Below the pieces are notes generated by a model, which saw only the letters and a list, made by a program, of their open reading frames with translations, made no database searches and was not told the DNA's origin. Shown piece after piece: positions 1 through 64,000 of a DNA stretch of 64,000 nt. Within the stretch, counting starts at the first letter, position 1; each line of letters starts with the position of its first letter. Source of the DNA: Thermococcus sp. (lineage in GTDB: Archaea; Methanobacteriota_B; Thermococci; Thermococcales; Thermococcaceae). The stretch spans positions 1 to 64,000 of the forward strand of contig NZ_WANV01000041.1 of the NCBI RefSeq assembly GCF_015521605.1, in the 5' to 3' direction. The translations under genes were made by a program, and so were the position numbers.

Positions 1-318
1 CTCCTGGGACTCTACCTGTTCCCCGAAGGTATCCCGCCCCTAAGACAACAGACGGGTGTGTGGATTCTGTACATTCTCCTCGGAGTACTCCTATATCTAG
101 ACATCAGTTCCCCACACGCAGAGTACTCGGATCGGCTTCCGATGGTTCCCTTGAGAGTATTCGCCCTTCTCGGGTTTGTGGTGGCGGTCGTTGCCCCGTT
201 TATTCCCAGGTCAGTGCCTCTGGTTGTCACAACGTGGATACCCGGAGTTGCCCTTGGAATCTTAATCTTCTGCGGTGCCGTTTTCAGGATAGTAAAGAAT
301 AAGAGGAAAAGGGAGTGA
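1..318 (+). CDS. Membrane protein, 3' part only
   Basis: The frame is open from the first base of the window, so the gene begins upstream and only its last 105 codons are seen. The visible part has three to four hydrophobic segments (around ILYILLGVLLYL, VFALLGFVVAVVAPFI and ALGILIFCGAVF) and ends in a basic tail, KNKRKRE, as expected for a small multi-pass membrane protein with a cytoplasmic C-terminus. A GTG at position 58 could serve as a start but nothing favours it over an upstream start. The stop lies 2 bases from the stop of the convergent PPC-domain gene. I do not recognise the family. Confidence 0.6.
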   Translation, partial: LLGLYLFPEGIPPLRQQTGVWILYILLGVLLYLDISSPHAEYSDRLPMVPLRVFALLGFVVAVVAPFIPRSVPLVVTTWIPGVALGILIFCGAVFRIVKNKRKRE

Positions 319-320
319 AT

Positions 321-737
321 TCACTCGATGTCCCACAGTGCCAGCCCGTTCTCCTGCGGTTTCCTCTCAAGGATTTCCCCGAGGAGTTCCTGTATAAAGA
401 CCTCGGCCACGAAGACCTCACCCTCGATGAGGTGACCGCCGTAGAGCATGCCGTCGGAGTCCCCAAGGGCAACATGGATATGCGCGAACGGCTCACCGTC
501 CTTTATGCTTATGTTGCCCAAAAGAGAGACCAGCTCATAGGTCCCCCTGAGCGAGATGACCTTGTACTCTCCCGCCTCCTCATCGAAGTAGCCTATCTTT
601 GGATTCCTCAGGGTGCCTATCGCACTAACCGCCCCAATGAGGATGTTGTTTTTCTTTGCAAATCGGTTGATAAATTCAAGGAACTCTTCCCCCTCTGGAA
701 TCCGAAAGAGGAAATTCCGTCCCCTTGAAAACCTCAC
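321..737 (-). CDS. PPC/DUF296 domain protein (putative DNA-binding)
   Basis: This single-domain protein of about 138 aa fits the PPC (plant and prokaryote conserved, DUF296) family in length and pattern: an N-terminal basic strand, a GAVSAIGTL segment, and the signature FAHIHVALGDSDG followed by GGHL near residue 95. These His residues can bind a metal in family members, which form trimers. The role in archaea is unknown; DNA binding is inferred from plant AT-hook relatives, but no AT-hook is present here. I chose GTG at 737 because GAGGTG sits 6 bases upstream; an in-frame GTG at 746 is the alternative. It is convergent with the membrane gene at 1-318 and divergent from the gene at 794. Confidence 0.8.
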   Translation of the reverse strand: MRFSRGRNFLFRIPEGEEFLEFINRFAKKNNILIGAVSAIGTLRNPKIGYFDEEAGEYKVISLRGTYELVSLLGNISIKDGEPFAHIHVALGDSDGMLYGGHLIEGEVFVAEVFIQELLGEILERKPQENGLALWDIE

Positions 738-793
738 GATGCTCACCTCAAAGCTAATAAGCGCACCTCGATTTAACCGTTTGGGTGAGAGGA

Positions 794-1366
794 ATGGACA
801 TCAGGGAAGCGATCATGAGCGTGTTCCCGGAGATACCCGAGCTGGAGAACGTTGACTTCTCCCAGTACTCCACGCCCTACGGGACAGTATTGGTTGCCTT
901 TGGAGAGAGCGGGAGGGGCGGCCTCAGGGAGTTCGAGGAGTTCGTCGAGGCCAGCGGTGGAACGAAGGCAGACGTTGGAAAGTTCCTCATCTCGGTCTTC
1001 CAGTACCTGCTCATCAGGTACCGCCGCTTCAACGACGAGAGCGTTGAGGTTCCAACCTTCAAGCTGTTCCTGACGCTGAAAGGATGGCTCAACGAGAACG
1101 GCTTTGGAAACGACTACCTCAGGATTCTCCACTCCTTCGTCGGCTACCTTGTGAGCATAGCGGAGAGAATAGCCGAGAAGAGCGACTGCGAGATGGGAGC
1201 AGCCTACATGAAAACTGCATACTTCTTGGCCCTCGAGGCTGAGGAGACGTTCGAGGAGGAGTATTTCAAGGAACTCAAGAAAAAGACGGAGGAAATGCTG
1301 AAATCGCTCTACGAAAGGTGCGGCGTTGAGGGAGAGATACCTGAAAAGAGGGATAGAGGCTGCTAA
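794..1366 (+). CDS. Hypothetical alpha-helical protein
   Basis: This is a 190-aa soluble protein, largely helical and acidic, with no motif that I recognise. A central segment with aromatic residues (around YLLIRYRRF and AYMKTAYFLALEAEE) could form a helical bundle. The start at ATG 794 is preceded by GGGTGAGAGG, a good Thermococcus ribosome binding site; a GTG at 785 is in frame but overlaps that site. It faces the PPC gene across a 56-base gap that must hold both promoters. The protein ends in GC just where a decayed gene fragment begins on the other strand. Confidence 0.7.
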   Translation: MDIREAIMSVFPEIPELENVDFSQYSTPYGTVLVAFGESGRGGLREFEEFVEASGGTKADVGKFLISVFQYLLIRYRRFNDESVEVPTFKLFLTLKGWLNENGFGNDYLRILHSFVGYLVSIAERIAEKSDCEMGAAYMKTAYFLALEAEETFEEEYFKELKKKTEEMLKSLYERCGVEGEIPEKRDRGC

Positions 1367-1557
1367 GCCTTCCCCTTCTCGATCTGCTTCTTGAAGTACG
1401 CGTACATCGCATCGTACAGTAGAACTCACGCGGTCAACGTGGACGTGCTCACGGGTATCCACTTTATAACATCGCCTCAAGAGAAGTTGAGGATCATACT
1501 ATTTTACGGGTTTTGACAGAAAGATTTAAGGAAAATTAGGAAGGCCTCTATCAAGGG
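1367..1557. other. Intergenic gap with possible gene remnants
   Basis: This 191-base gap holds two short stretches that read like ends of lost genes. On the minus strand an open tail ends with FKKQIEKGKA and a stop that overlaps the stop of the preceding gene. On the plus strand a frame from about 1425 to 1516 reads VNVDVLTGIHF and ends LRIILFYGF plus stop. Neither has a start. They may be remnants left at a rearrangement or deletion point, but each is short enough to be chance. Confidence 0.3.
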
Positions 1558-2016
1558 TTACCTCTGGAGCGTTACCTCGGCGTAGCTCCTCGGGTCTTCC
1601 CATATCCTGACCCGGATTTTCTTCACATTGTTCCCTGCCTTTTCCGCTATCCTCTCTGCGAACCACTCCGCTATGTACTCAGCCGTAACGTTGGGCTTAT
1701 CCAAGACTACGGCCTCACCAGCAGGCAGTTCCAGATGTTTTCCGTTCTTTTCAATAACAATAAGGCCTTCCCTCCTCTCCACAACCCACTTCTCACTCAC
1801 GAGGATCCTGTGGTCGAGGAGCTTTATGAGCCTGCTGAGATGGTTGAAGTCGAATATCATGCCGTTCTCATTAACGTCGCCCCATATCTCGACGTCAACG
1901 TTGTACGTGTGGCCATGTATGCGGAGGCACTTGCTCTCGTAGGGGAGTGCAAGAAAGTGTGAGCTGTCAAAGTCCTTGTGCCAGCCTATCTTCCTCTCGG
2001 TCACATGAAAGCCCAT
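1558..2016 (-). CDS. 6-pyruvoyl-tetrahydropterin synthase/QueD family protein
   Basis: This is a homologue of the PTPS/QueD enzymes that act on dihydroneopterin triphosphate to give pterins or 6-carboxytetrahydropterin, the latter for queuosine-type and archaeosine tRNA modification. The zinc ligands are visible as the early DSSH and the HGHTY motif. The Cys three residues before HGH (KCLRIHGH) is in the position of the QueD/PTPS catalytic Cys, which argues against the PTPS-III type in which it is Glu. The length of 152 aa is somewhat longer than E. coli QueD. ATG 2016 is preceded by GGTGAGAGAC; an in-frame GTG at 2028 overlaps that site. The archaeosine pathway is my preferred role but is inferred. 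Confidence 0.85.
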   Translation of the reverse strand: MGFHVTERKIGWHKDFDSSHFLALPYESKCLRIHGHTYNVDVEIWGDVNENGMIFDFNHLSRLIKLLDHRILVSEKWVVERREGLIVIEKNGKHLELPAGEAVVLDKPNVTAEYIAEWFAERIAEKAGNNVKKIRVRIWEDPRSYAEVTLQR

Positions 2017-2108
2017 GTCTCTCACCACTCAGGAGTCGGCGGGATGAGTTATAATCCTTACTGGACAGAAAGCCTATAAACCCCAAACATCAATGGATTT
2101 TGATAACC

Positions 2109-2462
2109 ATGCCAATGGGTGCTCGTGGTCGGGGCCGCGGAAGGGGAAGACGAAGGAAGATGAGGATGATCGGGTTCGTTCCTGAGGTTAGGCATTTCTA
2201 TCCCGCGTTGCCCCCGATAGGTCAGCCAAAACCACCGATTTTCATGACCTACGAGGAATTTGAGGCCCTTAGGCTGGTGGATCATGAGGGCCTGACCCAG
2301 GAGGAGGCTGGAAAGAGAATGGGGGTCTCTCGGGGCACCGTGTGGAGGGCGCTAAGCTCGGCCAGAAAAAAGGTTGCCCAGATGCTGGTCGAGGGGAGGG
2401 AGCTTATCATCCTGCCCCAGGGCAACGAGGTTCCCAAAGGGATGACAGAAGAAGAGGGATAA
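2109..2462 (+). CDS. DUF134 (UPF0251) helix-turn-helix protein
   Basis: This 117-aa protein starts with a very Arg/Gly-rich stretch (ARGRGRGRGRRRK), followed by the DUF134 core with the FMTYEEFEALRLVD segment. It then has a sigma-70-region-4-like HTH around residues 62-90, recognisable from GLTQEEAGKRMGVSRGTVWR. Such proteins are predicted DNA-binding regulators, often near redox or iron-sulphur genes; none is adjacent here. Starts at ATG 2109 and 2115 are equally possible, because no strong ribosome binding site precedes either. It is the last normal gene before the 1.4 kb non-coding island. Confidence 0.8.
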   Translation: MPMGARGRGRGRGRRRKMRMIGFVPEVRHFYPALPPIGQPKPPIFMTYEEFEALRLVDHEGLTQEEAGKRMGVSRGTVWRALSSARKKVAQMLVEGRELIILPQGNEVPKGMTEEEG

Positions 2463-2556
2463 TTGAGCCCTAATAGCTGGACCATACTCTGGCCGTGCTT
2501 CTTCACGTGATTAAAGCTGTTACAACACTCCGCTATTTTTAGGTCCCCCTAATTTT

Positions 2557-2588
2557 TGTGCAGGTTTCTGTCTCTCAAATTTTTGGGT
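2557..2588 (+). repeat. Left imperfect terminal inverted repeat
   Basis: The block TGTGCAG followed, 8 bases later, by CTCTCAAATTTTTGGGT is matched in inverted orientation at 3928-3955, where the gap between blocks is 5 bases. Together the two blocks match at 23 of 24 positions. They bracket the AT-rich island, which suggests element ends. No target-site duplication is visible outside them. Confidence 0.5.
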
Positions 2589-3259
2589 GAATTGTGACTA
2601 TTGACGGGCGATATTAGAATAATAAAAGTAAGAGTTAAAATAGCAACTTTAATAAAAAGTTAAAACTTGAATATTTTAGTTGTTATGTAAATATAACATT
2701 TAAATTCAAAACAAAAATACTGTCTAAAAAGGTAAAAAATTCAAAAAATTTACTATCGCAGAAAATTAATCATGCCAAAAAGCACCCAAAAGGCACACGG
2801 CTGGTGCTTGGAGTATGACATTATCACGAAAACTTTCATTAAGGCAGAATAATAATCATAGATCTCGACCGAACAGACAAAAGATGGGTTACAATCGAAA
2901 GTGGTCATCTGCCGTGAGGGTATAGGCATGCATGCTTACGCTAAAGACATCAGAAAGGCCCAAGAACCGGGGAACACGATTACTGAACCTCTGGACGACA
3001 GGGGGTATTTATACCGGTGCCATTCTGTTACACCGTTTGCAAGTCACAGTGGGGACAGGCAACCCACATGCGGCGTTCTAGGGCACTGCTATCCACAAGA
3101 AGGCGTGCCGAAATCACAGTTGGGAGAGACGGCCGTTTGAGGAAAGCCACCGTGATCTCTCCCCCAAGGGCAGGCAGCCACAGGGGATGATTACGCATCT
3201 TCATATTCGGGAATCCATTCTACCTGCGCGTGCCGTGGACGGCCCTTTAAATGTCCAGC

Positions 3260-3302
3260 TTGGTGCACCAAAATTAGATATAATGTGCATTATATCTAAT
3301 TT
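3260..3302. repeat. Two adjacent palindromes at the centre of the island
   Basis: Positions 3260-3271 are the perfect palindrome TTGGTGCACCAA. Sharing its last base, 3271-3302 form an inverted repeat with perfect 15-base arms (left arm AAATTAGATATAATG) around a 2-base TG spacer. It lies within 30 bases of the midpoint of the island. It could extrude as a cruciform or bind a dimeric protein. The core AATGTGCATT recurs in a smaller form at 3728-3743. Confidence 0.85.
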
Positions 3303-3727
3303 ACGTAGACATAAAAGTGCATTGAAAGGGCGGGCGGTGGGCTGGTGCTTTTGAGTAGATCGCAGAACCTGAGTCCACAACCAGCAGTCTGCAGGCACTA
3401 TTCACAAGGAGCGGAGGTGGTATGGACCATTCACTGCCGCCGTTATTTAAGACGTACCGTGAATCTAACTGAAATTCAACCCCCGGCACTAGTCCCAGAA
3501 GACCTATCTGGGGCCCACTTGTGAGTGTGATATCAGCATACACACATAGCTTTGCCGGGGTAGAACCGTTGGAATTCCCACCGGCACGCGCCAACCCATT
3601 ATAACCACCTTTAATCGTAATCCAATTTTGTGACATAGATGCCCGCTCTCACAACTCAAAATACCACATTCTGGAAAAGACCCAGTGGAGGCCAGGTGAT
3701 CTAGGTCACTGCAGCCACAATCCCCCA

Positions 3728-3743
3728 ACAATGTGTGCATTGT
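3728..3743. repeat. Small inverted repeat related to the central palindrome
   Basis: ACAATG and CATTGT flank a TGTG spacer. The core resembles the centre of the 32-bp palindrome at 3271-3302 with two extra bases. A further copy of the half-motif TGCACATT lies at 3951-3958, at the right end of the island. Confidence 0.6.
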
Positions 3744-3927
3744 GCCATAATTACTGTACAGAATAGTTAAAAATCCAAAAATATTAACATTTTTAACAGT
3801 AATTTTAATGTCATCAATTTGCCAACTAATAAAAACGTCTTTAAATTGTGTTATATAAATTTGATAAAATATTTAAAAATTCCATTTTAAAAAATATTTT
3901 TGCAAGAACTTTTAAAAGTAAAAAATA

Positions 3928-3955
3928 ACCGAAAAATTTGAGAGTGAATCTGCAC
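3928..3955 (-). repeat. Right imperfect terminal inverted repeat
   Basis: Read on the minus strand, this begins TGTGCAG, then 5 bases, then CTCTCAAATTTTTCGGT, and so mirrors the left repeat at 2557-2588. It ends about 55 bases past the purB stop side of the island. Confidence 0.5.
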
Positions 3956-4010
3956 ATTGGGACAAGATATAAAAACAGGAGGAGACAACCGAGAAAAAGA
4001 ATCTAAACCC

Positions 4011-5366
4011 TCAGACGCCTTCTCTCTGCTCTTTCTCCTCTATCCATGCGATTACGTTATCGACTATCCGCGGTGCCATGCCTACGTACTTCTCCGGCTT
4101 CAGGCTCTCAAAATCGCCATCACTCAGGAACTTTTTCACGTCTCCGTTTTCTCTGGCAAGGGTCATCAGGTCTCTGTTCTCTCTGAACGCCCGCATAGCA
4201 AGCCTCCTGACGAGTTCATGCGCCTCCTGTCTCCCCATTCCCCTTTCCGTCAGCTTCAGCATCAGCGGCTCGGCCATGATGAGGTTGTTGGTCATGTAGA
4301 GGTTCCTCTTAATGTTCTCCGGGAAGAACTCCAAACCGGCGAGAACCTTCTTAATGCTCTTGAGCATCTCGTCAAGGAGGACGAAACTCTCCGGAAGGAT
4401 GACCCTCTCAACGGAGGAGTTTGTGAGGTCTCTCTCGTGCCAGAGGGGGTTGTTCAGCAGCGCGGGGATCACGTTCGAGTAGAGAACCCTCGCCAGACCG
4501 CTCACCTTTTCACTCCTGATGGGATTCCTCTTGTGCGGCATGGTCGAAGAGCCGACCTGTCTCCTCCCGAACGGCTCACTAATCTCAAGTATCTCCGTTC
4601 TCTGGAGGTTCCTTATCTCGAGAGCGATCTTGTCGAGGGTCGAGGCTATGAGCGCCAAAACCATCATAAGTTCCGCGTAGACGTCGCGCTGGATTATCTG
4701 GTTGCTTATCCTGGCAGGTTTCAGCCCGAGATCCTCCATAACGAGGCGCTGTATCTCGATGCCCTTATCGCCAAAGCTCGCCATCGTCCCAACTGCGCCG
4801 CTCATCTGACCAACCAGAATCCTTTCCTTCAGCTCCTCTATCCTGTCCAGGTGCCGCTGTATCTCATCGAGCCATATCGCAAACTTCATGCCGTAGGTCG
4901 TCGGGACCGCGTGCTGGCCGTGGGTCCTTCCTATACAGACGGTGTACTTGTGCTCTCTGGCGAGGTTCTTGAGGATTGAGCGTATCTCCTTGAGGTCGTC
5001 CTCGACTATGGCCAGGCTCTCCTTTATTAGAAGGGCGTTGGTGGTGTCTATTATATCGTTTGAAGTTGCTCCCAGATGGACGTACTTGCCGTGCTCGCCG
5101 CATACCTCGCTCAGGGCCTTGACGACCGCCATTATATCGTGGTGTATCTCGGCCTCTATCTCCTTGACGCGCTCCACTTTGACCCACTTAGTGTTGGCCC
5201 TCTCAGAGATTACCCTGGCGCTTTCTTCAGGGATGTTGCCGAGCTTTGCGTGTGCCCGGGCCAGGGCCGCCTCAACATCGAGAAGCTTTTGGAGTTTATT
5301 CTCCTCGTCCCAGATGCGCCTCATTTCCTCGCTTCCGTAGCGGTAATCAATGGGATGAACGGCCAT
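4011..5366 (-). CDS. purB: Adenylosuccinate lyase
   Basis: This enzyme of purine synthesis splits SAICAR to AICAR and adenylosuccinate to AMP, each with release of fumarate. The 451-aa protein shows the fumarase/aspartase superfamily blocks in order: an N-terminal RYGSEEM, the substrate-binding [10 protein letters not shown] and LGATSNDI segments, the catalytic-His region [10 protein letters not shown], and the signature loop [11 protein letters not shown]. An upstream in-frame extension exists up to 5537 but is unlike the family. ATG 5366 gives the usual [12 protein letters not shown] start and follows CCTGGTGATA. It stands alone, divergent from alba, and ends beside the 1.4 kb island. Confidence 0.96.
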
Positions 5367-5556
5367 ATTATCACCAGGTCTATGGCAATTTTTAATCCTT
5401 AAAACCTTTCGCTTAACACGAATTTGCAGGAGCATGGATGAACATTCGATTAATCCATTAAAGCCACAGGATTGTCCAATAAACAGGGAAAATACCGAAA
5501 AGTATTTAACCAAAATCCCACGACAGGTTAACGACAAAATTCCGGAGGTGCCAAAG

Positions 5557-5832
5557 ATGGCAGAGGAGCATGTCGTCTACATCGGAAAGAAGCCGGTTAT
5601 GAACTACGTCCTCGCCGTGATAACCCAGTTCAACGAGGGCGCTAAGGAGGTCAGCGTTAAGGCTCGCGGTAGGGCTATCAGCAGGGCCGTTGACGTCGCC
5701 GAGATCGTCAGGAACAGGTTCCTCCCAGAGGTCAGGGTCAAGGAGATCAAGATCGGCACCGAGGAGCTCCCGACTGCCGACGGCAGGACCGCCAACACCT
5801 CGACCATCGAGATCATCCTGGAGAAGCCGTGA
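5557..5832 (+). CDS. albA: Alba chromatin protein
   Basis: This is the abundant archaeal DNA- and RNA-binding protein that coats DNA as a dimer. The 91-aa product has the diagnostic start [14 protein letters not shown], including the Lys-Lys pair near residues 11-12 whose second Lys is acetylated in Sulfolobus. The C-terminal hairpin and the final TIEIILEK strand follow. A spurious upstream extension to 5434 is open, but ATG 5557 has GGAGGTG 7 bases before it. Its upstream region carries TATA-like AAGTATTTAA around 5500-5509. Confidence 0.95.
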
Positions 5833-5875
5833 ATTTAAGCTCCCTTTCCTTTTACTCTCACGCCCCTTCTGATGA

Positions 5876-5908
5876 CTTCAAGCAAGCTTGAAGCTGTGAA
5901 AAGCTTTA
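5876..5908 (+). promoter_or_regulatory. Palindrome and TATA box before the membrane-anchored HTH gene
   Basis: CTTCAAGC and GCTTGAAG form perfect 8-base arms around AA at 5876-5893, just upstream of a TATA-like GCTTTAATAC at about 5898-5907. The gene starts at 5945. The position is right for an operator or activator site, and the downstream gene encodes a DNA-binding protein, so self-regulation is possible. Confidence 0.5.
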
Positions 5909-5944
5909 ATACGTCCCCGCCCTATTCTCCCCAGGTGGCACCGC

Positions 5945-6601
5945 TTGGACTACGAGACCATAGATATCCATGACGAAAGGGCGAAAGAACTTGCCCAGAT
6001 CCTAATGAACGAAAAAGCGATAGCCATCCTTCACCTTCTGGAAGACCAGGCCCTTTCGATAAGCGAGATATCGCGCGAGCTGAATCTTCCGATTTCCACG
6101 GTATCGTATCACATCGACAAGATGCTCAAAGTCGGCCTCATCGAGGTAGCGGGGAAGAAGTACGGGAAGAGACTGCAGGAGGTCAAGCTTTACAGGGCAT
6201 CCAACCGACCTATTCTCCTGATTCCAAGAAAAAGTGTCGCCAAGGTTAAGAAGAAGGCGGTTCTGGGTTTTGAGAGACTCCATGTCATCAGCCTCTCGAT
6301 AGCGGGTCTAATCTCCGCCGGGGTGTACGCCGTATCGCGTAGCCTGCTGAGTCCAATGGGCAATACTGGGCCGGGTGTCCCCTACGAGGCAAACAACGTC
6401 ACTATAATGTCGACGCCAGAGAAGGCCCTTGTGCCGATGGCGACCAACACGAGTACCGAGGCGGCGCTTCAGACGACAACATCTGTAACGTCGTCCACCG
6501 CTCCGGCCGCGGGTAGTTCAAGCCTTCCGGTAATCCTCGCCGTTGTGGCATTCGTCTTAACGTTTCTCCTCGCTTCGTACCTTCTGAGGCGCCGTGTTTG
6601 A
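5945..6601 (+). CDS. Membrane-anchored ArsR-type winged-helix regulator
   Basis: Residues 10-85 form a winged helix recognisable from KAIAILHLLEDQALSISEIS and LPISTVSYHIDKMLKVGLI. Then comes a basic linker, a first hydrophobic segment (HVISLSIAGLISAGVYAV, about residue 115), a roughly 65-residue Thr/Ser/Asn-rich stretch likely outside the cell, and a final membrane helix (LPVILAVVAFVLTFLLASYLL) with an RRRV tail. The layout suggests a sensor that keeps its DNA-binding domain at the membrane; the signal is unknown. TTG 5945 is chosen because AGGTGG lies about 7 bases upstream and there is no better start. It may regulate itself through the palindrome at 5876. Confidence 0.75.
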   Translation: MDYETIDIHDERAKELAQILMNEKAIAILHLLEDQALSISEISRELNLPISTVSYHIDKMLKVGLIEVAGKKYGKRLQEVKLYRASNRPILLIPRKSVAKVKKKAVLGFERLHVISLSIAGLISAGVYAVSRSLLSPMGNTGPGVPYEANNVTIMSTPEKALVPMATNTSTEAALQTTTSVTSSTAPAAGSSSLPVILAVVAFVLTFLLASYLLRRRV

Positions 6602-6650
6602 AGAAAGCTTTTTAAGTTTCTCCCCCAACCCCCGTTGGCGAGGTGATAAA

Positions 6651-7181
6651 ATGGCACCTAGGATAGCCGTGGGACAAGTGGTTAAGAGGAAGGCAGTTAT
6701 CGTCAAGCCGGGCGACACCGTCCACAGAGTCGCCAGAATCCTCTCAAAGAACAAAGTGGGTAGTGCCGTTGTGGTTAAGGGTGACGAGATCGTTGGAATA
6801 ATAACCGACCGCGATATACTCGACAAGGTCGTCGCGAAGGGGCGCGATCCGAAGACCGTTAAGGTCGAGGAGGTCATGACCAAGAACCCGATAACAATCG
6901 AGGACGACTACGAGGTCCAGGATGCCATCGACAAGATGATGGATAAGGGCATCAGAAGGCTCCTCGTTACCAGGCTCGGAAGGCCAATAGGCTTTGTCAC
7001 CGCGGCGGATCTTCTCGCTGCGCTCAACACGTACAGCAGTGAAGCCGAGGAGGTAAGTGAGGAGACCGAGGTTTACGGCATCTGTGAGCTCTGCGGTCAG
7101 TACGGCCCACTCTACAAGGTCTACATCGAGGGCGGCGAGAAGTGGATATGTGAGAGCTGTAAGGACAGCCTCAACCTCTGA
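6651..7181 (+). CDS. Tandem CBS domain protein with C-terminal zinc ribbon
   Basis: The 176-aa protein holds two CBS domains (residues about 8-65 and 75-130), seen from VGSAVVVKGDEIVGIITDRDI and GIRRLLVTRLGRPIGFVTAADLL. Such pairs bind adenosine nucleotides or S-adenosylmethionine. A C-terminal four-Cys module, CELCGQYG...CESC, should bind zinc or iron. The partner protein is not evident from neighbours. ATG 6651 follows GAGGTGATAAA. It overlaps the convergent NTPase gene by 11 bases. Confidence 0.85.
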   Translation: MAPRIAVGQVVKRKAVIVKPGDTVHRVARILSKNKVGSAVVVKGDEIVGIITDRDILDKVVAKGRDPKTVKVEEVMTKNPITIEDDYEVQDAIDKMMDKGIRRLLVTRLGRPIGFVTAADLLAALNTYSSEAEEVSEETEVYGICELCGQYGPLYKVYIEGGEKWICESCKDSLNL

Positions 7182-7713
7182 CTCCCTTCAACTCTTTCAT
7201 AACTTCATCGAGCACCTCAGCGAAGGTTCTGTTTCTGTTCTCGACGCTCAGCGTATAGAGCTTCCCAAGGGGGCGGAACTTATCGGCCATCCTCCTGTGG
7301 ACAACTGCCAGAAGGGGCTTTTCTGATTTCAGGACTTTCCCGACTGCCCTTACGAACTCATCGCTCTTGTATTCCATCGGGCCGATTTCGTCTATAACCA
7401 CAAGGTCTGCTTCAACCAGGGCGCGCTTTATCGCCGGAACGGCAACCCTCTCAATCTCATCGACGTGGACGACGTACTTCCCGAAGGGAACACCCGGCAG
7501 ATGCGACGTTCCCCTGATGCTCGCCAGAGTGCCCTCCTCCCCTGTGTCGAGGGCGGTGATCCTGAACCCCACGCGCCTTCCGCCCCTGCGCACTTCTCTC
7601 GTGATCATTCCGCCAACCAGATAGCCCCAGCGGTCGGCCTCTTTAGCAACGCGCTCCACGAGCGTTGTCTTCCCAACTCCCGCAGGGCCGGTAACGAATA
7701 TCCTCAGCGTCAT
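7171..7713 (-). CDS. THEP1-type nucleoside-triphosphatase
   Basis: This 180-aa P-loop protein matches the THEP1 family, small NTPases of thermophiles that hydrolyse several nucleotides in vitro and whose cell role is not settled. Walker A is VTGPAGVGKTTL near residue 8; Walker B is VVIDEIGPME near residue 100. The family-typical GFRITALDTGEEGTLA segment sits between them, and HRRMADKF follows. ATG 7713 is preceded by CGGTGGTTGAA. The start region of mtnA lies back to back with it, so both probably share a bidirectional promoter region. Confidence 0.9.
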   Translation of the reverse strand: MTLRIFVTGPAGVGKTTLVERVAKEADRWGYLVGGMITREVRRGGRRVGFRITALDTGEEGTLASIRGTSHLPGVPFGKYVVHVDEIERVAVPAIKRALVEADLVVIDEIGPMEYKSDEFVRAVGKVLKSEKPLLAVVHRRMADKFRPLGKLYTLSVENRNRTFAEVLDEVMKELKGVRG

Positions 7714-7768
7714 TTCAACCACCGAAGGAGATTTAAGTTCCTTCCTTAAACCCTTTGGGGTGGTGGCT

Positions 7769-8839
7769 GTGGAGATAAGGTACAGACCTGAAGAACTCAC
7801 GAGGCTCCCGAGGAGCGTGACCTATGAAACCGGAAAGGTCATCATGATCGATCAGACGCTCCTTCCGAGGGAGTTCAAAACCATAGAGCTGACGACCGTC
7901 GATGAGGTGGCCGAGGCAATAGTCACGATGAAGGTCCGCGGTGCGCCGGCTATCGGTGCCGCCGCCGCCTTCGGTCTCGCGCTCTACGCGGACACGACGA
8001 AGGCAAAAACCAAGGACGAGTTCATGGATGGATTTTACAGTGCCTATGACAGGCTGAAGAACACGAGGCCAACCGCTGTGAACCTATTCTGGGCTCTCAA
8101 CAGGATCAAGAGGCTCGTTGAGGAGAACCTTGAGAGCCCTATGGGTGAGATAAAAAGGCTCATCGTCGCCGAGGCACAGAAGATAGCGGACGAGGACGTC
8201 GAAGCCAACCTAAGGATGGGGCACTATGGAGCTGAAGCCCTGCCCGAGGGGAACGTTCTCACTCACTGCAACGCGGGGAGCCTAGCGACCGTCCAGCTCG
8301 GAACGGTTGGGGCCGTCCTGAGGGTTATGAACAAGGACGGGACGCTCAAGCTCCTCTGGGTGGACGAGACGAGGCCGGTTCTTCAGGGCGCCAGGCTTTC
8401 CGCCTGGGAGTACCACTACGACGGCATTCCGCTCAGGCTCATATCCGACAACATGGCCGGCTTCGTGATGCAGCAGGGAATGGTGGATGCAATAATAGTC
8501 GGGGCGGACAGAATAGTGGCCAACGGCGACTTCGCCAACAAGATAGGCACCTATACTCTGGCGGTCCTTGCTAAAGAACACGGGATACCGTTCTTCACGG
8601 TGGCACCGCTCTCGACGATAGACATGAGCCTCAAGAGCGGGAAGGAGATACCCATCGAGGAAAGGAAGCCGGAGGAAGTTTTGACCTGCGGTGGTTGCAG
8701 GATTGCCCCCGATGTGGACGTTTACAACCCGGCCTTCGACGTTACACCGCACAGGTACCTGACAGGCATAATAACAGATAGGGGCGTCGTTTACCCGCCC
8801 TTCGAGAGGAATTTGAAGAGACTGTTCAAAATGGAGTGA
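7769..8839 (+). CDS. mtnA: S-methyl-5-thioribose-1-phosphate isomerase family protein
   Basis: This eIF2B-like sugar-phosphate isomerase converts methylthioribose-1-phosphate to the ribulose form in methionine salvage. Diagnostic blocks are the VRGAPAIGAAAAFGL loop, the catalytic-Cys segment LTHCNAGSLAT, DETRPVLQGARL, and GADRIVANGDFANKIGTY with the catalytic Asp. The 356-aa length is normal. The related archaeal ribose-1,5-bisphosphate isomerase is shorter and lacks this N-terminus, so mtnA is preferred. GTG 7769 gives MEIRYRPEEL with GGGGTGG upstream; in-frame GTGs at 7760 and 7763 overlap that site. Its 3' end overlaps the next gene on the other strand by 49 bases. Confidence 0.92.
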   Translation: MEIRYRPEELTRLPRSVTYETGKVIMIDQTLLPREFKTIELTTVDEVAEAIVTMKVRGAPAIGAAAAFGLALYADTTKAKTKDEFMDGFYSAYDRLKNTRPTAVNLFWALNRIKRLVEENLESPMGEIKRLIVAEAQKIADEDVEANLRMGHYGAEALPEGNVLTHCNAGSLATVQLGTVGAVLRVMNKDGTLKLLWVDETRPVLQGARLSAWEYHYDGIPLRLISDNMAGFVMQQGMVDAIIVGADRIVANGDFANKIGTYTLAVLAKEHGIPFFTVAPLSTIDMSLKSGKEIPIEERKPEEVLTCGGCRIAPDVDVYNPAFDVTPHRYLTGIITDRGVVYPPFERNLKRLFKME

Positions 8840-9081
8840 GTCTTTCTTCTCTTTTCCTCGATGACCTCCTCGACGAAGACCCCTTTTATCTCCCCGATTT
8901 CTTCCTCTATGGCCGGCAGGAGGAGGCCGAGAAGCTCAAGGGGTTCCAGGCAGGAGCAGTCCGTCGAGTACTCAAAGGGCTCACCCGGGAGTTCGACCCT
9001 GAGGGAAATACCGTCCCCAGTCTTTAGAATCTCAAAGGGTGCGGTAAAGTTCTCGCCGACGACCTTGCCCCTTACCAGCAT
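8791..9081 (-). CDS. Hypothetical small acidic protein
   Basis: This 96-aa protein reads like a real gene: an N-terminal beta pattern (MLVRGKVVGENF), a conserved-looking STDCSCLEPLELLGLLLPAIEEEIGEIKG core, and a basic C-terminal helix. The frame fills a gap that would otherwise be empty. The paired Cys in DCSC could bind metal. The ATG has no ribosome site, so a leaderless transcript is likely. The last 49 bases overlap mtnA in antisense, longer than the usual tail overlaps here. I do not recognise the family. Confidence 0.65.
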   Translation of the reverse strand: MLVRGKVVGENFTAPFEILKTGDGISLRVELPGEPFEYSTDCSCLEPLELLGLLLPAIEEEIGEIKGVFVEEVIEEKRRKTHSILNSLFKFLSKGG

Positions 9082-9200
9082 CGAATATTGGCTAAAAGGG
9101 CGAGAATTAAAGAGTTTCTCTACCGAAAGGTTTCGAACTTGAGGTTAACCCAGCCGAGAACGTTAAAAGCCCTCCCGCCCAACCTTCACCGGTGGTGGGG

Positions 9201-10337
9201 ATGTTCTGGCTGAAGACGAGACTCATCGAGGGCGAGGGCTCCCTCGGAAGGCTCTCCAGGGAAGTAAGGGGGCACGAACGCGTTCTTATCTTAGCTTCCC
9301 GCTCGATGAAGAGGCACGGCTTCCTGAGCGAGGCCGAGGACTACGTGAAGGAGGCCGGCGCTGAGGTCTTCTCGATAGCGGGCCTTCCAGCGGAGCCGAG
9401 CGTTGAGGTCATAGAGGAGTTTCTGCCCAAGGTGAGGGAGTTCGAGCCCGACCTCCTGGTGGCCATGGGAGGGGGCAGTGTCATCGACACTACCAAGGCG
9501 TTGAAGGTCTTCTACGATGCCCCCTGGCTGAACTTTGAGGAGATAGCCTTCATAGACAGGTTTTCGAAGCCGAAGCCAGTTCCAAAGCTGAGGACAAGGC
9601 TAATAGCGATACCCTCGACGAGCGGTGCGGGGAGCGAGGTTTCGGGGGCGAGCGTGCTGAAGAAGGGCGGTGTCAAATACAACATAGTCACGCCGGAGAT
9701 AGCGCCCGACGTGGCCATCCTCGATCCCCGGCTGCCAAGGACGATGCCCGCGGAAGTCGCGAGGAACTCGGGCCTTGACGTCCTGGTTCATGGAATAGAG
9801 GCCTACACAACCAAGGTCGCCAGCCCATTCAGCGACGCCATGGCGATTAAGGCGATAAAGACCGTTTACAGGTGGCTCCCGCTCTCGGTCAGGGGCGACG
9901 AGGAAGCAAGGGCGAGGGTTCACTACGCGGCGACGATGGCGGGGATAGCGTTCCTCAACGCGCGTCTCGGCCTCTGCCACGCGATGAGCCACAAGGCGGC
10001 GTGGATAGGGCCGCATGGACTTCTCAACGCGATATTCCTTCCCCACGTGATGGAGTTCAACGCCGAGAGGAGCGACTACGCGAGGAAGCGCTACGCGGAG
10101 ATAGCCAGGGAGCTGGGCTTCCAGACGGCGAAGGACCTAATTGAAGTCGTTAAGGAACTCAACGAGATGCTCGGCGTTCCGAGGCTGAGCGAACTGGTCG
10201 ATGAGGAAACCTTCGTCGAGAGGGTCGAGGAAATGGCCGAGAAGGCCTACCGCGACGGGCTGGTGTTCTTCAACCCCGTCGAACCGAAGCCCGAGGAAAT
10301 AAGGGGGCTGTACCTGAGGGCATACCGGGGAGAATGA
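9201..10337 (+). CDS. Iron-containing (group III) alcohol dehydrogenase
   Basis: This is an NAD(P)-dependent alcohol/aldehyde oxidoreductase of about 378 aa. The N-terminal Rossmann part shows the GGGSVIDTTKA nucleotide loop near residue 95. The metal ligands follow the family pattern: Asp in NSGLDVLVHGIEA, His in VHG, His in LCHAMSHKAA and His in GPHGLLNAIFLPHV. A substrate cannot be named from sequence. ATG 9201 has GGTGGTGGGG just before it; GTGs at 9192 and 9195 are in frame but belong to that site. A TATA-like GTTAAAAG sits around 9162-9170. Confidence 0.92.
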   Translation: MFWLKTRLIEGEGSLGRLSREVRGHERVLILASRSMKRHGFLSEAEDYVKEAGAEVFSIAGLPAEPSVEVIEEFLPKVREFEPDLLVAMGGGSVIDTTKALKVFYDAPWLNFEEIAFIDRFSKPKPVPKLRTRLIAIPSTSGAGSEVSGASVLKKGGVKYNIVTPEIAPDVAILDPRLPRTMPAEVARNSGLDVLVHGIEAYTTKVASPFSDAMAIKAIKTVYRWLPLSVRGDEEARARVHYAATMAGIAFLNARLGLCHAMSHKAAWIGPHGLLNAIFLPHVMEFNAERSDYARKRYAEIARELGFQTAKDLIEVVKELNEMLGVPRLSELVDEETFVERVEEMAEKAYRDGLVFFNPVEPKPEEIRGLYLRAYRGE

Positions 10338-10364
10338 AGATATACAAAAGAGAAGGGTGGAGAA

Positions 10365-11843
10365 TCAACCCACGGTTATTTCCCTTTCTCCCCCGTTCTC
10401 GACCTCGTGTATCTTTCCGCCCTTCATGACCTCCACGATGGCCAGGCTTAGCAGGGCGAGGAAGAGGTACACGAGGGCCGAAGTGCCGAAGAGCACCTCG
10501 TAGGCCTTCTCCGTCGGTATCTTGATGGGCACCGGAATCTGGGGGATGTGCACGAGTATGTAGTAGGTGCTCATGACGGTTCCCGCTATGGCCGGCCCCC
10601 AGGTCGAGCCGAAGTTCCTGAACAGGCTGTTGGCACCGGTCGCCACTCCCATGACCCTCGGCGGAACCGAGAACACCAGCACGTTGATGAAGGAGACGTT
10701 CATTAGTGTTATCCCGGCTCCGACGACCGTTATGAGGGCCACGAACTGGGGAAGGGAGAGCTGGGTGGCGTACTGGGAGAGCAGAGCCAGGCCTGCACTT
10801 GCTGTCAGTGCACCGGTTATGGCGAGGGGCTTCGCACCTACCCTGGGCATCAGCTTGCCGGCGAGGGGGGCTATGACCAGCATGACACCGGCCATCGGGG
10901 TCATGAGCAGGCCGCTTTCAAGTATAGTCTTGCCAAAGCCGTAGGGGGGCTTCATCTGGAAGATGTAGGTGTTTGCCTGGCTCATCATGGATATTCCGAA
11001 GGCCGCGAACATTATTCCTAGGTTCACTATGGCCGGGTTTCTGGATGATATTATGCCGAGCGGGATCAGCGGGTTGTCGGCCCTCTTCTCCCAGAGGTAG
11101 AGGGCAATGAGTCCAACGACGGAAACGCCAAAGAGAACGAGCGTCTGCTCCGCCCCCCAGCCGACGTTGGGTGCCCTTGTCACGGCGACGAGGGCTGGCA
11201 CGACCGCCCAGACCAGGAAGAGCGCCCCCGGCCAGTCGAGCTTTCCGGGGTTCACGTAGCGGCTCTCGCGGAGAACCCTCCAGGCAAGGATGAACATGAG
11301 AACCGCGAAGGGTGCCGCCGAGTGGTACGTCCATCTCCACCCGTAGTTCTGGGTCACATAAGCCCCAAGGGGAAGCGCGATGACCATACCAACGCCAAAC
11401 ATGGCGCTTATCATTCCCTGAACCTGCGGCACCATCTCGGGCGGGAACTCCTCACGGACGAGGCTGAATGCCAGCGGGAATATCGCCATTCCGAGCCCCT
11501 GGATTCCGCGGGAAACGAGAAGCCAGTGAAAGCTCGGGGCAAAGCCGTTGAGGATGACGCCGAGCGTGTAGAAGCCGAGAGCGACCAGAAACATCCTCTT
11601 CTTGCCGTACATGTCCCCAAGCTTGCCGAATATGGCGGCGCTTACCGTCCCGACGAGGAGGTAAATCGTGAGAACCCAGCTGACGTCGTTGGGGTCTATT
11701 CCAAACTCCTTCTGTATCGTCGGCAGTGCCGGGGTGAGCATCGCCTCCGTGTACATCACGAGGAGCGGTAGGATGACCACTACCAGCATTGCCCTCTTGG
11801 CGTAGGCCATGTCGTAGGTTCCATTATCCCTGGCACCGTTCAT
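10365..11843 (-). CDS. MFS multidrug exporter, DHA2-like (14 TM)
   Basis: The 492-aa protein is a drug:proton antiporter-type permease. Family marks are an Asp-containing first loop with GKLGDMYGKKRMF between helices 2 and 3, the LVSRGIQGLGMAIFPLA segment, and the motif C-like GMVIALPLGAYVTQNYGWRW in helix 5. Around 14 hydrophobic segments can be counted. It exports small organic compounds in known relatives; the substrate here is unknown. Its promoter carries a tandem operator between TATA box and start codon, so expression is probably repressed until an inducer is present. The repressor is not in the window. Confidence 0.88.
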   Translation of the reverse strand: MNGARDNGTYDMAYAKRAMLVVVILPLLVMYTEAMLTPALPTIQKEFGIDPNDVSWVLTIYLLVGTVSAAIFGKLGDMYGKKRMFLVALGFYTLGVILNGFAPSFHWLLVSRGIQGLGMAIFPLAFSLVREEFPPEMVPQVQGMISAMFGVGMVIALPLGAYVTQNYGWRWTYHSAAPFAVLMFILAWRVLRESRYVNPGKLDWPGALFLVWAVVPALVAVTRAPNVGWGAEQTLVLFGVSVVGLIALYLWEKRADNPLIPLGIISSRNPAIVNLGIMFAAFGISMMSQANTYIFQMKPPYGFGKTILESGLLMTPMAGVMLVIAPLAGKLMPRVGAKPLAITGALTASAGLALLSQYATQLSLPQFVALITVVGAGITLMNVSFINVLVFSVPPRVMGVATGANSLFRNFGSTWGPAIAGTVMSTYYILVHIPQIPVPIKIPTEKAYEVLFGTSALVYLFLALLSLAIVEVMKGGKIHEVENGGEREITVG

Positions 11844-11853
11844 ATTCTATCAC

Positions 11854-11884
11854 CGATGTATCGGACGATATATCGTTTATAAAA
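11854..11884 (-). promoter_or_regulatory. Promoter with tandem CGATRTATCG operator
   Basis: Reading towards the MFS gene, a TATA box TTTTATAAA (11876-11884) is followed directly by CGATATATCG (11866-11875, a perfect palindrome), a 2-base spacer and a second half site matching it at 9 of 10 positions (11854-11863). Transcription should start near 11853, so a bound dimer pair would block polymerase. This is the classic archaeal repressor position and fits a TetR-, PadR- or MarR-like factor. Confidence 0.8.
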
Positions 11885-11928
11885 TTAACGGAGGTTGTGC
11901 TTATAAACCACCCCGCTCATTTTTCATC

Positions 11929-14715
11929 ATGCACCCTCTACTGAGAAAGGCCATCAGGGAGCGCTTCGGGAGGCTCAACGAGGTCCAGACGGGCGCGTTC
12001 CGCGAGGTTAGTTCGGGAAAGAGCGTCCTCATAATCGCCCCAACCGGCTCTGGAAAGACGGAAGCGGCCGTTCTGCCAGTCTTCAACGAAATCCTTGAGA
12101 ACGATCTTAAACCCATTTCCGCCCTCTATATCGCCCCGCTCAAGGCCCTTAACAGGGATCTGCTTGAGAGACTGGAGTGGTGGGGTAAAAAACTTGGAAT
12201 AAGCGTCGAGGTCAGGCACGGAGACACCTCGGCATACAGGAAGGCTAAACAGACGAAGAACCCACCCCAGATGCTCATAATAACCCCGGAAACCCTCGGC
12301 GTGATTTTGACGGTTAAATCACTCAGAAGGCACCTCGAAAACGTGAGGTTTGTCATCGTCGATGAGATAGCCGAGCTGGTGGACAACAAGCGCGGGGCGC
12401 AGCTTCTCCTTGGCCTTGAACGTTTGGCCGAGATCGCGGACTTCAGGAGGATAGGCATGACCGCTACCGTCGGCAACGAGGATGAAGTGCGGGAGTGGCT
12501 GAAGGCCGACGTCACAGTGAAGCCCAGCTGGAGGAAGAGCTACCGCTTCCACGTCCTCTACCCAGCGCCCGGCGAGAAGGACATGGAGCTGGCCAGAGAG
12601 CTGAGCCTCTCCCCCGAGATAGCGGCTCGCTTAAGGCTCCTCTGGGAGATAGTTGAAAAGCATGGAAGAGCCCTCATATTCACGAACACGAGACAGTTTG
12701 CCGAGATTCTGGCGCACAGGCTGAAGGCCTGGGGCAAGCCGGTCGGGGTCCACCACGGCTCGCTTTCAAGGGAGGCGCGCGTTAGAGCGGAGAGGGCCCT
12801 CAAGGAGGGCAAAATCAGGGCTCTAATCTGCACGTCCTCGATGGAGCTGGGCATAGACATAGGCGACGTCGACGTTGTGATTCAGTATATGAGCCCGAGG
12901 CAGGTGAACAGGCTCGTCCAGCGCGTTGGTCGGGCCAAGCACCGGATAGGAGAGGTGAGCGAGGGCTACGTCATAACTTCCAACGTCGAGGACTACCTCC
13001 AGAGCCTCGTGATAGCGAGACACGCCCTTGAGGGACGTTTCGAGGCGGTTGAACCCATCGGCGGCCTCGATGTTCTTGCGCACTTCATAGTCGGCCTGCT
13101 CATTGAGTACAAGAGACTGCCGCGCGAGAGGCCCTACGAGATAGCGAGGAGGGCCTACGTTTACAGAGAGCTGAGCTGGGAGGACTACCTCGACGTTCTT
13201 CGTGTCCTTGAAGAGGCCAGGTTAATCGGCTACGACGATGAGAAAAACCTCCTCTACCTGCGGAGGGGGGCGTTCCAGTACTACTACGAGAACCTCTCGA
13301 CGATTCCGGACGAGGTTTCTTGGAGGGTCTTCGATGCCGGAGGCGGGCACATCATCGGGAGGCTTGACGAGAGGTTCGTGATGGATCTTGAGGAGGGCAT
13401 GGACTTCGTGATGAACGGGCGGAGCTGGATAGTGCTTGAAATTGATGACGAGGCGAGACTCTTGAAGGTGCGTGAGAGCAGGAGCCTTGAGAGTGCCATT
13501 CCAAGCTGGGAGGGCGAGATGATTCCTGTCCCCTTCGGTGTTGCCATCGACGTCGGCAGGCTGAAGAGGGAGCTGGCCTTTGACTTCGAGAAGGCCAAGG
13601 GGCTTTTGGAGGGGGTCGTGTTCAGGGAGGATGAGCTGAGAAGAGCCTTCGAGGAGATAAAGAACGAGCCGTTCTCGACCGACAGGGACATTGTCGTCGA
13701 GAGCACGCCCAAGGCGCTCGTTATACACGCCGACTTTGGCAACAGGGCCAACGAAGCCATTGGAAGGCTTGTGCATTCGTTTTTAATCCTCCGTTACGGC
13801 AGGGTGTTCTCGGTCAGGGCGCAGGCGCATGCCGTTGTGTTTAAAACACCGTTCCAGCTGAACCCGGAGGAGGTAAAGGGCTACATCTACCAGGAGCCTG
13901 ATAGCCTTGGGTTCATAGTCTCCCGCGCTCTGAGGGATTCACACGCCTACCGCTGGCGCATGCTGAACGTGGCGAAGCGCTTCGGGGCTTTGAGGAGGGA
14001 CGCGAAGATAAGGCGCGTTGAGAGGCTCTTTGAAGGGACTGTCATTGAAAGGGAAACCCTCAACGAGCTCTACCACGACAAGGTGGACGTTCGCAAGGGG
14101 GAGCTGGTGCTGGAGATGCTCAGGAGGGGCACGATGAGGGTGAAGACTGCCCTTAGGAGTGAACCATCGTCGCTGGCAAGGCTCAACATGACGGTAACAG
14201 GCGAATTTCTGCTCTCCGGCGTCCTGGAGAGGGACGAGATACTGGAGCTGTTCAGGAACAGGCTTCTGGAGCACGAGGTCGTTTTAGTTTGTACAAACTG
14301 CGGCTGGCACTCGAAGACAAGGGTTTCCCGCCTGAGGCGCATCGAGGATAGAGAGTGCCCGCGCTGCGGCTCAAAGATGCTGGCAGTAGCTCATCCAATT
14401 GATGCGGAAGAGTTCCTGCCGGTGCTTGAGAAGGTTCGCCACGGAAAGCCGCTGGAGAGAAAGGAGGAGAGAACCTACAGGAAGCTGCTCAAGGCCGCCG
14501 ATCTGGTTGATTCCTACGGCTTCGAGGCTGTTTTGGCGCTGGCGAGCTACGGAACGGGGCCGGACACGGCCGCGAGGATTCTAAGCCAGTATAAGGGGGA
14601 AGCACTCCTGGTGGCGCTCATGGAGCGCGAGAGGCAGTTCATAAGGACGAGAAGGTTTTGGGTGGAGAGGAAGAAGGGCGAGGAAGAAAACTCCGCGGGT
14701 AAAAGCACATCATGA
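11929..14715 (+). CDS. Lhr-family superfamily 2 helicase
   Basis: This 928-aa ATP-dependent nucleic acid helicase belongs to the archaeal Lhr group, linked to DNA repair and RNA handling. Motifs in order: Q-like start, Walker A APTGSGKTEA (about residue 43), Walker B VIVDEIAEL (DEIA in place of the more common DEVH), SAT-like MTATVG, motif IV region LIFTNTRQFAE, and motif VI QRVGRAKHR near residue 340. The Lhr winged helix and central domains follow. A four-Cys zinc finger (CTNC...CPRC) sits at residues about 787-820. ATG 11929 has no ribosome site, and a TATA-like GCTTATAAAC lies about 30 bases upstream, so the transcript is probably leaderless. Confidence 0.92.
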   Translation: MHPLLRKAIRERFGRLNEVQTGAFREVSSGKSVLIIAPTGSGKTEAAVLPVFNEILENDLKPISALYIAPLKALNRDLLERLEWWGKKLGISVEVRHGDTSAYRKAKQTKNPPQMLIITPETLGVILTVKSLRRHLENVRFVIVDEIAELVDNKRGAQLLLGLERLAEIADFRRIGMTATVGNEDEVREWLKADVTVKPSWRKSYRFHVLYPAPGEKDMELARELSLSPEIAARLRLLWEIVEKHGRALIFTNTRQFAEILAHRLKAWGKPVGVHHGSLSREARVRAERALKEGKIRALICTSSMELGIDIGDVDVVIQYMSPRQVNRLVQRVGRAKHRIGEVSEGYVITSNVEDYLQSLVIARHALEGRFEAVEPIGGLDVLAHFIVGLLIEYKRLPRERPYEIARRAYVYRELSWEDYLDVLRVLEEARLIGYDDEKNLLYLRRGAFQYYYENLSTIPDEVSWRVFDAGGGHIIGRLDERFVMDLEEGMDFVMNGRSWIVLEIDDEARLLKVRESRSLESAIPSWEGEMIPVPFGVAIDVGRLKRELAFDFEKAKGLLEGVVFREDELRRAFEEIKNEPFSTDRDIVVESTPKALVIHADFGNRANEAIGRLVHSFLILRYGRVFSVRAQAHAVVFKTPFQLNPEEVKGYIYQEPDSLGFIVSRALRDSHAYRWRMLNVAKRFGALRRDAKIRRVERLFEGTVIERETLNELYHDKVDVRKGELVLEMLRRGTMRVKTALRSEPSSLARLNMTVTGEFLLSGVLERDEILELFRNRLLEHEVVLVCTNCGWHSKTRVSRLRRIEDRECPRCGSKMLAVAHPIDAEEFLPVLEKVRHGKPLERKEERTYRKLLKAADLVDSYGFEAVLALASYGTGPDTAARILSQYKGEALLVALMERERQFIRTRRFWVERKKGEEENSAGKSTS

Positions 14716-14740
14716 CTCATGACCATCCCAGAGCAACAAT

Positions 14741-14776
14741 GCTTAAATATGTCGGTACCCCCCATACAGTATGGGG
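14741..14776 (+). promoter_or_regulatory. Promoter and palindrome for the ATPase gene
   Basis: A TATA-like GCTTAAATAT (14741-14750) is followed by CCCCATAC, one base, and GTATGGGG (14760-14776), a perfect 8-base inverted repeat over the expected transcription start. The right arm also supplies the GGGGTG ribosome site for ATG 14783. Repressor binding or a 5' hairpin could both act here. Confidence 0.65.
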
Positions 14777-14782
14777 TGTCCT

Positions 14783-15835
14783 ATGCTGTTTGGTAGGATC
14801 AAGAAATCAAAGCAGGAAATCTTCGATAGGGACTATGAGTTCAACCAGCTAATTAGAGCCCTAAATGACGGAGTCCCCCTGATCGTCCTCACCGGGATCA
14901 GAAGGGTTGGCAAAACCACGTTGGTAAAGGTTCTTCTCAACGAGGTCGATCTCCCCGGAGCCTACATCGATGTGAGAAAGCTGTGGGGTGTCCACAGGAC
15001 CATATCCCCTGAAGTGCTCAAGAAGGAGATAGTTAGGGGGTTAGCCTCACGGAAAAGCTATGCGCCCGTGATGAAGCTCCTGAAGTCCTTAAAGGGCCTC
15101 AGGATAGCTGGGGTAGGGGTGGAGTTCAGGGAGATGGAATACGACCTGATAGACCTCTTGGATGACATAGAAAGCTCTGAGGAAAGGACGATCCTCGTCT
15201 TCGATGAGGCCCAGTACCTGAGGTATTCAAACTACGATTACACGGCTCTCCTTGCATCTCTAAATGACGGCTACGAGAACATAACCGTAATTTTAACGGG
15301 ATCGGAAGTTCAGATACTCGAAGAATTCTTGGGGTTCAACGACAGGCACTCTCCCCTCTACAAAAGGGAGCACGAGATCATACACCTCGAGCGCTTCAGC
15401 AGGGGCGAAAGCCTTCTCTACCTGAGGAGAGGTTTTGAAGAGCTCGGGATGGAGGTTCCAGAGCGGGAGCTGGAAAGTGCAGTTGAGACACTTGACGGCA
15501 TCGTTGGATGGCTTAGAGAATACGGGTGGATGAGGTACAGAGGGAAGGACCACACGACTGCAATTGGAGAGGTCTTCCAGAGGGCAAAAAGGGACATAAT
15601 AGACGAGCTTTCGCGCTACTCACCAAGGTATCTCCGCATCGTGGCGGCCGTTGCTGAGGGCTACCGCTCATGGAGGGCAATAAAGGAATACATTGAGAGG
15701 ATAGAGGGCAGGGAGATCAACAAGGGGACTCTCTACACTGAGGTAAAGAATCTCGTCCGCTATGGCTACTTGGAAAAGAGGGGAAACGAGTACCGGATAA
15801 CAGACCCCGTCATAGAGAAGGCCCTCCGGTCCTGA
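14783..15835 (+). CDS. Archaeal AAA/STAND-like ATPase with C-terminal winged helix
   Basis: This is a PF01637-type P-loop ATPase of 350 aa. Walker A TGIRRVGKTTL lies near residue 38 and Walker B ILVFDEAQYL near residue 138. Sensor-1 TGSEVQILEEFL and the family-typical SPLYKREHEIIHLERFSR follow. The C-terminal 80 residues form a winged helix (YLRIVAAVAEGYRSWRAIKEYI, then a GYLEKRGNEY wing). Members are numerous in Thermococcales and their role is unknown. Start ATG 14783 gives the usual MLFGRIKK and follows GGGGTG; an upstream ATG at 14771 lies in the palindrome. It is not part of the DUF234 group found later in the window. Confidence 0.85.
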   Translation: MLFGRIKKSKQEIFDRDYEFNQLIRALNDGVPLIVLTGIRRVGKTTLVKVLLNEVDLPGAYIDVRKLWGVHRTISPEVLKKEIVRGLASRKSYAPVMKLLKSLKGLRIAGVGVEFREMEYDLIDLLDDIESSEERTILVFDEAQYLRYSNYDYTALLASLNDGYENITVILTGSEVQILEEFLGFNDRHSPLYKREHEIIHLERFSRGESLLYLRRGFEELGMEVPERELESAVETLDGIVGWLREYGWMRYRGKDHTTAIGEVFQRAKRDIIDELSRYSPRYLRIVAAVAEGYRSWRAIKEYIERIEGREINKGTLYTEVKNLVRYGYLEKRGNEYRITDPVIEKALRS

Positions 15836-15848
15836 GGGGCAAACCCCT

Positions 15849-15863
15849 CACCAGTTACTGGTG
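15849..15863. terminator. Hairpin between convergent genes
   Basis: CACCAG and CTGGTG pair around TTA in the 53-base gap between the convergent ATPase and M20 genes. It could help end both transcripts. No T-run follows, so termination by this hairpin is unproven. Confidence 0.35.
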
Positions 15864-15888
15864 GGAGTCCCTCCCGATAAGGCTTCCA

Positions 15889-16944
15889 TCACTCACCCTT
15901 CCCATAAATCTCGTTGAGGGCCTTTAGAAACTCGCTCGCGGTAACAACGTCCCTGACATCGATGTGTTCGTTTTTCGTGTGCGAGATGTCGAGGTTGCCG
16001 GGTCCGAAGACTATGGTTCTGGTGCCGTTGTACATGAAGTTTATGGCATCAGTCCAGCTCCTCATCCCGCCGAACTCGTCTATATCCGTGACCTCCATCG
16101 CCTTTTTGGCAAGCTGGACAATCTCCTCGTCGGGTTCAAGCTCGTAGCCGTCCCATATTTCCGTGTATTCATACCTGATGGTGTACTCCTCAAATATCGG
16201 CTCCATGAGGTCAAGTATGTCCTCAACCTCCTGGTCAGGCAGGAGCCTGGCCTCCACACGCCCCTTGCAGAGTGCCGGGATTAGGTAGTATGGGTTTTCA
16301 CAGACCAGCTCCTGAAGGCCGATGTGGGCGTCGAAGTACTTGCCTTTAGCGTTGAAGGGTTCGAGCTTTTTGAACTCATCCAGCATCTTGAACGTCTGGT
16401 CTATCGCGTTTATTCCGCTCTCGGGACAGGCACCGTGGGCCTCTTTGCCGTCAACCTCGAAATAGGCCTCGATGTTGCCGGCGTGGGCGATGTGGACTTC
16501 CAAATCTGTTGGCTCCAGAACAACGGCCATCTTGGGCTTGTAGCGCTCCATGAAGAGGGCGCTGCCGTGTCCGCCGTGCTCCTCGTCGCTGACAAAGACT
16601 ATACCGACGTTGAGGTCTTTTCCCTCCCTGCGCAGGTTCTCAAGCATAAGGAGTATGGCGGCAGCCCCTCCCTTAATGTCGCTCGCACCCGTTCCGTAGA
16701 CTATGTTCCCCCTCACGAAGGGCTCGGCCCTCACTCCTATAGTGTCGACGTGAACCTCATAGAAAAGATCCGCATCCGGATTGACGACCAGGTCTATTAT
16801 CTGGCCGTCGCTCTCGATGTGGACATCGTAGTCCAGCTTGTGGAGAAACTCCATGATGTGAAGCATTATCCGGTCTTCCTGGCCGGAAGGGGAGGGTATC
16901 TTCAAGAGCTGAAGGAGTATCTCCTTCGCGCGTTCGGTCTTCAT
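15889..16944 (-). CDS. M20-family metallo-hydrolase (ArgE/DapE/LysK type)
   Basis: This 352-aa zinc amidohydrolase removes an acyl or carrier group from an amino acid amine, or cuts a dipeptide. Metal and catalytic motifs are EVHVDTI (His-x-Asp), GTGASDIKGG and VFVSDEEHGG with the catalytic Glu pair, with the dimerisation-domain block HAGNIEAYFEVDGKEAHG after it. It resembles [LysW]-lysine/ornithine hydrolases in size, but no other lysW-pathway genes are near, so the substrate stays open. ATG 16944 follows AGGTGACCCAA. A TATA-like ATTTATAAG on the minus strand lies at about 16976-16984. Confidence 0.85.
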   Translation of the reverse strand: MKTERAKEILLQLLKIPSPSGQEDRIMLHIMEFLHKLDYDVHIESDGQIIDLVVNPDADLFYEVHVDTIGVRAEPFVRGNIVYGTGASDIKGGAAAILLMLENLRREGKDLNVGIVFVSDEEHGGHGSALFMERYKPKMAVVLEPTDLEVHIAHAGNIEAYFEVDGKEAHGACPESGINAIDQTFKMLDEFKKLEPFNAKGKYFDAHIGLQELVCENPYYLIPALCKGRVEARLLPDQEVEDILDLMEPIFEEYTIRYEYTEIWDGYELEPDEEIVQLAKKAMEVTDIDEFGGMRSWTDAINFMYNGTRTIVFGPGNLDISHTKNEHIDVRDVVTASEFLKALNEIYGKGE

Positions 16945-16994
16945 TTGGGTCACCTAACTCTACTAAGTAGTGGAGCTTATAAATCCACCCTCTG

Positions 16995-17017
16995 GGTTTG
17001 ACTGTTTCAATCAAACC
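16995..17017. promoter_or_regulatory. Inverted repeat before the 71-aa ORF
   Basis: GGTTTGA and TCAAACC flank a 9-base loop. The repeat lies between the M20 promoter and the small ORF at 17064 that leads into the giant secreted protein, so it could be a regulator site for either. Confidence 0.4.
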
Positions 17018-17063
17018 TACCCGGTAAGTATGGGAAGGGCAAAGACCTTTTGGGTGTGGCACA

Positions 17064-17279
17064 ATGGGGTTAGCCCTTATTCCCCCGGGTGCAAACCATT
17101 CAACCCGTGAAAGGAGGACACTCAGGGAAATCCGGCGCGAGCTGGTGGAATACATAAACGAGAGAACAGGAATAGACAGGAAGGTCATACTGGAGGTTCT
17201 CCTCGCTGAGGAATCCTTCTTTGTGATACAGATCGAGAAGGCCCTCCAGGAAGAAAAGGTCGGGAGGGATAGGAGTTGA
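17064..17279 (+). CDS. 71-aa ORF leading into the giant secreted protein
   Basis: This is a short, highly charged protein. After an unstructured start (MGLALIPPGANHS) it is predicted helical, with REIRRELVEYINERTGIDRKVI followed by LEVLLAEESFFVIQIEKALQEE. The second part could be a small DNA- or protein-binding helical unit. Its stop TGA overlaps the TTG start of the next gene in TTGA, so the two are probably translated together. The ATG has GGGTGTGG 7 bases upstream. I do not recognise a family. Because it is fused in translation to a secreted giant, a regulatory or chaperone role is possible but purely inferred. Confidence 0.6.
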   Translation: MGLALIPPGANHSTRERRTLREIRRELVEYINERTGIDRKVILEVLLAEESFFVIQIEKALQEEKVGRDRS

Positions 17280-20200
17280 GGAGGACACTCTCCATTCTCG
17301 TTCTGGCGGTTTTGCTGACCTCCCTAGTGCCCCCCCGGGCGGTGGGAGTTGGCAGAGTCAGTGCCCAGGACGGAGAACCGCCGGATCTCTGGATACATGG
17401 AGAAGGGTACGCCGTCTCGGGAGATGAGGTCATTATCAACGCCACACTGGAAAACTTTGGAGGGGCCAGCGGGCCATTCAACGTCACATTCAAGGTTTTC
17501 ACCCCGATGAGTCCTTCCCCAGTAGTTGAGGTGCCGTTTCAGTGGATAAACACCACCGGGTACCTCGATGATGCGGTGATTGCAGGTTATGGAGACTACA
17601 TCGAGAACGGGAGCGCGGTTTTAAGCGAGGACGACGGCTATTTCATCTACAGACTTCCATTCACGCTGAACTTCTTTGGGAGGGACATCACGAACATCTC
17701 GGTCAGCACAAACGGCTACATCGAGCTGCTCGGCAGGTGGGAAGAGCCAGACCTCGGGAGCACGTACGGCGTCCATATGGACGAGGATTACTCGATGAGC
17801 GACATCATATTTGCCCTCGATGATGACCTCGAAACCGAGGACGGCTATCTCCTCGTCGTCGGCTTTCCTGACAAGGTGGTGGTTGAGTGGTTCGGCTCGA
17901 CCTACGAGGACTGGGACTCCTACTCAAACCCCCTGAACTTTCAGGTGGTCATCTTCGCCAACGGGACGATAAGGTGGAGCTACCGCCTGCTTGAGTATTC
18001 CTCATACAGCTACGACCTCTTCACGGGCTACTACTCCAAAGTTGCCGGGAAAACGGTCGGCTTTGAGAAAGCTGGAGGAAAGAGCTTTGAGGTCCAGATC
18101 CCCTCGGGTTCTCCGGCGGTGGAGCGCGTTGAGGTCTCGGGCATTCCCGAAGGAGGAAGTACCAACGTCTCGATTACCCTACCCTTGGGCGAATACTACG
18201 TGAAGATCATAGCGGACGATGAAGAAAACCTCAACGACCCGTACAGGGGCGACAACGTAGCCGAGCTCGGGGTATGGCCCGGGGATTACTGGATAGAGAG
18301 CGCGAGTATAGGAGGGGTTACGCCGGGCGAGAGAGTTGAGATTAACTTCACCGTCGGGAGCACATCGAAGAATCCAAGTGCCGTGGTTGAGCTCCTGAGG
18401 AACGGAAAGGTCGAGGGACGGAGGTATCTGTACAGGCGAGACTTCACGAACGGCACGGCATCAGGTAGCTTAAGCTGGCTCGCCCAGGGAGGGAGCTACA
18501 ACCTTACACTCGTTGTGAAGGCAGATGGGGACATCAACGAAACGAACAACGCCTATCCCCTCGGTGAGTACAACCTCCCGCTGCCCAACTTCAGGATAGT
18601 CAACTACACCGTCAGGCTCCCCAGCTGCCTCGGTGAGAGGGCGCTCATTCTGGTCAACGTCACCAACGACGGAGACATCAACTGGAGCGATGTCTGGGTC
18701 AGGGGGGTGCTGGTTTACAACGGGAGCACCACAAGCTATTCCAGTTCTGTGGACATAGAGTCCGGAGAGACCGTCGAGGTTGCCTTGAGTCCCTTTGTGA
18801 TCGCGGGAACCCTCACCGGGGTCAGGATAGAGGTCGATCCCTACGAAAGGGTCGCGGAGTCCAACGAGAGTGACAACTCCCTCACGGTTCCGCTCTCAAG
18901 GACGTACGAAAGCCCCGACTTCACGGTCGGCTCGATGGAGGTCCCCGCGAGTGTCTCAACCGGCAACACCTACTACATCAACGCCACCATCGAAAACCTC
19001 GGCGGCTGCTATGCCAGAAGCGTGAGGGTAAACCTCTACGAGAACGGCTACTACGAGAGCTACGCGTACACCACCATTAACGGCTCCACCAAGGTTTCTC
19101 TTAGGTGGACGCCTTCTGATGTCGGCGAGGTTAACCTAACGGTTGTCGTTGATCCAAGCAACTACATTCCCGAACTGAACGAGAGCAACAACAGGCTGAG
19201 CAAGACTGTGTTTGTGACCGGTCCGGACATCGTGATAACGAACGTCACGCTCCTGAGCTTTGATGGGATTACAGGAAGCGAAGCAACCTTCAACGTCACC
19301 CTCAAAAACCTCGGCGAGGCCTTCACGAGGAGCTTCACGATAAAGCTTGAGGGCGCTCTAGGCTACTCCTCAGCCTATGTGAGCGGGGGTATGGGCCCAG
19401 GGGAGGATAAATGGGTCACAATCTCGGCCCCGTTGAACGGTGGAAACTCGACGTTACGTTTCATAGCGGATTACTACGATTCCATAGTCGAGACTAACGA
19501 GAGCAACAACGTCTTCACCTACAGGGTGAGCGTTCCGCTACCCAACTTCATAGTGGACTCGATCGAGATGCCTGACAACACCGTTGGCCACGTTCCGGTT
19601 AACATCACGATAAAGAACATCGGGGCCCCGTACAACGGCACGGGCTACCCAATCAGGGGTAGGGTGTACGTTGAGAACTTCAACTCCTCACCAAGCTACG
19701 GACACTTCGTAATCGATGCGTTCCTTCCCTCAAACGGCACCTACACCTACCACCTCGATTACCTCCTTATCCAGGCCCCCGGCGGGCTTATCAACGTGAC
19801 CGTTAACTACCCTGCCGAGGTCAACGAGAGCAGCCTGGAGGACAACTCGCTGGTAACGAACTACGCGACGGGCTATCCTGACCTCACGGTTCACCTTGCC
19901 CTGCCTTCCGAGATCAAGGCCGGTCAGGACGTCCAGGTAAACCTCACGGTTCTGAACACCGGGAACGCAACGCTGAGGGTCGAGAACCTCTACTGGTGGA
20001 GTAATGAGCTCGGGCTGAAGGTGAACCTGACGGACGAGAACGGAAAGTCGATAATCAGAACCTATGAGCTCGCCCCCGTAACCCTCCCTCCGGGCGGGAG
20101 CGTCACGGAAACCGCCGATATACCCTTCAACGGCGGGCTGAGCACCCTCAGGGCCATAGCCGACTACGAAGGGGACTGGATCGAGTCAAATGAAAGCAAC

Positions 20201-23200
20201 AACGTCGCAGAGGTTACCGTCAGTGTCGAGGAGCCCGATCCCTTCATAGCCAGCTACTCCGTCCCGGAGGAAGTTCTCAACGGTTCTGCCAGCCTCTACC
20301 AGGAGTATCCGATAAGGGTTAACGTGAGCAACGCCGGGGGAGACCTTGAGGGAGGCTTCTACGTTACGCTCCTTGACAACGGGAGCTATGCTTACTCCTA
20401 CTGGATAAGCTCACTCGCCTCGGGTGAGGTGAGGGAGGTTACACTCTACTACACGCCCAAGCCTGGAGAGCACAACGTCACGATAGCGGTGGACTACTAC
20501 GACTACTGGATCGAGGCGAACGAGAGCAACAACAACGCAACCTTCAGGGTGAGCTTCGGAAGGCCTGACTTCGCGGTGGTGAACTTCTCGGTTCCGGAGG
20601 AACTGTTGAACGGGAGCGCCTACTTGTACAAGGGCTACCCGGTGAGGGTGAACGTTACCAACCTCGGGGCCAACTTTGGGAGCTCCCTTTACGTCCGCCT
20701 CTACGATAACGGAAGTGGAAGGGGTAGCGCCTACCTCGACGGCCTGAAAGCTGGCGAGGTGAAGGAAGTTACACTCTACTACTATCCAGAACCGGGTGAG
20801 CACAACCTCACCGTACGGCTCGACCCCTACGACAGTTATCCCGAGGAGAACGAGAACAACAACGAGGTATTCCTTGGAAATGTCAGCTTCGGGAAGCCCG
20901 AGCTGGTCCCGGTCGGCATCACATGGGAGCCCTACAACTTCACCTCTGGTCAGATCGTGACCTTCAAGGTCTACGTTACGAACCTCGGGCAGGCCTTCTA
21001 CGAGGGCTTCTACACGAGGGTCGAGATATGGAACGGGAGTTCGAGGCTGAGCTATGGCACAGTGTATTCACCCGACCCGAATTTCGGAACCAATGAGACG
21101 AAGGAGATAACGTGGCGCTGGTACAACGCGAAACCGGGCAACCTGACTGTTAAAGTCATCGTGGACTACTACGACTACATTCCCGAACTGAACGAGAGCA
21201 ACAACGAGTACACCGCCTATCTGGGCGAGGTTGGAACGCCGGACTTTGTCCTTGAGAACCTGAGCGTTGGAGAGCTCGCCTACGGAAAATGGGTCGACGT
21301 AAACGTCACCCTGAGGAACCTTGGCGAAGCAATCTACAGGCCCTTCAGCGTCCTCTTCAACATCAGCGGGGAGCTCTACTACAGGACTGTCTACGGTATT
21401 GGCTCAAACGAGTCGGTAAGGCTGAACTTCAGGTGGTACGCCGATAAAGTTGGAGACATAGCGATTACCATAAAGGCCGATCCGGGCGACCAGATAATCG
21501 AGTCTGACGAGAGCAACAACGAGGTCTCGGGGAGTTACTACATCGAAGCCCCCGACCTTACGATAAGCTCCTACGAGTGGGTTGGCGAAGACATTGCGAG
21601 GGGATACCTCACCTATCGCGTGAACGTCACGAACCTCGGCGGGGACACATACAGGGGCTTCTACATTGCCATGTACGTTGATGGCTCACTCAAGGCCCAG
21701 GCCTGGGTTGGCTCCCTCATGGGCGGTGAGACCGTTGAAAAGACCATCTCCTGGCGCTTCAACGTCGGCGGAACCCACGAGGTGAAGCTCGTCGTTGACC
21801 CCGGCGATCAAATTCCAGAGGTTAACGAGAGCAACAACGAGGTGAAGACAAGCGTTACTATAGACCTGCCCGACATAGTGGTTACCTCACTCAGCGCCCC
21901 GGAGATGCACGCGAATGCTTTCTTCCCGGTGAACGTGACTGTCAGAAACGCCGGAAGCCAGGACATCGAGAGGAGCTTCCCGGTTGTCATCTACCAGGAC
22001 GGCAAATACCTTGGAGGGGCCTGGGTAAGTTCACTCCCTGCCGGAGGCGAGGCCAACGTTACCGTCTGGATAAGGCCATATCCGGGCGATTCAACGATAA
22101 AGGCCGTCGCAGACTCGGGGAACTACGTTACCGAGGTCAACGGGACCAACAACGAACGCTCGATTTCAGTCCACGTTAAAGCACCCGACATAAAGGTCGT
22201 CTCGCTCTCGCCGGGGAGCTTCACCTACTCGGGCGAGACCGCCAACGCGACCGTCACCGTCAGGAACATTGGCGACTACGAGACCGGGGCTTTCCTCATC
22301 GTCGTCCGCAACGGAGCAAAGACCCTCGGAAGGGCCTACGCGCCCAGTTTAGCCCCCGGTGAGGAGATGAACGTCACGGTGGCATGGACAACCGACCCCG
22401 GAAGCTACAATCTCACAGCGGTGGCCGATCCCGGAAACGCAATCCGCGAGTGGGACGAGGATAACAACGAGGTTGCTGTTCAGGTCAATGTTCCCGCTCC
22501 TGACCTTGTGGTCACTTCATTCGCCTACTCCGGAAGAGAGGTCGTCGGGGCTTACTTCAACTTCACCGTCACCGTTGAGAACGCAGGAAACACCACAATG
22601 CTGCCCTTCCACGTCGGGATATACGCGAACAGCACCCTCGTCGCTGTAAAGTTTATTCGCGGTCTGGGAGGAGGGGAAAGGGTAACCCTCAGCTTCACCA
22701 ACGCCTGGAGGGCTCGCTATGGCGCCTATACCCTAAGGGCAGTTGCCGACCCCTTCAACGAGCTCGGCGAACTGGACGAGAGCAACAACGAGGAGAACCT
22801 CTCCGTCTTAATAGCTGACGAGAAAGCTCCATATCCGGCCCAGCTTTACCCCGCCAACGGGAGCTTCACAAACGAGCCTATCGTTGGGGTTCTCCTTAGA
22901 GATGAAGGCTCCGGAGTTGACCTGCTCAAGAGCGAGCTTAGGCTCTATCTCAACGGGAACCCGGTTGACGGCTCTTCAATCTTTACCTACGGCTGGCTGC
23001 TCTTCCAGAACTCGACGCCTCTCCCGGACGGCAACTACACTGCAATGGCTGTAGCCTACGATAAAGCCGGGAACTCCAGAACTTACACCTGGAGCTTCGT
23101 CCTCGACAGGGAGCCACCGGAGATAAGGACGAACGTCACCGACGGGGCTCTCTACAACGGTAGCGTCCTTCCGGCGGTGGAGGTTAGGGACGAGAACCTC

Positions 23201-26200
23201 CGGGACTACACGGTAACCGTCAACGGCAGGCCGTTCAGCGGGAGGGCGATAAGGACCGACGGAACCTACACGCTGGAGGTTGAAGCGGTGGATAAAGCCG
23301 GCAACAGGGCGGAGCTGAAGGTTACCTTCAGCGTCAACGGCATTCCTCACCCGCCGAGCGGTTTGACGGTCAACCTCAACGGCTCCTACGTCGAGCTGAA
23401 CTGGCTACCCAGCGGGGATTCCGACATAGCGGGCTATTACGTCTACCGCGATGGAATCAGGTTAAACGACGAGCCGGTTGAAGTTACCCACTTCCGCGAC
23501 ATCTATGCTGGAAGCCTCAACTACAGCGTTACCGCCGTTGACTTCGCCGGCTTTGAGAGCGACCCGGCCCACCTCTTCCCCGCGAGGCTTCATATAAGCC
23601 CTGAAAGGCTTGCAACCGGCTATCCGGCACTTATCAACGTTACGATTGAGAACTTCGATGGCGTTGCCAATGGAACGCTAACCCTTGAGCTGATAGACGT
23701 TTTCGGAGACGTAATCGGGAGGCTTGAAAGGGAGGTTGAACTCTCACCTGGTAACATCACCGAGACCTTCGTCGCGACCGTTCCAGAGGGCCTCGGCTCG
23801 CTGAGGGCTTCGCTCACCGTCCACGGCTCTTCGACCGAGGTGCTCCTGCCAGTGAAACCGACCGAGGCCGGGGCCCCAGAGATCACCGTATACAGCCCGA
23901 GAACCGGCCTCCCGACACTGGTCGAGGTAAAGCTGACCAACCACGGCTCTGCACCGCTCGATACCTCAACTGCCCTCTTGAAGCTCGGGAATGCTACCGG
24001 GGAGCCTCTCTCACCGTTGCTGGTTCTAATGCCCGGCGGGAGCGCAACCCTGAGCTACCGCGTCGTCCCGGAGGAGAGGGGAACCTACAACCTGACCTTC
24101 AGGCTCGTCGGAATAGTGGCCATTAAAGAGGTCGAGGTCAGAGACCCGGTGACGAACCCCGTGCTCGTCTCAACCGAGGGCTTTGTCAGGGGAGGAAGGG
24201 CGAGAATTTACGTAACCTTCAGGAACACGGGAAGTGCCCCGCTCATGGTCAGGGGCGTCAGCGTTCTCGGAATGCAGAGGAGCCTATCCGTTACAGTCCC
24301 GCCGAACCTCTCCTTTACGACCTCCTTCAACTATATCGTCCCGGCCGATGCGCCGGACGAGATGACCATCAACGCAACGGTGAGGACTGACGTCGGGGAC
24401 TTCACGAGAGTAATCACAGTCCCGACGGAAGAACCTCCCTACAACGCCAACGTTACCGTGGGGAGTGTCTTCGAGGTCGGGGAAGATGTCACCATTGAGG
24501 GATTCGCCTACAACGCCAGCGGACTGCTCCCGAACGTTACCGTTAGGGTTGCCATAGCAAGGGGCGACTTCGTGAGGGAGTACGCGGTGATGACCGACGA
24601 AACCGGCCACTTCACCCTGACCTTCAGGCTGTATCCAAGGGAGGCAGGCCACTTTATTGTGAGCGCAACCCACCCGAGCGTCCTAACCCTTGAGAGAGAT
24701 GGGGAGTTCGACATCGTGGGAATAACCGTAAGGCCCGACGTCTACGCCCTCAAGGTCACGAAGGAGTTCAGCGGGAAGATCGAGGTAACGCTGGTAAACC
24801 ACTGGGAAGAGTCCAACGTCTCGGTCTCGGTGAATGCCCCGGCATGGCTCAACGTCACGGTCCCATCGAGAATAACACTGAGGCCTGGCGTTAACAGGGT
24901 TGAGATTGCCCTCTCAAGCGATAACGCAGTGAACGGAACGGCGACGATAACCTTCAGAACGACCCAGCTCGGCCTTGAGATAGAGAAGAACCTCACAATA
25001 AACCTTACAGTCCTTCCGCCGGAACCGATAATCGTCGCTGAGCCGAGAGCCCTTGAGGTTGGAGTACTTACCAACGAGACCGCGAGCAGGAGCATAACCA
25101 TAAAGAACGTCGGCTTTGAGATGCTGAGGAACGTTACCGTCACGAGCTCCCTCGACTGGGTTAAGGTGACCAGCAACTTCACCCAGCTGGCCCCGAAGGA
25201 AGCCGAGAGCATAGCCCTCTACATAGCGCCGCCCTCTAACCTAACGGGAACCTTCGAGGGTAGCATAAGGGTGAGCTCCTCCAACCACCGCGACGTCATA
25301 ATTCCGGTCAGGATTACCGTAACGCCGAACGCCACAGGAGTTATTACCGTCATAGCGATGGACCCGAACGCCACGAGGCTCAGCGGTGCAGAGGTTGTCC
25401 TCTACAACGGCTACGCCCACTTCGAGGGGAAAACGGACGAAAACGGCACGATAACCTTCACCGGCGTCCCTGTCGGCGATTACACCCTCTTCGTCTCCGA
25501 GGAGAGCCACTACACGGTGAGCAAGACGGTAACTGTCGAGGCCGGGGTGGAAAAGAACGTAACAGCAGTGCTGATGCCCTCAATCCTTCAGGTCGAGTGG
25601 GAAGTCGTTCCCGTAACGATACAGGACGTATATATAATCAAGCACGAGATAGGCTACACCACCTACGTCCCGGCGCCGGAGATAAGGAGCTACGGCGGCG
25701 ACCTTGAGGTCTACGTGGACTATGAGAAGCTCGCAGAAGCAGGCTTTGTAGAGCTCCACGGCCAGCTGATAGTCACCAACACCCATCCCTACGTCTCGGT
25801 CTTCAACATTACCTTTGACAGCGGCGGGAGCCACTACATCGACGTGGAGTTCGCAGTGGATAAGATAGACGAGCTCAAGCCCGGGGAGAGCGTAGTCGTC
25901 CCCTACGTCGTGAGGATTTACTACCAGCGCTCGCCGCCGATAAACCCCTGCCTCCACGAGACCAAGACCTTCTACCTCAAGGCTGGCGTTGTATGCGTTG
26001 AAGAGGCCGGAAAGATAACCCTGAAGGCCCAGAAGGTTCACCAGATAGTCGTTAAGCCCACCTGTGACGGTTGCTGGAAGTCCCTTGCACTGCTGGCGGG
26101 AAAAACCGCATTCCTCTTCCTAGGAAAGAAGGTGGGGGACGCCCTCGGCAAGATAGACGACACCAACATCGCCAACACCGTTGCGGGAGAGGCTTTGGGC

Positions 26201-29200
26201 AACCTTGAGAGCATATACGACGCCTATGCCCAGATGGTCATGAACCCGACGTCCGAGAACATAGAGCACTTCGTCAAGGTCTTCAACGCCGGGAAGGACA
26301 ACCTTGCGGATATACTATCGGCACCCTTTGCGTCAAACCCGGCCCTCTACTGGGAGATGCGGCATGAGTTAGCCTCATACCAGCTCACGGTCGTTAAGGA
26401 CTCCAATGGCAGGGTAACGGGCTTTGCAGTCTCGACCACCAACGCCCCGACGTATGTTTACGCCATGGGCGTTGTCTCAACAACCAACGGGCAGGTGAAG
26501 GTTGACTGGAAGAAAGCAGCTTCGATAGCTAACAACCTGGCCTCACCAATAGTTTCAAAGCTCGGTGTCGTTGGGGCCGGCCTGACAAATGGCCTCAGTC
26601 TGATAACACTCCTGGACAAAATAGCAGAGGAGCTGCCACCTTATTTGATACAGGCCGGAGCGAACTGTCTAGTGTGCGCCCTCCACAACAACTGCACACC
26701 ACCTCAGACTGAAGAACCCAGCACCTTCCAGCTCATTCGCTACGGCTCTCTCGGCGGCTATGGCGGGGGAATTGCAGGGTTGCCGGCAGTTGGGGATGGC
26801 GATGGAGAGACTAGCGTCGGGAGATTTACCTGTGAAGGTCTTCCCAAGCCAGAAGAAAACTCCGCAGAAAGTTCTGATAACAGTTTAGACACTCAGAGCT
26901 GTCCCTCCTGTTCCGTCCAGGCCTTCGAGAAGGCCGGAAGCGTGGCCGGGGGGAGGGTATGCAGAACTATCCCTCTGAGCGGAAAAGTCTTAGGTGACAA
27001 CGGTGGAACTGTGCAGCCCCTACAGGAGGGCGGAGACGACTACCCGGACAATACCCTCCACATGTGCATCGACCTCGTCATAACCATCGAGCAGAGGGTC
27101 ACCTTCGAGAGACAGGCGTTTAGAGCATCGCTGAAGTTTACAAACACCAACGCTAACTACAGTCTCAGCGATGTCAACGTCAGCGTGCTCTTCTTCGACA
27201 GCGAGGGCAATCCGGCGAACGACAAGTTCTTCCTCAGACTCGACGAGAAGAGCGGTTTAACCGGCGACACACTGCCACCGCAGGGACAGGCAAAACTGAG
27301 GTGGCTCATAATCCCGAAAGTGGGCGCGGCAGAGAAGTTCAGGACGCGCTACTACGTCATGGCCAACATCACAGCCAGGGTTGGCAACACGACGCTCGTC
27401 TATGAGACCTGGCCGGCCCTGATAGAGGTCGAGCCGGTTCCGCAGCTGGAGCTCGACTACGTGATACCTCCTAGGGTCTACGGCGATGACCCCTACACGC
27501 CGGAGAAAGAACCGCCGGTTCCCTTCGTCTTCGGCGTTAGGGTGAAGAACGTCGGCTACGGGATCGCTAAGAACCTGCGCATAGCCTCAGCCCAGCCGAA
27601 GATTGAGAAGGCCAACTACCCCGGTGTTTACATCGACTTTAGAATCCTCGGAACCATGGTTAACGGCAGAAAGGTTCCCAACAGCCTGACGATTGACTTC
27701 GGCGACTTAAATCCGGGTGAGAGCTCCACAGCAGCATGGATAATGATCGCGGAAGTTACTGGAGACTTCGTCTACTACAACGCCACCTTCCGGCACAGCG
27801 ATGAACTCGGCGGCAACGAGACCTCGCTGATTAAGGAGGTCAGAACTCACTTCCTCCTGAGGGCATTCAACAACACGGCCAGCGACGATGGCATGCTCGA
27901 CTTCCTAGTCGATGACGACCGTGACGGGATTCCCGAGATGATACTCGACTCCAGTGGAGAGAATTATGCCGTCTTACCGGTTAACTTCACTAACGAGACT
28001 GGAAGGGGCTTCGTCAAGGTAATCCCGCTCGTCAGGAGCCCGGACTGGATTTACATGACCGTCCCGGTAACGGGCTATATGAGAGCCGTTAGGAGTGACG
28101 GGAAAGAGCCGATAGCCCAGTGGATCGAGAACGGGAAGCTCCACATCCTCGACCTCGGAACGGCCGAATTCTACGTCCTGAAGAGCAACAGGAGGCCCGT
28201 GCCGGTGATAAGCTACAACGGGCCTGCCGTGGTAAACAAGACAGTTGCCTTTGACGCCTCGCTGAGCTACGACCCGGACGGGAGGATTGCTAGATATCTC
28301 TGGCGCATCGGCAATGAGAGCTTCGAGGGTGCAAGGCTCAACTACACCTTCACTAAGCCGGGTGTCTACAACGTCACCCTAACCGTTTGGGACGACGAAG
28401 GTGCCAACGCCTCGATAACGGAAGCCGTTGAGGTCTTCCTTGGACCAAGGTTCTCTGAGAACCTCACCGTTGAGCCGGAGTGGGGAGTGGTTCCCTTCAA
28501 CGTCTCAGTCTACCTCAACGTCACGAACACCGGCGACGCACCGGGAACCTACAACGCCACCCTCTACCTCGACGGGAGCACCATAGCATGGAACGCCTTA
28601 ATGATTGAGCCCGGCGAGTGGAGGGTCTTCGCCTTCACGGTGGAGATAAACGAGACCGGGGAGCACCTCATAGAGGTCAACAACCTGAGCGCGGTCGTTA
28701 CGGGCTACCTTAACGTCAGCCTTGAGAGGAACGAGAGCTACGCCTTCAGCAGAGACTTCAGCCACTACACCGGGTTCTACTGGGAGGGCTTTAGGAAGGA
28801 CTTCGAGAACTGGACTGCTGAAGTGCTCTCAGAGATAAACGTCTCAACAGAAGGATTTGACGAGGTCTTCAGCGTAACTGCGGGCAACTGGAGCCTTATG
28901 AACTGGAACGAGAGCCTTGATTACAGGAACTCCACGGGCTGGATAGACGCGACCTACGAGAGGAACACGACGGTTATCGGAATAGCGGGCTTCAACTACA
29001 CGACGCTACGCATCAGGCAAGTGGTCAGTCTCTTCGCCAACGCGAGCAAGGAGGTCGATACAGCCCCACCCGTCCTTGAAGTGTCTCCTGGAAGCGGGGT
29101 TTACGAGGAGGTGCCGACCTTCAACGTTACCGCCTGCGACGAGACCAACGTCACCGTGTGGGGAAGCGTTGGAAACGAGAGCAGGGACTTCACCAAGCTT

Positions 29201-31213
29201 TGGGAAGACGGCACATGCTCCCTCTGGAGCGGGAGCTTGCCTTTAAAGGCAGGCAACAACACCGTCGTTATTCACGCCGTTGATGACTTCGGGAACACGG
29301 CAAACCTGAGCCTCTGGATCTACCTCAACCCGAGCGCGCCGGTTATCTACATTGAAAGCCCAGAGGAGAAGGTCTACAACTCAAGGAAAGTCTGGCTCAA
29401 CTACACCGTCATAAACCACGACCTCCTCGGCGTCAGGGCATATCTAGATGGCTCGCTCCTCTCAAGCGAGGCAAACCACTCCCAGCTGGTCACCCTCGAC
29501 TACGGGTGGCACAACCTCACCGTTTACGCCTGGGACGTGAGCCACAACGTCAGCAAGACCGTTCTCTTCAGGGTGAACGAGCCCCCGGAGGTGGACTTCA
29601 CCTGGAGCGCCGACTACCTGACGGTTAACTTCACAGCAATCGCAAGCGACCCCGACGGAATCTCAAGATATCTCTGGGACTTCGGCGACGGTTGGACCAG
29701 CGAGGAGGCGAACCCGGTTCACGTCTATGCTCAAGGTGGAATTTACAACGTTACATTAACAGTATGGGACGCCTACAACCTGAGCGCGAGCTTTACAAAG
29801 AGGGTTGAGGTCATCGCCAACGTGAGCCTTGAGAGGAACGAGAGCTACACCTTCACCCGAGACTTCGGCTTCTACAACACTACCTCCTGGGAAGGCTTTA
29901 GGAGGGACTTCGAGAACTGGACTGTCAAAGTGCTCTCGGAGATAAACATCTCCACGGAAGGCTTTGACGAGGTCTTCAGCGTGAGCGCTGGGAGCTGGAG
30001 TCTAATAAGCTGGAACGAGAACTTAACGACAGGTTCAGGAAGTGGCTGGATAAACGCGACCTACCTGAGGACGGCAGTGATAAGGGGCCTTATTGACCAC
30101 AACGAGACGACTTTACTGCTCCTCCAGAGGGTCGGCCTCCTCGGGAACGCCAGCAACGTGAAGGACACTGTTCCTCCCGAGGTGGTGGTGCTCTTCCCAG
30201 AGAACGTGACTTATGACTACAACCTGAGCGAGATACGGGCGAATGTGCACGATGAATCGGGGGTAAGCTCTGTAACAGTTGCGCTCGACGGGGTTGAGAT
30301 TCCGATGGTTCCCTCCAACGGGACGTGGGTGGCCAGCGTGAGCGTCGGAGACGGAAGGCACCGGCTCATTGTTAGGGCATCGGACATCTGGGGCAACGTT
30401 GGAACGGCAGAGCTCAACTTCACCGTTAACACCAGTGTCAGGGTGGAGCACATCAACGGGACGGAAATTATCACGATTCCGGGCGAACTTGAGAGCAAGG
30501 CATCGGTTTCCAACGACACAATCAGGGTAATGGTATGGGACAGCGACTGGAAGAGAGTCTTCGAGTTCCCGAAGGAAAGGCGGCTCGTTATCGACGAGAG
30601 GATCTTCAAAGAGCCGTGGCTCTTGATCAGGAGCTCAGCCTCGCTGAGAGAGACACTCACCGTTATGAAGGAGTTCAGGACGGAAAGGGAGCGCCACCAG
30701 AGACTGTGGGTCAGGGCTGTGATAGAAGCCGAGAGGAACGGCTACGCGGTGCTAATGGTACCTCTGGAGAACATGAAGGTCGTGAACGTTACAGTCGAGA
30801 AGAACGGGACAACTTACAGGCTTGGGACCGAGCCGCTCGAAGGGGTCGGCTACTACGGCACCGCCGCGGGCTATCTCTACGTGGTCGTCTCCGGTGACCC
30901 CGTGGTAGAGCTTGTACTGGAGGAGTACCTTGAGGCAACCGCACCGGGAATGAACTGGATACTCGTCGGGTTCTACTGGCAGATGGGCTACCAGAGGCTC
31001 GCCAGGGACTTTGAGGAGTTGCTCCAGAACGTCACCAACCAGAGCGTCATCGACGAGGCAATGGGGCTGCACATAAAGGCGATGGCATATTATGCCATGG
31101 GCTGGGAACACTATCCAAACGCCCCACTGTGGTATGTAATCTATATGAGAAAGGCCTATCTGTTGGAGAAGGAGGCCCTTGAGGTTCTCAGAAGGGAGCT
31201 CGTCCTAATCTAG
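17276..31213 (+). CDS. 4,645-codon secreted CARDB-repeat surface protein
   Basis: This is an uninterrupted 13.9 kb frame. Residues 1-31 are a signal peptide (LSILVLAVLLTSLV, cleavage near VSAQDG). Residues 35-330 hold a first CARDB domain with an inserted beta domain (VSTNGYIELLG motif). To about residue 1840 there are some 14 CARDB repeats, each ending in an acidic ESNN-like motif. Then come Ig-like (about 1850-2020), FN3 (about 2023-2100), further CARDB-like and BACON-like domains (to 2685), a carboxypeptidase-regulatory-like fold (2688-2775), a Cys-containing region (about 2885-3230), PKD (about 3640-3720), two copies of a roughly 150-residue module with a second PKD between them, and a unique C-terminus. 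N-glycosylation sequons are very dense. No C-terminal membrane helix is seen, so attachment to the cell is unclear. The TTG start is coupled to the 71-aa ORF. Confidence 0.9.
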   Translation: MRRTLSILVLAVLLTSLVPPRAVGVGRVSAQDGEPPDLWIHGEGYAVSGDEVIINATLENFGGASGPFNVTFKVFTPMSPSPVVEVPFQWINTTGYLDDAVIAGYGDYIENGSAVLSEDDGYFIYRLPFTLNFFGRDITNISVSTNGYIELLGRWEEPDLGSTYGVHMDEDYSMSDIIFALDDDLETEDGYLLVVGFPDKVVVEWFGSTYEDWDSYSNPLNFQVVIFANGTIRWSYRLLEYSSYSYDLFTGYYSKVAGKTVGFEKAGGKSFEVQIPSGSPAVERVEVSGIPEGGSTNVSITLPLGEYYVKIIADDEENLNDPYRGDNVAELGVWPGDYWIESASIGGVTPGERVEINFTVGSTSKNPSAVVELLRNGKVEGRRYLYRRDFTNGTASGSLSWLAQGGSYNLTLVVKADGDINETNNAYPLGEYNLPLPNFRIVNYTVRLPSCLGERALILVNVTNDGDINWSDVWVRGVLVYNGSTTSYSSSVDIESGETVEVALSPFVIAGTLTGVRIEVDPYERVAESNESDNSLTVPLSRTYESPDFTVGSMEVPASVSTGNTYYINATIENLGGCYARSVRVNLYENGYYESYAYTTINGSTKVSLRWTPSDVGEVNLTVVVDPSNYIPELNESNNRLSKTVFVTGPDIVITNVTLLSFDGITGSEATFNVTLKNLGEAFTRSFTIKLEGALGYSSAYVSGGMGPGEDKWVTISAPLNGGNSTLRFIADYYDSIVETNESNNVFTYRVSVPLPNFIVDSIEMPDNTVGHVPVNITIKNIGAPYNGTGYPIRGRVYVENFNSSPSYGHFVIDAFLPSNGTYTYHLDYLLIQAPGGLINVTVNYPAEVNESSLEDNSLVTNYATGYPDLTVHLALPSEIKAGQDVQVNLTVLNTGNATLRVENLYWWSNELGLKVNLTDENGKSIIRTYELAPVTLPPGGSVTETADIPFNGGLSTLRAIADYEGDWIESNESNNVAEVTVSVEEPDPFIASYSVPEEVLNGSASLYQEYPIRVNVSNAGGDLEGGFYVTLLDNGSYAYSYWISSLASGEVREVTLYYTPKPGEHNVTIAVDYYDYWIEANESNNNATFRVSFGRPDFAVVNFSVPEELLNGSAYLYKGYPVRVNVTNLGANFGSSLYVRLYDNGSGRGSAYLDGLKAGEVKEVTLYYYPEPGEHNLTVRLDPYDSYPEENENNNEVFLGNVSFGKPELVPVGITWEPYNFTSGQIVTFKVYVTNLGQAFYEGFYTRVEIWNGSSRLSYGTVYSPDPNFGTNETKEITWRWYNAKPGNLTVKVIVDYYDYIPELNESNNEYTAYLGEVGTPDFVLENLSVGELAYGKWVDVNVTLRNLGEAIYRPFSVLFNISGELYYRTVYGIGSNESVRLNFRWYADKVGDIAITIKADPGDQIIESDESNNEVSGSYYIEAPDLTISSYEWVGEDIARGYLTYRVNVTNLGGDTYRGFYIAMYVDGSLKAQAWVGSLMGGETVEKTISWRFNVGGTHEVKLVVDPGDQIPEVNESNNEVKTSVTIDLPDIVVTSLSAPEMHANAFFPVNVTVRNAGSQDIERSFPVVIYQDGKYLGGAWVSSLPAGGEANVTVWIRPYPGDSTIKAVADSGNYVTEVNGTNNERSISVHVKAPDIKVVSLSPGSFTYSGETANATVTVRNIGDYETGAFLIVVRNGAKTLGRAYAPSLAPGEEMNVTVAWTTDPGSYNLTAVADPGNAIREWDEDNNEVAVQVNVPAPDLVVTSFAYSGREVVGAYFNFTVTVENAGNTTMLPFHVGIYANSTLVAVKFIRGLGGGERVTLSFTNAWRARYGAYTLRAVADPFNELGELDESNNEENLSVLIADEKAPYPAQLYPANGSFTNEPIVGVLLRDEGSGVDLLKSELRLYLNGNPVDGSSIFTYGWLLFQNSTPLPDGNYTAMAVAYDKAGNSRTYTWSFVLDREPPEIRTNVTDGALYNGSVLPAVEVRDENLRDYTVTVNGRPFSGRAIRTDGTYTLEVEAVDKAGNRAELKVTFSVNGIPHPPSGLTVNLNGSYVELNWLPSGDSDIAGYYVYRDGIRLNDEPVEVTHFRDIYAGSLNYSVTAVDFAGFESDPAHLFPARLHISPERLATGYPALINVTIENFDGVANGTLTLELIDVFGDVIGRLEREVELSPGNITETFVATVPEGLGSLRASLTVHGSSTEVLLPVKPTEAGAPEITVYSPRTGLPTLVEVKLTNHGSAPLDTSTALLKLGNATGEPLSPLLVLMPGGSATLSYRVVPEERGTYNLTFRLVGIVAIKEVEVRDPVTNPVLVSTEGFVRGGRARIYVTFRNTGSAPLMVRGVSVLGMQRSLSVTVPPNLSFTTSFNYIVPADAPDEMTINATVRTDVGDFTRVITVPTEEPPYNANVTVGSVFEVGEDVTIEGFAYNASGLLPNVTVRVAIARGDFVREYAVMTDETGHFTLTFRLYPREAGHFIVSATHPSVLTLERDGEFDIVGITVRPDVYALKVTKEFSGKIEVTLVNHWEESNVSVSVNAPAWLNVTVPSRITLRPGVNRVEIALSSDNAVNGTATITFRTTQLGLEIEKNLTINLTVLPPEPIIVAEPRALEVGVLTNETASRSITIKNVGFEMLRNVTVTSSLDWVKVTSNFTQLAPKEAESIALYIAPPSNLTGTFEGSIRVSSSNHRDVIIPVRITVTPNATGVITVIAMDPNATRLSGAEVVLYNGYAHFEGKTDENGTITFTGVPVGDYTLFVSEESHYTVSKTVTVEAGVEKNVTAVLMPSILQVEWEVVPVTIQDVYIIKHEIGYTTYVPAPEIRSYGGDLEVYVDYEKLAEAGFVELHGQLIVTNTHPYVSVFNITFDSGGSHYIDVEFAVDKIDELKPGESVVVPYVVRIYYQRSPPINPCLHETKTFYLKAGVVCVEEAGKITLKAQKVHQIVVKPTCDGCWKSLALLAGKTAFLFLGKKVGDALGKIDDTNIANTVAGEALGNLESIYDAYAQMVMNPTSENIEHFVKVFNAGKDNLADILSAPFASNPALYWEMRHELASYQLTVVKDSNGRVTGFAVSTTNAPTYVYAMGVVSTTNGQVKVDWKKAASIANNLASPIVSKLGVVGAGLTNGLSLITLLDKIAEELPPYLIQAGANCLVCALHNNCTPPQTEEPSTFQLIRYGSLGGYGGGIAGLPAVGDGDGETSVGRFTCEGLPKPEENSAESSDNSLDTQSCPSCSVQAFEKAGSVAGGRVCRTIPLSGKVLGDNGGTVQPLQEGGDDYPDNTLHMCIDLVITIEQRVTFERQAFRASLKFTNTNANYSLSDVNVSVLFFDSEGNPANDKFFLRLDEKSGLTGDTLPPQGQAKLRWLIIPKVGAAEKFRTRYYVMANITARVGNTTLVYETWPALIEVEPVPQLELDYVIPPRVYGDDPYTPEKEPPVPFVFGVRVKNVGYGIAKNLRIASAQPKIEKANYPGVYIDFRILGTMVNGRKVPNSLTIDFGDLNPGESSTAAWIMIAEVTGDFVYYNATFRHSDELGGNETSLIKEVRTHFLLRAFNNTASDDGMLDFLVDDDRDGIPEMILDSSGENYAVLPVNFTNETGRGFVKVIPLVRSPDWIYMTVPVTGYMRAVRSDGKEPIAQWIENGKLHILDLGTAEFYVLKSNRRPVPVISYNGPAVVNKTVAFDASLSYDPDGRIARYLWRIGNESFEGARLNYTFTKPGVYNVTLTVWDDEGANASITEAVEVFLGPRFSENLTVEPEWGVVPFNVSVYLNVTNTGDAPGTYNATLYLDGSTIAWNALMIEPGEWRVFAFTVEINETGEHLIEVNNLSAVVTGYLNVSLERNESYAFSRDFSHYTGFYWEGFRKDFENWTAEVLSEINVSTEGFDEVFSVTAGNWSLMNWNESLDYRNSTGWIDATYERNTTVIGIAGFNYTTLRIRQVVSLFANASKEVDTAPPVLEVSPGSGVYEEVPTFNVTACDETNVTVWGSVGNESRDFTKLWEDGTCSLWSGSLPLKAGNNTVVIHAVDDFGNTANLSLWIYLNPSAPVIYIESPEEKVYNSRKVWLNYTVINHDLLGVRAYLDGSLLSSEANHSQLVTLDYGWHNLTVYAWDVSHNVSKTVLFRVNEPPEVDFTWSADYLTVNFTAIASDPDGISRYLWDFGDGWTSEEANPVHVYAQGGIYNVTLTVWDAYNLSASFTKRVEVIANVSLERNESYTFTRDFGFYNTTSWEGFRRDFENWTVKVLSEINISTEGFDEVFSVSAGSWSLISWNENLTTGSGSGWINATYLRTAVIRGLIDHNETTLLLLQRVGLLGNASNVKDTVPPEVVVLFPENVTYDYNLSEIRANVHDESGVSSVTVALDGVEIPMVPSNGTWVASVSVGDGRHRLIVRASDIWGNVGTAELNFTVNTSVRVEHINGTEIITIPGELESKASVSNDTIRVMVWDSDWKRVFEFPKERRLVIDERIFKEPWLLIRSSASLRETLTVMKEFRTERERHQRLWVRAVIEAERNGYAVLMVPLENMKVVNVTVEKNGTTYRLGTEPLEGVGYYGTAAGYLYVVVSGDPVVELVLEEYLEATAPGMNWILVGFYWQMGYQRLARDFEELLQNVTNQSVIDEAMGLHIKAMAYYAMGWEHYPNAPLWYVIYMRKAYLLEKEALEVLRRELVLI

Positions 31214-31279
31214 CTCCTGTTTCCATTTTCCGCAAGGGATTTATACTTTTTTACCATCTTCTATTATTCGGGGGAACAT

Positions 31280-33544
31280 ATGGAGATACGATCCCTGCTC
31301 AAGGCCCTTTCCAGCGAGGCTAACCTCCAGATACTTTCCGTACTCAGATCTGGATCTTTCCATCCTAGGGAGCTCGCCCGGCTTCTCCAGAGGGACGAGA
31401 GTGACATTTCCAGGCGCCTCAAGAACCTTGAGAGGCTCGGTCTTGTTGAAGGGAGATGGGTTCGAGTAGATGGAAAAAACGTCAGGATATACTCTCTAAA
31501 GGTCGGCGAGCTGAGCATAACCTTTGAACCGGGGGAGGTGAGGGTCAAGACGGGTGGAGAAACTTCCTACAAGTTCCCGATAAGGTGGGAGAAGAGGCCC
31601 AATGTTGACCTCTTCGTAGGCAGGGAGGAAGAGCTAAAAGTTCTCAGGAACTCCAAGGGAGTTGTCGTTGTTTACGGCATCGCTGGAATTGGAAAGACAA
31701 CGCTTGTTGCCAGGGCATTTCCTGAGGCCTACTGGTACTCGATGACGGGCATGGAGGACTTCGACTACCTGGCCTGGCAGTTTGGGCTTTTCCTGAACTC
31801 CTTCGGCTGGACAAACTTAATAGACTACTTGAGGAGCGGTGGGAGGGAGGAGGGCGAGATTTTAGAGCTCGTTTTGGAGGGACTTGAGAACACCAGAAGC
31901 ACGGTCGTTATAGATGACCTCCACAAGTGTGAGGACGAGAGGGTTTTTAGGATGCTCTCCTACCTTGCCCCCAAGCTCGAAGAGGGAAGGGTTGTCGTTA
32001 CAACGAGGGTGAGGCCAAACCTTGGAATAGAGGGTGTTGTCTACATCCACCTCAAGGGCCTTGAGCCGGAGGAAGCCTACCAGCTGGTCCGGCTCAAAGG
32101 AAAGGAAATTCCTCCCGAGGAGTTCGCCGGCATTTACGAGCTGACCCTTGGACACCCACTCGCAATAAACCTGGTCATAGAAAGTTCGGGCCTTCAGGAA
32201 AAGGGTAGGGAAAATCTCTTTGACTTTCTCTTCAACGAGGTCTATCAGAGGCTCGGAGATGATGAGAGGAGAATGCTCTCGCTCCTCTCCCTTTTCGAAG
32301 AGCCCCTCGAATACGAGGCCGTGAGGTTCCTCTACGGGAGCAAGAACTCCTTCCCTGTGCTCTATTCCCTCATAAGGAGGGGGCTCGTTGAAAGGAGAGG
32401 CGACTACTACTTCCTCCACGAGATGATAAAGGGCTTCGCCAGGCAGGTCGGGGAGATCGATGAGAGGAGTGCCTACCTCAGATACATAAGATACCTCCTC
32501 GAAAGGCCTGCGCCGAGGAGCTTTCTTCTGGCCTTCAAGTACGCGGTGAAGGCAGGTGCGAGGGACATGGTCAGGGATCTCGTCCTCCTCCGCATCAGGA
32601 AGTTCCGCCGAATCGTTACGGACTTCTCAAGGGCATACCTCAGGCTACTCTCCGAGGTTGCCGACGACCCACACGCAAAGCTCGAAATGGGCATGGTGCA
32701 CTTCCAGAACGGGCTGTTCGAGAAGGCCAAGAAACTGTGGCTGGAGGCCGAGCCGGAACTTGAGGGTGTATTTAAAGCCGAGGTGGAGGCCCTGATGGCC
32801 GACCTGTCAATAGAACTCACCGACTTCGAGAGTGCCAGGGAATACCTAGAAAAAACGAGAAAGCTGGCAGAAGAGCTGAACGATACATACGTCTGGCTCT
32901 CTTACTATATAGAGAGAACCAAGTACGAGTTCTACCAGGGAAACCTTGAAGGGGCTTTGGAGAGCGCCTTCAAGGAGCTCGAACTGGTGAGGAAGCTGAA
33001 GGACATCGAGGAAGAGCCATTGGTTCTGCTCCACGTCGGAGACATATACGCAGAGATGGGACACTACCTGAAGGCGATACGCTACTACGAGGAAGCCATG
33101 AGACTCTCAAGGGCCTACGGGATACGTTCTCTGGAGCACACCTCTTATATGGAGCTCACAAAAGGGTATTACGGGCTTGGGGAGTATGAAAAGGCCGTGG
33201 AATACGCCACAAAGGCCGCCGAGTACTTCCTGAAAGTCAGAAACTACAGAAGGGCCGTCGACACGATGGCCTACCGGTGTGTGTCATACATCGCCCTCGG
33301 AGAGCTGGATAAGGCCGAGGCCGATGCGAGGGAAATTATAAGAATAGCCCAGAGCACGGGTTACCCCCTCGGCTGGGCGGGCTATCTCTTCCTCGGTGCC
33401 GTGGAGAAGCTCAGGGGAGGGGACGGGAACGAGTACTTTGAGATGGGGAAGGAAAAGCTCCGTGAGTATGAGTGGCTTTACAGGGCCGTCCTTGAGGGGT
33501 TGGGGAAGGTATTTGACGTTTCGTGGCTGAAGAAGGGAGACTAA
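31280..33544 (+). CDS. wHTH-STAND ATPase-TPR regulator
   Basis: This 754-aa protein has the layout of a signal-responsive transcription regulator. Residues 1-75 are an ArsR-like winged helix (FHPRELARLLQRDESDISRRLKNLERLGLV). Residues about 110-380 are a STAND NTPase with Walker A VYGIAGIGKTTLV and Walker B STVVIDDLHK, a TTRVRP sensor and a GHPLAINL motif typical of the NACHT/AP-ATPase group. Residues about 480-740 are TPR-like helical repeats (YLKAIRYYEEAMRLSRAYG; YEKAVEYATKAAEYF). MalT-like proteins in bacteria use the same order of parts in reverse. ATG 31280 follows GGGGAA; a TATA box ATTTATACTT is at about 31240. It lies 66 bases after the giant surface gene, which is a plausible target. 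Confidence 0.88.
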   Translation: MEIRSLLKALSSEANLQILSVLRSGSFHPRELARLLQRDESDISRRLKNLERLGLVEGRWVRVDGKNVRIYSLKVGELSITFEPGEVRVKTGGETSYKFPIRWEKRPNVDLFVGREEELKVLRNSKGVVVVYGIAGIGKTTLVARAFPEAYWYSMTGMEDFDYLAWQFGLFLNSFGWTNLIDYLRSGGREEGEILELVLEGLENTRSTVVIDDLHKCEDERVFRMLSYLAPKLEEGRVVVTTRVRPNLGIEGVVYIHLKGLEPEEAYQLVRLKGKEIPPEEFAGIYELTLGHPLAINLVIESSGLQEKGRENLFDFLFNEVYQRLGDDERRMLSLLSLFEEPLEYEAVRFLYGSKNSFPVLYSLIRRGLVERRGDYYFLHEMIKGFARQVGEIDERSAYLRYIRYLLERPAPRSFLLAFKYAVKAGARDMVRDLVLLRIRKFRRIVTDFSRAYLRLLSEVADDPHAKLEMGMVHFQNGLFEKAKKLWLEAEPELEGVFKAEVEALMADLSIELTDFESAREYLEKTRKLAEELNDTYVWLSYYIERTKYEFYQGNLEGALESAFKELELVRKLKDIEEEPLVLLHVGDIYAEMGHYLKAIRYYEEAMRLSRAYGIRSLEHTSYMELTKGYYGLGEYEKAVEYATKAAEYFLKVRNYRRAVDTMAYRCVSYIALGELDKAEADAREIIRIAQSTGYPLGWAGYLFLGAVEKLRGGDGNEYFEMGKEKLREYEWLYRAVLEGLGKVFDVSWLKKGD

Positions 33545-33575
33545 AATTAATAAGGCCCGGGAAGTAAGTCCAACC

Positions 33576-33650
33576 GGGCGATGAAGAGATTCATCCCTCC
33601 TGACGGGGACTCGCTCCCCCGGGATGAAGACGCGGTCCCCCCTTGAGCCC
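33576..33650 (+). ncRNA. Possible C/D-box-like small RNA
   Basis: The 123-base gap before the MBL gene holds GATGA (33580-33584), 15 bases, CTGA (33600-33603), a 19-base spacer with a GGGGA/TCCCC hairpin, GATGA (33623-33627), again exactly 15 bases, and TTGA (33643-33646). GGGC and GCCC bracket the whole, as the outer stem of a C/D K-turn would. Against it: box C lacks the leading RU, box D is TTGA, and the internal spacer is long. It is much weaker than the sRNA at 44001. Confidence 0.4.
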
Positions 33651-33667
33651 TTCTTGGAGGTGGAATA

Positions 33668-34387
33668 GTGAGAATAAGCCGAATTGAGGAGTTTCCAAGG
33701 GAGCTGGTACCGGTTGAGATTCCTCCCCACACCGTGATGCTCAGGGGTATCGGATGGGATTCCAACGTGTACCTCGTGAGAAGTGGGGAGGATGCCCTCA
33801 TAATAGACACAGGTACGGGGGTTAACTGGCACGCCTATGCCCAGATCTGGGAGAGGGAGGGCTACCTCACGGGAATAAGGAGGGCGGTGATCTTTAACAC
33901 CCACGAGCACTTCGACCACGTTGGGGGCAACGGGGCGGTGAAGAGATGGCTTGAGGGGAAAGGGGCCGAGGTTCTCTTCGCGGCCCACGAAACTACCGCG
34001 GGGGTTCTTGAGAGGGGAGACGACTACGTTATCCTCGCATACGCCTACGGGAGGAAGTTTGAGCCGCAGGCGGTGGACATCCATCTGAGAGAGGGTGACA
34101 CGCTCAGGGTGGGCTCGCTGGAGCTAGAGCTGGTTCACACGCCCGGCCACACCGCCGGGAGCTCCTGCCTCTACCTCGACGACGGAGAAACGAGGATCAT
34201 GTTCACGGGAGACACCCTTTTCAACGGCACGGTTGGCAGGACTGATCTGCCGACCGGAAACGGCTGGAAGCTCCAGGAGAGCCTTGAAAAGCTGGCGGAG
34301 TACGATGTTGACTTCGGCCTCCCCGGGCACGGTTGGGCCATCAAAGAGTGGAAGGAGAACATCAGGGACATCCTGGGGTGGCTCTGA
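33668..34387 (+). CDS. MBL-fold metallo-hydrolase
   Basis: This 239-aa protein has the metallo-beta-lactamase fold of glyoxalase II-like hydrolases. The metal motifs are THEHFDHVGG (near residue 80), HTPGHTAGS, FTGDTLF and LPGHG. The first His-x-His-x-Asp-His is complete, so two metals should bind. No thiolesterase-specific feature is visible, so the substrate is unknown. GTG 33668 follows TTGGAGGTGGA. The stop overlaps the ATG of the DUF504 gene by one base, which indicates co-translation. Confidence 0.9.
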   Translation: MRISRIEEFPRELVPVEIPPHTVMLRGIGWDSNVYLVRSGEDALIIDTGTGVNWHAYAQIWEREGYLTGIRRAVIFNTHEHFDHVGGNGAVKRWLEGKGAEVLFAAHETTAGVLERGDDYVILAYAYGRKFEPQAVDIHLREGDTLRVGSLELELVHTPGHTAGSSCLYLDDGETRIMFTGDTLFNGTVGRTDLPTGNGWKLQESLEKLAEYDVDFGLPGHGWAIKEWKENIRDILGWL

Positions 34388-34632
34388 TGAGGAAGGGTTC
34401 GGTCAAGGAAGTGCTGGCCAAGATAAAGTACGACCCCCGGGAGGAGGAGAGCGATTATTACATCGTCATCGAGCACCGCGGGGCATACGGCGACATCAAG
34501 AAAATCCCTGTGGAGTTGATAGAGCTAGGGCGCGGATACTTCTTCGTGGGAGAGGCACAGATACCATACCACCGCATCCTGAGGGTCGTCAAAAAGGACG
34601 GAACCGTGGTGTGGGAAACACGGAAGCTTTGA
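34387..34632 (+). CDS. DUF504 (UPF0248) protein
   Basis: This 81-aa protein fits the DUF504 family, common in Euryarchaeota, with the segments VLAKIKYDP, YYIVIEHRG, IPVELIELGRGYFFV and IPYHRILRV. The fold is small alpha/beta, and an RNA-linked role has been suggested in general; nothing here tests it. It starts at the ATG that overlaps the MBL stop (TGATGA), and its stop abuts the stop of the ferritin-like gene on the opposite strand. An in-frame extension to 34333 is a shadow of the MBL gene. Confidence 0.85.
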   Translation: MRKGSVKEVLAKIKYDPREEESDYYIVIEHRGAYGDIKKIPVELIELGRGYFFVGEAQIPYHRILRVVKKDGTVVWETRKL

Positions 34633-35607
34633 TCAGGATATCCTTCTGAGTTCCGACGTCAGAAGCGCCCACTCGCGCGGACTGAACGCATCCTTAACCG
34701 CCGTTGCCAGCACATACCCGTCGTGAAGTAGGGCACAGTCCTTCAGATAGAGAACCACATCCATCATGTCCTTGAAGCCCAGCTCAAGCGCCAAGTAGCC
34801 GAGATTTTGGAGAAACACCGCCCCGGTCTCGTCCCTCTCGGAGGTTTCCTTCAGAAACCTGCAGAATCTCTTCTTGAGGATGGGTATCTCCTCCGGTCGA
34901 ATTGAGTTCTCCACTTCAGTTTTGGTTATCCAGACAACTTCGATATCTGCCCCACCAAACATCTCAAGGAATTTTTTGGGGTTTTCCCTGACGGCCACGG
35001 AGAGCCTCACCCCAACATTGATCAGGTCTATGAGGAAGTACTTTGCCTTGAGCTCGTCCGTGAAAAGGTATCCCCCGGGTTCGAGCTTTTCTGGGAGTAT
35101 CTCTTCCTCCTCCAGGGAGAGCATGAGCTCGTACATCTTGCGGAGCGACTGGTAATGATCCTCCTCCATTGCGGCCAGGTTTAGGGCCAAATCCCGGCTG
35201 TCCTCATCGCTGGCAACCTTTGCCAGGAGTTCGTAGGTTTTCTTCGCGAACAGCTCGCTATCCATACAGTACTTCAGGGCGGATATGTAATCCTCAACGC
35301 TCTGGAATTCGGAATAAAACGGGGCAACCTCAACGGGCGGAGCATCGACCTTAACCGGTTCCTCACCGGGATACATCTTCTTAAAGAGCCTGTACAGCCA
35401 GTCGTGGTGGTTCTTGCTGTCCTCGCTCATCTTCAGGAACAGTGCCTTAACGCTCGCCCTACCAGCTTTGGCCGCGAGCTTGGAATAGTACTCCGCCTCC
35501 TCCAGCTCGTTGAATATTGCGTAGCTCAGAAGCTCCTTGGGAGACTTGTTTTTCAGAACCTCCACAATATCACGCATGCTGCCCGGGGCATTCTCCTTGT
35601 TTTTCAT
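34633..35607 (-). CDS. Ferritin-like domain fused to DUF835
   Basis: Residues about 20-170 form a rubrerythrin/ferritin-like four-helix bundle: the metal-ligand patterns ELEEAEYYSKLA with DSKNHHDWL in the first pair, and MDSELFAKKTYELLA with MEEDHYQSL in the second. This implies a di-iron site for peroxide or oxygen handling. Residues about 175-320 match DUF835 (GGYLFTDEL, a DIEVVWIT strand and a DGYVLATAV end), a domain widespread in Thermococcales and thought to be sensory or regulatory. The fusion suggests redox sensing. ATG 35607 has GGAGG about 10 bases upstream; Met-11 (35577) is an alternative start. Confidence 0.8.
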   Translation of the reverse strand: MKNKENAPGSMRDIVEVLKNKSPKELLSYAIFNELEEAEYYSKLAAKAGRASVKALFLKMSEDSKNHHDWLYRLFKKMYPGEEPVKVDAPPVEVAPFYSEFQSVEDYISALKYCMDSELFAKKTYELLAKVASDEDSRDLALNLAAMEEDHYQSLRKMYELMLSLEEEEILPEKLEPGGYLFTDELKAKYFLIDLINVGVRLSVAVRENPKKFLEMFGGADIEVVWITKTEVENSIRPEEIPILKKRFCRFLKETSERDETGAVFLQNLGYLALELGFKDMMDVVLYLKDCALLHDGYVLATAVKDAFSPREWALLTSELRRIS

Positions 35608-35679
35608 GTATGATGGCCTCCATTGAGTATTCGGGCAAACAACGGAAAAGCTTTTCTATGCGTTTATGAAGGGCCAACC

Positions 35680-36438
35680 ATGATAGACGCCCACGCCCAC
35701 ATCGAGATGTTCAAGGGAAAAGCTGGAGAAGTCGTCGAGGAGAGCAGGAAGCGCCTGAAGGCGGTAGTTGATTCGATAACCGAGTACAGGAAGTTCCACG
35801 TCTGGAAGAGCTGGGAACTGCTACGACCCCACTTCGGCTTCGTCTTTCCAACCCTGGGCTATGCTCCGAACGAAGCGAGAAGGGGCAACTGGAAGAAAGT
35901 TGGAAAGGTGGAGACCTTCATCCGCGAGCACGCCGGCGAGATAGTTGCCCTCGGCGAGATAGGACTGGACTTCTACTACGCCACCACCGAGGCCGAGAGA
36001 AAGAACCAGAGGGAGATTTTCCACCACTTCCTTGACCTGGCCGTTGAGCTTGACCTCCCGGTTGTCCTCCACGCCCGCGATGCCGAGCGGGAGGTCTTTG
36101 AGGAGGTTCAGAGGGCAGGGGTCAAGGCTTATTTCCACTCCTACAGCGGGCCGAAGGAGCTTGCCCTTGAGGTAGCGGAGAACGGCCACATAATCGGCAT
36201 CAACACTGGGATAGACTTCATCCCGACAGTCAGGGAGGCGGCAGAGGCTCTTCCGCTTGAGAGCATTGTGGTGGAAACCGATTCACCGTACATGAGCCCG
36301 TACAAGGGCGAGAGGAACTACCCATGGAACGTGGAGTACGCGGTTAGAAAGATAGCGGAGCTTAAAGGCACGGAGTTCGAAGAGGTGGAGAGGACAACCG
36401 AAAAAAACGCCGTGGAGTTTTTTGGTTTGAGGCTCTGA
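35680..36438 (+). CDS. TatD-family metal-dependent hydrolase
   Basis: This 252-aa amidohydrolase-fold enzyme is related to TatD DNases. Metal ligands appear in order: MIDAHAHIE at the N-terminus, GEIGLDF (Glu), VLHARD (His), YFHSYSG (His) and VVETDSPYMSP (Asp). The C-terminal block ERTTEKNAVEFFGL is also typical. Known relatives act as 3'-5' exonucleases or deoxyribonucleases in DNA repair. ATG 35680 is supported by the conserved start; the upstream frame to 35623 is not family-like. A 17-base gap separates it from the next gene, so they are probably one operon. Confidence 0.88.
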   Translation: MIDAHAHIEMFKGKAGEVVEESRKRLKAVVDSITEYRKFHVWKSWELLRPHFGFVFPTLGYAPNEARRGNWKKVGKVETFIREHAGEIVALGEIGLDFYYATTEAERKNQREIFHHFLDLAVELDLPVVLHARDAEREVFEEVQRAGVKAYFHSYSGPKELALEVAENGHIIGINTGIDFIPTVREAAEALPLESIVVETDSPYMSPYKGERNYPWNVEYAVRKIAELKGTEFEEVERTTEKNAVEFFGLRL

Positions 36439-36455
36439 GAAAGGGAGGTGATGGA

Positions 36456-36761
36456 ATGGCCGTTGAGGTTCCTGAGGTTGTAGAGGTCAGGAAGCTTCTC
36501 GAAGAGCTCGACGAAAAAGCGCTCATAGCAAGGCTTGACTCATTCGTGAGGCTCAATGAGGGGTTGGAGACCAAGAAAGGCGAGGATTTCATAAAGGTTT
36601 CCATCCTGGGCTTCCTTGAGGGAACACTGGTGAGCCTGAGGAGGAAGTACCCGGAGAATGAAAAAGTTGAGGGGCTCCTGGAAAGGGTAAGCAAAAGAAG
36701 GGCCGAGCTCGATACCAAATTCAGGAAGCCCAAGCCCCCCATCTTCGAAAACATGGAGTGA
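36456..36761 (+). CDS. Hypothetical helical protein downstream of TatD
   Basis: This 101-aa protein is almost entirely helical and highly charged (VRKLLEELDEKALIARLDSFV, then LVSLRRKYPENEKVEGLLERV), with a Pro-rich C-terminus. A strong ribosome site GGGAGGTGATGG precedes ATG 36456, so it is a real gene. It is probably co-transcribed with the TatD hydrolase. It ends 2 bases from the stop of the convergent aldolase gene. No family is recognised; a coiled-coil dimer is possible. Confidence 0.7.
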   Translation: MAVEVPEVVEVRKLLEELDEKALIARLDSFVRLNEGLETKKGEDFIKVSILGFLEGTLVSLRRKYPENEKVEGLLERVSKRRAELDTKFRKPKPPIFENME

Positions 36762-36763
36762 AA

Positions 36764-37651
36764 TCAGAGAATCCCCGCTTCCGCGAGGGCATTCCTTATA
36801 TCCTCGACTGCATCTTTTTCCAGGGGCAGAGAAGGCAGCCTCGGCTTTCCGACTTTCAGGCCCCTCATCTCCATCGCGGCCTTTACCGCGCTTATCTGGT
36901 TGTACCTCTTCACGACAACCTCATTTATCAGGTTGACACGGAGCTGGAGTTCCCTGGCCTTCCGGTGGTTTCCTTCCCTGAAGGCCCTCCAGAGTCCTAC
37001 ACATAGCTCCGGGGCGACGTTGGCAACGGCAACTACGGCACCGTGAGCGCCCACGACCCATGAGGGATACATGACGTCGGCGGTTCCGGCGAGGATCGTG
37101 AACCTGTCTCCAAGGCGCCTCACAAGCTCGGTTATCCTCCCCATGCTCCCGCTTGAATCCTTTATGCCGATTATGTTGGAATGCTCATTAGCGAGACGCT
37201 CGATGACGTCGATGGGAATGTTTATTCCAGTGAACTTGGGGACGTTGTAGAGGAGTATCTCACCGTCGAGCCTCTCAGCTAGAGCCGAGTAGTGGGCGAA
37301 GAGCTCCTCTGAGGAGGGCTTGAAGTAGTACGGCGGGCCTACGAGCAGGGCATCGGCTCCGATGTCGAGGAGAACCTTTCCGAGCCTCAGTGTTTCTCTG
37401 GTGGAGTTCTCGGTGGCACCTGCAACAACGGGAACCCTGCCGTTCGCCTCGTCCAAGACGGTCTCAACGACCTTAAGCTTCTCCTCGAAGCTCAGGTAGG
37501 GGAACTCACCGTTGCTGCCGAGGGATACGAGGCCGTTGAGGCCGGCATTGATGAAGTGGTTCACGAGTTCTCTGAGAGCTGACTCGTCTATCTCCTCGTT
37601 CTCATCGAAGGGCGTGACGTGGGGGACGAAGACTCCTTCCAGCATAGGCAT
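36764..37651 (-). CDS. DapA/N-acetylneuraminate-lyase family aldolase
   Basis: This 295-aa class I aldolase has the TIM-barrel marks of the DHDPS/NAL superfamily: GSNGEFPYLS near residue 47, the catalytic Tyr in LLYNVPKFTG and the Schiff-base Lys in IIGIKDSSG. The substrate pyruvate-binding GSNGE differs from the GTTGE of classical DapA. Thermococcales make lysine by the LysW route, so a sugar-acid or keto-acid aldolase role is more likely than true dihydrodipicolinate synthesis. ATG 37651 lacks a purine-rich ribosome site, which suggests a leaderless transcript. It is divergent from the DUF234-type ATPase. Confidence 0.88.
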   Translation of the reverse strand: MPMLEGVFVPHVTPFDENEEIDESALRELVNHFINAGLNGLVSLGSNGEFPYLSFEEKLKVVETVLDEANGRVPVVAGATENSTRETLRLGKVLLDIGADALLVGPPYYFKPSSEELFAHYSALAERLDGEILLYNVPKFTGINIPIDVIERLANEHSNIIGIKDSSGSMGRITELVRRLGDRFTILAGTADVMYPSWVVGAHGAVVAVANVAPELCVGLWRAFREGNHRKARELQLRVNLINEVVVKRYNQISAVKAAMEMRGLKVGKPRLPSLPLEKDAVEDIRNALAEAGIL

Positions 37652-37750
37652 CGGAGGGGGTAGGCGGAAGAGGAGTTAAGGTTTACTGAATACTGAGCTC
37701 TGGATTCGATGAGCGAAACCCTTTTATAAATTTCGACCCACGATTATATT
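37652..37750. promoter_or_regulatory. Divergent promoter region, aldolase and ATPase
   Basis: For the plus-strand ATPase a clear TATA box, CTTTTATAAAT, lies at about 37721-37731, some 25 bases before ATG 37751, so the transcript should be leaderless. On the minus side only a weak AT-rich TATA candidate (AACCTTAAC) is seen. Confidence 0.55.
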
Positions 37751-39130
37751 ATGAGGATTCGAAAATTTGTTAACCGAAAGAAGGAGCTTGAGACCCTTGA
37801 AAGGCTCTACGGGAGGGACGGTTTTACCCTCGTCCTTGTCACGGGACGGAGAAGGATAGGAAAGAGCCGTCTCGTTCGTGAGTTTCTGAAGGGGAAGAAG
37901 GCCATAAGCGTCCAGTTTGAGAAGAGGCTCTGGGAGTACAATTTGAATAAGCTCAACAAGGCCATAGGAGAACACTTTGGAATTCCAGCTCCAAACTTCT
38001 CCACCTTCAGCGACGCCTTCCGCTTCATCGCTTCTCAATCGAGGCGTAGGCTCATCGTCTTCCTCGACGAGTTCTCCTACCTGCTCCGCTATTCTGAGGT
38101 GGAAGCCGAGTTCCAGAGCATAGTTGACGAAATACTCGCGGAGAGCAACGTTATGCTAATCCTCTCCGCCTCCTCCGTCGGCCTGCTCAAGAGGAGCTTC
38201 TTCGACTACTCCAGCCCGCTTTACGGGAGGAGCGACGCGACGCTGAACCTCCCGCCCCTAAGCTTCAAGCACCTCTTCGAGTGGTTTGAGGACATCTCAC
38301 CAGAGAATGCCGTGAAAGTTTATGCCGTAACATCCGGCGTTCCCCGCTACCTTGAGCTCTTCGAGGGGAGGGACGTTGAGGGTGAGATAAGGGCCAACTT
38401 CTTCGATCCTAACTCCTTCCTCTTCCACGAGGCCAAAGAGCTCCTTGAGGAGGAGTTCCGGGAGCCTGAAACGTACTACACTCTCCTTGAGGCTATCGCT
38501 AAGGGAAAGACGAGGGTGAACGAGATAGCCCAGCACGCCTTCCTTGAGCCCAAGAACACCGCGAGGTACCTGAGAATCCTCGAAGACCTTGGGATACTGA
38601 AGAGGGAGCTTCCAGCTGGCAGAAAGGCGAAGAGGGGCATCTACCGCTTTAAAGACCTCTACTTCGCCTTCTGGTTCCGGTTTGTAGCTCCGTACTTCGA
38701 GGAGATAGAGAGCGGCTTCCCCGAGGGCGCGCTGGAGGAGTTCGAAAGGGAGTTCAACCACTACCTCGGCTCTGCCTTTGAAGAGGTGGCGAAGCAGTTT
38801 CTAATCGAGCTGAACAGAAAAGAAAAGCTTCCCTTCAGGTTCACTAAAATAGGAAGGTGGTGGCATAGGGATAAGGAGATTGATCTGGTGGCTTTGAACG
38901 AGAGGGAGAAAAAGGCTTTGTTCGTTGAGGTTAAGTGGAAAAACCTGAGCAAGAGAGAAGCTAGGGGAATTTTGAGGGAGTTGGAGAGGAAGGCCGAGCT
39001 TGTGGGATTGGATGGGTGGGAGAAGAGATACGGGCTTGTCGCGAAGAAGGTCGAGGGAAAGGACGAGCTTAGGGAAGTGGACTGGCTGGTCTGGGATTTG
39101 AGGGACTTCGAAAGGCTTATCTCCAATTAG
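37751..39130 (+). CDS. AAA ATPase with C-terminal DUF234 nuclease-like domain (copy A)
   Basis: This 459-aa protein is the first of three paralogues in the window (others at 47741 and 49289). The N-terminal PF01637 ATPase has Walker A VTGRRRIGKSRL near residue 30, Walker B LIVFLDEFSYLL near residue 102, and a sensor LSASSVGLL followed by SPLYGRSDATL. A winged helix (GKTRVNEIAQHAFLEPKNTARYLRIL) sits near residue 250. The C-terminal DUF234 part ends in EIDLVALN...ALFVEVKWK, which reads as the Asp and Glu-x-Lys of a PD-(D/E)XK nuclease core. Family members are thought to be mobile or defence-related; the function is unproven. Its tail is nearly the same as in copies B and C at DNA level. Confidence 0.88.
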   Translation: MRIRKFVNRKKELETLERLYGRDGFTLVLVTGRRRIGKSRLVREFLKGKKAISVQFEKRLWEYNLNKLNKAIGEHFGIPAPNFSTFSDAFRFIASQSRRRLIVFLDEFSYLLRYSEVEAEFQSIVDEILAESNVMLILSASSVGLLKRSFFDYSSPLYGRSDATLNLPPLSFKHLFEWFEDISPENAVKVYAVTSGVPRYLELFEGRDVEGEIRANFFDPNSFLFHEAKELLEEEFREPETYYTLLEAIAKGKTRVNEIAQHAFLEPKNTARYLRILEDLGILKRELPAGRKAKRGIYRFKDLYFAFWFRFVAPYFEEIESGFPEGALEEFEREFNHYLGSAFEEVAKQFLIELNRKEKLPFRFTKIGRWWHRDKEIDLVALNEREKKALFVEVKWKNLSKREARGILRELERKAELVGLDGWEKRYGLVAKKVEGKDELREVDWLVWDLRDFERLISN

Positions 39131-39175
39131 TGAGTACCTTAAACAAAGAGATAATGTACCTGCGAGGGATCTACC

Positions 39176-39400
39176 ATGGTCGGGTATCACTCAACGGAGG
39201 TTCGTGAGGTCGAACTGCCCGTCAAGGGGAAGTACTTCGGGAAGCGCAAGATCCGTGCAAAGGTCCACGAGATCAGACTCTTTCCTGAAACTGGAACGAT
39301 TACTGAAAATGGAGGAAACTTGCTGAGGGAGTTCCTCAGGAAGATGGGTATAGAATTAACGAGAGATGAAATAGAAAAGATTAGAGAAATAAAAAAATAA
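39176..39400 (+). CDS. Small basic ORF after ATPase copy A
   Basis: This 74-aa protein has a beta-rich N-terminal half (EVELPVKGKYFGKRKIRAKV) and a charged helical C-terminus (FLRKMGIELTRDEIEKIREI). GCGAGGGATC precedes ATG 39176. It overlaps in sequence with the start of a decayed frame at 39385. It may be an intact small gene or a surviving piece of a larger one. The gap to ATPase copy A is 45 bases, so co-transcription is likely. No family is recognised. Confidence 0.5.
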   Translation: MVGYHSTEVREVELPVKGKYFGKRKIRAKVHEIRLFPETGTITENGGNLLREFLRKMGIELTRDEIEKIREIKK

Positions 39401-39582
39401 CAACTGTCGACCCAAGAGAGACAGACATCTCCCACCCCCTCGTCAAGGATGCTACATACCTATACATCCACGGCGGACCAACGGAAAACGCCCTAAAAAC
39501 GCTTACGTTTCTCCAGCTCGCCACGCTCCCGATCGCTGCAAAGGTAAGGCACAGAGACAAATATCAAGTAAAAAAACCATAG
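39385..39582 (+). pseudogene. Start-less gene remnant
   Basis: A frame opening after the TAG at 39382-39384 encodes 65 residues that look like real protein: VDPRETDISHPLVKDA, then TYLYIHGGPTENALKTL, and a tail AAKVRHRDKYQVKKP followed by TAG. No ATG, GTG or TTG start is available in this frame, and the codons fit Thermococcus use. It is best read as the 3' end of a gene whose front has been lost or shifted out of frame. Its family is unknown; it does not resemble the neighbouring ATPases or the partner genes. Confidence 0.55.
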
Positions 39583-39627
39583 AAAGGGCAATACTCCCGA
39601 GGATAGTAGAGAGAGAGTAATGAGTTT

Positions 39628-40293
39628 GTGGATCCGGTAGAAAGTAGAGTAAACAGAATCGGCGACGATCACGTCCAGAACACGTGGCTCGCGGCGTACC
39701 ACACGATGCCGTATGACCGCCTAATTAAAGAAAAACTAGATGAAATAGCGCAGGCACTGTGGGAGTTTGGTGGGCTGTCAAAGGCAGGTGTGGACTTCGG
39801 AGATTACATACAATACCTCAAAACGGCAGCAAGGGCTGCGGAGAAGATTGGCGAGATGCAGGCAAAGACGCTCCACTACAAAGGTGGCAAATACGTACTT
39901 GAGCCATTAAACGGGAAGATAGAACAGATCGAGGAAATGCACCAGCTCGCAGAGTATTTGAAGAAGCTACTACCAGAAAAAATCGTCGAAGCAGAAAAGA
40001 TACAACCAACCAAGTTCAAACAAGACCAAAAACAAGAGGAGAAGCCAAGAACGAGAGGTTTACCTGAAGATGCCAAGGTCGAAGTCCTCTCCATCCTCCA
40101 GGCTTTGGAGTTCGCCGACTACTCCGAAAAAGCCAAGAAAAAAGCCCTCCAAAAGTTCTCCGAGAGGATAAGCGAGCTTTCAGAGAAAGAGCCAACGCGG
40201 GAAAACCTTCTAAAGCTCGGCCTCTACACTTACGCCCTCGAACTCGTGAAGGCCAGCCGCTGGGAGAAGGTCGAGAAGCTGAGGGAGCTTTAA
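39628..40293 (+). CDS. Hypothetical chimeric protein, ATPase-associated (partner 1)
   Basis: This is a 221-aa helical protein. The first 135 residues (DYIQYLKTAARAAEKIGEMQ and a Lys/Gln-rich stretch KFKQDQKQEEK) use many AAA, ATA and CAA codons and look foreign to the chromosome. From about residue 145 the codon use turns typical for Thermococcus, and the sequence (EVLSILQALEFADYSEKAKK then LLKLGLYTYALELVKASRWEK) is clearly homologous to the C-terminus of the frameshifted gene at 50684-51686. Both lie downstream of DUF234-type ATPases. GTG 39628 is the only good start. A shared docking or regulatory domain joined to different front parts is my reading. Confidence 0.6.
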   Translation: MDPVESRVNRIGDDHVQNTWLAAYHTMPYDRLIKEKLDEIAQALWEFGGLSKAGVDFGDYIQYLKTAARAAEKIGEMQAKTLHYKGGKYVLEPLNGKIEQIEEMHQLAEYLKKLLPEKIVEAEKIQPTKFKQDQKQEEKPRTRGLPEDAKVEVLSILQALEFADYSEKAKKKALQKFSERISELSEKEPTRENLLKLGLYTYALELVKASRWEKVEKLREL

Positions 40294-40310
40294 AATAAAA
40301 ACTCCTGAAA

Positions 40311-40356
40311 GTGGAACCCTTAAGGTACCAAAAACCTAAAAAAGTGGTACCCTTAA
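40311..40356. repeat. GTGGWACCCTTAA direct repeats before the DUF4143 ATPase
   Basis: GTGGAACCCTTAA (40311-40323) and GTGGTACCCTTAA (40344-40356) match at 12 of 13 positions. Between them TTAAGGTACC forms an imperfect inverted repeat with the second copy. They lie directly upstream of ATG 40365, in the place of a promoter and operator. Confidence 0.6.
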
Positions 40357-40364
40357 TTTCCTAC

Positions 40365-41693
40365 ATGATGGACGAAACACTGGTCAAAAGGTACATCGTT
40401 GAGTTCCACGAGAGGGACTTTTCGGGAGTACTGCCCAGGGAGCTCAGAGTAACAAACGTCAGGGGGAAGGCTACGGCCATCATCGGGCCGAGGAGGGCCG
40501 GGAAAACCCACTACCTCTTTTCCATCCTAAACGACGAGCCCCAGAAATACCTCTACGTTGACTTCGAGAATCCAGTTTTCCATCCGATGACGGCGAGGGA
40601 GTTCCTCGCTGTTCTCGACGCCTACAGAGAGTTATACCCAGAGATCCAGAAGCCCGTGGTGATGCTCGACGAAGTTCAAGCCGTCCCGGATTGGGAAAGG
40701 CTTGTACGGTATCTCCTCGACACCGGACACGAGGTTTACTTAACTGGCTCCTCCTCAAAGCTCCTATCGGCGGAAGTTGCCACTCACCTCCGCGGAAGGG
40801 CGCTCACCTACATCCTCTTCCCGCTCTCGTTCAGGGAGTTCCTTCTTTTCCGGGGCGTTGAATACAGGGGGAGGGCTTTTTACCACAACTACGTACGGAT
40901 AAAGCACCTTCTCGGGGAGTACCTTGAGTACGGTGCCTATCCGGAGGTGGCACTGGCGCCCAAAGAAGCCAGGGAGCTGATACTGAAGGAATATCTTAAC
41001 GTCATGATAAAGCGAGACGTCCTTGAGAGACACCGCATCAGGAACGTTTACCTCCTCAACGAGCTCCTTTATCTCTCCCTCCGGAGCTACTCGAAATACG
41101 TCTCTGTCGATTCGCTCTACCGCCTTCTCAAGGGGAGGCTCAAAGTGACGAAGAGGACGATAGCCAACTACCTGACTTACCTGGAGGAGGCTTTTTTCCT
41201 GTTCCTCCTCAGGAAGTACGAACGCTCGCCCAAAGCGAGGGTAGTTGCACCAAGAAAGCTCTACCTCATAGACACGGGGCTCTCGCTCTTTGGCTCAAAG
41301 GACGTTGGGAGGGATGTCGAAAACACCGTCTTCCTCGAGCTCATGAGGATGAAAAGCTCCAACCCGAGGCTTGAATTTTACTACTGGAAGAGTCCCTCGG
41401 GCCACGAAGTGGACTTCGTCGTACTCGAGGGCGAAAGAGTGCGGGAGCTCATCCAGGTCAGCATTGACTTAAGCGACGAAAAAACGAGAAAAAGGGAGTT
41501 TCTGGCACTCCTCAACGCTTCAAAGGAGCTCAAGTGCAGGAACCTCACGGTGATTACCCTCGATGAAGAAGGTACCGAGAGAGTCGAGCTCTACGGGATG
41601 AAGGGCGAAATCAGGCTCGTGCCGCTGGCCAGGTGGTTGCTGGGGGAGGGGGGAGCACTCAGAAATGAACCCGAGACTCAATCGCCTGTGTAG
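40365..41693 (+). CDS. AAA ATPase with DUF4143 C-terminal domain
   Basis: This 442-aa protein is of the common AAA_14/DUF4143 type. Walker A is IIGPRRAGKTHYL near residue 40, Walker B is PVVMLDEVQAVPDWE near residue 100, and TGSSSKLLS is the sensor. In the C-terminal part, YYWKSPSGHEVDFVVLEG followed by LIQVSIDL resembles a restriction-endonuclease fold with Gln in place of the Glu of the E-x-K motif. Its role is unknown; relatives spread as solitary mobile genes. I chose ATG 40365 (40368 is also possible) because the frame upstream of it is the repeat-bearing promoter region. The last 16 bases overlap the convergent pterin gene. Confidence 0.85.
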   Translation: MMDETLVKRYIVEFHERDFSGVLPRELRVTNVRGKATAIIGPRRAGKTHYLFSILNDEPQKYLYVDFENPVFHPMTAREFLAVLDAYRELYPEIQKPVVMLDEVQAVPDWERLVRYLLDTGHEVYLTGSSSKLLSAEVATHLRGRALTYILFPLSFREFLLFRGVEYRGRAFYHNYVRIKHLLGEYLEYGAYPEVALAPKEARELILKEYLNVMIKRDVLERHRIRNVYLLNELLYLSLRSYSKYVSVDSLYRLLKGRLKVTKRTIANYLTYLEEAFFLFLLRKYERSPKARVVAPRKLYLIDTGLSLFGSKDVGRDVENTVFLELMRMKSSNPRLEFYYWKSPSGHEVDFVVLEGERVRELIQVSIDLSDEKTRKREFLALLNASKELKCRNLTVITLDEEGTERVELYGMKGEIRLVPLARWLLGEGGALRNEPETQSPV

Positions 41694-43216
41694 AACTCCG
41701 GAAAAAGCTCGACCTCCTGGACGTAGCTCCTCCTCAACTTCAACGCAGTCTTAGCCCTCTCAAGCTCCCGGCCGAGGTAGAAAGCATGTCTTGGGCTTAT
41801 ATCGAAGTGCTCCAGGATGGTGTCGATTATCGCGTTCGGCTCATCCCCGGTTATCGTAAGGACTGCCTCAGTCCCGCGGTGGGCGTTCACCCAGATTTTC
41901 CCGTCTTCAACCCAGATGCGGAAGTAAACCGGTTCAAGCTCGACCTGCTTTTCCTCGGCCTCGACGACTTTCTCAGCCGGCTCGAACCGCCACTCGCTTG
42001 CCCTCTTCTCCTTGAGGATCAGGAGGTCAAAGCCAAGGTCTTTGGGCATCTCGAAGAGGTTCATATCTACTGCCCGCCTCAGTTCCCTCACCGAGCCCCT
42101 CGCCTTAATGCTCACTTCGGTGGTTAGGAGAAGGTTTATCGAGAGCTCCTTCGCGATTCCAGCCAGGAGGGCGTTCATTCCAGCGCTGTCGGCATCGTAG
42201 AGCTCAACGACGTTCCCAACGCCCGCCAGAAGGACGTCATCGGGGTTCCTCTCGCGGTAGAGCTGGAAAGCAGTTATGGAACGCGCCAGGTGAGGCACGT
42301 GCTCAAGGATTAAATCGGGGATAATCGTTTTGTAGCCCAAATCAAAGGCTTTCTCCTTCAGCCTATCCAGGAAATTTACACGTTCACCTGGTTTCGTAGG
42401 AAATAAGCCCTTCTTCTGGTTCGTTGGGATTAGAACAACGGGCTTTTCCGTCACGAGTTCCTCAAGGTTGCCTTCGTCAACGCTCAGGAAGAGGTCCGCG
42501 TAATCCAAAGCTTTCTCGATTTCGGCCGTGTTCAGTGAGTCAAAGCTTACCGGGACGTCGAAGCCGTTCTCCTTCAGCCTCTCCCTGATTTCCGGGATTT
42601 CCTCGATGAAGTCGGGGTTAGTCTCCCCGGCGACCATGCCAACGTCGATTATATCCGCCCCCTCGCGGAGGTAGTAGAGGGCCTTCTCGACTGTCCTTTC
42701 AACGCCGAGCTTGGGGGCATCGACTACTTCCCCCAGAATCCTCGCCGGGAAGTCCCTGCCGGCTGGGAGGTTACCAATGAGCACGTTCCACGGCTTTTTG
42801 AGCGCCTTCTCGATGTAGGTTCTGTTCCGCGTTTTGTTCCTTATGTCCTCAACCTTCTTGAGCGCATCGATCGAGAAGAGGTCGTCGGCAGGAAGTTCCT
42901 TGCTCAGCTTGAAGCCCTCACGAAGAGCCTTAAGGGTCTGGGGCAGGTCCATCGCGTTCCTCGGTCCCTTGAATGCCGGAATTCCAAGCTCGTCCTCTAT
43001 GATTTGAGCGGAACCGCGGACGAGGCCCGGGATTAGAATGAGATCATGGTCCTCGCTCCGGATTCCCGCCTTTTTGAGGTAGCGGGCGATAAGCTCGGGC
43101 GTGAGGAAAGCCGCGACGCTCACGGGGGCGACGAAGACGTCGCAACCTTTACCATATTTTCTCACGAGCGGTTCGGCGAGCCTGCCGGTGACGAGGAGGA
43201 TTCTCTCGGGGTGCAT
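41678..43216 (-). CDS. Dihydropteroate synthase-related protein
   Basis: This 512-aa archaeal protein has an N-terminal domain starting MHPERILLVTGRLAEPLV and a central TIM barrel related to dihydropteroate synthase, visible in GADIIDVGMVAGETNPDF and VPVSFDSLNTAEIEKAL. A C-terminal domain of about 120 residues with RIWVEDGKIWVNAHRGTEAVLTI follows. Relatives occur in Thermococcales and methanogens and have been linked to pterin cofactor synthesis, but activity is uncertain. ATG 43216 is used; an in-frame TTG at 43234 lacks support. It is convergent with the ATPase gene. Confidence 0.82.
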   Translation of the reverse strand: MHPERILLVTGRLAEPLVRKYGKGCDVFVAPVSVAAFLTPELIARYLKKAGIRSEDHDLILIPGLVRGSAQIIEDELGIPAFKGPRNAMDLPQTLKALREGFKLSKELPADDLFSIDALKKVEDIRNKTRNRTYIEKALKKPWNVLIGNLPAGRDFPARILGEVVDAPKLGVERTVEKALYYLREGADIIDVGMVAGETNPDFIEEIPEIRERLKENGFDVPVSFDSLNTAEIEKALDYADLFLSVDEGNLEELVTEKPVVLIPTNQKKGLFPTKPGERVNFLDRLKEKAFDLGYKTIIPDLILEHVPHLARSITAFQLYRERNPDDVLLAGVGNVVELYDADSAGMNALLAGIAKELSINLLLTTEVSIKARGSVRELRRAVDMNLFEMPKDLGFDLLILKEKRASEWRFEPAEKVVEAEEKQVELEPVYFRIWVEDGKIWVNAHRGTEAVLTITGDEPNAIIDTILEHFDISPRHAFYLGRELERAKTALKLRRSYVQEVELFPEFYTGD

Positions 43217-43274
43217 GTGTGAGAGTAGCCGCAAAGGTATTTAGGCTTTTGCCGTAACAGCCAACGGTGGGACT

Positions 43275-43997
43275 ATGATACGGGTGGGGACGTGCGGCTT
43301 CTGCGAGAGCCACTCCAAGTACTACCGCGACTTCGACGCGATAGAGATACAGGGGACGTTCTACCGGGTTCTCCAGGAAAAGACCCTCGAAAGGTGGAGG
43401 GAAGAAGCCCCTGAAGGGTTCGTCTTTTCCATCAAAGCCTTCCAGGGGGTAACACACCCGCCGAACAGCCCTACCTGGCGGAGGAGCAACGTGAAACCGC
43501 CAAAGGATGCCGGTTTTCTGCGGCCTAACAGCGAGGTGCTCCACTTCTGGAGGCTCACGCTGAGGGAAGCCGAGATTCTGGGCGCGAGGTTCATACTCAT
43601 TCAGCTTCCGAGAAGCTTTAAGGAGGGTGAGGAGAGCTTTGCCAACGCGGAGAAGTTCTTTGAGATGATCGAGAGGGGCGAGTTTGAGATAGCGGTCGAA
43701 CTGAGGGGCTGGAGCGAGAAGGGAGTCAAGCGCTTTGTCAGAGAGTTCGACGTCATAGACGTCACCGACCCGCTCGTGAGGGTTCCGCTTCATGAGGGGG
43801 AGGCTAACTACTACCGCCTCCACGGGCGATACGAGAACGGGAGGATAGTCTACAGCCACGCCTACAGCGACGAGGAGCTGGAAAAGATAAGGGAGAGGGT
43901 CCTCGGCTGGAACATCTCTGAAAGCTTCGTCTTCTTCAACAACTCGGCCATGTGCAGGGACGCGAAGAGGTTCAGAGAGAGGATAAAGGGCACTTAG
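43275..43997 (+). CDS. DUF72 family protein
   Basis: This 240-aa TIM-barrel-like protein fits DUF72: the start IRVGTCGFCESHSKYYRDFDAIEIQGTFYR, FVFSIKAFQGVTHP, a LIQLPRSFKEGEES segment, an AVELRGW strand, YYRLHGRYENG and the terminal VFFNNSAMCRDAKRF. The biochemical function of the family is not established. ATG 43275 follows GGTGGGACT. The stop is 3 bases before the sRNA gene on the other strand. Confidence 0.9.
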   Translation: MIRVGTCGFCESHSKYYRDFDAIEIQGTFYRVLQEKTLERWREEAPEGFVFSIKAFQGVTHPPNSPTWRRSNVKPPKDAGFLRPNSEVLHFWRLTLREAEILGARFILIQLPRSFKEGEESFANAEKFFEMIERGEFEIAVELRGWSEKGVKRFVREFDVIDVTDPLVRVPLHEGEANYYRLHGRYENGRIVYSHAYSDEELEKIRERVLGWNISESFVFFNNSAMCRDAKRFRERIKGT

Positions 43998-44000
43998 GCT

Positions 44001-44064
44001 TCTGGCTCAGCCACGGGTCCAGCTCATCACGGATCAGACGAGGGTGTCGTCATCATCGCCCCAG
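44001..44064 (-). ncRNA. C/D box small guide RNA
   Basis: On the minus strand the gap between DUF72 and gyaR reads as a textbook archaeal C/D sRNA: box C ATGATGA (44056-44050), a 12-base guide, box D' CTGA (44037-44034), a 3-base spacer, box C' GTGATGA (44030-44024), a 13-base guide, and box D CTGA (44010-44007). Flanking CTGG and CCAG segments can pair as the outer stem. It should bind L7Ae (encoded at 55688), Nop5 and fibrillarin and direct 2'-O-methylation. By the D+5 rule the targets are complementary to CGACACCCTCGT and GCTGGACCCGTGG; rRNA or tRNA sites were not assigned. Confidence 0.92.
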
Positions 44065-44071
44065 AGCCTCA

Positions 44072-45073
44072 CTAAAAGCCCGGCTTTCTCACCTTCACCA
44101 CTTCCCTGTTCACGAGCGTCGGCGGAACCTCGCCGTTCTTGAAGACTATGAGGTTTCTGGCTACAAGCTCCGCCATCCCTTCTCTGGCGCCGTGAGTGGC
44201 GCTTCCTATATGAGGAGCCAGAACAACGTTTTTCAGGCGGAAGAGCTCCTCGTGGTAGTAGGGCTCCTCCTCGAAGACGTCCAGACCCGCACCGGCGATC
44301 CATCCCTCCCTGAGTGCCTTAACGAGCGCCTCCGTGTCGACGACCTTTCCGCGCGCTATGTTGACGAGTATCGCGGTGGGCTTCATGAGCTTAAGGCGCT
44401 CCTCGTTTATCATGTGATAAGTCTCCTTCGTGAGCGGGACGGCGAGAACAACGAAGTCGCTCTCGCGCAGGAGTTCGTCCAGCGGCCTGAACTCGGCGCC
44501 GAGCTCTTTCTCGGCCTCTGGCTTTCTGCTCCTCGCGTTGTAGAGTATCCTCATGCCGAAACCCCTGGCCCTTCTCGCTATCGCCTGCCCTATCCTTCCG
44601 AAGCCAATCACCCCTATCGTCCTGCCGTAGACGTCGCGGCCGAGGAGCATGAGCGGGTGCCAGGCAACGCCTTTCCTCTTCCACTCGCCGGAGCGGACGA
44701 AGCTATCTGCCTCAACGAGCCTTCTGGCGGCCGCTAAGAGAAGTGTCCAGGCGAAGTCCGCGGTGGCGTTCGTGAGGACGTCGGGGGTGTTCGTGATGTA
44801 GATTCCCCTCCTGGTCGCCTCCTCAACGTCTACGTTGTCGTAGCCGACGGCGTAGTTGGCCACTATCCTGAGCCTCGGCGCCGCATCGAACAGCTCACCG
44901 TTGATCTTCTCGCTGAGCATCGAGACCAGGGCGTCCACGTCGCGGACCTTCTCAAGCAGAACTTCCCGGGGAATCTCGCCCTCGCCCTCCCAGACCTCGA
45001 CCTCAAAGTGCTCCCTCAGCATCTCGATGCCGTTCTCCGGAATGGCACGCGTGATGAAAACCTTCGGCTTCAT
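44072..45073 (-). CDS. gyaR: Glyoxylate reductase (D-2-hydroxyacid dehydrogenase)
   Basis: This 333-aa NAD(P)H-dependent enzyme reduces glyoxylate to glycolate, as shown for the Thermococcus litoralis enzyme of this family. The nucleotide motif is [16 protein letters not shown] near residue 157. Catalytic Arg, Glu and His appear in [15 protein letters not shown] and [11 protein letters not shown]. The start MKPKVFITR is typical. ATG 45073 follows GGTGGTGAGGA. It is divergent from the aminotransferase gene. Confidence 0.93.
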
Positions 45074-45149
45074 TCCTCACCACCCGAATACCCTTATATA
45101 CCATTTCGACAGATATCTAAATGCTACCGTCCGTGTTGGGGTGAGGAAT
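45074..45149. promoter_or_regulatory. Divergent promoters, gyaR and aminotransferase
   Basis: A TATA-like CTTATATAC at 45093-45101 fits the plus-strand aminotransferase, and TTAGATATC read on the minus strand near 45112-45120 fits gyaR. The 76-base gap means that both genes must share control sequence. Confidence 0.5.
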
Positions 45150-46364
45150 ATGGAGCAAATAAAGTTTCTGGCCGGAAGGGCCAACTGGATCAGGGGGTCC
45201 GCACTGGCGGAGGTCATGAAAAAGGCCGCGGAGCTCAAGGCCCGGGGAAAAAGGCTCATAAGCCTTTCGGCGGGCGACCCCGACCCCAATCTCATACCCA
45301 GGGAGGTTCTCGGCGAGCTCGCCAGGGAAATCCTTGAGGAAGTTCCACAGTCTGTCATGTACACCCCCTCAAACGGCATCCCCGAACTTAGGGAAGAGCT
45401 CTCAAGGTTTCTCAAAAAATACGAGGGCTACACTGTGGATCCGTCAGAGATTATCATCACGGTAGGTGGAACCGGGGCGATAGACCTCCTGGGTAGGGTT
45501 CTCATAGACCCCGGCGACATAGTCATAACCGAGAACCCGAGCTACATCAACAGCCTCCTGGCCTTCGAGCAGCTTGGGGCCAGGGTTGTGGGAATCCCGA
45601 TGGACGGGGAGGGCATGAGGGTAGATCTCCTCGAAGAGAAGCTGAGGGAGCTTGAAAGCAGAGGAGAGAAGGTCAAGTTCATCTATACCATCCCGACGGG
45701 ACAGAACCCAATGGGAATCACCATGAGCATGGAGCGGAGGAAGGCCCTGCTGGAGGTAGCCGAGGAGCACGACCTCCTCATAGTGGAGGACTCGGCCTAC
45801 AACTTCATGCGCTACGAGGGGGAGACCCGGCCAATCAGGGCCCTCGATGACGGACAAAGGGTCATCGTGGTGGGAACGTTCAGCAAGGTTATGGGGACGG
45901 GCTTCAGGGTCGGCTGGCTCATAGCCGGGGGTGCCATAGGGAAGAAGGTGCTCATGGGGAAGTCCCCGATAGACTTCTGCGCCCCGACGATTTCCCAGTA
46001 CATAGCCCTGGAGTACATCAGGCGCGGCTACTTTGAGGAATACCACCTCAAAAAGGCACTGCCCGGGTACAGGAGAAAAAGGGACTCAATGCTCAAAGCC
46101 CTCGAAGAGGGCCTTCCGGAGGCGGAGTTCACGCGGCCGATAGCGGGAATGTTTGTGATGCTCTTCCTTCCAGAGGAGGCCGATGGAATGGCCTTTGCAT
46201 CGGAGCTTATGGAGGAAACCGGGGTCGTGACGGTGCCAGGAAAACCATTCTACACCGATGAGAGCGGGAGAAACGCGCTACGCCTGAACTTCTCAAGGCC
46301 GAGCGAGGAAGATATACTGGAAGGTATCAGAAGGCTCGCCGAGTTTTATCACAGGAAATTCTGA
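45150..46364 (+). CDS. PLP-dependent aminotransferase, class I/II
   Basis: This 404-aa fold-type I aminotransferase has the N-terminal SLSAGDPDPNLIP substrate loop, YTPSNGIPELREELS, GGTGAIDLLGRVL for phosphate binding, and IPTGQNPMG. The PLP Lys is in VVGTFSKVMGTGFRVGW near residue 248, and the C-terminal Arg is in RNALRLNFSRP. The group includes aromatic, branched-chain and 2-aminoadipate aminotransferases; the exact substrate is open. ATG 45150 follows GGGGTGAGGA. The long upstream extension to 44856 is antisense to gyaR and is not real. Confidence 0.92.
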   Translation: MEQIKFLAGRANWIRGSALAEVMKKAAELKARGKRLISLSAGDPDPNLIPREVLGELAREILEEVPQSVMYTPSNGIPELREELSRFLKKYEGYTVDPSEIIITVGGTGAIDLLGRVLIDPGDIVITENPSYINSLLAFEQLGARVVGIPMDGEGMRVDLLEEKLRELESRGEKVKFIYTIPTGQNPMGITMSMERRKALLEVAEEHDLLIVEDSAYNFMRYEGETRPIRALDDGQRVIVVGTFSKVMGTGFRVGWLIAGGAIGKKVLMGKSPIDFCAPTISQYIALEYIRRGYFEEYHLKKALPGYRRKRDSMLKALEEGLPEAEFTRPIAGMFVMLFLPEEADGMAFASELMEETGVVTVPGKPFYTDESGRNALRLNFSRPSEEDILEGIRRLAEFYHRKF

Positions 46365-46418
46365 CGTCGGCACCCCTGGGAAGAACGTTCTTAAATAATA
46401 AAACCCAAATGTGCCCCC

Positions 46419-47681
46419 ATGATACAGGGGAAGATCGAAGGGATAAGCGACGACGGTCTGGGCACACTGGAAAAGGACGGCAGGCTAATCTACGTGCCGT
46501 TCGCCTATCCCGGCGACATGGTCGTGGTCAAAGGAACCAAACGCCGCTTCGGAAGGAGAATAGCTACCGATTTTGAGCTGATCGGGGAGTCCCCTCTGAG
46601 GCAGGGGGCGAGATGTCCCCACTTTGGGACATGCGGCGGCTGCCTCTGGCAGGGGCTGAAGTACCGGGAAGGGCTGAGACTGAAGGCGGAGATTTTCGAG
46701 CGGACAACCGGGATAAGCGCCCCGGTTAAAGGCTCTCCCAAAGTCTGGGGGTTTAGAAACGTCAGCAACTTCATCGTGACCAGCGAGGGAATCGGCCTCA
46801 AGGAGTATGGCAACCCCCTTGGGGTGGTTGACCTCCGGGAATGCCCGGTCTTCTCGAAGAAAACGCCGGAATACCTGCGCGCCCTTCGGAACTTTCTAAA
46901 AGAAACCGGTCTGAGGCCATGGAACCTGAGGAGGAAAACCGGGGACGTTCACTACCTACAGGTGAGAGAGGGCAAGTTCACTGGCGAGGTCATGGTGAAC
47001 CTCATAGCCCACGTGAAGCCTTCCGGAGAGATGCTTGAGGCGTTCAAGAACTATTTCTCCCTCGCGGATTCCCTCTACTGGAGCCTGAAGCGGGATGAGA
47101 GGGACGACCCGCGCGGCGAGGCGGGGCTTGCTGCGGGAGAACCCTACATACGTGAAAGGGTTGGAAACGTCACATACCTCATTCACCCCAACAGCTTCTT
47201 CCAGACCAACAGCCATGCCCTGACGCTCCTCCTGAGGGCAGTTGAAGACTTCACCGACGGCGAGAGGGTTCTCGACCTCTACTCCGGAGTCAGCACCTTC
47301 GGTGTCTGGCTCGCGAAGAGGGGCTTTAAGGTCGAGGGAGTTGAGCTGAACCCCTTCGCCGTTGAAATGGCAAACAAAAACGCCCTAATCAACGGCGTCA
47401 ACGCGGTTTTTAAGATCGGGAGGGCCGAGGAGACGGCGATTGGAGACTACGACACCGTAATCGTTGACCCCCCGAGGAAGGGGCTTAGGGAAGTTGCAGA
47501 ACTTCTCGTAAAAAGCGGGGTTGAGAGGGTCATTTACGTCTCCTGCAATCCCAGGGCCTTCAAGTTCGACTACGAGAGGCATCTAAAGAATGCCTACCGC
47601 GTTGAAAACGCTGTCCTCATCGATATGTTCCCCCACACGCCACACGTTGAGGCGGTGGTTGAGCTCGTGAGGAAAGAGTGA
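46419..47681 (+). CDS. TrmA/RlmD-family m5U RNA methyltransferase
   Basis: This 420-aa SAM-dependent enzyme makes 5-methyluridine in rRNA or tRNA. It has an N-terminal TRAM domain (MIQGKIEGISDDGLGTLEKDG), a four-Cys iron-sulphur site (CPHFGTCGGC plus Cys in ECPVF), the SAM loop LDLYSGVSTFGVWLAKRG near residue 288, VDPPRKGL, and the catalytic Cys in YVSCNPRAFKFD with the general base Glu in the final HVEAVVEL. Pyrococcus has two paralogues, one for 23S rRNA and one for tRNA U54; I cannot tell which this is. The ATG has no ribosome site and a TATA-like TTCTTAAATAA lies about 28 bases upstream, so the mRNA is leaderless. Confidence 0.92.
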   Translation: MIQGKIEGISDDGLGTLEKDGRLIYVPFAYPGDMVVVKGTKRRFGRRIATDFELIGESPLRQGARCPHFGTCGGCLWQGLKYREGLRLKAEIFERTTGISAPVKGSPKVWGFRNVSNFIVTSEGIGLKEYGNPLGVVDLRECPVFSKKTPEYLRALRNFLKETGLRPWNLRRKTGDVHYLQVREGKFTGEVMVNLIAHVKPSGEMLEAFKNYFSLADSLYWSLKRDERDDPRGEAGLAAGEPYIRERVGNVTYLIHPNSFFQTNSHALTLLLRAVEDFTDGERVLDLYSGVSTFGVWLAKRGFKVEGVELNPFAVEMANKNALINGVNAVFKIGRAEETAIGDYDTVIVDPPRKGLREVAELLVKSGVERVIYVSCNPRAFKFDYERHLKNAYRVENAVLIDMFPHTPHVEAVVELVRKE

Positions 47682-47740
47682 GGGTCCAGTTGGCATCGCC
47701 TCCGCAACTTTTAAATAGTTGAAACGCAAGTATTATACTC

Positions 47741-49144
47741 ATGAGTAGACAAAGGTTCATAGACAGGAAACGTGAACTTGAGTTCCTTGAGAGGGCATAC
47801 AAGAGCGGGAGGGCAGAGTTCCTCGTGATCTACGGCAGGAGGAGAATAGGCAAGACCGAACTGCTGCTGCACTTCGCCAGGGATAAGCCTCACGTCTACT
47901 TCCTAGCAACGGAGAGGCCCTACCGAGACAACCTGAGGGAGCTTCAAAGACTTTTGGCGGGATTCCTGGAGGATGAGCTCTTCGGTAAGGTGGCCTTTGA
48001 GGAGATAGATGAGCTCCTCATGGCGTTTGCCGAAAGAATTGAGGGCAAGAGGGTGGTCCTGATAATCGATGAGTTTCCCCTGTTGGTTGAACATCACCGT
48101 CCAGTCCTTTCACTCCTCCAGAAGGCGTGGGATTTGAAGCTGTCCCGGACGAAGATAATGCTTATCCTCTGCGGTTCAAGCGTCTCGGCAATGGAGAGCG
48201 AGGTTCTGGCCTACAAGAGTCCACTTTACGGAAGGAGAACAGGGCAATGGCAGTTGACCAAAATACCGTTCTTCCACATTGGGGAGTTCCTGCCGGATTA
48301 CACAATCGAGAACCTCGTAAAGACCTGGGGGATCGTTGGCGGGATCCCGGCATATCTGCTCCAGTTCGACCCTAAAAAGGGCTTCGATGAGAACGTGGTT
48401 GAGAACGTACTCTCGAAGGGCGCCTTCCTCTACGAGGAGGCGGAGTTTCTGCTTAGGGAGGAGCTCCGCGAACCGGCCAACTACTTCGCCATACTGCAGG
48501 CGATAGCCAGCGGACGGAGCAAATTCGGGGAGATTGTGAGCTCCACAGGGCTGGATAAGAGCCTCGTGTCGAAGTACCTGTCAGTTCTCCAGAGGCTCAG
48601 AATAGTGGAGAGGGGAGTCCCAGTTACTGCAACCATCAAAGAAGCGAGAAAGAGGGGGCTGTACTCGATAAGTGATAACTACTTCGCCTTCTGGTTCCGA
48701 TACGTGCTGCCGAACAAGGGATACCTTGAGGCAGGCCTCGCCGAGGAGGTCTGGGAACGCTCCAAGGACGACTTTAACACCTACATGGGTTCCGTCTTCG
48801 AGAAGCTCATCGGGAATCACGAGGTCTTCTTAAGGCTCACCGGCTTTCGCTTCACCAAGCTTGGCCGCTGGTGGCACAGAGGAGATGAAATTGATCTGGT
48901 GGCTTTGAACGAGCGGGAGAAGAAGGCTCTTTTCGTGGAAGTCAAGTGGAAAGAGCTAAGCGAGAGGGAAGCGCGGGGGATTTTGAAGGATTTGGAGAGA
49001 AAGAGTGAGCTTGTCGGACTTGAGGGCTGGGAGGAGGACCATGGGATGATTGCGAAGAAGATTGGAGGTAAGGATGAGCTTAGAGAAGAGGGCTGGCTGG
49101 TGTGGGATTTAGAGGACTTCGGAGAATTGAGAAGTTTGAGCTGA
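47741..49144 (+). CDS. AAA ATPase with C-terminal DUF234 nuclease-like domain (copy B)
   Basis: This 467-aa protein is the second paralogue of the 37751 gene. Walker A is IYGRRRIGKTEL near residue 31, Walker B VVLIIDEFPLLV near residue 105, and the sensor CGSSVSAMESE followed by SPLYGRRTG. The nuclease-like EIDLVALNEREKKALFVEVKWK is cut off only by the C-terminal helices. Unlike copies A and C it has no partner gene directly downstream. A TATA-like CTTTTAAATAG about 28 bases before ATG 47741 indicates a leaderless transcript. A 58-base block in its 3' part is identical to copy C. Confidence 0.88.
   Translation: MSRQRFIDRKRELEFLERAYKSGRAEFLVIYGRRRIGKTELLLHFARDKPHVYFLATERPYRDNLRELQRLLAGFLEDELFGKVAFEEIDELLMAFAERIEGKRVVLIIDEFPLLVEHHRPVLSLLQKAWDLKLSRTKIMLILCGSSVSAMESEVLAYKSPLYGRRTGQWQLTKIPFFHIGEFLPDYTIENLVKTWGIVGGIPAYLLQFDPKKGFDENVVENVLSKGAFLYEEAEFLLREELREPANYFAILQAIASGRSKFGEIVSSTGLDKSLVSKYLSVLQRLRIVERGVPVTATIKEARKRGLYSISDNYFAFWFRYVLPNKGYLEAGLAEEVWERSKDDFNTYMGSVFEKLIGNHEVFLRLTGFRFTKLGRWWHRGDEIDLVALNEREKKALFVEVKWKELSEREARGILKDLERKSELVGLEGWEEDHGMIAKKIGGKDELREEGWLVWDLEDFGELRSLS
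48897..48954 (+). repeat. 58-base block identical to copy C
   Basis: This stretch, encoding the E-x-K region of the nuclease-like domain, is identical to 50424-50481 although flanking DNA differs at many positions. Copy A (about 38891-38944) is similar but carries several differences. The pattern suggests gene conversion between tandem paralogues. Confidence 0.8.
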
Positions 49145-49222
49145 GAATGACCTCTTCCCCACCCTAAAGAGCGAGGCTTGGAGGAAAAGGTAAACAGAAA
49201 CACGGATATCCCGCTCACGAGT

Positions 49223-49267
49223 GAACAAAAGTTCCAAAAAAGAAAATGGAACAAAAGGTTTAAGTAA
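49223..49267 (+). promoter_or_regulatory. Promoter with GAAC repeats before ATPase copy C
   Basis: GAACAAAAG occurs at 49223-49231 and 49249-49257. The first copy forms GAAC-AAAA-GTTC, and GTTCC (49231-49235) pairs with GGAAC (49248-49252). A TATA-like GGTTTAAGTA follows at 49258-49267, about 25 bases before ATG 49289. The arrangement fits an upstream operator or activator site. Confidence 0.55.
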
Positions 49268-49288
49268 CATTATCGAGAGTATATTACC

Positions 49289-50680
49289 ATGATCATGCAA
49301 AAGTTCGTGGACAGGAAGGAGGAGCTTTCGAGACTGAGAGCCGCCTTTAAGAAAAACGCGCTTGTGATAGTTTATGGAAGGAGAAGGGTTGGAAAGACCC
49401 GACTTCTCGTAGAGGCCGTTAAGGATGTTCCTCATCTATACCATCTTTGCAAGGAAGAAGAGGTGAATGAGACACTTAAAACCCTTTCCCTGAAGCTCTT
49501 CCGCCTGACTGGAAAGGAAGAGTTCGTTAGAAAGCCCGTGAACTCTTTCGAGGAATTCCTTGAGGCCCTCCCTCATCGGGTTGTTCTAATTTTCGATGAG
49601 TTCCAGGTGCTCGTCAGGAATCATCCAAGGGTTCTCGGTGTTCTCCAGGAGTATCTGGATTTCAGCCAGAGAAATCCGATAGTCCTGTGCGGTTCCAGTG
49701 TCTCGATGATGGAGGAACTGACAGGCTACGGCAGTCCAATCTACGGAAGGAGAACTCTCTCGCTCAAGGTTGAACCCCTCAAATTCTGGCACGTCGGTGA
49801 GTTCTTTCCGAATTACAGTGTTGAGGAGCTTGTAAAGACCTACGCGGTTCTAGACGGCATTCCGGAGTATCTACTGCGCTTTGACCCCGCCCTTAGCCCC
49901 GAAGAGAACATTAGGCAGGAGTTCTTTGGGAGGGGCTTCCTCTACAGCGAGGCAGAGTTTCTGCTCCGCTACGAACTGAGAGATTTGAGCACCTACAACA
50001 CAATCCTTGAGGCTGTTGGTTACGGAAACCGCTCTTTTGGGGAGATACGTAACGCCACCGGTATCGAAGGCTCGAAGCTCCCCCGCTACATCTCAACCCT
50101 CATCGAGCTGGGCATCCTGAGGAAGGAAGTTCCAGTGACACTCAAAGGGAAAGAAAAGATTCGGAGGAGAAATGCCCGTTACTCCATAGCCGACAACTAC
50201 TTTGCATTCTACTACACCTTCGTTCACCCCTTCAAGGAGGAGATAGAGCTTGGTCTTCTCGATGACCCCTTGGAAAACTTCGAGAGAAATTTCAATCGCT
50301 ACCTTGGGTTTGTCTTCGAGAAAATAGCGAGGCAGTTTTTAATAGCGCTAAACAAAACCAACATGTTACCTTTCAGGTTCACTAAAATAGGAAGATGGTG
50401 GCACAAGAACGAGGAGATTGACTTGGTGGCTTTGAACGAGCGGGAGAAGAAGGCTCTTTTCGTGGAAGTCAAGTGGAAAGACCTTAGCAAGAGAGAAGCG
50501 CGGGGGATTTTGAAAGATTTGGAGAGGAAAGCTGAATTAGTTGGATTGGAGGAGTGGAGAAATGGATACGGGCTTGTGGCGAAGAGTGTTGAGGACAAAG
50601 AGGAGCTTAGGGGAGAAGGCTTTTTGGTTTGGGATTTGGCTGACTTCGAAAGGCTTATCTCTCTCAAAGGAGAAGTTTAG
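49289..50680 (+). CDS. AAA ATPase with C-terminal DUF234 nuclease-like domain (copy C)
   Basis: This 463-aa protein is the third paralogue. Walker A is VYGRRRVGKTRL near residue 31, Walker B VVLIFDEFQVLV near residue 98, sensor CGSSVSMMEEL followed by SPIYGRRTL. The winged helix shows FGEIRNATGIEGSKLPRYISTL, and the C-terminal EIDLVALN...FVEVKWK nuclease-like motif is complete. ATG 49289 (or 49295) is probably leaderless. The stop is only 3 bases before the partner gene at 50684, so the two form an operon. Pairing of this ATPase with the partner protein is the strongest context clue in the group. Confidence 0.88.
   Translation: MIMQKFVDRKEELSRLRAAFKKNALVIVYGRRRVGKTRLLVEAVKDVPHLYHLCKEEEVNETLKTLSLKLFRLTGKEEFVRKPVNSFEEFLEALPHRVVLIFDEFQVLVRNHPRVLGVLQEYLDFSQRNPIVLCGSSVSMMEELTGYGSPIYGRRTLSLKVEPLKFWHVGEFFPNYSVEELVKTYAVLDGIPEYLLRFDPALSPEENIRQEFFGRGFLYSEAEFLLRYELRDLSTYNTILEAVGYGNRSFGEIRNATGIEGSKLPRYISTLIELGILRKEVPVTLKGKEKIRRRNARYSIADNYFAFYYTFVHPFKEEIELGLLDDPLENFERNFNRYLGFVFEKIARQFLIALNKTNMLPFRFTKIGRWWHKNEEIDLVALNEREKKALFVEVKWKDLSKREARGILKDLERKAELVGLEEWRNGYGLVAKSVEDKEELRGEGFLVWDLADFERLISLKGEV
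50424..50481 (+). repeat. 58-base block identical to copy B
   Basis: See 48897-48954; the same 58 bases appear here. A shorter exact match (GAAGCGCGGGGGATTTTGAA) follows in both genes after a stretch of differences. Confidence 0.8.
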
Positions 50681-50683
50681 AGG

Positions 50684-51686
50684 GTGGTGGCGTTGGCCCT
50701 CTTGCCTCTTGCCGGGATGTTCATATTTGGAGGGAAGAAAACGGAAGAGAAAAGAAAGGAGTCAACAGTACCAAACGGTTTAAGGGAGAAAGTATCCGTC
50801 GTGGTTCAAGAACACGGAAAAGGTCTATACTATCTGCTCAACCGTGCAACACCTGATCAGGATCTTGCAAAAATAGCGAGGATCCTTGACCACGATCGGC
50901 GCACAGGTAAGCCGGGCGTAATACAAGAGGCGGAGTACAAAAAAATACGTGTACGAAGCATTACCAGAAGAAAAAATAATTGCCGTGCATTATCCTCTAC
51001 TCCATGCGTTCCTCGCAATTGCTATGGCATATCACACTGGTGTCCACAACAAGATGTCTGCAAAGGCAGTGGAAGAATTATTAAATGCACTGTACACAAA
51101 CAGACGTGATTATACGTACATAAAGCAAAATTATAAACGGCTTGCAGGTGCGCTTGCGTATCAAGCGGCGAAAAAAGGTCTGACTGTAGACCCCAAAAAA
51201 ACCGAAAAAGTAATGGAGGTTGCTTTCGAAAAAACGTTCAAGATAATAGACAAATTGCTTCCAGAAGTAACAGAAGAAAACCTAGAAGTGCTTGGACGCG
51301 CTCTACACTACAATACAGACGATCCCTTCGTCGTTCTACGGAACGCAGGCATCGACATCGAGCCGGAGCTTGAGGAATTCAGGCAGTTCCTGGCGGAGAT
51401 CGGTGGAAAGGAAATAAAGCAAAAATTAGAGAAGCGGGGAAGTTCGAGCGTAAATGTTGAAGCTCGCGAGCTCCTCGGAATTCTGAGGGGTTTAAAATAC
51501 GCCCGCTATTCCAGAGAAGCTGTTGGTGAGGCAAAGAAAGAGCTTGAGGCAAGGATTGAAGCCCTCCTCCAGAATCCTGTGGAAAACCTCGAACTCCTCG
51601 GGCTGTACTTCACCGTCATCACCCTCATGGAAAGGGGAAAGTTCGAAGAGGCCGAGGAACTTTTAGAAAGGTTGAAGGGGGTGTAG
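50684..51686 (+). pseudogene. ATPase partner protein 2, split by a frameshift in an A7 run
   Basis: Two frames join into one sensible protein of about 333 aa if one base is removed from the A7 run at 50939-50945. The first frame (50684 to about 50945) gives a hydrophobic start VALALLPLAGMFIFGG and then LLNRATPDQDLAKIARIL. The second gives YVYEALPEEKIIAVHYPLL, then GVHNKMSAKAVEELLNAL, and continues to the stop at 51686. The last 75 residues match partner 1 at 39628-40293. The middle is AT-rich with foreign-looking codons; the end is Thermococcus-like. It may be a true mutation, a sequence error or a slippage site. If expressed it would be membrane-anchored at the N-terminus. Confidence 0.65.
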
Positions 51687-51707
51687 GAGGGCTATAAACA
51701 GAAAAAC

Positions 51708-53501
51708 TCAAACCGCCTTCCAGAACGGGTCTTTCTGCATTTTTACCTTTGCCGTCATCTTGAGGGCCTTTATGTCTGTTTCATCCAGCTCGTTCTTGAG
51801 CTGCTTGGCGAGGATTATCACGTCGTTCTTGCTGAGGTCAACGTAGAGCGTCTCGCCGGGATGGATGTGCCTACCGACGATTGCCCCTTCGATGGCCACC
51901 GCAACTGCATCGCCCTTCTTGGCCTCCTGGACGAAGTCGTTGCGGTTCTTGATGGACTTGATGACGCCGACCTTCTGGCCGTTCTGCTTTATGAGGGTCA
52001 CGCCGGGCCTTATCCTGCCCTCAACGACCTCGATGCCGACTATGGCAGGATGACTGCGCCTGAAGACGTAGCGCTCGTCGGGATAGAGCCTGATGACGCC
52101 CGGGAAGGTTACCTTGCTGAGCAGCTCACGCTTCTTTTTCTCCTCCTCCGCCTTTATCCATGCCTCGTAGTCCTCGATGAGCTTGTAGATAATGTTGCCG
52201 GTGAATATCGGTACACCCTTGGCCTTGGCGACCTCCTCCGCGTCCTCGTTCACCTTGACGTTGAAGCCCAGGACAACGCCGTACTTCGGTTCCTCCTCCC
52301 TGACACTTAAGGCTTCCATCACGTCTGTTTTGCTGATGTTCCCGACGTCGGCCTTTCTTATGGGAACGTTCTTCTCCTGGAGTTCCTTGCTCAGGGCTTC
52401 GAGGCTTCCGAGGGTATCGGCCTTGACTATGACGCCGACCTTTCCGGTGCTTATAACGACGCTCTGTATCTGGTTCAGGATTTCCTGCTTTGCCTTTTCT
52501 ATCTCCTCCTCGGAACGGGCGGCTATGACCGGTGAGCCTGCTAAAGCCTCCTCAAGGCCGGGGGCGGCTATCTTTATACCTGCCGCTGCCACGACCTCGT
52601 CTACCTGGTCGAAGCGGAAGCGCGGGTCCCTAATCTCGTCGAGGGGCTTGGGCTTGAGCAGGGCGCGGATTTTGGTAACTATGGCCTTGTCCTTTCCACC
52701 GACGACTATCGTATCATCCTTCCTCAGCGTTCCGTCGTAGACGATGACGTCTATGGTTGTCCCAAGCCCCAGCTCCTCGCGGACTTCAAGGATGGTGCCG
52801 CGTGCCGGACCCTCCACCTCTATCTTGAGCTTCTCCTCAAGGTATTTCTGGGAAAGACCCGCGATGAGGACGAGCAGCTCGGGGACGCCTATTCCGTACT
52901 TGGCCGAGATGGGGACTATTGCCAGCTCGCGCGTGAAGTCCTGGACGCGGTCAAAGCGGTTCGCCTGGAAGCCCATCTCGTAGAACTTGCCTATCAGCTC
53001 CCAGAGCTTGGTTTCTAGCCCCTGCTGTGCCCTCTGATCCTGCTTCTTGATGTTGATGAGGAACGGCTCGTCCTCCTCGACCTTCCAGCCCTTTATCCTG
53101 TCTATCTTGTTCGCTGCAACTATGAAGGGCGTCCTGTTCCTCCTGAGTATCTCGATGCTCTCTATCGTCTGCGGCTGGAAGCCCTCGTTGATGTCCACGA
53201 TGAGAACGGCCAGATCGGCCAAACTGCCGCCGCGGGCGCGCAAACTCGTGAAGGCCTCGTGACCGGGAGTATCTATGAAGAGCAGTCCCGGAAGCTTTAT
53301 TTCACCCTTCCAGAGCTTGATGAGCGGGCCCGCGAGCTGCTTAACAGTCTCTATCGGCACCTCCGTCGCGCCTATGTGCTGGGTTATTCCGCCAGCTTCC
53401 TTTCCGGCGACGTTTGTGCGCCTGATCCTGTCAAGCAGGGTCGTCTTTCCATGGTCAACATGACCGAGAACAGCTATGATCGGCTGCCTGATCTTCTTCA
53501 T
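51708..53501 (-). CDS. infB: Translation initiation factor aIF5B (IF-2 homologue)
   Basis: This 597-aa GTPase joins ribosomal subunits during initiation. The G motifs are [14 protein letters not shown] (G1), [13 protein letters not shown] (switch 1), DTPGHEAF (G3) and ANKID (G4). Beta-barrel domains and the C-terminal region ending DPFWKAV follow. The protein has no intein, although infB inteins occur in other Thermococcales at the G1 motif. ATG 53501 follows GAGGTGAGGG; GTG 53510 overlaps that site. In many archaea infB lies in the L7Ae-S28e-L24e-ndk cluster; here one inverted gene separates it from ndk. Confidence 0.97.
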
Positions 53502-53598
53502 ATCCCTCACCTCTGGGGTTAAATCCGGCGCGGCCTTTTAAAGGTTCGCCGGCGGAAGGATTAAAAGTCAAGGTGGTAATCCCGTAGAGGTGTGTGAA

Positions 53599-54561
53599 AT
53601 GCTGGCCGAGTTTGCGGTCACGGTTATTTCAGCGGTCATTGGATTCGGGGTATCCCTGATGGTCTGGAGGAGTGACAGGTACAGGGCCTCGGTTTACGGC
53701 ATGTTTACATCCCTTACGCTGACCATCGTCTGGATGTTCTACTTTGCCACCCTCAATCCCCTCCACGGAGAGATGATTGCAGGGGAGACCGCTTCCGGAA
53801 GAGAAATCGGCCTGGCTCTGCTGTTCGCCGTGTACCTCAACTACCTAATCGCCTACCTGCTCGTTAGGAACGCCGGCCTGACCCTTCACCGGGCCGCCTC
53901 ATGGGAAAACAACGTAAGGAAGATGTCCCTCTTCGTTTCGCTCGTCTCTGTGGGTCTGTATCCCAGGCTCCTCGGTGTCTACGCCCTTCTTTACCTTGTA
54001 ATAGGCGTCTGGCTCCTCAAAAACCGTGAGGGGTACATAAGGAACATGACAAACGCCGAAAGGCTCGATCTTGGCTGGATCAAGGGCTTCCTGAAGAAGT
54101 ATGGCGTTGATGTGGAGGAGGTGTACGGCATAAAGGACTGCTTCACGGCCTTGCTGACGGGAAGACGGCTCTTCATCGGCGAGAGGCTCCTGGAGTTTGA
54201 ACCTGATGAGACGAAGGTGATGGTGCTTGAGGCCGCCTACGTCGAGAGCAGAGGAATAGCCGTGAGGCAGCTAATCCTCGGCCTCCTCGTGTTCCTCATA
54301 TCCGGGATGGTAGTCGCGGACATCGGTGATTGGACTCTCAAGCTGGCGGGTGCGGCCTTTCTGACGCTTCTCTCGTGGGGTGTTGACTTGGCGTACATAA
54401 TTCAGGTACGTACGGCTACGGACAGGTTCGTGGCGGAGGAGCTCGGCAAGGAAACACTCCAGAGAACCCTGAAGAAGGTTACGGAACTTGCGAAGAGGCG
54501 CAAAGGGAAGGATGAATTTATGACGCTCGCAAACGTGGATAAGAGAATGAAAAAGGTCTAA
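53599..54561 (+). CDS. Membrane protein resembling a degenerate M48 peptidase
   Basis: This 320-aa protein has five or six predicted membrane segments ([72 protein letters not shown] and a later one). Between them is a cytoplasmic part: [51 protein letters not shown]. Its order of elements mirrors the core of M48 peptidases, but the HExxH site is replaced by LEAAYVE, so it should not be a protease. The resemblance is weak and needs a profile search. ATG 53599 follows GAGGTG. It splits the ndk-infB neighbourhood and overlaps the ndk stop by 4 bases. Confidence 0.65.
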
Positions 54562-55082
54562 CGCTCAAGGCAGTTCATGCTGTCGAGGTACTCCTTCTTT
54601 CCCTCTGCGTGGGTGTGGTAGAACCAGTCGGCTGCCTTGCAGTACTCGAAGAGCTCCTCGGGCTTGAAGTAGAGGTTTATCTCCCTCTCGGCGCTCTCCG
54701 GGCTGTCTGAGGCGTGGATTATGTTGTATATCGAGTCCCCGATGTCGAGGCCGTAGTCGCCGCGTATGCTCCCAGGCTCGGCGTCCTTCGGGTCTGTCGC
54801 CCCCGCCATCTTCCTAACGACGCTTATGGCGTAGCGCCCTTCAACAACCATGACGACGCTCGGAGCCTTGGTGATGTAGTCTATAAGTGGCTCGAAGAAT
54901 GGCTTTCCGCGGTGCTCCTCGTAGTGCTTCTCGGCCAGCTCGCGGGTGATCCATATCATCTTCATCCCGACGATTTTAAGCCCCCTCTTCTCAAAGCGGG
55001 AGATTATTTCGCCCATCAGTCCGCGGACAACGGCATCGGGCTTTAGTATGACGAGTGTCCTTTCTATCTTTCTCTCGGCCAT
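54558..55082 (-). CDS. ndk: Nucleoside-diphosphate kinase
   Basis: This enzyme moves phosphate from ATP to other nucleoside diphosphates. The 174-aa product shows [15 protein letters not shown] at the start, the phospho-His motif [16 protein letters not shown] near residue 135, and an insert in the middle that is usual for Thermococcales and makes it longer than bacterial enzymes. ATG 55082 follows GGTGTTGCC; Met at 55091 is unlikely. Being 100 bases downstream of L24e, it may have its own promoter, with a weak TATA-like CCTATTAACC on the minus strand near 55111. Confidence 0.95.
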
Positions 55083-55183
55083 TGGCAACACCGAAGTTAG
55101 TTGGCCGGGTGGTTAATAGGTTTTTTGGAACTGCATCAACATGCAAGAACGTCGAAGTCAGAAACGGAAGGAAAAGAAAGAAA

Positions 55184-55390
55184 TCACTTCCTCCTCTTGG
55201 CCCTCTGGAGTCTGGCCTCCTGGAAGGCCTTGGTCCACTTGAGCTTCCTCGGGTTCCTGCCCATGAAGTAGTACTTCTCGCACTTGCCCGAGCAGAAGAA
55301 CAGGACTCTGCCGTCGTTCCTGACGTACATCTTGCCCGTTCCCGGCTCGAACTCCTTTCCACAGTAGGAGCAGACGTTCCACCTGGCCAT
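55184..55390 (-). CDS. rpl24e: Large-subunit ribosomal protein L24e
   Basis: This 68-aa ribosomal protein carries the zinc site [13 protein letters not shown]...CSGKCEKYY and a basic C-terminus ([12 protein letters not shown], ending RAKRRK). GGAGGTAGTCACG precedes the ATG. The S28e stop lies 5 bases before its start, so the two genes are co-transcribed. Confidence 0.97.
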
Positions 55391-55395
55391 CGTGA

Positions 55396-55608
55396 CTACC
55401 TCCTGGTCCTGATCTCCCTAGCCTCACGCTCGGTCTCCCTGAGGATGACTATGTCGCCGACGCGGACCGGGCCCTTGATGTTCCTTCTAATGACCCTGCC
55501 CTTGTCGCGGCCCTCAAGGACGCGAACCTTGACCTGAGTAACGCCACCGGTGACGCCGGTTCTGGCAACGATCTCAATAACCTCAGCCGGGTATCCTTCG
55601 TCGCTCAT
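55396..55608 (-). CDS. rps28e: Small-subunit ribosomal protein S28e
   Basis: This 70-aa OB-fold protein has the S28e marks [24 protein letters not shown] and the end [25 protein letters not shown] precedes the ATG. It is the second gene of the L7Ae-S28e-L24e unit, 79 bases after L7Ae. Confidence 0.97.
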
Positions 55609-55687
55609 TTCTCACACCCCTTAACCTAAAAATCCCTCGCACGGATGAACTTAAACCTTTCCTTACGGTGAAGGAAGGAAAAGGAGC

Positions 55688-56059
55688 TCACTTCATGAGC
55701 TCCCTGACCTTCATGGCAATGTCCTCAACGAGCTCGCGGCCCTTGCCGGGCTCAATGATGGCAACGCTGGCAGAGGGGACCTCAATACCAGCAGCAGCGC
55801 CGAGCTCCTTCTTGCTCGGGACGTAGATGTACGGAATCTCCTTCTCCTCGCACAGCGGCGGGAGGTGGGCAACTATCTCCTCCGGATCAACATCCTCAGC
55901 GATGATAACGAGCTTGGCCTGGCCCCTCTCAACGGCCTTGGTCGTCTCGTTGGTGCCCTTCCTTATCCTTCCGGTGTCGCGAGCGAGCTCAACAGCCTCA
56001 AGGGCCTTCTCAGCAAGCTCGGCCGGAACCTCAAACTTGACGTAGCTTGGCTTCGCCAT
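55688..56059 (-). CDS. rpl7ae: Ribosomal protein L7Ae, K-turn binding protein
   Basis: This 123-aa protein is part of the large ribosomal subunit and also the primary binder of K-turns in C/D and H/ACA guide RNAs and RNase P. The RNA-binding motif [25 protein letters not shown] is complete, followed by [30 protein letters not shown] precedes the ATG. It should bind the C/D sRNA encoded at 44001-44064. It is first in the cluster; a TATA-like element read on the minus strand lies upstream, close to the divergent antitoxin gene. Confidence 0.97.
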
Positions 56060-56174
56060 CCTTCATCCCTCCGAAACCTCATCGTTCATCGAGTTTTGCG
56101 TGCTGAGTTCCGGGGGAGGCTTTAAAAGGATTTCGATAGGAAAGGATTTAAGGCCAACCTTCGAACTATTGAAC

Positions 56175-56372
56175 ATGATAGAGGTCGCAAAGAAGTACGA
56201 GTTCCTAAAAGCCCTTCCTCCCGAGCTCCGAGAAAAAATAGAACTCGACATCATGAAAGCCGAACTGGAAAGACAGATTCAGGAGGTTTTACAGAACATC
56301 AAGCCGGGCTTCGGCGGAAAGGCCACCTCTGAGGAGCTAGACGAATACGCCGATGAGGTGTGCGAGTCTTGA
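56175..56372 (+). CDS. VapB-like antitoxin
   Basis: This 65-aa, highly charged helical protein (VAKKYEFLKALPPELREKIELDIMKAELERQIQEVLQNI, then a flexible end EELDEYADEVCES) sits directly before a PIN toxin and overlaps it in TTGA, as VapB antitoxins do. A TATA-like GGATTTAAGG ends about 25 bases before ATG 56175, so the transcript is probably leaderless. There is no recognisable N-terminal DNA-binding fold, so self-repression by it is uncertain. An extension to 56100 is not supported. Confidence 0.7.
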   Translation: MIEVAKKYEFLKALPPELREKIELDIMKAELERQIQEVLQNIKPGFGGKATSEELDEYADEVCES

Positions 56373-56839
56373 TCTACATAGATGCCAACGTTCTCTACAA
56401 CTACATCTTCGAAACAGATCTAACTAAGCATGCTATCGAAGTGCTCAATATGCCAGTTCCCAAGATGACTTCTGACACTGCCATAAATGAAGCCATATTC
56501 ACAACTCTGAGAAAGCTGGCAAAGGAAGAATACGGCATAACCTCAACGCGCGCGTTGAAAACTGCCCTGAAGTCTGGCAAAATTGATCCAGCAATTATTC
56601 CAAGGGCATACAGCTACGTGAAAGCCACGATGATTTCAAAAAACGTGATTACGGTTCCAGAGAACGTTGCATGGGACGAAGTCATAGTACTCGCCGAAAG
56701 ATACCGTCTTCTTCCGAGCGATGCCCGTATTCTTGCCACGGCTATTGCAAATGGTGCTGGAGGACTGGCGACACTTGATAGGGACTTTGAAAGAGCCACA
56801 GAGTTAATCAAGCTTTACCCAAAGAGCTTCTGGGAATAA
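56369..56839 (+). CDS. PIN-domain toxin, VapC type
   Basis: This is an RNase-fold toxin of about 156 aa. PIN acidic residues are visible: Asp in MIYIDANVLY, Glu in TAINEAIFTT, Asp in LPSDARILATAIA and Asp in LATLDRDF. VapC proteins cut tRNA or rRNA when freed from antitoxin. TTG 56369 overlaps the antitoxin stop and has GATGAGGTG 8 bases upstream; GTG 56360 is in frame but overlaps that site. The pair lies between the L7Ae operon and a zinc-finger gene. Confidence 0.85.
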   Translation: MIYIDANVLYNYIFETDLTKHAIEVLNMPVPKMTSDTAINEAIFTTLRKLAKEEYGITSTRALKTALKSGKIDPAIIPRAYSYVKATMISKNVITVPENVAWDEVIVLAERYRLLPSDARILATAIANGAGGLATLDRDFERATELIKLYPKSFWE

Positions 56840-56914
56840 CTCTCAGCAGCGGCCAAGCTCTTCATTCCCAGGAGGGTCAGAAGGGAAAAGAAAGGCTCAT
56901 CACGACAGGGTCCT

Positions 56915-57529
56915 TCACCCGGATTCCCTGCCGTAGCCCCTGTATATCTCCAGGCTCCGCCTTGCCCTCGCGCGGGGGATGCTGTGTCCCATGAGGGCGA
57001 CTATCCTGTCGGCCTTCGCCTTCCCGTGGTGGAGCATCTTGGTCTCGGTCTTTATCTTCTCGACCCTGAAGGTGTAGCCCCCAACCTCAAGAACCTCGCC
57101 GACGACGAACTCCTCGTTCCGCGGAACCTTAACCTTGAAGGCCTGGGTAACGCCCTTTGGCAGGTAGATGGAGACCTTGATGACCTTCGGGTAGGTCAGG
57201 CTCTCGCCCCAGAGGGTTCTAACCTTCCCTATTCCGGCCTTCTCCACGCGCCTGTTCTCGTCAAGTTCTATCCCGGTTATCCTGACCTCGTCGTCCTCGG
57301 TTTCCACGATGTCGCCCACCCTTATCTCCTCACCCTCCGGCAACTCAACGAAGGTTCTGAAGCTCCTCTCGTGTTTGCTGACGATTAGGGGGACCTTGAT
57401 GAGCTTTGGAAGGGTTACGTGCCAGACGTTGCCGCACTCGTTGCACTTGAGCGTCAGCTCTCTCCCCCTCTCCTTGATGACCTCGACGTCATCGCTACCG
57501 CACTCCGGACAGATAAAATACTCCTCCAT
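56915..57529 (-). CDS. HVO_0476-family zinc finger protein
   Basis: This 204-aa protein starts with a zinc ribbon, FICPECGSDDVEVI...KCNECGNVWHV. A long beta-rich part follows, with GEEIRVGDIVETEDDEVRITGIEL and GEVLEVGGYTFRVEKIKTETKMLHHGKAKADRIVALMG, and a basic RARARR segment near the end. It matches the archaeal HVO_0476 zinc-finger family as I remember it; function unknown, nucleic-acid binding likely. ATG 57529 follows GGTGAGAGAC. Confidence 0.82.
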   Translation of the reverse strand: MEEYFICPECGSDDVEVIKERGRELTLKCNECGNVWHVTLPKLIKVPLIVSKHERSFRTFVELPEGEEIRVGDIVETEDDEVRITGIELDENRRVEKAGIGKVRTLWGESLTYPKVIKVSIYLPKGVTQAFKVKVPRNEEFVVGEVLEVGGYTFRVEKIKTETKMLHHGKAKADRIVALMGHSIPRARARRSLEIYRGYGRESG

Positions 57530-57613
57530 GTCTCTCACCAGAGGAGAGAAGAGGGGAGGCGTTTATAAATGTGGTGTATATCGAAAAGGTTGATCGTAAA
57601 GAGAAATAAAAAG

Positions 57614-59461
57614 TCACGTTGCACCCAGCAACTCTAAAATTCTAAGGGCAAAGTATGTCTCTTGGAGACCACCGTAGGAAACATCACGAGAATAAAGGCG
57701 GAATCCTCCATAGGGATACTTAAGTGAGTCTATAAATTCCAGCAGCCCTTCAATATTTTGTGGACAGTGTTTTAAGTACACAAGTGCTTGAACAGCAAGA
57801 AGTGTGTTATATAAATCTGGAGCGCCCCACCCACCATCATGTTGAAACTCTAAAATGTACTGCAATGTTTCGTCATCGTCGTACTCGTACTCAAGTTCAT
57901 GAAGTAGGATAACTGCTTGGACAGTATTTTGGAATGTAGTAAAAGTTACGTTTGTGGTATTACCAAAACTCCCATCGGGATTCCTCATTTTCAAAATTTC
58001 TTTGATTAGTGACACCCTAGTTTGTTCCCCGATGACAACACCAACTTCTTTTCCAAGTCTTATAAGATAAATCCATCCAGGGTCAGAGAGTAATGAATTT
58101 TTACGGTTTTCAAGATATAGTCTGAACATCCTTTCAACTTCACTTTTAACATACTTCTTGTCTTTCTCGCTAGGTTGGATTTCCAACAAATCGTATGTCT
58201 TGTAAATTACATAGAGGGGAGATGGATCATCGGGGGAGTAAGGCGACCTATTATAGATTACATGTTCCAAAAAGTGTTTAATACGATTTTTGTCGGAGTC
58301 GATACCTAAGAAGTTCATGACATATACAGCCATGTACGTTGCGTATGGATCCCCCTGCGCATAGAACGGAAGAGCAAAACCTCCTAGTGGGCTTTCCCAA
58401 GAATGAATAAACTGAAGGGTATCATTGTCAGGGGTGTGTCCAGTCAAAACTATTATTCTAACTGCATGATACGTTCCCTGGGGTTCCCCGTAATTCATGT
58501 TCCAGATGTGGTAGCCGCCATCTGGCAACTTTTGAGCAAGAGCGTATTCATAAGCAATCGATGAAAGATCTCTGGTAAGCAACCCCTCTCTAGCTAAGAA
58601 TTCAATGCCTTCTGAGACGTAAAAAATCGGTGGACTACGTGATATCTCCATTTTAATGGACTCATATGAACTCCTAACATAAGTTACTATCCGGCGATAA
58701 CTGGTTAGATTCACATAAGGAATACCAAGCATTGAAAGAGCCTTTAAGCGAATATTAACCTCCAACAAATACTGTAAATTGTTATAATCGTCTTGTTGCA
58801 AAGATAGCCTGTCCAACTCATGAATATAATAATTGGCAGTGCTATGCAATAGAGTCATGTTATACCCAAGATAATAAAGGACTTTAACGGCTAAATACGT
58901 AACATCCTCTCCGCCATAAAAGAAAGTACCATTGTCAGATTTTATCGAGAGAACAAATGAGATTATCCTATCCGAGTCGCTTGGGGTTAGATTTACCATT
59001 TTCATACTCAGTACCCAATAATGAAGACGTGCAAAAGATGATGCAGTTCCTTCTTTTATAGTTCTGTTAAGTATCTCCTCCTCTATAGATACTAACCAAG
59101 CTTTTGTCTGATTTAAATTAGATGGGGATTCGTTAATAAGTGAAAGAGTACTCAGGAAGTAGTAAGTTGATATAATATTAGGAGTTATCGTATCAACAAT
59201 CTCAGTAAAACCCCCATCTGATCTTCTTGCCAAATAAAGACGTTTTTCGGTATAATTTATCCACCTTTCCCCCAGAAATTGAGTTATATTCAACTCTCTA
59301 GGCAAACACTTCAAGGATTCGCTATGTGAGGACTTGTTATTTATCTCAGCTATTTCTACAGCATCATAGCTGTTAGTACTCGCCCACCATACAATTGAAA
59401 AGATTAAAAGAGTAGAAAGTACCAACGTCGCAATTGTAAATCCTCTTTTCACATATTTCAC
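57614..59461 (-). CDS. Secreted alpha/alpha-toroid (prenyltransferase-like repeat) protein
   Basis: This 615-aa protein begins with a membrane anchor or signal peptide (FTIATLVLSTLLIFSIVWW). The rest consists of helical hairpin repeats with Gly-Gly turns: RRSDGGF, LPDGGYH, ESPLGGF, PDGSFG, HDGGWG and YPYGGFR. These resemble terpene-cyclase/prenyltransferase or complement-C3-type toroids. No cyclase DxDD motif or prenyltransferase zinc site is evident, so a binding or scaffold role is likely. Many Asn sequons support an extracellular place. The gene is more AT-rich than its surroundings and may be transferred. GTG 59461 overlaps the upstream stop as GTGTGA, so translation is coupled. Confidence 0.75.
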   Translation of the reverse strand: MKYVKRGFTIATLVLSTLLIFSIVWWASTNSYDAVEIAEINNKSSHSESLKCLPRELNITQFLGERWINYTEKRLYLARRSDGGFTEIVDTITPNIISTYYFLSTLSLINESPSNLNQTKAWLVSIEEEILNRTIKEGTASSFARLHYWVLSMKMVNLTPSDSDRIISFVLSIKSDNGTFFYGGEDVTYLAVKVLYYLGYNMTLLHSTANYYIHELDRLSLQQDDYNNLQYLLEVNIRLKALSMLGIPYVNLTSYRRIVTYVRSSYESIKMEISRSPPIFYVSEGIEFLAREGLLTRDLSSIAYEYALAQKLPDGGYHIWNMNYGEPQGTYHAVRIIVLTGHTPDNDTLQFIHSWESPLGGFALPFYAQGDPYATYMAVYVMNFLGIDSDKNRIKHFLEHVIYNRSPYSPDDPSPLYVIYKTYDLLEIQPSEKDKKYVKSEVERMFRLYLENRKNSLLSDPGWIYLIRLGKEVGVVIGEQTRVSLIKEILKMRNPDGSFGNTTNVTFTTFQNTVQAVILLHELEYEYDDDETLQYILEFQHDGGWGAPDLYNTLLAVQALVYLKHCPQNIEGLLEFIDSLKYPYGGFRLYSRDVSYGGLQETYFALRILELLGAT

Positions 59462-60219
59462 ACTCCACCAGGTTTGAACACGTATGCGTTGGACTGTATC
59501 CCGTCTCCTGTTTGGGTATCATAGAATAGAAAGCTACTATGGGTGTGTCCCTCAACCCGGGTGATACCAAAAGTAGAAAGCCCTTGAACTCCTGAGTATC
59601 TGTAACCAAGGTAGTCTGTGTATGTGTCACTTACGGTTACTGATGTCGTGTCAGAATTTCCACCAATCGAAAATCCTGGAGGAACACTAATTGACACGTC
59701 TATTCCCACGAACTTAATGCTGATTGTGAGAGTTATAGACTTGGACTTGTAGCTAACTGACCACCAGTAGTCATATGGCTCCAGCCAACTGCTACCGGCA
59801 GAATATCCGCTGACATCAACGAATGATTGGGTAATCCATGATGCTGTTATTGATGTGTATGATGATATATAAACGTCGCCCGAGGGCAATGTAAATGACT
59901 TTCTGTACCTGTAATCATCATCAGAACCTGTAAAGCTTCCAGTGGGAGTTATTGAAACATCCTTAACCGAAAGCAAAGACTGCCCCTGGGAAGAGAAATA
60001 CCTATTCACAGCTTCAAAAACTGCCTTTCTATCCATTCCGGGAGTATCTGGAATCGTGACAATACCATTCTTCACCGTTACAGAGACAGGCTTTCCATTC
60101 ACAAGCACGCTGTAATTCTGGACACCGAGCTGGTCTTTGTAAACAGTTGTAGCACTTGCTCCCTGGAGAGTTGCTCCGAGAACCAAAAGGGCAACAAACC
60201 ACACTAAATAGCTCCGCAT
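59458..60219 (-). CDS. Secreted beta-rich protein coupled to the toroid protein
   Basis: This 253-aa protein has a clear signal peptide (MRSYLVWFVALLVLGATLQGASA). The mature part starts with TTVYKDQLGVQNYSVLVNG, then a Ser/Thr/Tyr/Gly-rich beta section with few charges (SYTSITASWITQSFVDVSG; TLTISIKFVGIDVSISVPPG), and ends FLFYDTQTGDGIQSNAYVFKPGG. It looks like an adhesin, fibre or secreted peptide precursor; I recognise no family. A G8 run serves as ribosome site before ATG 60219, and a TATA-like AATTTAAATATTT lies at about 60260-60272. It is the first gene of a two-gene unit with the toroid protein. Confidence 0.75.
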   Translation of the reverse strand: MRSYLVWFVALLVLGATLQGASATTVYKDQLGVQNYSVLVNGKPVSVTVKNGIVTIPDTPGMDRKAVFEAVNRYFSSQGQSLLSVKDVSITPTGSFTGSDDDYRYRKSFTLPSGDVYISSYTSITASWITQSFVDVSGYSAGSSWLEPYDYWWSVSYKSKSITLTISIKFVGIDVSISVPPGFSIGGNSDTTSVTVSDTYTDYLGYRYSGVQGLSTFGITRVEGHTHSSFLFYDTQTGDGIQSNAYVFKPGGV

Positions 60220-60535
60220 TCGCCCCCCCCAAAGGATGGTCAAACTTAGTCTGTAGTCCAAATATTTAAATTTTTCGTTTTATAGTTGCTAATGTGCAAA
60301 TTTTGGACATTGTCATATATAAACTAAAGTTAATAGTAAAAAATGGTTCCTCAAAAAGCCAGCGCCAGAGGGAAAAACAGACACAAACACATATTAACCT
60401 GATGAGATTGGGAGTTTCGCGCGTCATTCATTTGGAGGAAGATTCTGCAAGGTGTCCTTTCAAAAGCTGCCATTGAACAGTCATGAAACAGGACTCCAGC
60501 AGTAGGTAGGTCAAATCCTTCATCTGTGGAAGAGG
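60220..60535. promoter_or_regulatory. AT-rich gap with promoter of the secreted pair
   Basis: The 316-base gap holds the minus-strand TATA box at about 60260-60272 and a plus-strand TATA-like CATATATAAAC near 60312-60322 that has no clear gene. A 60-codon frame at 60294-60476 lacks a ribosome site and is not called. No RNA fold or repeat was recognised. Confidence 0.45.
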
Positions 60536-61486
60536 TCACTCCCTCAGAAAAACCCTGTAGGTTCTGCCCTCTTTGGTTCTCGTGATGAGTCCCTTCTCCT
60601 CCATCTCGCGGAGGATTATGCTGACCTTTGCCTTGGAGACGCCCAGCTTCTCGGCCAGCTCGCTCTGGAGGACCGGACCCTCCTTAAGCATGGCGAGTAT
60701 CTTCTCCTCGTCGCTTCTCAGGTGGGTGAGTTCCTCCTCGCGCTTCCGTTCACGGTAGAGGATGTAGCCGTAAACACTCCCCCCACCAATCAGGAGGCCC
60801 ATAATGAAAACACCGACGTAGAGCCACGGAGACGGGGGCTTTGGAACGGCTATCTCCCCGGAAAAGCCGACTATGAAGTAGAACTCATCCCCCGGACGGA
60901 CGTTACTGCGCTTCCATTCGAGGAGGAGTCTGTCAGTTGAGCTCTCAACCCTGTCGGGTGAGGGGATTATCGGCGAGAGTATGGCGTAGCCCTTCGGAAC
61001 GAGCAGCTGCATGTGAAAGACTCCAACCGGCTGGCTGAACTTAACGTAATACGTGAACTGCTGCTTCTCTCCGCTCTCGCTTATCATGCCCCGGGTCGTG
61101 AAGGCCAGGTGTATCCGGGCGCTCTGGCCTGGCCCAAGGGTGGGGAACGTCATATAAACCGCATTGGTGCCCCCGAGGACTTCCCTGACAGTGACGTTGA
61201 TTCTCTCCACAGCGTTTCCCAGATCCAGCACGGCGCTGGCGTTCTCCACGGGATAGTCGGTGTAGATAACGTACTGGGTAAGGTTGGTGTAGGACGTCAC
61301 GTCTATCTCGATGGTCTCCCTGATGTTATCAGGGCTAATAACCTCAAAATATACCGCGTATGCGTTTATCTCGTAGTTGTACTCCTGAGCACCGACCAAA
61401 GGGAGGAAAATAAGGGACAGAATCAGGAATAACCCGATTACAGCTGACTTCCTTCCGAGGGGTTTTTGATCTTCAGGAGCGGGCAT
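60536..61486 (-). CDS. Membrane-anchored HTH regulator with extracellular beta domain
   Basis: This protein of about 316 aa has a signal segment (SAVIGLFLILSLIFLPLVGAQ), a 190-residue beta-rich extracellular part (ISPDNIRETIEIDVTSYTN and GPGQSARIHLAFTTRGMI), one membrane helix (WLYVGVFIMGLLIGGGSVYGYIL) and a cytoplasmic winged helix at the C-terminus (LRSDEEKILAMLKEGPVLQSELAEKLGVSKAKVSIILREMEEKGLI). It is a one-component outside-to-inside sensor by layout. It overlaps the PAPS-reductase gene by 49 bases if ATG 61486 is the start; GTG 61498 and 61516 are alternatives. It may sense a sulphur or surface signal, by context only. Confidence 0.8.
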   Translation of the reverse strand: MPAPEDQKPLGRKSAVIGLFLILSLIFLPLVGAQEYNYEINAYAVYFEVISPDNIRETIEIDVTSYTNLTQYVIYTDYPVENASAVLDLGNAVERINVTVREVLGGTNAVYMTFPTLGPGQSARIHLAFTTRGMISESGEKQQFTYYVKFSQPVGVFHMQLLVPKGYAILSPIIPSPDRVESSTDRLLLEWKRSNVRPGDEFYFIVGFSGEIAVPKPPSPWLYVGVFIMGLLIGGGSVYGYILYRERKREEELTHLRSDEEKILAMLKEGPVLQSELAEKLGVSKAKVSIILREMEEKGLITRTKEGRTYRVFLRE

Positions 61487-63330
61487 ACCTCCATACACTC
61501 CCTGCAGTGGGTGCACAGGTCGTAATCGACCACGATTTTCCTGCTTCTTGGGTCGATGCTGAGCGCCCCCTCAGGACACTTGCCGACGCAAACGCCACAG
61601 CCAACGCATTCGTAGGCCCTCTTGACTAGGTAATAGGCCTGCACGGCTTCCCCGGAGTCGCTCGTATAGGCGCCGTCCTGTCTAAATGTAACACCGCCCG
61701 CCCTTATGTAGTTTTCGCCTTCCTCAACCTCTCCAAGGATTGGAGCAACTTCCTTAATCCGTTTCAGGTTCACAACGGTGTTGAAGCGGGCCACGAAGCC
61801 GCCATCGGTTTCCTCGATGGAATATTTCACGGGCTCCCAGGAGCGCTCCTCCGGAACTTCGACGCCAAGCTCCCTCGCTATCGCCCTCTCCCCTTTGCTC
61901 AGCTTCTTCCAGCGCCAGAAGCCGTAGGTTATCCACTCGTCGGGCATTCCAAAGCGCCTCTGCCAGCGTTTAAGTTCGTTCTCCCACTTGCTCCAGAGTT
62001 CGGGCTTCTCCTCCTTCAGCGTGTAGATTTCGGCGAGTGAAGCGCTGGGACAGAGGAAGCAGCCTATTCTATCCAGGCGGTCCTCGTAGAGCGGGTTGTA
62101 TTTGAGTCCACGGGAGAATATGTAGAGCCAGACCTCAAGGGCGCGCCAGTGGAATATCGGCGAAGCACCGGTCTCGTTCGGCACCCAGGGGTTCTTCCAT
62201 ACCCTGGGCTGTTTGAAGCGCTTTATGCTCTCGTACTTCCTCTGGCCGACGAACATGAGGACTCCTCTGGGGTAGTTCTCCTTTATCGCCATCGTTATGG
62301 GGCCGAGCTTCGTGACCTTACAGCACCAGCGGTAGTCCCTTCCCGGCGGCGAGAAGACGTGGAGGGCGCGCCAGAACGCATCTCCTGCGTCGGCAACTAT
62401 GAACTTAATCCCCTTTGGTTCGAGCTCCTTCCTCAGCTCCTCGACGTATTCGAGCGTCTCCGGGAACTCTATGCCGGTGTTGTTAAAGAAGACAGTGAAG
62501 CCCTCGTCGCCGAACTCCTCCAGAGCCAGGCCAAGAACTGCTAAGCTGTCCTTTCCGCCTGAAAAGGCGACCGCTATTGGAAGGTCGGAGTACTTAGCAG
62601 CGACCTTCCTCATGAAGCGCCTGGCTTCCACAACTTTGTGCTCAAGCTCGATGGAGTTCGCCCTGAGAACGTCCTCCATCGTGGCCTTCCTGCCCTCGCG
62701 GTGGTTCACGCTCTTCTGCCGCCTGACCTTGACGCCGGTTCCGCGCTCTTTGTTGGCTAAGGCTTCGTAGTCCTTCTTCGCTATGCCGGTCGCGATGACC
62801 TCTCCGTTCTCCGAGACAAGGATGACGTCATCCCCGCGTCTTATGCTCTTATCCGCCTCGATTATCCCGACCGGGAGGAGGTTTGAGCCGCCGAGTATGG
62901 GTTCTACAGCGCCCTCATCGACGATTATCCACTTCCTCATGGACTTTCCGAATCGCTCCCAGAGGGCAATGGCCCCCTCGACCTTTAATCCAGGCTTCCA
63001 CTTCAGCTCCAGAGGATCGAAGCGTATCCACCCAAAGACGTAGCCGTCGAGGATTATCTCGTAGGCGTCGTCCTCTCCAGGGGTCTTGTTGAGGAGAACC
63101 ACCTTTCCGTCGAAGAGCTCGCCAAGGTCAACGCCGTAGTGCTCCCTGAAGACCGAGCGTATGAAGTCGATGTCCTTCTCAAAGGCAAAGCGCAGGTCGC
63201 CGGGGGGCGTGATGTTGAGGCGGAAAACACTCTCCTCCCCGTGAACGGCACAGCTATCGCCGATGAGCGGGACGTTGCACTTCTCGCACCAGTTTATGTA
63301 AGCCTTACCGAGGAAGACCGGCCTTCCCAT
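61438..63330 (-). CDS. PAPS reductase-type protein with PUA and ferredoxin domains
   Basis: This 630-aa protein joins several parts. An N-terminal zinc-like site (WCEKCNVPLIGDSCAVHG) is followed by a PUA domain at about residues 130-215 (KWIIVDEGAVEPILGGSNLL, then GDDVILVSENGEVIATG). An ATP-PPase/PAPS-reductase domain has PP-loop VAFSGGKDSLAV near residue 250 and YRWCCKVTK further on. Two 4Fe-4S clusters lie at the C-terminus (CVGCGVCVGKCP and CTHCRECMEVCP). The PUA domain hints at an RNA substrate, so RNA thiolation is as plausible as sulphate reduction. ATG 63330 follows GGGTGAGACAA. Confidence 0.88.
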   Translation of the reverse strand: MGRPVFLGKAYINWCEKCNVPLIGDSCAVHGEESVFRLNITPPGDLRFAFEKDIDFIRSVFREHYGVDLGELFDGKVVLLNKTPGEDDAYEIILDGYVFGWIRFDPLELKWKPGLKVEGAIALWERFGKSMRKWIIVDEGAVEPILGGSNLLPVGIIEADKSIRRGDDVILVSENGEVIATGIAKKDYEALANKERGTGVKVRRQKSVNHREGRKATMEDVLRANSIELEHKVVEARRFMRKVAAKYSDLPIAVAFSGGKDSLAVLGLALEEFGDEGFTVFFNNTGIEFPETLEYVEELRKELEPKGIKFIVADAGDAFWRALHVFSPPGRDYRWCCKVTKLGPITMAIKENYPRGVLMFVGQRKYESIKRFKQPRVWKNPWVPNETGASPIFHWRALEVWLYIFSRGLKYNPLYEDRLDRIGCFLCPSASLAEIYTLKEEKPELWSKWENELKRWQRRFGMPDEWITYGFWRWKKLSKGERAIARELGVEVPEERSWEPVKYSIEETDGGFVARFNTVVNLKRIKEVAPILGEVEEGENYIRAGGVTFRQDGAYTSDSGEAVQAYYLVKRAYECVGCGVCVGKCPEGALSIDPRSRKIVVDYDLCTHCRECMEVCPLLKIKNPSEGSQL

Positions 63331-63454
63331 TTGTCTCACCCGAGGGTGAAATGGAGCGGGGGTTTATAAAGGCGATTGCCCGCACAGTATCTTCCCCAAG
63401 GTTTTTAAACAGTTTAACTCAATGTTCTACGAAGAATCACTGGAGGCGATAGTA

Positions 63455-64000
63455 ATGACAGTATTCGCTGGTGCCGCACTGGTGATACTGGGTGTTTTTC
63501 TTTTGATAATGCTCCTGCTGAGCGTAAAGGTGATACGGCCGTACCAGAAGGGCCTCGTCGAGCGTCTTGGAAAGTTCAACAGGATCTTAGAGCCGGGAAT
63601 ACACTTCATAATCCCCTTCATGGAGCGCGTCAAGGTCGTGGACATGCGCGAGCACGTCGTCGACGTTCCGCCCCAGGAGGTCATCTGTAAGGACAACGTG
63701 GTCGTTACGGTCGATGCGGTGGTTTACTACCAGATCCTCGACCCGGTAAAGGTCATCTACAACGTCAGCAACTTCCTCATGGCCATAATCAAGCTCGCAC
63801 AGACCAATCTCCGTGCCATCATAGGTGAGATGGAGCTCGACGAGACGCTCAGCGGGAGGGACATAATCAACGCCAAGCTCCGCGAGGAGCTCGACAAGAT
63901 AACCGACCGCTGGGGCGTCAAGATAACGCGCGTCGAGATACAGCGCATAGACCCGCCGAAGGACATTCAGGATGCAATGGCCAAGCAGATGACCGCCGAG
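63455..64000 (+). CDS. Stomatin/SPFH-domain membrane protein, 5' part
   Basis: The frame runs off the window end after 182 codons. A single N-terminal membrane helix ([22 protein letters not shown]) is followed by the SPFH domain, seen in [45 protein letters not shown] and [22 protein letters not shown]. It resembles archaeal p-stomatin of Pyrococcus horikoshii, which is cut by the neighbouring membrane protease STOPP, often found with it in an operon; that partner would lie beyond the window or elsewhere. ATG 63455 has GGAGGCGATAG upstream; ATG 63422 is in frame but has no site. TATA-like GGTTTTTAAAC lies near 63401. Confidence 0.92.

Follow-up and report, generated by a model that had tools for sequence, protein, structure and literature searches.

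A conserved non-coding island in Thermococcus is centred on a palindrome that is almost certainly the chromosomal dif site

The window, i.e., the whole 64-kb stretch of DNA analysed, is the start of contig C41 in a 2.03-Mb draft genome of 42 contigs, which its genes and its relatives assign to Thermococcus. About 1.5 kb of it, between a DUF134/PRK04217-type protein gene (2100-2462, + strand) and purB, encoding adenylosuccinate lyase (4011-5366, - strand), contains no convincing gene; both flanking genes point toward this island and are supported by synteny. The palindrome AAATTAGATATAATG-TG-CATTATATCTAATTT (3271-3302) has two perfect arms of 15 bases around a 2-base centre. The original prediction had singled out such arms and spacer as rare, and they are: this is the only inverted repeat of the window with arms of at least 13 bases and a spacer of 0-6, and the analytic chance expectation for a 15+2+15 repeat is 6e-5 per 64 kb. 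An adjoining 12-bp palindrome, TTGGTGCACCAA (3260-3271), which has one base in common with the large one, had also been put forward. It is indeed perfect, but it is not unusual, with 21 perfect 12-bp palindromes observed in the window against 14 expected, and compared with relatives the stretch is fully palindromic in the present genome only. It was therefore discarded as a feature in its own right. It is a chance palindrome, overlapping the conserved left proximal accessory half-site described below.

Sequence comparison indicated that the large palindrome is almost certainly dif, the site at which the recombinase XerA would resolve chromosome dimers in this Thermococcus. The dif core (3273-3300) is made of a left arm ATTAGATATAA (3273-3283), a 6-bp spacer TGTGCA (3284-3289) and a right arm TTATATCTAAT (3290-3300), and the 15+2+15 palindrome corresponds to dif plus two symmetric A/T bases flanking each side. 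The 11-bp inverted arms are close to TTRGATATAA, as expected for the dif layout. The core aligns with the dif site of P. abyssi (ATTGGATATAATCGGCCTTATATCTAAA), which XerA binds and recombines in vitro (PMC2958812), with the same arms and the same 11+6+11 layout. Searches recovered a homologous core from 76 genomes of this order, Pyrococcus-type sites included, always one per genome, and the window's own genome carries it in a single place when up to 3 mismatches are allowed. The site lies between genes, is conserved at orthologous positions throughout the order, and adjoins purB in nearly all relatives of the genus according to synteny. Its host encodes one XerA (C41:138275-139063), which scores 303 bits against NF040815 (cut-off 220) and whose closest PDB entry is P. 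abyssi XerA (4a8e, 8e-116). In 21 complete genomes, dif lies 110-152 degrees from cdc6 (the present genome being a 42-contig draft), a range overlapping the published one of 122-142 degrees. Given the shared core, the purB neighbour, the distance to cdc6 in complete relatives and the cognate XerA gene, we therefore identify the site as dif, and the dimer-binding site for a resolvase offered as one option by the original prediction takes the form of a XerA/dif chromosome-resolution site.

The position relative to cdc6 also bears on another option, namely that the island centre is a replication origin or binds a replication initiator. The island is symmetric, non-coding, single-copy and flanked by AT-rich DNA, which would suit an origin, but cdc6 marks the origin in Thermococcales and is far from dif in all 21 complete genomes, so that an origin or initiator site here is extremely improbable.

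Arm symmetry, the absence of which in relatives had been named as refuting, is present. Fully symmetric 10-bp arms were found at 38 of the 76 sites, where shuffling of the arms predicts 24.9; 2 of 2,000 shuffles, a procedure that ignores relatedness, reached 38. Changes in one arm are often mirrored in the other (TTAGATATAA/TTATATCTAA, TTGGATATAA/TTATATCCAA, TGTCATATAA/TTATATGACA), but the other half of the sites have imperfect, asymmetric arms, each arm still keeping the XerA consensus, so pairing itself is not the conserved property. These figures weigh on the reading that the palindrome is extruded as a cruciform or hairpin, in DNA as a nicking site or in RNA as a structured element. Such a reading draws on the perfect 15-bp arms and their AT-rich surroundings, and is nonetheless very unlikely given the asymmetric arms, such as TTTCCTATAA/TTATATCCAA, at half of the sites. 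An Rfam search of the region gave nothing above threshold, and its sole sub-threshold match lies elsewhere. Imperfect arms in half of the sites argue instead for protein recognition of each arm; neither the cruciform nor the nicking site that had been proposed is supported.

With the palindrome read as dif, its 2-base centre could be traced to the spacer. The most common spacers among the 76 sites are TGTACC (n=28) and TGTGCC (n=17), and the first and last spacer bases are unpaired at 72 of them. None of the 76 spacers is a complete palindrome. The last base is C in every one of the 28 TGTACn spacers, while TGTGCA was seen once, in the present genome and in no other sampled dif site; it is the most symmetric kind seen. 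The 2-base centre thus reflects a C-to-A change in the 6-bp spacer of the present genome: since the last spacer base is A, the symmetry of the arms carries on into the spacer, leaving the central T/G pair as the sole asymmetric one. From this one case, an A at the last position may perhaps be allowed only when the central pair holds the asymmetry. Because TGTGCA is found at no other sampled site, the present dif may also have reduced activity or fidelity. The polarity of the spacer relative to purB varies by species (23 versus 17, present genome excluded). Inversion of the whole island was considered as the cause and rejected, as the outer arms remain collinear; the polarity flip is therefore local.

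Conservation at this locus extends beyond the dif core. Conserved flanks of approximately 23 bp, together with inverted repeats around dif, were already noted in seven genomes (PMC2958812), so dif and the existence of flanking repeats are known. Alignment of 54 non-redundant loci on dif showed that conservation reaches about 43 bp to either side, forming an 86-bp dyad with the rightward consensus AAT-n4-GnACA-n5-GnnCATTnAAA and its mirror image leftward. Information peaks up to 1.2 bits, compared with a control mean of 0.044 and a control maximum of 0.225. In the window, the extended dyad (3242-3331) has 44-nt arms that are 73% complementary and end in GCCCTTTnAATG and CATTnAAAGGGC, and it agrees with the consensus at most informative positions (3251-3256, 3262-3266, 3307-3311 and 3317-3322). 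Each side carries two putative accessory half-sites. On the left (- strand), the proximal one is GGTGC (3262-3266, positions -25 to -21, consensus TGTnC) and the distal one, 10-11 bp further out, is ATGTCC (3251-3256, -36 to -31, consensus ATGnnC). On the right (+ strand), AGACA (3307-3311, +21 to +25, consensus GnACA) is followed 10 bp further out by GTGCAT (3317-3322, +31 to +36, consensus GnnCAT). With a spacing of 10-11 bp, the two half-sites of a side would therefore lie on one face of the DNA. That the conserved unit runs to 43 bp on either side as half-sites resembling protein sites is a further point against a cruciform. The half-site spacing and the extent of the dyad, as read from the alignment, are resolved in the present analysis; neither the spacing nor the motifs and island layout described below appear in the main text and legends of PMC2958812.

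On a larger scale, a non-coding island of about 1.4 kb, conserved and with motifs of its own, is centred on dif. Motif M (ACYACCTTTAATYGTAAYC) is found 174-1,181 bp from dif, and frequently each side has a copy. Its right copy in the window reads ACCACCTTTAATCGTAATC...TTTTG (3604-3655, + strand); its left copy, ACCACTTTCGATTGTAACCCA (2877-2905, - strand), is inverted and weaker (E 0.002) and has the position expected from relatives. Motif T (TCTCTCAAATTTTTGGGYGAATT) forms an outer inverted repeat 517-903 bp from dif, represented here by TCTCTCAAATTTTTGGGTGAATT on the left (2539-2598, + strand) and an inverted copy on the right (3918-3958, - strand, E 8e-6). AT-rich blocks, at 2626-2775 (19% GC) and 3751-3900 (17% GC) in the window, lie approximately 500-900 bp either side of dif in relatives, near motif T. 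In scans of 61 whole genomes, all 53 matches to motif M in genomes with a located dif were within 1.2 kb of it, and all 35 matches to motif T within 0.9 kb. M and T matches also pointed to diverged dif sites (TTTGATATAA and TGTCATATAA arms) in three genomes that had yielded none before. Since M and T are confined to dif and lead to diverged dif sites, both motifs are part of the dif locus. Their matches are strong in the genus Thermococcus and weak in other genera. The orientation of motif M on the right side differs between species, so it is probably not a direction signal. The original prediction had placed the palindrome within 30 bases of the midpoint between terminal repeats. This holds in the window, where the midpoint of the repeats at 2572-2602 and 3914-3944 is 3258, 28 bases from the palindrome, but the relation is loose in relatives, whose outer repeats are unequally distant from dif (490-936 bp on one side and 518-1,068 bp on the other).

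Two side observations concern the island borders. At the outer end of the left motif T, ahead of TCTCTCAAATTTTTGGGTGAATT, lies a TTAGG-N5-CCTAA inverted repeat (2539-2553), conserved on the DUF134 side only and possibly a transcription end signal of the DUF134 gene. In one 1.5-Mb genome (G023, locus L081, around 4000), several kb of unrelated-looking genes lie on both sides of dif, and purB and DUF134 are displaced 2.5-4 kb from it.

Terminal inverted repeats and an atypical composition could also be the marks of a mobile element, with the palindrome as its attachment site or terminal structure and the island as a MITE-like insertion, and some relatives do have cassettes inserted at dif. The island, however, occurs once per genome, in one consistent place beside purB throughout the genus, and its own genome contains no further copy; searches against phages and plasmids gave no match. 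A mobile-element origin of the palindrome or island is accordingly most improbable.

The cassettes of relatives are a distinct matter. In G027, G030, G031 and G073, two genes directed away from dif abut one dif arm (L084:3787-4951, L087:2637-3711, L088:4327-5405 and L143:2814-3970), the start of gene 2 being approximately 23-80 bp away from the middle of the dif core. Among 94 genomes of the order, 8 carry gene 2 or remnants of it, with a dif core close to the matched stretch in 8 of 8, and the dif beside gene 2 usually has a changed arm, e.g. TTATATGACA. At least six further genomes retain gene 1, for the most part without gene 2; gene 1 had no family match. The gene 2 product is nuclease-like: residues E174, D183, E194 and K196 are invariant, giving an E...D...ExK pattern, and the strand order of its full-length models, which are of low confidence, matches the alpha-beta-beta-beta-alpha-beta core of PD-(D/E)xK enzymes. 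Pfam gave sub-threshold DpnII-MboI matches only, and a Foldseek search with these weak query models gave no support. No homologues of gene 2 were found in viral contigs, and the cassette proteins had no match in PADLOC or PHROGs. Our preferred guess is that gene 2 encodes a nuclease targeting intact dif. If the cassette always adjoins dif, it would, as far as we know, be the first report of a selfish element at dif in archaea; in the literature searched we found no description of this cassette or of the dif-exclusive motifs M and T. The possibility that the core of the window is a graveyard of such cassettes was rejected, as the present genome has no detectable remnant.

Some pairs of genomes share one inner arm of the dif locus and not the other. 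For example, the left arm of G033 (L089) is as in G019 (L078, 84%) and its right arm as in G022 (L080, 83%), with a purB identity of 91%, and the left arm of G018 (L077) matches the right arm of G020 (L079) at 77%. One-sided DNA at dif thus appears to have been swapped between lineages, and even between sides, while purB is still approximately 84-91% identical. In a linkage control on pairs sharing adjacent blocks, agreement was 0.73 on the left, 0.37 on the right and 0.33 across dif. A breakpoint exactly at dif is therefore suggested and not proved, because linkage within a side is strong on the left and not on the right.

In the mechanism that we propose, homologous recombination would fuse two chromosomes into a dimer carrying two dif copies. 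Two XerA monomers would occupy each site, one per 11-bp arm, and the partial palindromy would be a consequence of the same protein sitting on each arm. XerA would then pair both copies, cut at the edges of the 6-bp spacer, where its cleavage has been located (PMC3646895), and exchange strands to give two monomers; the residual asymmetry of the spacer, here the central T/G pair only, would align the sites in the resolving orientation. XerA needs no partner in vitro, and most archaea lack an FtsK homologue (PMC2958812), which raises the background question of how FtsK-less archaea restrict Xer recombination to real dimers. The best candidate sites for the binding of partner proteins, which would control a synaptic complex, a chromosome-domain boundary or both, are the half-sites, M, T and the AT-rich blocks. 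We tentatively put forward, at somewhat less than even confidence, a composite locus of about 1.4 kb with putative protein-bound, dif-exclusive motifs, also invaded by a nuclease-like cassette and with one side swapped between lineages. Motifs that dozens of species carry at dif and nowhere else provide handles for catching partner proteins, and allow asking whether dif is a chromosome-domain boundary.

Compared with known systems, the site shares with the described Thermococcales dif/XerA its 11+6+11 layout, TTRGATATAA arms, single copy and, judging from complete relatives, a position in the late-replicating half of the chromosome, as well as conserved flanks rich in A/T and inverted repeats around the site, there in 7 genomes (PMC2958812); it differs in its TGTGCA spacer. 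The bacterial dif/XerCD system (E. coli, FtsK-dependent) likewise uses a 28-bp site in which 11-bp arms enclose a 6-bp spacer, whereas the archaeal site has one recombinase on both arms. In T. kodakarensis, TrmBL2 reportedly stalls SMC at dif, forming a domain boundary (according to a 2025 report in Nat Commun); this is the same type of locus, which would make the AT-rich island a candidate bound region. The cassettes of relatives recall IMEX such as LME-1 (PMC9765430), in which foreign DNA is also joined to a dif arm that is modified. Unlike IMEX, the archaeal cassettes encode no recombinase and have no second dif at the far end: no second copy was found at the cassette-bearing dif loci examined. 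They are therefore not standard IMEX, and look more like a nuclease-driven (homing) insertion.
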